The notes below the pieces were generated by a model that did no database searches, was not told the origin of the DNA, and saw only the letters and a list, made by a program, of their open reading frames with translations. This document shows positions 1 to 13,175 of a stretch of DNA of 13,175 nucleotides, one piece after another. Position numbers and translations under genes: made by a program. The DNA lies in contig JABJMI010000757.1 of the NCBI GenBank assembly GCA_018659505.1, forward strand, positions 1 to 13,175, written 5' to 3'. Positions within the stretch are counted from its first letter, which is position 1. Every line of letters starts with the position of its first letter. The stretch comes from Planctomicrobium sp. (GTDB taxonomy: Bacteria > Planctomycetota > Planctomycetia > Planctomycetales > Planctomycetaceae).

Positions 1-1515
1 CGCTTCGAGTCCGACCTCGGGATATTTCTCACCGAATTTCGTCATCTGATGCTCAGCGACAACAGCGGCGTCGAAGTATTTCTGCTGTAAAAAGAGTCCG
101 TATGCGAGTCGCAGGCGAGCAATATTGACTAAAATGGGATTCGTTTCCGGGGTGACCATTTTGAGAGCGATGTCATATAGCCGAGCCATCTCTGCGGATG
201 TGGCAATGAGCGTTTCTTGTTTGGTCTTCGCTTCTTTCTTTTTGTTCGCTTTCAAGAGTTTGTTGATCTCGACATTGATTTCATTCACCTGTTTGAAGAG
301 GACATCAGCGTTGCCGTTCGCAGTTTCAAAATCCTTAGGATCGCCCGGTTCGCGATTCAGAGCGACCATCAGTCGCTGAACCATGGAAGTCGCCGGTGTC
401 TTTAATTCTCCAGGGTAACGACTGATCGTTCGAGCGCGGTTGAGAGCTTGATTCAGATAGTTCGCTTGTTCGGGCATGGGAGTTGTACGGTCGAGTCCAA
501 GATTTTCCTGGGCTAAGCACATTTCCCATTGAATGCCCAATCCAATATCAGTTCGAGAGCGAGCTTTTGCATCCCGCAGCCAGTCTTCTCCTTCGAGAAC
601 AGTCAGTTTGAAGTCATTTCGCTTCTCATGATTCAAGCAAATGAGACGGAAACGCAATGCTCGGTCCTTGAGGTTGTTCATGGTTCCCGACTTGCCGGGG
701 TGACCAAGGATTTCCTCATAAATTCCTAGAGCGATACGGATTTCATCTTGTTCTTCAAAACATTTCCCCTGCCAGACACGGGCATACAATCCGCCGATCA
801 TACTGCGATATTTTGTGTGAATCGCTTCGAATTCTTCAGCACCTGCGGAGAGGACTTCTTTTCGTTTCGAGTTACCTTTGTCGTATGTCTGTGCTTCCCA
901 GTAGGTGCATTGTGCCAAGTCGAGTTCAGCTTCGATATACAATGCTTCCGCCTGAGCACGGGCAGCGATGGTCACTTTTTCTTCAGCAGGAATGAAGCTT
1001 GGAAAAGCTGCGACCGCTTTTTGATGCTGATCAACTGCCTGTTTGAAAATACCCCTTCCTCGCTGAATCATGTCACGCGCATTCTTTCTGAAGAGATCAC
1101 GGTTCCCCTCGTTGGAAGGTTTATCACCATCCCAGATTTCGACTCGTGCTTGTTCGAGTAGAATTCGACCTCGAGCAGTATTTGCTTGCCCAGCGAGTCG
1201 ATGGTTCGGATTCGCTTTCACGAACTGTTCGAAAGAAGCTTGTGAGGCGTCTAGCTGTTTCCGTTGATCGTTCAGGTTTTTCAGTTTCTTGGCATTTTCC
1301 AGTAGAATCTGGGCGCGCTCATAAGAAATGACCTGCTTGACCTCGGCAGGGATATTCGGACGAGCCTCTACCGATTCAAGATATTGCAACGCAGTGTCGT
1401 AATAGCCAAGTTGCCTCAAGCCTTGGATGAATTCCAGGACAGGCTCGTCAGCAACGACGGTAACATTGCTGCCGATGACAATCGCGAAAAAGCAGAATAG
1501 CCGAGGAAATCGCAT
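1..1515 (-). CDS. Secreted TPR-type helical-repeat protein, C-terminus beyond window edge
   Basis: Reading the minus strand from the ATG at 1515 gives 505 uninterrupted codons to the left edge, so this is the N-terminal part of a longer protein. Residues 1-23 form a signal peptide (basic MRFPR, hydrophobic core, cleavage near VVA|DE), placing it in the periplasm or outside. The rest is almost all helical, with TPR-like pieces: QLGYYDTALQYLESV (35-49), YERAQILLENAKKL (65-78), ALGIYEEIL (262-270), ARLRLAYGLFLQQKYFDAAV (466-485). Residues 405-435 are highly charged and probably coiled coil. Such proteins usually act as scaffolds; no catalytic motif is visible. The start is fixed by an in-frame TAA at 1533-1531 with no other ATG between. 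There is no clear Shine-Dalgarno. It is divergent from the PSD1-type gene. The TPR call is by pattern; the partner is unknown. Confidence 0.85.
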   Translation of the reverse strand, partial: MRFPRLFCFFAIVIGSNVTVVADEPVLEFIQGLRQLGYYDTALQYLESVEARPNIPAEVKQVISYERAQILLENAKKLKNLNDQRKQLDASQASFEQFVKANPNHRLAGQANTARGRILLEQARVEIWDGDKPSNEGNRDLFRKNARDMIQRGRGIFKQAVDQHQKAVAAFPSFIPAEEKVTIAARAQAEALYIEAELDLAQCTYWEAQTYDKGNSKRKEVLSAGAEEFEAIHTKYRSMIGGLYARVWQGKCFEEQDEIRIALGIYEEILGHPGKSGTMNNLKDRALRFRLICLNHEKRNDFKLTVLEGEDWLRDAKARSRTDIGLGIQWEMCLAQENLGLDRTTPMPEQANYLNQALNRARTISRYPGELKTPATSMVQRLMVALNREPGDPKDFETANGNADVLFKQVNEINVEINKLLKANKKKEAKTKQETLIATSAEMARLYDIALKMVTPETNPILVNIARLRLAYGLFLQQKYFDAAVVAEHQMTKFGEKYPEVGLEA

Positions 1516-1825
1516 GGAAAATAACCGTTCTTAGACCCGAATCATCTGTGCATCCCACTGAATATGGAGAATTCTCAACAGATTAAACGGGAACGCCGAA
1601 AAACTTCTTCACAAATCCTTTGTATCATGAAAAGATAGTTGTGTCGAAAGTCAGACGCAATCACATGAATTTTGAAAATGTCGTAATCGAATTGATTGAT
1701 TAAATACTGTACACTTCAATTCCCTAAAAATCCAATTCACGAGTGGGTCAAATTCATTTTCCCGACTTGCTCATTCGAATTCGACCGAATACCTCATTCC
1801 TAAATAGTCTCCTGGTCAAGCTAAT
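1516..1825. other. Divergent intergenic region (310 bp)
   Basis: This gap separates the start of the minus-strand TPR gene from the start of the plus-strand PSD1-type gene, so it should hold both promoters. It is AT-rich, especially at 1660-1740. It contains a perfect 10-bp palindrome, TCGAATTCGA, at 1775-1784, inside a looser ATTCG...CGAAT inverted repeat (1773-1790) about 35 bp before the plus-strand ATG; this could be an operator but nothing else supports that. I could not place a convincing -35/-10 pair in either direction and see no small gene. Confidence 0.5.
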
Positions 1826-4800
1826 ATGAACGATCTCCAGAAGCCTTTCATTGCTCTTCGCAGTGCAGTGTGCATCGCTTTACTGCTCAGTTTTTCCTCA
1901 CAAGGTCTGCATGCGGACGACAAAACTGACCGAGAAGTGATTCGGTTCTTTGAACAGAATGTTCGACCGTTATTGGTAGAGCATTGTTATGAATGTCACA
2001 GCGACAAAAAACAGAAAGGCGACTTGAGAGTTGATTCCATCGGAGAATTACTCGCTGGCGGCGAAAGTGGTCCTTCTATTGAGATCAATAAGCCTGATGA
2101 GAGTTTGCTTATCGAAGCTGTTCGCTACGAGTCATACGAAATGCCTCCCGGCGGTAAACTCCCTGAAGAGAAAATTGCCATCCTCGAACAATGGATTAAG
2201 ATGGGCGCCCCCTGGCCGGGACAGGAACAGGTGGCAGCCTCTCGATCAGAGAATGGAAAGATCACTGATGAAGACAGAGAGTTCTGGTCCTTCCAGCCGT
2301 TGAAAGATCCTGAACCGCCCCGTCTCGACAATGATCATTGGTCGCGAAACGAAATAGATCGCTTCGTCCTCAGGAAGCTATCGGATAACCACCTCGCACC
2401 AGCGAAAGAAGCTTCTCAGGAAAAGCTTGTCCGTCGGCTCTACTTCGATTTAATCGGATTGCCGCCGAGTCCAGAGCAGATTGACGAATTCCTCTCCAAT
2501 GAATCATCGACTGCTTACGAGGAGTTAGTCGACACGCTTCTCGCGAGTCCTCGGCATGGCGAACACATGGCTCGCTTCTGGCTTGATCTTGTTCGTTACG
2601 CAGAATCGGATGGGTTTCGCAAAGACGATTATCGCCCAGATGCTTGGCGCTATCGAGACTATGTCATTCAATCGTTCAACGAAGACAAACCTTTTGATCA
2701 ATTCACACGTGAGCAAATTGCCGGCGACGAAATCTCGCCGGATGATCCGGATGCACTCGCTGCCACCGGTTTTCTCCGGCATGGCATCTATGAATACAAT
2801 CAACGGGATGCCGAAACTCAATGGCAAGACATGCTGAACGATATCACCGATACCGTCAGCGATACATTCCTCGGGATGGGGATGGGCTGTGCTCGCTGCC
2901 ACGATCACAAATTTGATCCCATTCTGCAGAAAGACTATTTCCGCTTGCAGGCTTTCTTCGCCAATATCGCCATGCCGTATGACTCTCCGCTAGCGACTCA
3001 TGCTCAAGCAGTTGAATTTGAAAAGCAACAATCAAAGTGGGAAGAAGCAACTCACGATATCATCGCAAAGATTTACGACCTCGAACAACCAAAGCTCGAC
3101 TCGATGGAAAACGAGATGGTCGTCATGTTTCCGGAAGAGATTCAGGAAATGTATAAGAAGCCGGACAGCGAAAAAACTTCTTACGAAAAACAAATCTCAC
3201 ACCTTGTCTATCTACAAGTGGTCGACAAACAGAAAACCGTTGCGACTAAATTCAAAGGTGAAGAGAAGAAAGAATACGAAGCTCTTAAAACAGAGTTGAA
3301 AAAATTCGACCACTTGAAACCTGAACTGCTGCCAACAGGATTAGCAGTCACCGATTACGGAACTCAAGCGCCACCAATATTCATCCCGAGCAAGGAACGT
3401 CTCGGTGAGATCGCTCCCGGATTCTTGACAATCTTCGATCCAAAGGTTGCACATATTGAACCGATGCCCGCTGACGTCGACAGTAGCGGTCGCCGTACAA
3501 CATTGGCGAACTGGCTCACCAAAGAACGTCACCCTCTGACGACACGAGTGATCGTCAATCGCATCTGGAACGAACATTTCGGTGCTGGCATTGTCGACAG
3601 CCCCAGTGATTTCGGTCACCTTGGGGAAGAGCCGACGCATCCTGAACTACTCGATTGGCTGGCAGTTCGCTTTGTCGAAAATGACTGGAGCCTCAAGTGG
3701 TTGCACCGGGAGATCGTTCTCTCAGCGACGTATCGTCAAGCATCATTGAGCGAATCGCCTCAAGCAGAACTACTCGACCCAACAAACCGACTTCTCTGGA
3801 GATCAAACGTAAGACGATTGACTGCTGAAGAAATTCGCGATGCTCAACTTGCAGCCACCGGAAAACTAGACCTCAAAATGGGCGGTCCGGGTAGCACAGC
3901 ATCATCTTCGAAACGACGTTCGGTCTATACTAAATTTATGAGAAATTCTCGTGATGCTTTTCTCGACGCCTTTGATCTGCCCGACCGCATGACAAGTAGC
4001 CCCACTCGAAATGTGACGACATCTCCTTCGCAGTCTTTACTACTCATCAATGGAGAATGGACATTACAACGTGCCGAAGAAATGGCGAAGCACGTACAGG
4101 GTGACGGCTCAGCGAGCCTGGAATCTCAACTTCGTGAGGCAGCTTTACTTGCGTGGGGGCGTCCACCCGCCGAAGACTCTTTGGCTCGCATGGTGCAATA
4201 CCTTGAAAAGACGGAAGAGATTCAGGAAGACGATCCAGACAAGATCACGCCCAAGATTGGCACTCAAGTTCTAGAAGTCAGCGAAGACCCGAAGTCGCCA
4301 CCGATACAAACACTCGATAATAGTGATTTACCGAAGAATCAATTCACCATCCAATCGACCGTTTTCCTGCGTTCGCTCTACCCCGATGCAACCGTCCGAA
4401 CGATTGCCTCGCACTGGGATAGCAGCACCACTCATCCCGGTTGGGGATTGGGTGTCACCAGCACGAAATCAGGTTACAAGCCGCGACACCTCATCATGCA
4501 GTTCGTTGGCAAGGACGCCTCTGGGGCAAGGAAGTACGAAGTCGTTCCATCCACGATTCATCTCGAACTGAATCACCCATACACAGTCACCGTTTCGGTT
4601 GATCTCACGAAGCCAGACGAATCCGGAGTCCTCTTCGTCGTGAAAGATCTCCTGACGAGTGAAGTCCAAACGTCGAACATCGCTCATCAGGTGATCGCCA
4701 GCGAAGAACAGGATTACCCGTTCATGCTCGGTGGAAGAACAAATCAAAAACGTCATCGCTGGGACGGCTGGTTGGATGAAGTTCAACTCCTGAATGTAGC

Positions 4801-5014
4801 ACTCACTAAAGAAGAAATCTTAAATCAAGAGTTTAAACCGTCGAAGGAAAGCATCGTCGGCAACTGGAATTTCGACTCACAAGAATTGCCGATCAGTGAT
4901 ACCATCCACCAAAGAGCTCTCGTCGTTCAAGGAGTCAAACAATCCATCCCTCAAGGTCTCATCGACATCTGCCATATTCTGCTGAATTCGAACGAGTTTA
5001 TTTATATCGACTAA
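1826..5014 (+). CDS. Secreted PSCyt1/DUF1549/DUF1553 (PSD1) protein with inserted LamG-like module
   Basis: This 1062-residue protein has the classic planctomycete multi-domain plan. Residues 1-30 are a signal peptide ending QGLHA|DD. A planctomycete cytochrome C domain follows with heme motif CYECH (54-58) and a possible axial Met in EMPPGGKL (105-112). DUF1549 spans about 173-380 and carries a second CxxCH, CARCHDHKFDP (355-365). Residues 395-500 are charged and helical. DUF1553 starts near 553 (GRRTTLANWLTKERHPLTTR). Residues about 834-1022 resemble a LamG/concanavalin-like sandwich (FTIQSTVFLRS, GGRTNQKRHRWDGWLDEVQL, NWNFDS). The protein ends with the usual DUF1553 tail, ICHILLNSNEFIYID. 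It is presumably a periplasmic or surface heme protein; its reaction is not established. The ATG at 1826 is the first after an in-frame TAG at 1805; the Shine-Dalgarno is weak. Its usual partner, DUF1501, lies 3.3 kb downstream instead of directly after it. Confidence 0.95.
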   Translation: MNDLQKPFIALRSAVCIALLLSFSSQGLHADDKTDREVIRFFEQNVRPLLVEHCYECHSDKKQKGDLRVDSIGELLAGGESGPSIEINKPDESLLIEAVRYESYEMPPGGKLPEEKIAILEQWIKMGAPWPGQEQVAASRSENGKITDEDREFWSFQPLKDPEPPRLDNDHWSRNEIDRFVLRKLSDNHLAPAKEASQEKLVRRLYFDLIGLPPSPEQIDEFLSNESSTAYEELVDTLLASPRHGEHMARFWLDLVRYAESDGFRKDDYRPDAWRYRDYVIQSFNEDKPFDQFTREQIAGDEISPDDPDALAATGFLRHGIYEYNQRDAETQWQDMLNDITDTVSDTFLGMGMGCARCHDHKFDPILQKDYFRLQAFFANIAMPYDSPLATHAQAVEFEKQQSKWEEATHDIIAKIYDLEQPKLDSMENEMVVMFPEEIQEMYKKPDSEKTSYEKQISHLVYLQVVDKQKTVATKFKGEEKKEYEALKTELKKFDHLKPELLPTGLAVTDYGTQAPPIFIPSKERLGEIAPGFLTIFDPKVAHIEPMPADVDSSGRRTTLANWLTKERHPLTTRVIVNRIWNEHFGAGIVDSPSDFGHLGEEPTHPELLDWLAVRFVENDWSLKWLHREIVLSATYRQASLSESPQAELLDPTNRLLWRSNVRRLTAEEIRDAQLAATGKLDLKMGGPGSTASSSKRRSVYTKFMRNSRDAFLDAFDLPDRMTSSPTRNVTTSPSQSLLLINGEWTLQRAEEMAKHVQGDGSASLESQLREAALLAWGRPPAEDSLARMVQYLEKTEEIQEDDPDKITPKIGTQVLEVSEDPKSPPIQTLDNSDLPKNQFTIQSTVFLRSLYPDATVRTIASHWDSSTTHPGWGLGVTSTKSGYKPRHLIMQFVGKDASGARKYEVVPSTIHLELNHPYTVTVSVDLTKPDESGVLFVVKDLLTSEVQTSNIAHQVIASEEQDYPFMLGGRTNQKRHRWDGWLDEVQLLNVALTKEEILNQEFKPSKESIVGNWNFDSQELPISDTIHQRALVVQGVKQSIPQGLIDICHILLNSNEFIYID

Positions 5015-5127
5015 GTCATGCGAGAGATTGACGTGCTAATGCTGTTAAAGATCGGTGCAAACAATTGAAATCCAACAAAATTTTGTGGGAACGTATTAAA
5101 TCTTTTTTCGGGAAGAGAAATCCTGCA

Positions 5128-5571
5128 ATGGAGCCAGAAGTCGTAGAAATCGAACTGAGGAAATCGTATCAGTTCATGTACGAAAACTTTGTCATTGTCA
5201 CGCAGACCGGCGTCTATTTATTGCTAGAAAAAAGACACGTCAATGTAGATGTCTTGTATTTCGACTCTCCTCAAGTGAAGTATGGTTCACCCAACGACGA
5301 GGCTAGAGGAGGGCATCCATTGTGGAAGCGTGGATTAGGTTTCTATGGCTTCTTTGAGGTTTTACATTCTCCGTGGGTTCGTGAACAGATGATTGCGAAC
5401 CGTGTCCACGATAGGCATTTCGATGACATGTACAAAAACGACAGGCATTTCATAGTTTGCTTTAAAGACGTGATGCTAGAGGTGACTTGCCGCAAGTATG
5501 AAGAACGTGAAATGACTGTATCAGAGATTGAGTTGTTGATTCAGGAGCAACTGCTAAATTTAACGGAATAA
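5128..5571 (+). CDS. Small hypothetical protein, function unknown
   Basis: I do not recognise this 147-residue protein (168 if it starts at the TTG at 5065). It has no signal peptide or membrane segment, so it is probably cytoplasmic. The N-terminal half looks like beta strands (YENFVIVTQTGVYLLLEKRH). A dense aromatic, Gly and His block follows (GGHPLWKRGLGFYGFFEV, 61-78; SPWVREQMIANRVHDRHFDD, 81-100), then DRHFIVCFKDVMLEVTC (105-121) and a C-terminal helix (132-145). Repeated His and Trp suggest a conserved core or a metal or ligand site, but this is only appearance. I prefer the ATG at 5128, which has GGAAGAG ten bases upstream, but the frame is open back to 5032 and the TTG start would add a basic segment containing IKSFFGK. 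It lies downstream of the PSD1-type gene in the same direction, inside the gap separating that gene from DUF1501. Confidence 0.65.
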   Translation: MEPEVVEIELRKSYQFMYENFVIVTQTGVYLLLEKRHVNVDVLYFDSPQVKYGSPNDEARGGHPLWKRGLGFYGFFEVLHSPWVREQMIANRVHDRHFDDMYKNDRHFIVCFKDVMLEVTCRKYEEREMTVSEIELLIQEQLLNLTE

Positions 5572-5605
5572 GCACTAACTGGCTCGTCGGCGGATTGGTC
5601 TACTC

Positions 5606-5652
5606 AAAAAAAATGGGTGTTATGTCTGCATCGCGATGGCAGTGCGGACATG
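5606..5652 (-). terminator. Putative intrinsic terminator of the glycosidase-like gene
   Basis: The arms ATGTCTGCA (5622-5630) and TGCGGACAT (5643-5651) form a 9-bp stem with one G-U pair, extendable by another G-U at 5621/5652, around a 12-nt loop. Read on the minus strand, the hairpin comes about 50 bases after the glycosidase-like stop codon and is followed, after a 7-nt spacer, by a run of eight T (5613-5606). The spacer is longer than in an ideal Rho-independent terminator. The structure sits between two convergent genes, where a terminator is expected, and could also act on the plus-strand small gene. Confidence 0.4.
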
Positions 5653-5701
5653 CCGCTCCGTGGTGATTTTTCTTATGATTGTTGGTTTCTCCATGACATA
5701 T

Positions 5702-8083
5702 CTATTCAGCCCGATTCATTGTGTCCAGATAAAGCTTGACGGAAGCTTCTGTTTCAGAATTATCGAAAGTGTAGCGACTGTAGTGTGGGAAGTGAGTCGC
5801 TCTTGCTTCTTTGGTACTCGCTGGGAGAGTTTCTGCATGGATGACCTCTTTCCCTTCCGACCATGGTTCGATTGTAATTTGCAGCGGACAATCTCTAACG
5901 CGGATTGACTTGGTGATCTCGCTCTCTCCACTGATTGCGTTGCGACTGGTAGTTCGTTCATACCGAATGACTGGCCAGTGGGTCTTCTCTTCGCCAGGCA
6001 TTTGAATCGGTAGTCTTACTTCCATCCATTGCCAATCTGTGGGCATGGTGTCATGCACGCTGAGTCTCTTATCGGGAATGGAATATTCCAACCCCGCCAG
6101 TCCTTCGAGGAAGAGTAGTATTTTACCGGCGTTGAAATTTGAGTATTGATCGCCGAAGAGTTTGCCGCTGCGAGTGTAAGCTTCGGGAGCGACGGGAATA
6201 TTCCAGTCGGAATTGAAGTTGTAGCGAGACAAATGATTCAGAGTCAGTCGCCACGCTGCGTCGCCCAAGCGCTGACGGAACATACCATCGAGTGTGAAGT
6301 AGGCAGTGTCCGGTGTGTAGCCGAAAGAGTGATCGACATCTGTCGCGAACTTTTTCATCGACTGCTTCGACATCGCCAGTGGGAAAATGTCGCCGTAGAA
6401 GCCTTTCTCTTTGTCGAGTGCCCAGGTATTGGTCATTTGCAGCGCGTACTCCCGAGGGAAATACTTGGAGCGCATGTTCCAGAAGCCTGTTGTCATCAGC
6501 ATCTCATCTTTGGGGCCACTAAAGTAATCCTGATGACCGTTTGCCTGCCAACGCTGATCGAACCACATTCGAACTTGATCGTCGGCAAGCGGAACCATTT
6601 GTTCCCAGTGTTGAACATCTTCTTTGTACCCTGTGTACTGAGCCATCCCTATCAGAGACTCCGCCACTTCGAAATGATTCGAGAAGAAGTCCGGAATTTG
6701 TTCACGAAAAACGTCTCGGAAGTAACTCTCATAACAATCTTTTAGGAACTTGACATCACCGGTGTGTTGATAGATTTGCCAAGCACCGAGGACATGTTCA
6801 GAAAGTTCATTTCCATACGCACCAGAGTGCCAGCTCGTTCCCTTGTTATCGGACAGTGAGACGACACCGTTGGGCAATTTGCGATAATGGCCGTTCTCAA
6901 ATAGATGCTTCCAGGTCAAGACGTTTCCATAAGCATACTGAGACTTATTTCCGGTCCACGCTCCCACTTTGATTTGAAAGGTCGAATCGTAACGGTGCAT
7001 CCCCAGAAAGTTATTGACCGCTGTCTGCGTGTGCGGTTCCATTTCCCAGCCTTGTTGCACGTCGATGTAGTACATCAAATACAGCGACCACAGGTAGTAA
7101 TAGATCTCCTCGAACTTAGAATCTGAACAACGGAAGTAAGGAACCTCTTCATTCAACTGACGGTTCATCTCTTGCGTCTTTGCGACCATCATTTCACGAG
7201 GTTCATCAATTACTGCCATCGCGTTCTGCTTTGCTTGATCCGCGTTATCGTGCATCGCCCAGACAAGGACGACTCCGTTTGAATCGCAAGGCACGTCAAA
7301 TTCGTACTGCCACTCAGCACGTTCACCTTGTTGGAACCGATGGTTCGCAGCGAAGTTTCGGGAAGCAGCAAGAATCGTATTCATCCCCTCATACATAATC
7401 GGACCGACTTGTTCGGTACGATCTGTTTCTGGCAGGGATTTTGTTGTTCCTCCTTCGATGATGTGAATGGCGTTATGGTCGGCGTCGTACTCAATCGTGG
7501 CTGTGCTCTTCAAACTGTTTCGTCCGAAGAAACTGTTCCCATTGAAACGTAATGTGACGGGGCGCGATGCGGTGATGATCGAACAGGCGGCATCATTGGC
7601 AGCGATGAACTTCTCTTCGCGTAACTGAACACCATCCACTTCGTATTCACAGATCATCCGATCTGGTCGCCAGAACATCTTCGTCGGTATTGGATGCTGG
7701 TGCGGCTTGTCGTCAATCACGACGCTGCCGTAGAGAACTTTCGTGTCTTTGTAAAACTCCCAACCGGAGAAGTCGTTCCCGAGACCAGTGTTGTTGTGGT
7801 CCTTAGCGCGACTTTCCACCAACCCGACGCCACGGCTGCGAAGATCGTGATGGAACGGATGAGTCAGCCCGAGCGTTTCATGTTCAATCAGATTCCAACT
7901 CGCATGAAACCCACCGACATAGTAAGTGACATTCCCCGCCATGAAGCCATGCTTCTTTCCCTGAACCTCCTGCTGCAACCGCTGGCAGTAATCTGAAAAT
8001 GGAGGCACTTCCGCGAGAGCGGTGTCAGTACAGAATACTGAAACCAACGTGCCTATGATTAGCGAAGAGTAATAGTCAGTCAT
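5702..8083 (-). CDS. Secreted six-hairpin glycosidase-like protein
   Basis: The 793-residue product begins with a signal peptide (about 1-24, ending TALA|EV). Residues about 30-300 look like an N-terminal beta-sandwich (repeated strands such as VTYYVGGFHASWNL and WQYEFDV). Residues about 320-665 are helix-rich with aromatic and acidic loops (YLWSLYLMYYI, GTSWHSGAYGNELSEHVLGA, TTGFWNMRSKYFPREYALQM, GYTPDTAYFTLDGMFRQRL), the appearance of an (alpha/alpha)6 barrel as in glucoamylase-like or GH63/GH78/GH95-type enzymes. A C-terminal sandwich follows (666-793). Acidic residues in these loops (E426, E429, D592) are candidates for catalysis, but I cannot assign a CAZy family, substrate or catalytic pair. 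It probably cleaves a glycan outside the cytoplasm. The ATG at 8083 gives a good signal peptide, though without a clear Shine-Dalgarno. The gene is convergent with the small gene and divergent from DUF1501. Confidence 0.8.
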   Translation of the reverse strand: MTDYYSSLIIGTLVSVFCTDTALAEVPPFSDYCQRLQQEVQGKKHGFMAGNVTYYVGGFHASWNLIEHETLGLTHPFHHDLRSRGVGLVESRAKDHNNTGLGNDFSGWEFYKDTKVLYGSVVIDDKPHQHPIPTKMFWRPDRMICEYEVDGVQLREEKFIAANDAACSIITASRPVTLRFNGNSFFGRNSLKSTATIEYDADHNAIHIIEGGTTKSLPETDRTEQVGPIMYEGMNTILAASRNFAANHRFQQGERAEWQYEFDVPCDSNGVVLVWAMHDNADQAKQNAMAVIDEPREMMVAKTQEMNRQLNEEVPYFRCSDSKFEEIYYYLWSLYLMYYIDVQQGWEMEPHTQTAVNNFLGMHRYDSTFQIKVGAWTGNKSQYAYGNVLTWKHLFENGHYRKLPNGVVSLSDNKGTSWHSGAYGNELSEHVLGAWQIYQHTGDVKFLKDCYESYFRDVFREQIPDFFSNHFEVAESLIGMAQYTGYKEDVQHWEQMVPLADDQVRMWFDQRWQANGHQDYFSGPKDEMLMTTGFWNMRSKYFPREYALQMTNTWALDKEKGFYGDIFPLAMSKQSMKKFATDVDHSFGYTPDTAYFTLDGMFRQRLGDAAWRLTLNHLSRYNFNSDWNIPVAPEAYTRSGKLFGDQYSNFNAGKILLFLEGLAGLEYSIPDKRLSVHDTMPTDWQWMEVRLPIQMPGEEKTHWPVIRYERTTSRNAISGESEITKSIRVRDCPLQITIEPWSEGKEVIHAETLPASTKEARATHFPHYSRYTFDNSETEASVKLYLDTMNRAE

Positions 8084-8305
8084 GGTGTCGATACGCTTGT
8101 TATGGGGGGCTTATTCATGAGCATATCTTATCGATTTGCAAACTCCAATCACCCTTGAGATTCGACTGGATCGTCTTTTCAGCGACACAGTTTCGTGAAT
8201 GCACTTTTCGGTGGACAAACACAAGCTTACACTATCTATACATCAAACATTTTCAATAATCCTGGTACGACTTCTTCTTAGTAAGCTCTTTATATCGCCG
8301 AGCTT

Positions 8306-8311
8306 AAAGGA
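8306..8311 (+). promoter_or_regulatory. Ribosome binding site for the DUF1501 gene
   Basis: AAAGGA lies eight bases before the ATG at 8320, a clear Shine-Dalgarno that fixes the start and keeps the complete twin-arginine signal. The DUF1501 gene must be transcribed from the 236-bp region 8084-8319, because the gene upstream points the other way. A loose -35-like TGGACA (8212-8217) and a TATACA (8237-8242) are present, but their 19-bp spacing is too long for a confident promoter call. Confidence 0.6.
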
Positions 8312-8319
8312 CTTCAAAA

Positions 8320-9771
8320 ATGCACCCGACTCAAGAACATTTTCAACAACTGACTCGTCGGCATTTCTTTGGTCAGGCTGGGTTAGGATTGGGAACCGCT
8401 GCGCTCGCTTCTTTGATGTCGAACAAAACTGTTCAGGCTGCGGGGAATGCTGGACTCCCAGAGTTGCCACACTTCGCGCCAAAAGCAAAGCGAGCGATCT
8501 ACCTCTTCGCAGCAGGGGCGCCCAGCCAGATTGATACGTTTGATTACAAACCGAAACTGGATGAACTGTTCGATACAGACTTGCCAGAGTCAATTCGCAA
8601 CGGGCAGCGATTGACGACCATGACCTCGGGGCAAACCCGTTTTCCGATTGCGCCTTCGAAGTTTAAGTTTCAACAATACGGTGAGAACGGAACTTGGCTC
8701 AGTGAACTTGTACCGCATACAGCGAAGATGGTCGACGACATTGCACTCGTCCGCTCAGTGCATACCGAAGCGATCAACCACGACCCTGCGATTACTTACA
8801 TCTGCACCGGCAATCAGCTTCCCGGACGTGCCAGTCTTGGGGCGTGGCTCAGTTATGGTCTGGGATCGATTAACGAAGACCTTCCATCCTTCGTTGTAAT
8901 GACTCCTTCTTGGTCAGGTCGCCAACAGGCACAAGCTCTTTACAACCGCTTATGGGGTTCAGGTTTTCTTCCGAGCCGTTATCAAGGTGTTTCCATGCGA
9001 TCAGGCGGAGACCCGGTTCTCTTCCTGTCGAACCCTCCCGGTGTCAGCATGGAACTCCGCCGCCGCATGTTGAATCGTCTGGAAGAATTTAATCAACGAA
9101 CTTACGAACAAATCGGCGATCCAGAAACTCGAACACGCATCGAACAAGCAGAGATGGCGTTCCGGATGCAGTCCTCAGTTCCCGATTTGATCGATACATC
9201 AGGTGAGACGAAAGCAACTCTGGACATGTATGGAGACGCGGTCAACAAACCGGGTTCATTCGCAGCGAGTTGTTTGTTAGCACGACGTATGGCAGAACGA
9301 AATGTTCGCTTCGTGCAAATCTTCCATCGTGGCTGGGATCAACACGGCAACCTCGCTGGCGATCTCCCCAAACAATGTGGAGACATCGACCAACCGGCGT
9401 GGGCACTCATTCAAGATTTGAAAGAACGCGGCATGCTCGAAGACACACTCGTCGTCTTCGGCGGAGAATTCGGTCGCACAGTCTATTGCCAGGGTAAGTT
9501 GACGAGAGAGAATTACGGTCGTGACCACCATCCTCGCTGCTTCTCAATCTGGATGGCAGGCGGCGGCATCAAAGGGGGCGTTGTCCACGGAGAAACCGAC
9601 GACTTCAGCTACAACATCACCAAGAACCCGGTCCATATTCACGACCTGAACGCTACCATTCTAAACACCCTCGGCATCGACCACCGCCGGCTGAGTTATA
9701 AACACCAGGGACTCGACGTCCGCCTAACTGGAGTTGAGGAACATCACCCGATTAAAGAGATTTTGTTGTGA
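8320..9771 (+). CDS. DUF1501 domain protein (alkaline phosphatase/sulfatase-like fold), Tat-exported
   Basis: The 483-residue protein starts with a twin-arginine signal: LTRRHFFGQ (11-19), a hydrophobic Gly/Ala-rich stretch, then VQA|AG near 41. DUF1501 hallmarks follow: [14 protein letters not shown] (65-78, the family's G-x-PSQ-x-D-x-FD-x-KP block), HTEAINHDP (148-156), [15 protein letters not shown] and [10 protein letters not shown] near the C-terminus. The last two match the metal-site blocks expected in the alkaline phosphatase/sulfatase superfamily, to which DUF1501 is related. Export by Tat would fit a protein that folds with metal in the cytoplasm. The reaction is not established. 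Length is normal for the family and I see no missing block. The gene is usually next to a PSD1-type gene; here a divergent glycosidase-like gene and a small gene lie between, so it needs its own promoter. Confidence 0.93.
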
Positions 9772-9924
9772 GGTCAGGTGCGCATATGAAATCCAGTTTG
9801 ATAATAATCGGAATATCTAGCATTTAAATTTTTGATGTGATGATTTCTTTGTATGTCGCTACACAGATTTAAACTGGTCCGTATTTATGATTTCAGTGAA
9901 AAAATGAGATGAGGGTTAAGTCCT

Positions 9925-10788
9925 ATGAAAGTCGCTCTTTGCTTTTTGAACATATTCATAATTGCTCTCCTTGGATCTCATGCCAATTGTTATGCGCAAT
10001 CCACCGATGAGTCCAAAGACAAAATTGAGAACACCAAGTTGATTTCTGATCCAGAAATCGCATCACTCACAAGCGAGTATGATCCAGCAATTGTAGAACT
10101 AGCTGGTGCCTACCTTGAAGATTTACCACGGAGTCAGTTTGAAGCCAACTTAAAAAAACTTCTATCAGGTAAAACGCCGAAAGAAATTGAAAAGCTCGAC
10201 AAAGAAATGCAAAAAGTTCTTTCAATTCTCATGGACGTTCAATTTCGTGATGTCGCTGCAAAATCTCCAACGACAGCAAGATTCATTGACGAAGTCAAAA
10301 AAGAACACTTGGAAGAAATTAATAACTGGATTGAGAAGGTGAACGGCTTACTTGATGCTTCTAAGTACGATTTACTATTCCCTGGTTCGAAACTCAAACA
10401 GCCAGTCAATCTATTTTTCAATGGACTTGGAACTGTTGTGTCTGATCGGGCTGAGATAGCAAAATTTGGCACGAATGGTAATTTCAAATTTGATGATGTC
10501 ATTACATTAGGCGATGGAGAAGACGCATCGATGCTGATACTTGATGGTCAGGAAGATTTCGATTTCTACATGAATGGTAATTTCTCCGCCTTAGGCTGCA
10601 CTTTCTTCTTAATTGGATGGGATCAAGGGAATGGCTACCTTCTTTATAACCTCCGAATCCGGTCAAATTGCGTCTGGCGGCTTGTCTATATCCAGAATTT
10701 TACTGCCATAGAAGCTTCCCGGAAGAACTTGTCGAATTATCGTCCTAAAGGCGAATCGAAAATAAGCATCGAGGTCAAAGACAGCTAG
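9925..10788 (+). CDS. Secreted protein truncated by an in-frame TAG; N-terminal part
   Basis: This reading frame gives 287 residues and ends at TAG 10786-10788, but the same frame stays open for another 118 codons (see 10789-11145), so this is the N-terminal 70 percent of a 405-residue protein. Residues 1-24 are a signal peptide (NCYA|QS). Residues about 45-150 are helical and charged (FEANLKKLLSGKTPKEIEKL, EVKKEHLEEINNWIEKVNGL). From about 155 the pattern changes to beta strands (VNLFFNGLGTVV, DFDFYMNGNF, GWDQGNGYLLYNLRIR, VWRLVYI, KISIEVKDS), resembling a concanavalin-like or DUF1080-like sandwich cut before its last strands. GAGGG (9911-9915) lies nine bases before the ATG. Codon use is A-rich compared with the neighbouring DUF1501 gene. 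I cannot name the function. A protein ending at the TAG would lack the end of its sandwich domain. Confidence 0.75.
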   Translation: MKVALCFLNIFIIALLGSHANCYAQSTDESKDKIENTKLISDPEIASLTSEYDPAIVELAGAYLEDLPRSQFEANLKKLLSGKTPKEIEKLDKEMQKVLSILMDVQFRDVAAKSPTTARFIDEVKKEHLEEINNWIEKVNGLLDASKYDLLFPGSKLKQPVNLFFNGLGTVVSDRAEIAKFGTNGNFKFDDVITLGDGEDASMLILDGQEDFDFYMNGNFSALGCTFFLIGWDQGNGYLLYNLRIRSNCVWRLVYIQNFTAIEASRKNLSNYRPKGESKISIEVKDS

Positions 10789-11145
10789 CTAACATGTAAG
10801 GCTGATAATGAAAGTCTCGCAACAAACCTCCCTCTCGACCTCTACAAACCTGGGGAGGTTTTATTTGGAATTACGGGAAATCAATATGGTCCCAAAAAAA
10901 TCTCGATTAGCGAAATTGCTGTCCTCAGAGGTTCTCAATCAAGTAAGGGAATCCAAAAAAATAGTAAAGAGGCGATGACTCGAGAAAGAAATGCAAGAGC
11001 GAAACTTCAACTTGCGCAATCGGCGATTGAAGAGGGACTCATTGTCTTAGCTAAAAAATTCCTCACTGATATTACGAACGAATACACTGATACTTCCGCT
11101 GCCAAGGAGGGAAGAGAATTACTCCGCACTCTGTCGCCTGAATGA
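10789..11145 (+). pseudogene. In-frame C-terminal continuation of the 9925 gene after an amber codon
   Basis: Directly after the TAG, and in the same frame as 9925-10788, 118 sense codons run to TGA at 11143-11145 without another stop. The translation continues the domain naturally: before the TAG KISIEVKDS, after it LTCKADNESLATNLPLDLY (1-19), PGEVLFGITGN (21-31) and KKISISEIAVLRG (35-47), the closing strands of a concanavalin or DUF1080-type sandwich. Then comes a helical tail with TPR-like spacing: ARAKLQLAQSAIEEGLIVLA, TDTSAAKEGRELLRTLSPE. The segment has no usable start at its beginning; the only internal ATG (10975) would make 56 residues. It is therefore a remnant of one 407-codon gene carrying a single nonsense codon, or the downstream part of a read-through product, or a sequencing error at one base. 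Decay looks recent, since no second lesion is present. Confidence 0.8.
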
Positions 11146-11290
11146 ATTCCGCCAACTCGTTTAAAGGTGGCGAAGGCGTCGAGCTCATTGGGGGCAATCT
11201 GCTTGAACTATCAAAATGTCAACGGAAAATTTTTCAACGCAGAATTGTCCCCAGCCATTCTTCAGCAAACTTGTTTACGAAGTGACGTAG

Positions 11291-11342
11291 GTCCGGTTTT
11301 ACCGGACGCAACTCAACGAATCGTCGACCGGTGGAACCGGTC
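11291..11342. repeat. Two related tandem hairpins (REP-like)
   Basis: Hairpin 1 is GTCCGGT (11291-11297), loop TTT, ACCGGAC (11301-11307). Hairpin 2 is GACCGGT (11326-11332), loop GGA, ACCGGTC (11336-11342). Both are perfect 7-bp stems with 3-nt loops, 18 bases apart. They differ at the second base pair, T-A in one and A-T in the other, so pairing is kept while sequence changes. This looks like a pair of related palindromic units, as in REP-type dispersed repeats, or part of a structured RNA or terminator after the interrupted gene. A third, smaller hairpin, AAGGG-TCGC-CCCTT, follows at 11363-11376. Confidence 0.6.
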
Positions 11343-11557
11343 CTGCTTAACTGATGCTCCCTAAGGGTCGCCCCTTCTCATTTGTTTGCAGGAATGAACA
11401 GTCGGAAGGTTTGAGGATTCGATCTTCACCCCATGCAGCTGTCAGTCTCTAGCCTCGCTGCCGAAATGTGCGTTCGCGTATTAACAGTTAATTCATACTT
11501 CGCTCATCATTCGTTCGCTAAACCCTTCTAAGGTTCGCTCTCACAAAACATATTAGT

Positions 11558-11561
11558 GGAG
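11558..11561 (+). promoter_or_regulatory. Ribosome binding site for the lipoprotein gene
   Basis: GGAG lies seven bases before the ATG at 11569 and supports this start over the in-frame ATGs at codons 3 and 4, which would shorten the basic N-terminus of the lipoprotein signal. Confidence 0.55.
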
Positions 11562-11568
11562 ATCGACC

Positions 11569-12003
11569 ATGCGAATGATGACCCTTCTCGCAACCACCGC
11601 ACTACTTTGCGTGGGATGCGGCAAGTCAGACACAGTTCCCTACGAGAAACCAGTCTTCCCGGTTTCTGGGGGAGTCAATTTCAAAGGCAAACCTATCAAG
11701 GATGCGTCGATTCGATTGCATCCGATAAGCACAACTCCTGATGAAATGGTGGTGACACCACGCGGAGTTGCCGATTCAGGTGGCCGATTTGATCTCACCA
11801 CGTACCGCAAAGGCGATGGCGCTCCGTCTGGTGAGTATCAAGTTTCTGTCTCGTGGGTTGGTCCACTAGATGGTCTCGATGAGGAAGAAGAAGACAGACT
11901 CAGAGAGCGGCTGCCCCGCAAATACACCCGTCCAGAGTCATCAGGAATCACTGTCTCAATCAGTGAAGGCATGAACGAGTTGCCAGAAATCTCTTTGAAT
12001 TAA
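11569..12003 (+). CDS. Small lipoprotein with carboxypeptidase-regulatory-like domain
   Basis: The 144-residue product begins with a short lipoprotein signal (MRMMTLLATTALLCVGC), with the likely lipidated Cys at 17 followed by GKSD; position -3 is Cys, which is unusual, but V and G at -2 and -1 fit. The mature part is a single beta-rich domain of the transthyretin or carboxypeptidase-regulatory type common in planctomycete lipoproteins: FPVSGGVNFKGKPIKDASIR (31-50), then GVADSGGRFDLTTY and GAPSGEYQVSVSW, and a final strand ITVSISEGMNELPEISL. A very acidic loop (DGLDEEEEDRLRERLPRKY) lies near the C-terminus. It should be membrane-anchored and extracytoplasmic; its role is unknown, probably structural or binding. 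It is followed after 85 bases by the DUF1559 gene in the same direction, a pairing often seen in planctomycetes, usually with DUF1559 first. Confidence 0.85.
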   Translation: MRMMTLLATTALLCVGCGKSDTVPYEKPVFPVSGGVNFKGKPIKDASIRLHPISTTPDEMVVTPRGVADSGGRFDLTTYRKGDGAPSGEYQVSVSWVGPLDGLDEEEEDRLRERLPRKYTRPESSGITVSISEGMNELPEISLN

Positions 12004-12033
12004 CGCCCCACGCTTTTGAGCATATCACCCCAT

Positions 12034-12066
12034 CCTCTCTCCAAAGTTTGTGACTTTGCTGAGAGG
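12034..12066 (+). promoter_or_regulatory. Hairpin in the leader before the DUF1559 gene
   Basis: CCTCTC (12034-12039) pairs with GAGAGG (12061-12066), and inside it CAAAGT (12042-12047) pairs with ACTTTG (12053-12058), separated by a 2x2 internal loop and closed by a TTGTG loop. The 12 paired positions end 11 bases before the AAGGA ribosome binding site (12078-12082). There is no T-run, so it is not a typical intrinsic terminator. It may stabilise or process the mRNA between the two genes, or tune translation of the second. Confidence 0.5.
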
Positions 12067-12077
12067 CATATACCCTG

Positions 12078-12082
12078 AAGGA
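12078..12082 (+). promoter_or_regulatory. Ribosome binding site that decides the DUF1559 start
   Basis: AAGGA lies six bases before the ATG at 12089. This favours 12089 over an in-frame GTG at 12050, which sits in the loop of the leader hairpin and would add 13 residues ahead of the prepilin-like signal. Confidence 0.65.
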
Positions 12083-12088
12083 AACAAA

Positions 12089-13063
12089 ATGACTGCTAAT
12101 ACTAAACGTCGCGGATTTACTCTGATCGAACTCCTTGTGGTGGTTGCCATCATTGCAATTCTTGTCGCACTGCTCTTACCCGCTGTTCAACAAGCACGCG
12201 AAGCTGCTCGACGGACCCAATGCAAGAACAACTTGAAACAACTCGGTCTCGCACTTCACAACTACGAAAGTACGCATTCCACCTTTCCACCAAGTCGTCT
12301 CAATCCAAAGGTCGCAATCGAAGATAATGCCAGTGAAGACAGTGCCTATCAATCATGGACAACACTTGTGTTGCCCTATATTGATCAAGGCAACATTGCT
12401 AACCAACTCGACTACAATCGTGCTTGGTCGGCACTGGCAAACCGTCCCCAGGTTTCCATTCCGCTGCAAACGATGCTTTGTCCATCAGCACCAGGTTCAG
12501 CTCGTCAAGACCCGACTTGGGTTGTGGGTGCCTACGCTGGTGATTTTGGCTCAATCAATGAAGTGAAGAAAAAAGTTTACACGGACGTCATGGGTGTCGC
12601 TGATCCCGGTGACAGTGGTCGCGCAGGGGCACTTTCGAAAGGTGTCAAAAATAAAATCCGTGACATCACTGATGGAACGTCAAACACCTTTCTTCTCGGC
12701 GAAGCAGCTGGGCAACCTGATGTCTACATCACCAGTGGTCGCATGAATTCTGCTAGCTTTGCAGCGTATCAGGACGACAAAGTTGTCGATATCGGTGGGA
12801 GATTTGTTGCAGCGGATGGCACTGGTTGGGCTGATCCTGATGGCGGATTCAGTATCAATGGTGCAACTGTTGATGGACTCGACAGTTATGGACCGAAGAT
12901 GATCAACGCGATTAACGTAAGTGAAGCCTACAGCTTCCACACCGGTGGTGCTCAATTCTCGATGGCTGACGGTTCTGTTCGCTTCGTCTCAGAGAATATC
13001 GACATGGGAACCTTTGTCGCTCTCTGCACCCGTGCAAACGGGGAAGTGATTGGCGAATTCTAA
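12089..13063 (+). CDS. DUF1559 protein with prepilin-type N-terminal cleavage/methylation signal
   Basis: With the ATG at 12089 the product has 324 residues. It opens with a prepilin leader: basic TKRRG, cleavage G9|F10, Glu at +5 (FTLIE), then a hydrophobic helix to about residue 31 and the typical PAVQQAREAARRTQCKNNLK (31-50). The globular part has DUF1559 landmarks: QLGLALHNYESTHSTFPPSR (51-70), DGTSNTFLLGEAAG (from 195), and the C-terminal block FHTGGAQFSMADGSVRFVSE (H284 to about 302). It is thus a pseudopilin-like protein processed by a prepilin peptidase and held at the inner membrane or built into a fibre. DUF1559 proteins are strongly expanded in planctomycetes and their role is unknown. 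It is downstream of a lipoprotein gene and is followed by a strong hairpin, so the two probably form a short transcription unit. I see no damage to the gene. Confidence 0.95.
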   Translation: MTANTKRRGFTLIELLVVVAIIAILVALLLPAVQQAREAARRTQCKNNLKQLGLALHNYESTHSTFPPSRLNPKVAIEDNASEDSAYQSWTTLVLPYIDQGNIANQLDYNRAWSALANRPQVSIPLQTMLCPSAPGSARQDPTWVVGAYAGDFGSINEVKKKVYTDVMGVADPGDSGRAGALSKGVKNKIRDITDGTSNTFLLGEAAGQPDVYITSGRMNSASFAAYQDDKVVDIGGRFVAADGTGWADPDGGFSINGATVDGLDSYGPKMINAINVSEAYSFHTGGAQFSMADGSVRFVSENIDMGTFVALCTRANGEVIGEF

Positions 13064-13090
13064 ACTTGTCTGGAAACGACTTAACAATTC

Positions 13091-13132
13091 GAATTCGTGG
13101 CTGTGCGTTGCGAAATGCACAGTCACGAATTC
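13091..13132 (+). terminator. Strong hairpin terminator after the DUF1559 gene
   Basis: GAATTCGTGGCTGTGC (13091-13106) pairs with GCACAGTCACGAATTC (13117-13132) over 16 bp with one G-U pair. The stem can extend inward by three pairs (G-U, U-A, U-A) to close on a GCGA tetraloop (13110-13113), which belongs to the stable GNRA class. It starts 27 bases after the DUF1559 stop. The tail after it is only moderately T-rich, so termination may not be purely intrinsic, or the hairpin may protect the 3' end of the mRNA. Confidence 0.65.
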
Positions 13133-13175
13133 TTCATGTCTATTGACTCCATTTCCTCAAAGTATTTTAGCTGAA

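What the first reader, a model, noticed from the sequence alone, without database searches (positions are those of the whole stretch)
9925..11145. Single amber codon splits a 407-codon secreted-protein gene
The frame of 9925-10788 continues past its TAG (10786-10788) for 118 more sense codons to TGA at 11143. The downstream translation (closing beta strands, then a TPR-like helical tail) completes the domain left unfinished at the TAG, so this is one gene. With no frameshift and no second stop, the options are a very recent nonsense mutation, a suppressed or read-through amber giving short and long forms, or a one-base sequencing error. The following bases, CTA, put the stop in a TAG-C context, which is often leaky, but that is weak evidence. 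A start-dependent gene caller would leave 357 bases unannotated.
Basis: partly seen in the sequence, partly recalled or inferred. Interest (0 to 1): 0.72.

Follow-up and report, generated by a model that had tools for sequence, protein, structure and literature searches.

The report
Amber-stop allele of planctomycete lectin-fold gene
One marine-planctomycete genome bin carries a single in-frame stop in a gene for a secreted, sugar-binding-like protein that is uninterrupted in a near-identical public sequence, so this is most likely an ordinary broken copy (or a one-base sequence error) and not a new way of reading genes.

Summary
In detail: TAG at 10786-10788 is followed in frame by 118 sense codons to TGA at 11143-11145, and both parts are one gene. 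A protein search with X at the stop returned a 406-residue protein (P0002) matching over the full length, with a sense codon there and one other difference; its cluster has 5 members on 7 contigs (representative seen). The only cut form returned is from one contig of the window's length. 30 of 30 relatives re-aligned cross the break. The stop removes 4 of 16 predicted strands of a concanavalin-type sandwich plus a helical tail. Nothing positive supports read-through: other TAG-ended frames behave as ended, none of 17 tRNA genes found has a CUA anticodon (weak, incomplete bin), and RNA structure is unremarkable. Best reading: a recent private nonsense allele of an accessory gene. A one-base consensus error in this fragmented 75%-complete bin is the main rival and cannot be excluded without reads. 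Interest is low. The side finding, a helical module recurring near planctomycete C-termini, may be worth more than the stop.

The parts
9925..10788 (+). Upstream part of the gene, 287 codons to the amber stop: signal-peptide-like start, helical region, first part of a beta-sandwich domain
10039..10041 (+). Internal TTG at which the database prediction for this contig (P0003, 249 aa) starts
10456..10923 (+). Region conserved in relatives (codons 178-333), predicted concanavalin/galectin-type beta sandwich; runs through the amber codon
10786..10788 (+). In-frame amber codon (codon 288), first residue of a predicted beta strand; a sense codon in P0002
10789..11145 (+). Downstream part, 118 sense codons and TGA: last four predicted strands and three helices
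10972..11133 (+). TPR-like helical module that recurs, often at the C-terminus, in other planctomycete proteins

Best explanation
The window carries a nonsense allele of a 406-codon gene for a probably exported protein with a concanavalin/galectin-type beta sandwich and a helical C-terminal module, in a planctomycete of the genus Thalassoglobus. Shown: one gene; a sense codon at the position in a near-identical public sequence; the stop seen in one contig only. Inferred: TAG is read as a normal stop; the 287-residue product lacks 4 of the 16 predicted strands and the tail, so it would probably not fold and the copy is a very young pseudogene. The gene is an accessory, diverged paralogue (25-33% identical to the 30 relatives aligned, no closer match in 5 congeners), so its loss is probably tolerated.
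For: P0002 full length with a sense codon (cluster of 5 member sequences on 7 contigs, longest 37,082 bases) against P0003 on 1 contig of 13,175 bases. Of 47 non-self match rows 41 cover codon 288 and run to at least residue 331; the other 6 are tail-only. 30 of those 41 were taken out and re-aligned, and 30 of 30 cross it; in the alignment of 26 of them none has a gap at that column. The strand at 288-293 and three more are lost. TAG ends a complete DUF1501 domain (profile 1-390 of 390, residue 431 of 432) elsewhere in this genome (L043), and 7 other TAG-ended open frames run on only 5-43 codons. The congeners' matches are 25-33% identical, while the genome holds a separate single-domain paralogue 59-72% identical to proteins of four congeners (the fifth, G003, gave 28%). 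The long genes with a matched family in the window have complete domains (DUF1559), which speaks against generally poor sequence.
Against: No reads, so a real mutation cannot be told from a consensus error. Only the representative of the P0002 cluster (90% identity) was seen. The search considers only proteins of 0.55-1.75 times the query length, so shorter pieces would not show. The intact copies' DNA could not be fetched, so no test of selection was made. RF1 was not found in this bin, which I attribute to incompleteness.
Confidence: 0.65

Rival explanations
1. One-base sequencing or assembly-consensus error; the organism has an intact 406-codon gene.
For: A single changed codon and no other break in the gene; the genome is a fragmented bin (951 contigs, 75% complete); near-identical P0002 is uninterrupted. 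Gene-fragmenting errors in assemblies are a known problem (PMC12007338, search listing and start of abstract only, about long reads).
Against: Long genes with matched families in the window have complete domains; P0002 also differs at residue 360, so the window is a distinct allele if that difference is real.
Confidence: 0.28
2. Programmed read-through or amber suppression gives a short and a long secreted form.
For: The downstream frame is intact and coding-like; TAG is followed by C; RF1 was not found in this bin; read-through is reported as frequent in E. coli reporters (PMC11126739, passages).
Against: The stop came up in one contig only; 30 of 30 relatives re-aligned are open across this place; no CUA anticodon among 17 tRNA genes found (weak, since 17 is far from a full set and 150 of 182 candidates were scored); RF1 is present in 5 of 5 congeners; RNA fold z -1.14, 29 of 200 shuffles fold at least as well; TAG terminates a complete domain elsewhere. 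The short form would end inside the sandwich.
Confidence: 0.05
3. Two separate genes meeting at the TAG.
For: One in-frame start codon downstream, ATG at 10975, preceded by AGAGG, which could serve as a ribosome site (reading).
Against: P0002 joins both parts; the conserved domain spans the stop; a start at 10975 would leave out the last strands.
Confidence: 0.02

Closest known systems
Nonsense (premature stop) alleles and young pseudogenes of bacterial accessory genes
   Same: One in-frame stop, intact downstream frame, uninterrupted near-identical sequence elsewhere, no close relative in 5 congeners
   Different: No difference seen; whether the base is real is untested
Concanavalin A-like / galectin-type carbohydrate-binding folds (CBM66, ERGIC-53 and VIP36 lectin domains)
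   Different: About 10% identity; no Pfam family at E <= 0.01 in any of 28 members scanned; sugar binding not shown
Tetratricopeptide-like repeats
   Same: Tail helices 343-369, 373-386, 391-402; TPR_19 E 0.014, below its curated cut-off
   Different: One short helical unit at the end, not an array

Membership tests
Premature-stop allele of an intact gene | Near-identical sequence without the stop | tested here: met
   P0002, (cluster representative only)
Premature-stop allele of an intact gene | The stop lies inside a conserved domain of relatives | tested here: met
   30 of 30 relatives re-aligned cross codon 288; 41 of 47 non-self match rows
Premature-stop allele of an intact gene | The stop is supported by reads | not testable with these tools
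   no reads held
Programmed stop-codon read-through | Stop conserved among related genes | tested here: not met
Programmed stop-codon read-through | Stimulatory RNA structure downstream | tested here: inconclusive
   z -1.14; such a structure is not needed in every case (recalled)
Amber suppression or code change | tRNA with CUA anticodon | tested here: inconclusive
   none in 17 tRNA genes found in a 75% bin
Amber suppression or code change | TAG not used as a terminator | tested here: not met
   a DUF1501 gene (L043) ends with TAG directly after a complete domain
Concanavalin A-like lectin/glucanase fold | Beta-sandwich fold | tested here: met
   predicted model of P0002 only
Concanavalin A-like lectin/glucanase fold | Carbohydrate binding | not testable with these tools
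   no assay

The most novel reading that the evidence does not exclude
The amber is a strain-specific switch: leaky termination at codon 288 yields mostly a short product plus a little full-length protein with its C-terminal module, so that amount or localisation of the secreted lectin-like protein differs between strains.
Probability: 0.03. Interest if true: 0.4.

Novelty: new member of a known kind. Interest (0 to 1): 0.12.

Why it matters
As a stop codon it matters little: it is a caution that one base in a genome bin can cut a gene (here the prediction also lost the signal-peptide-like start). The recurrent helical module seen on the way, often at the very C-terminus of planctomycete proteins, may deserve a study of its own as a possible attachment, partner-binding or sorting part.

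Tried and rejected
Rejected: two genes; reassigned TAG; stem-loop-driven read-through (unremarkable).

Led nowhere: relatives of the upstream part in genome contigs (256 stretches matched a pattern, none encodes a relative); Pfam and NCBIfam on the joined protein P0002 and Pfam on the 28 members of A1, no family; papers: 55 papers hold all terms, one read in passages; 3 papers, listing only; none with all six terms; 1 paper, listing only, not to the point; genus name, listing only; Rfam on the window at gathering scores (none). RF1: one search found only a piece of 195 codons at a contig edge, below the cut-off, which I read as RF2 from its motif (recalled); 5 of 5 congeners have RF1 above the cut-off.

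Script slip: one search read minus-strand loci in the wrong orientation; one search replaces it.

Full report
What is there. The frame 9925-11145 is ATG, 286 further sense codons, TAG (10786-10788), 118 sense codons, TGA. Chance is a poor explanation of the open run: 24, 173 and 111 of 20,000 simulated stretches stay open under three base compositions, and codon usage favours only this frame of the tail.

One gene. A search of about 5.8 billion proteins with the read-through sequence (X at the stop) gave two proteins among 6,738 candidates (only proteins of 0.55-1.75 times the query length are candidates). P0002, 406 aa, matches over the full length; it differs from the window at two residues, 288 (a sense codon there) and 360. 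Its 90% cluster holds 5 member sequences on 7 contigs, of which I saw only the representative. P0003, 249 aa, on 1 contig of 13,175 bases (the window's length), is the cut form; it begins at an internal TTG and so lacks the signal-peptide-like start. Following the rules I do not name the letter at the stop in P0002.

Relatives. In 170 genomes of the family, 39 have a match (the own genome included); of 47 match rows other than the query itself, 41 cover codon 288 and reach at least residue 331, and 6 match the tail only. Thirty of the 41 were taken out and re-aligned: 30 of 30 align across codon 288, up to residues 331-362, at 25-33% identity. In the alignment of 26 of them with P0002 and the read-through form, 0 of 26 have a gap at the column of the stop. 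The genus is Thalassoglobus: contig C5 of the congener G001 (111,910 bases) corresponds to T. neptunius KOR42, NZ_SIHI01000005.1.

An accessory gene. The genome has a second, single-domain paralogue (L009, contig C403), 59-72% identical to proteins of four congeners (28% to that of G003), while the window gene is only about 25-33% identical to all of them. The neighbouring DUF1501 gene has orthologues at 85-92% in four congeners, and an incomplete one at 89% at a contig edge in the fifth. In the stretches fetched around four of these (L072-L075, 8.7-16 kb, two of them near contig ends) neither the window gene nor the 5702-8083 gene is found; the latter has no match in 5 of 5 congeners. This fits a variable region in which a gene can be lost.

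Is the TAG a stop? In 19 stretches of this genome (56,336 bases), 8 of 34 open frames of at least 150 codons (shadow frames included) end with TAG; after the other 7 the frame runs on 5-43 codons. One of them is a DUF1501 gene whose domain is complete (1-390 of 390) at residue 431 of 432. Of 17 tRNA genes found (150 of 182 candidates scored) none has a CUA anticodon; one is tRNA-Sec with TCA. Seventeen is far from a full set, so this is weak. RF1 was not found in this 75%-complete bin but is in 5 of 5 congeners. The RNA around and after the stop folds no better than many shuffles (29 of 200). In E. coli reporters read-through runs TGA > TAG > TAA, and the authors call such events frequent (PMC11126739, passages only). 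So read-through is possible in principle but has no positive support here.

Mutation or error? Undecided. Long genes with matched families in the window have complete domains, and the window allele differs from P0002 also at residue 360, so I lean to a real private allele (0.65) over an error (0.28). This split is a judgement and not a computed number.

Side finding. The last helical module (10972-11133) recurs: 64 of 149 genomes drawn from the phylum, the own genome included, have a match at E <= 1e-4. Of the 40 non-self loci held, 25 matches end within 10 residues of the stop codon, 14 lie 25-471 residues before it and 1 runs off the locus; among the 31 stronger or phylum-wide ones the count is 23, and among the 9 weaker congener ones 2. 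In the 5 of 6 tail-only proteins that I fetched it is also terminal. Many of the inner matches may be ordinary TPR repeats. Its role is unknown; attachment, partner binding or sorting are guesses.

Noticed in passing
10972-11133; L082-L121: A TPR-like helical module of about 55 residues recurs, often at the C-terminus, in otherwise different planctomycete proteins (25 of 40 non-self matches held end within 10 residues of the stop; 64 of 149 phylum genomes have a match).
   Followed up: partly
5702-8083 (-): A 793-aa frame without Pfam or NCBIfam match and with no match in 5 congeners lies inverted between the PSCyt/PSD1 gene (1826-5014) and the DUF1501 gene (8320-9771).
   Followed up: partly
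8320-9771: DUF1501 gene; 63 matches to it in this one genome bin and 53-126 in each of 5 congeners, a large expansion.
   Followed up: no
11291-11307 and 11326-11342: Two adjacent perfect 7-base hairpins with 3-base loops between the gene and the next one, seen by reading the sequence; possible terminator or repeat element.
   Followed up: no
G000:C695:8385-8476 (L057): A tRNA-Sec gene (anticodon TCA), so the organism may use selenocysteine at TGA.
   Followed up: no
1-1530 (-): An open frame of 510 codons running off the window edge, with a signal-like start by reading; no NCBIfam match.
   Followed up: no
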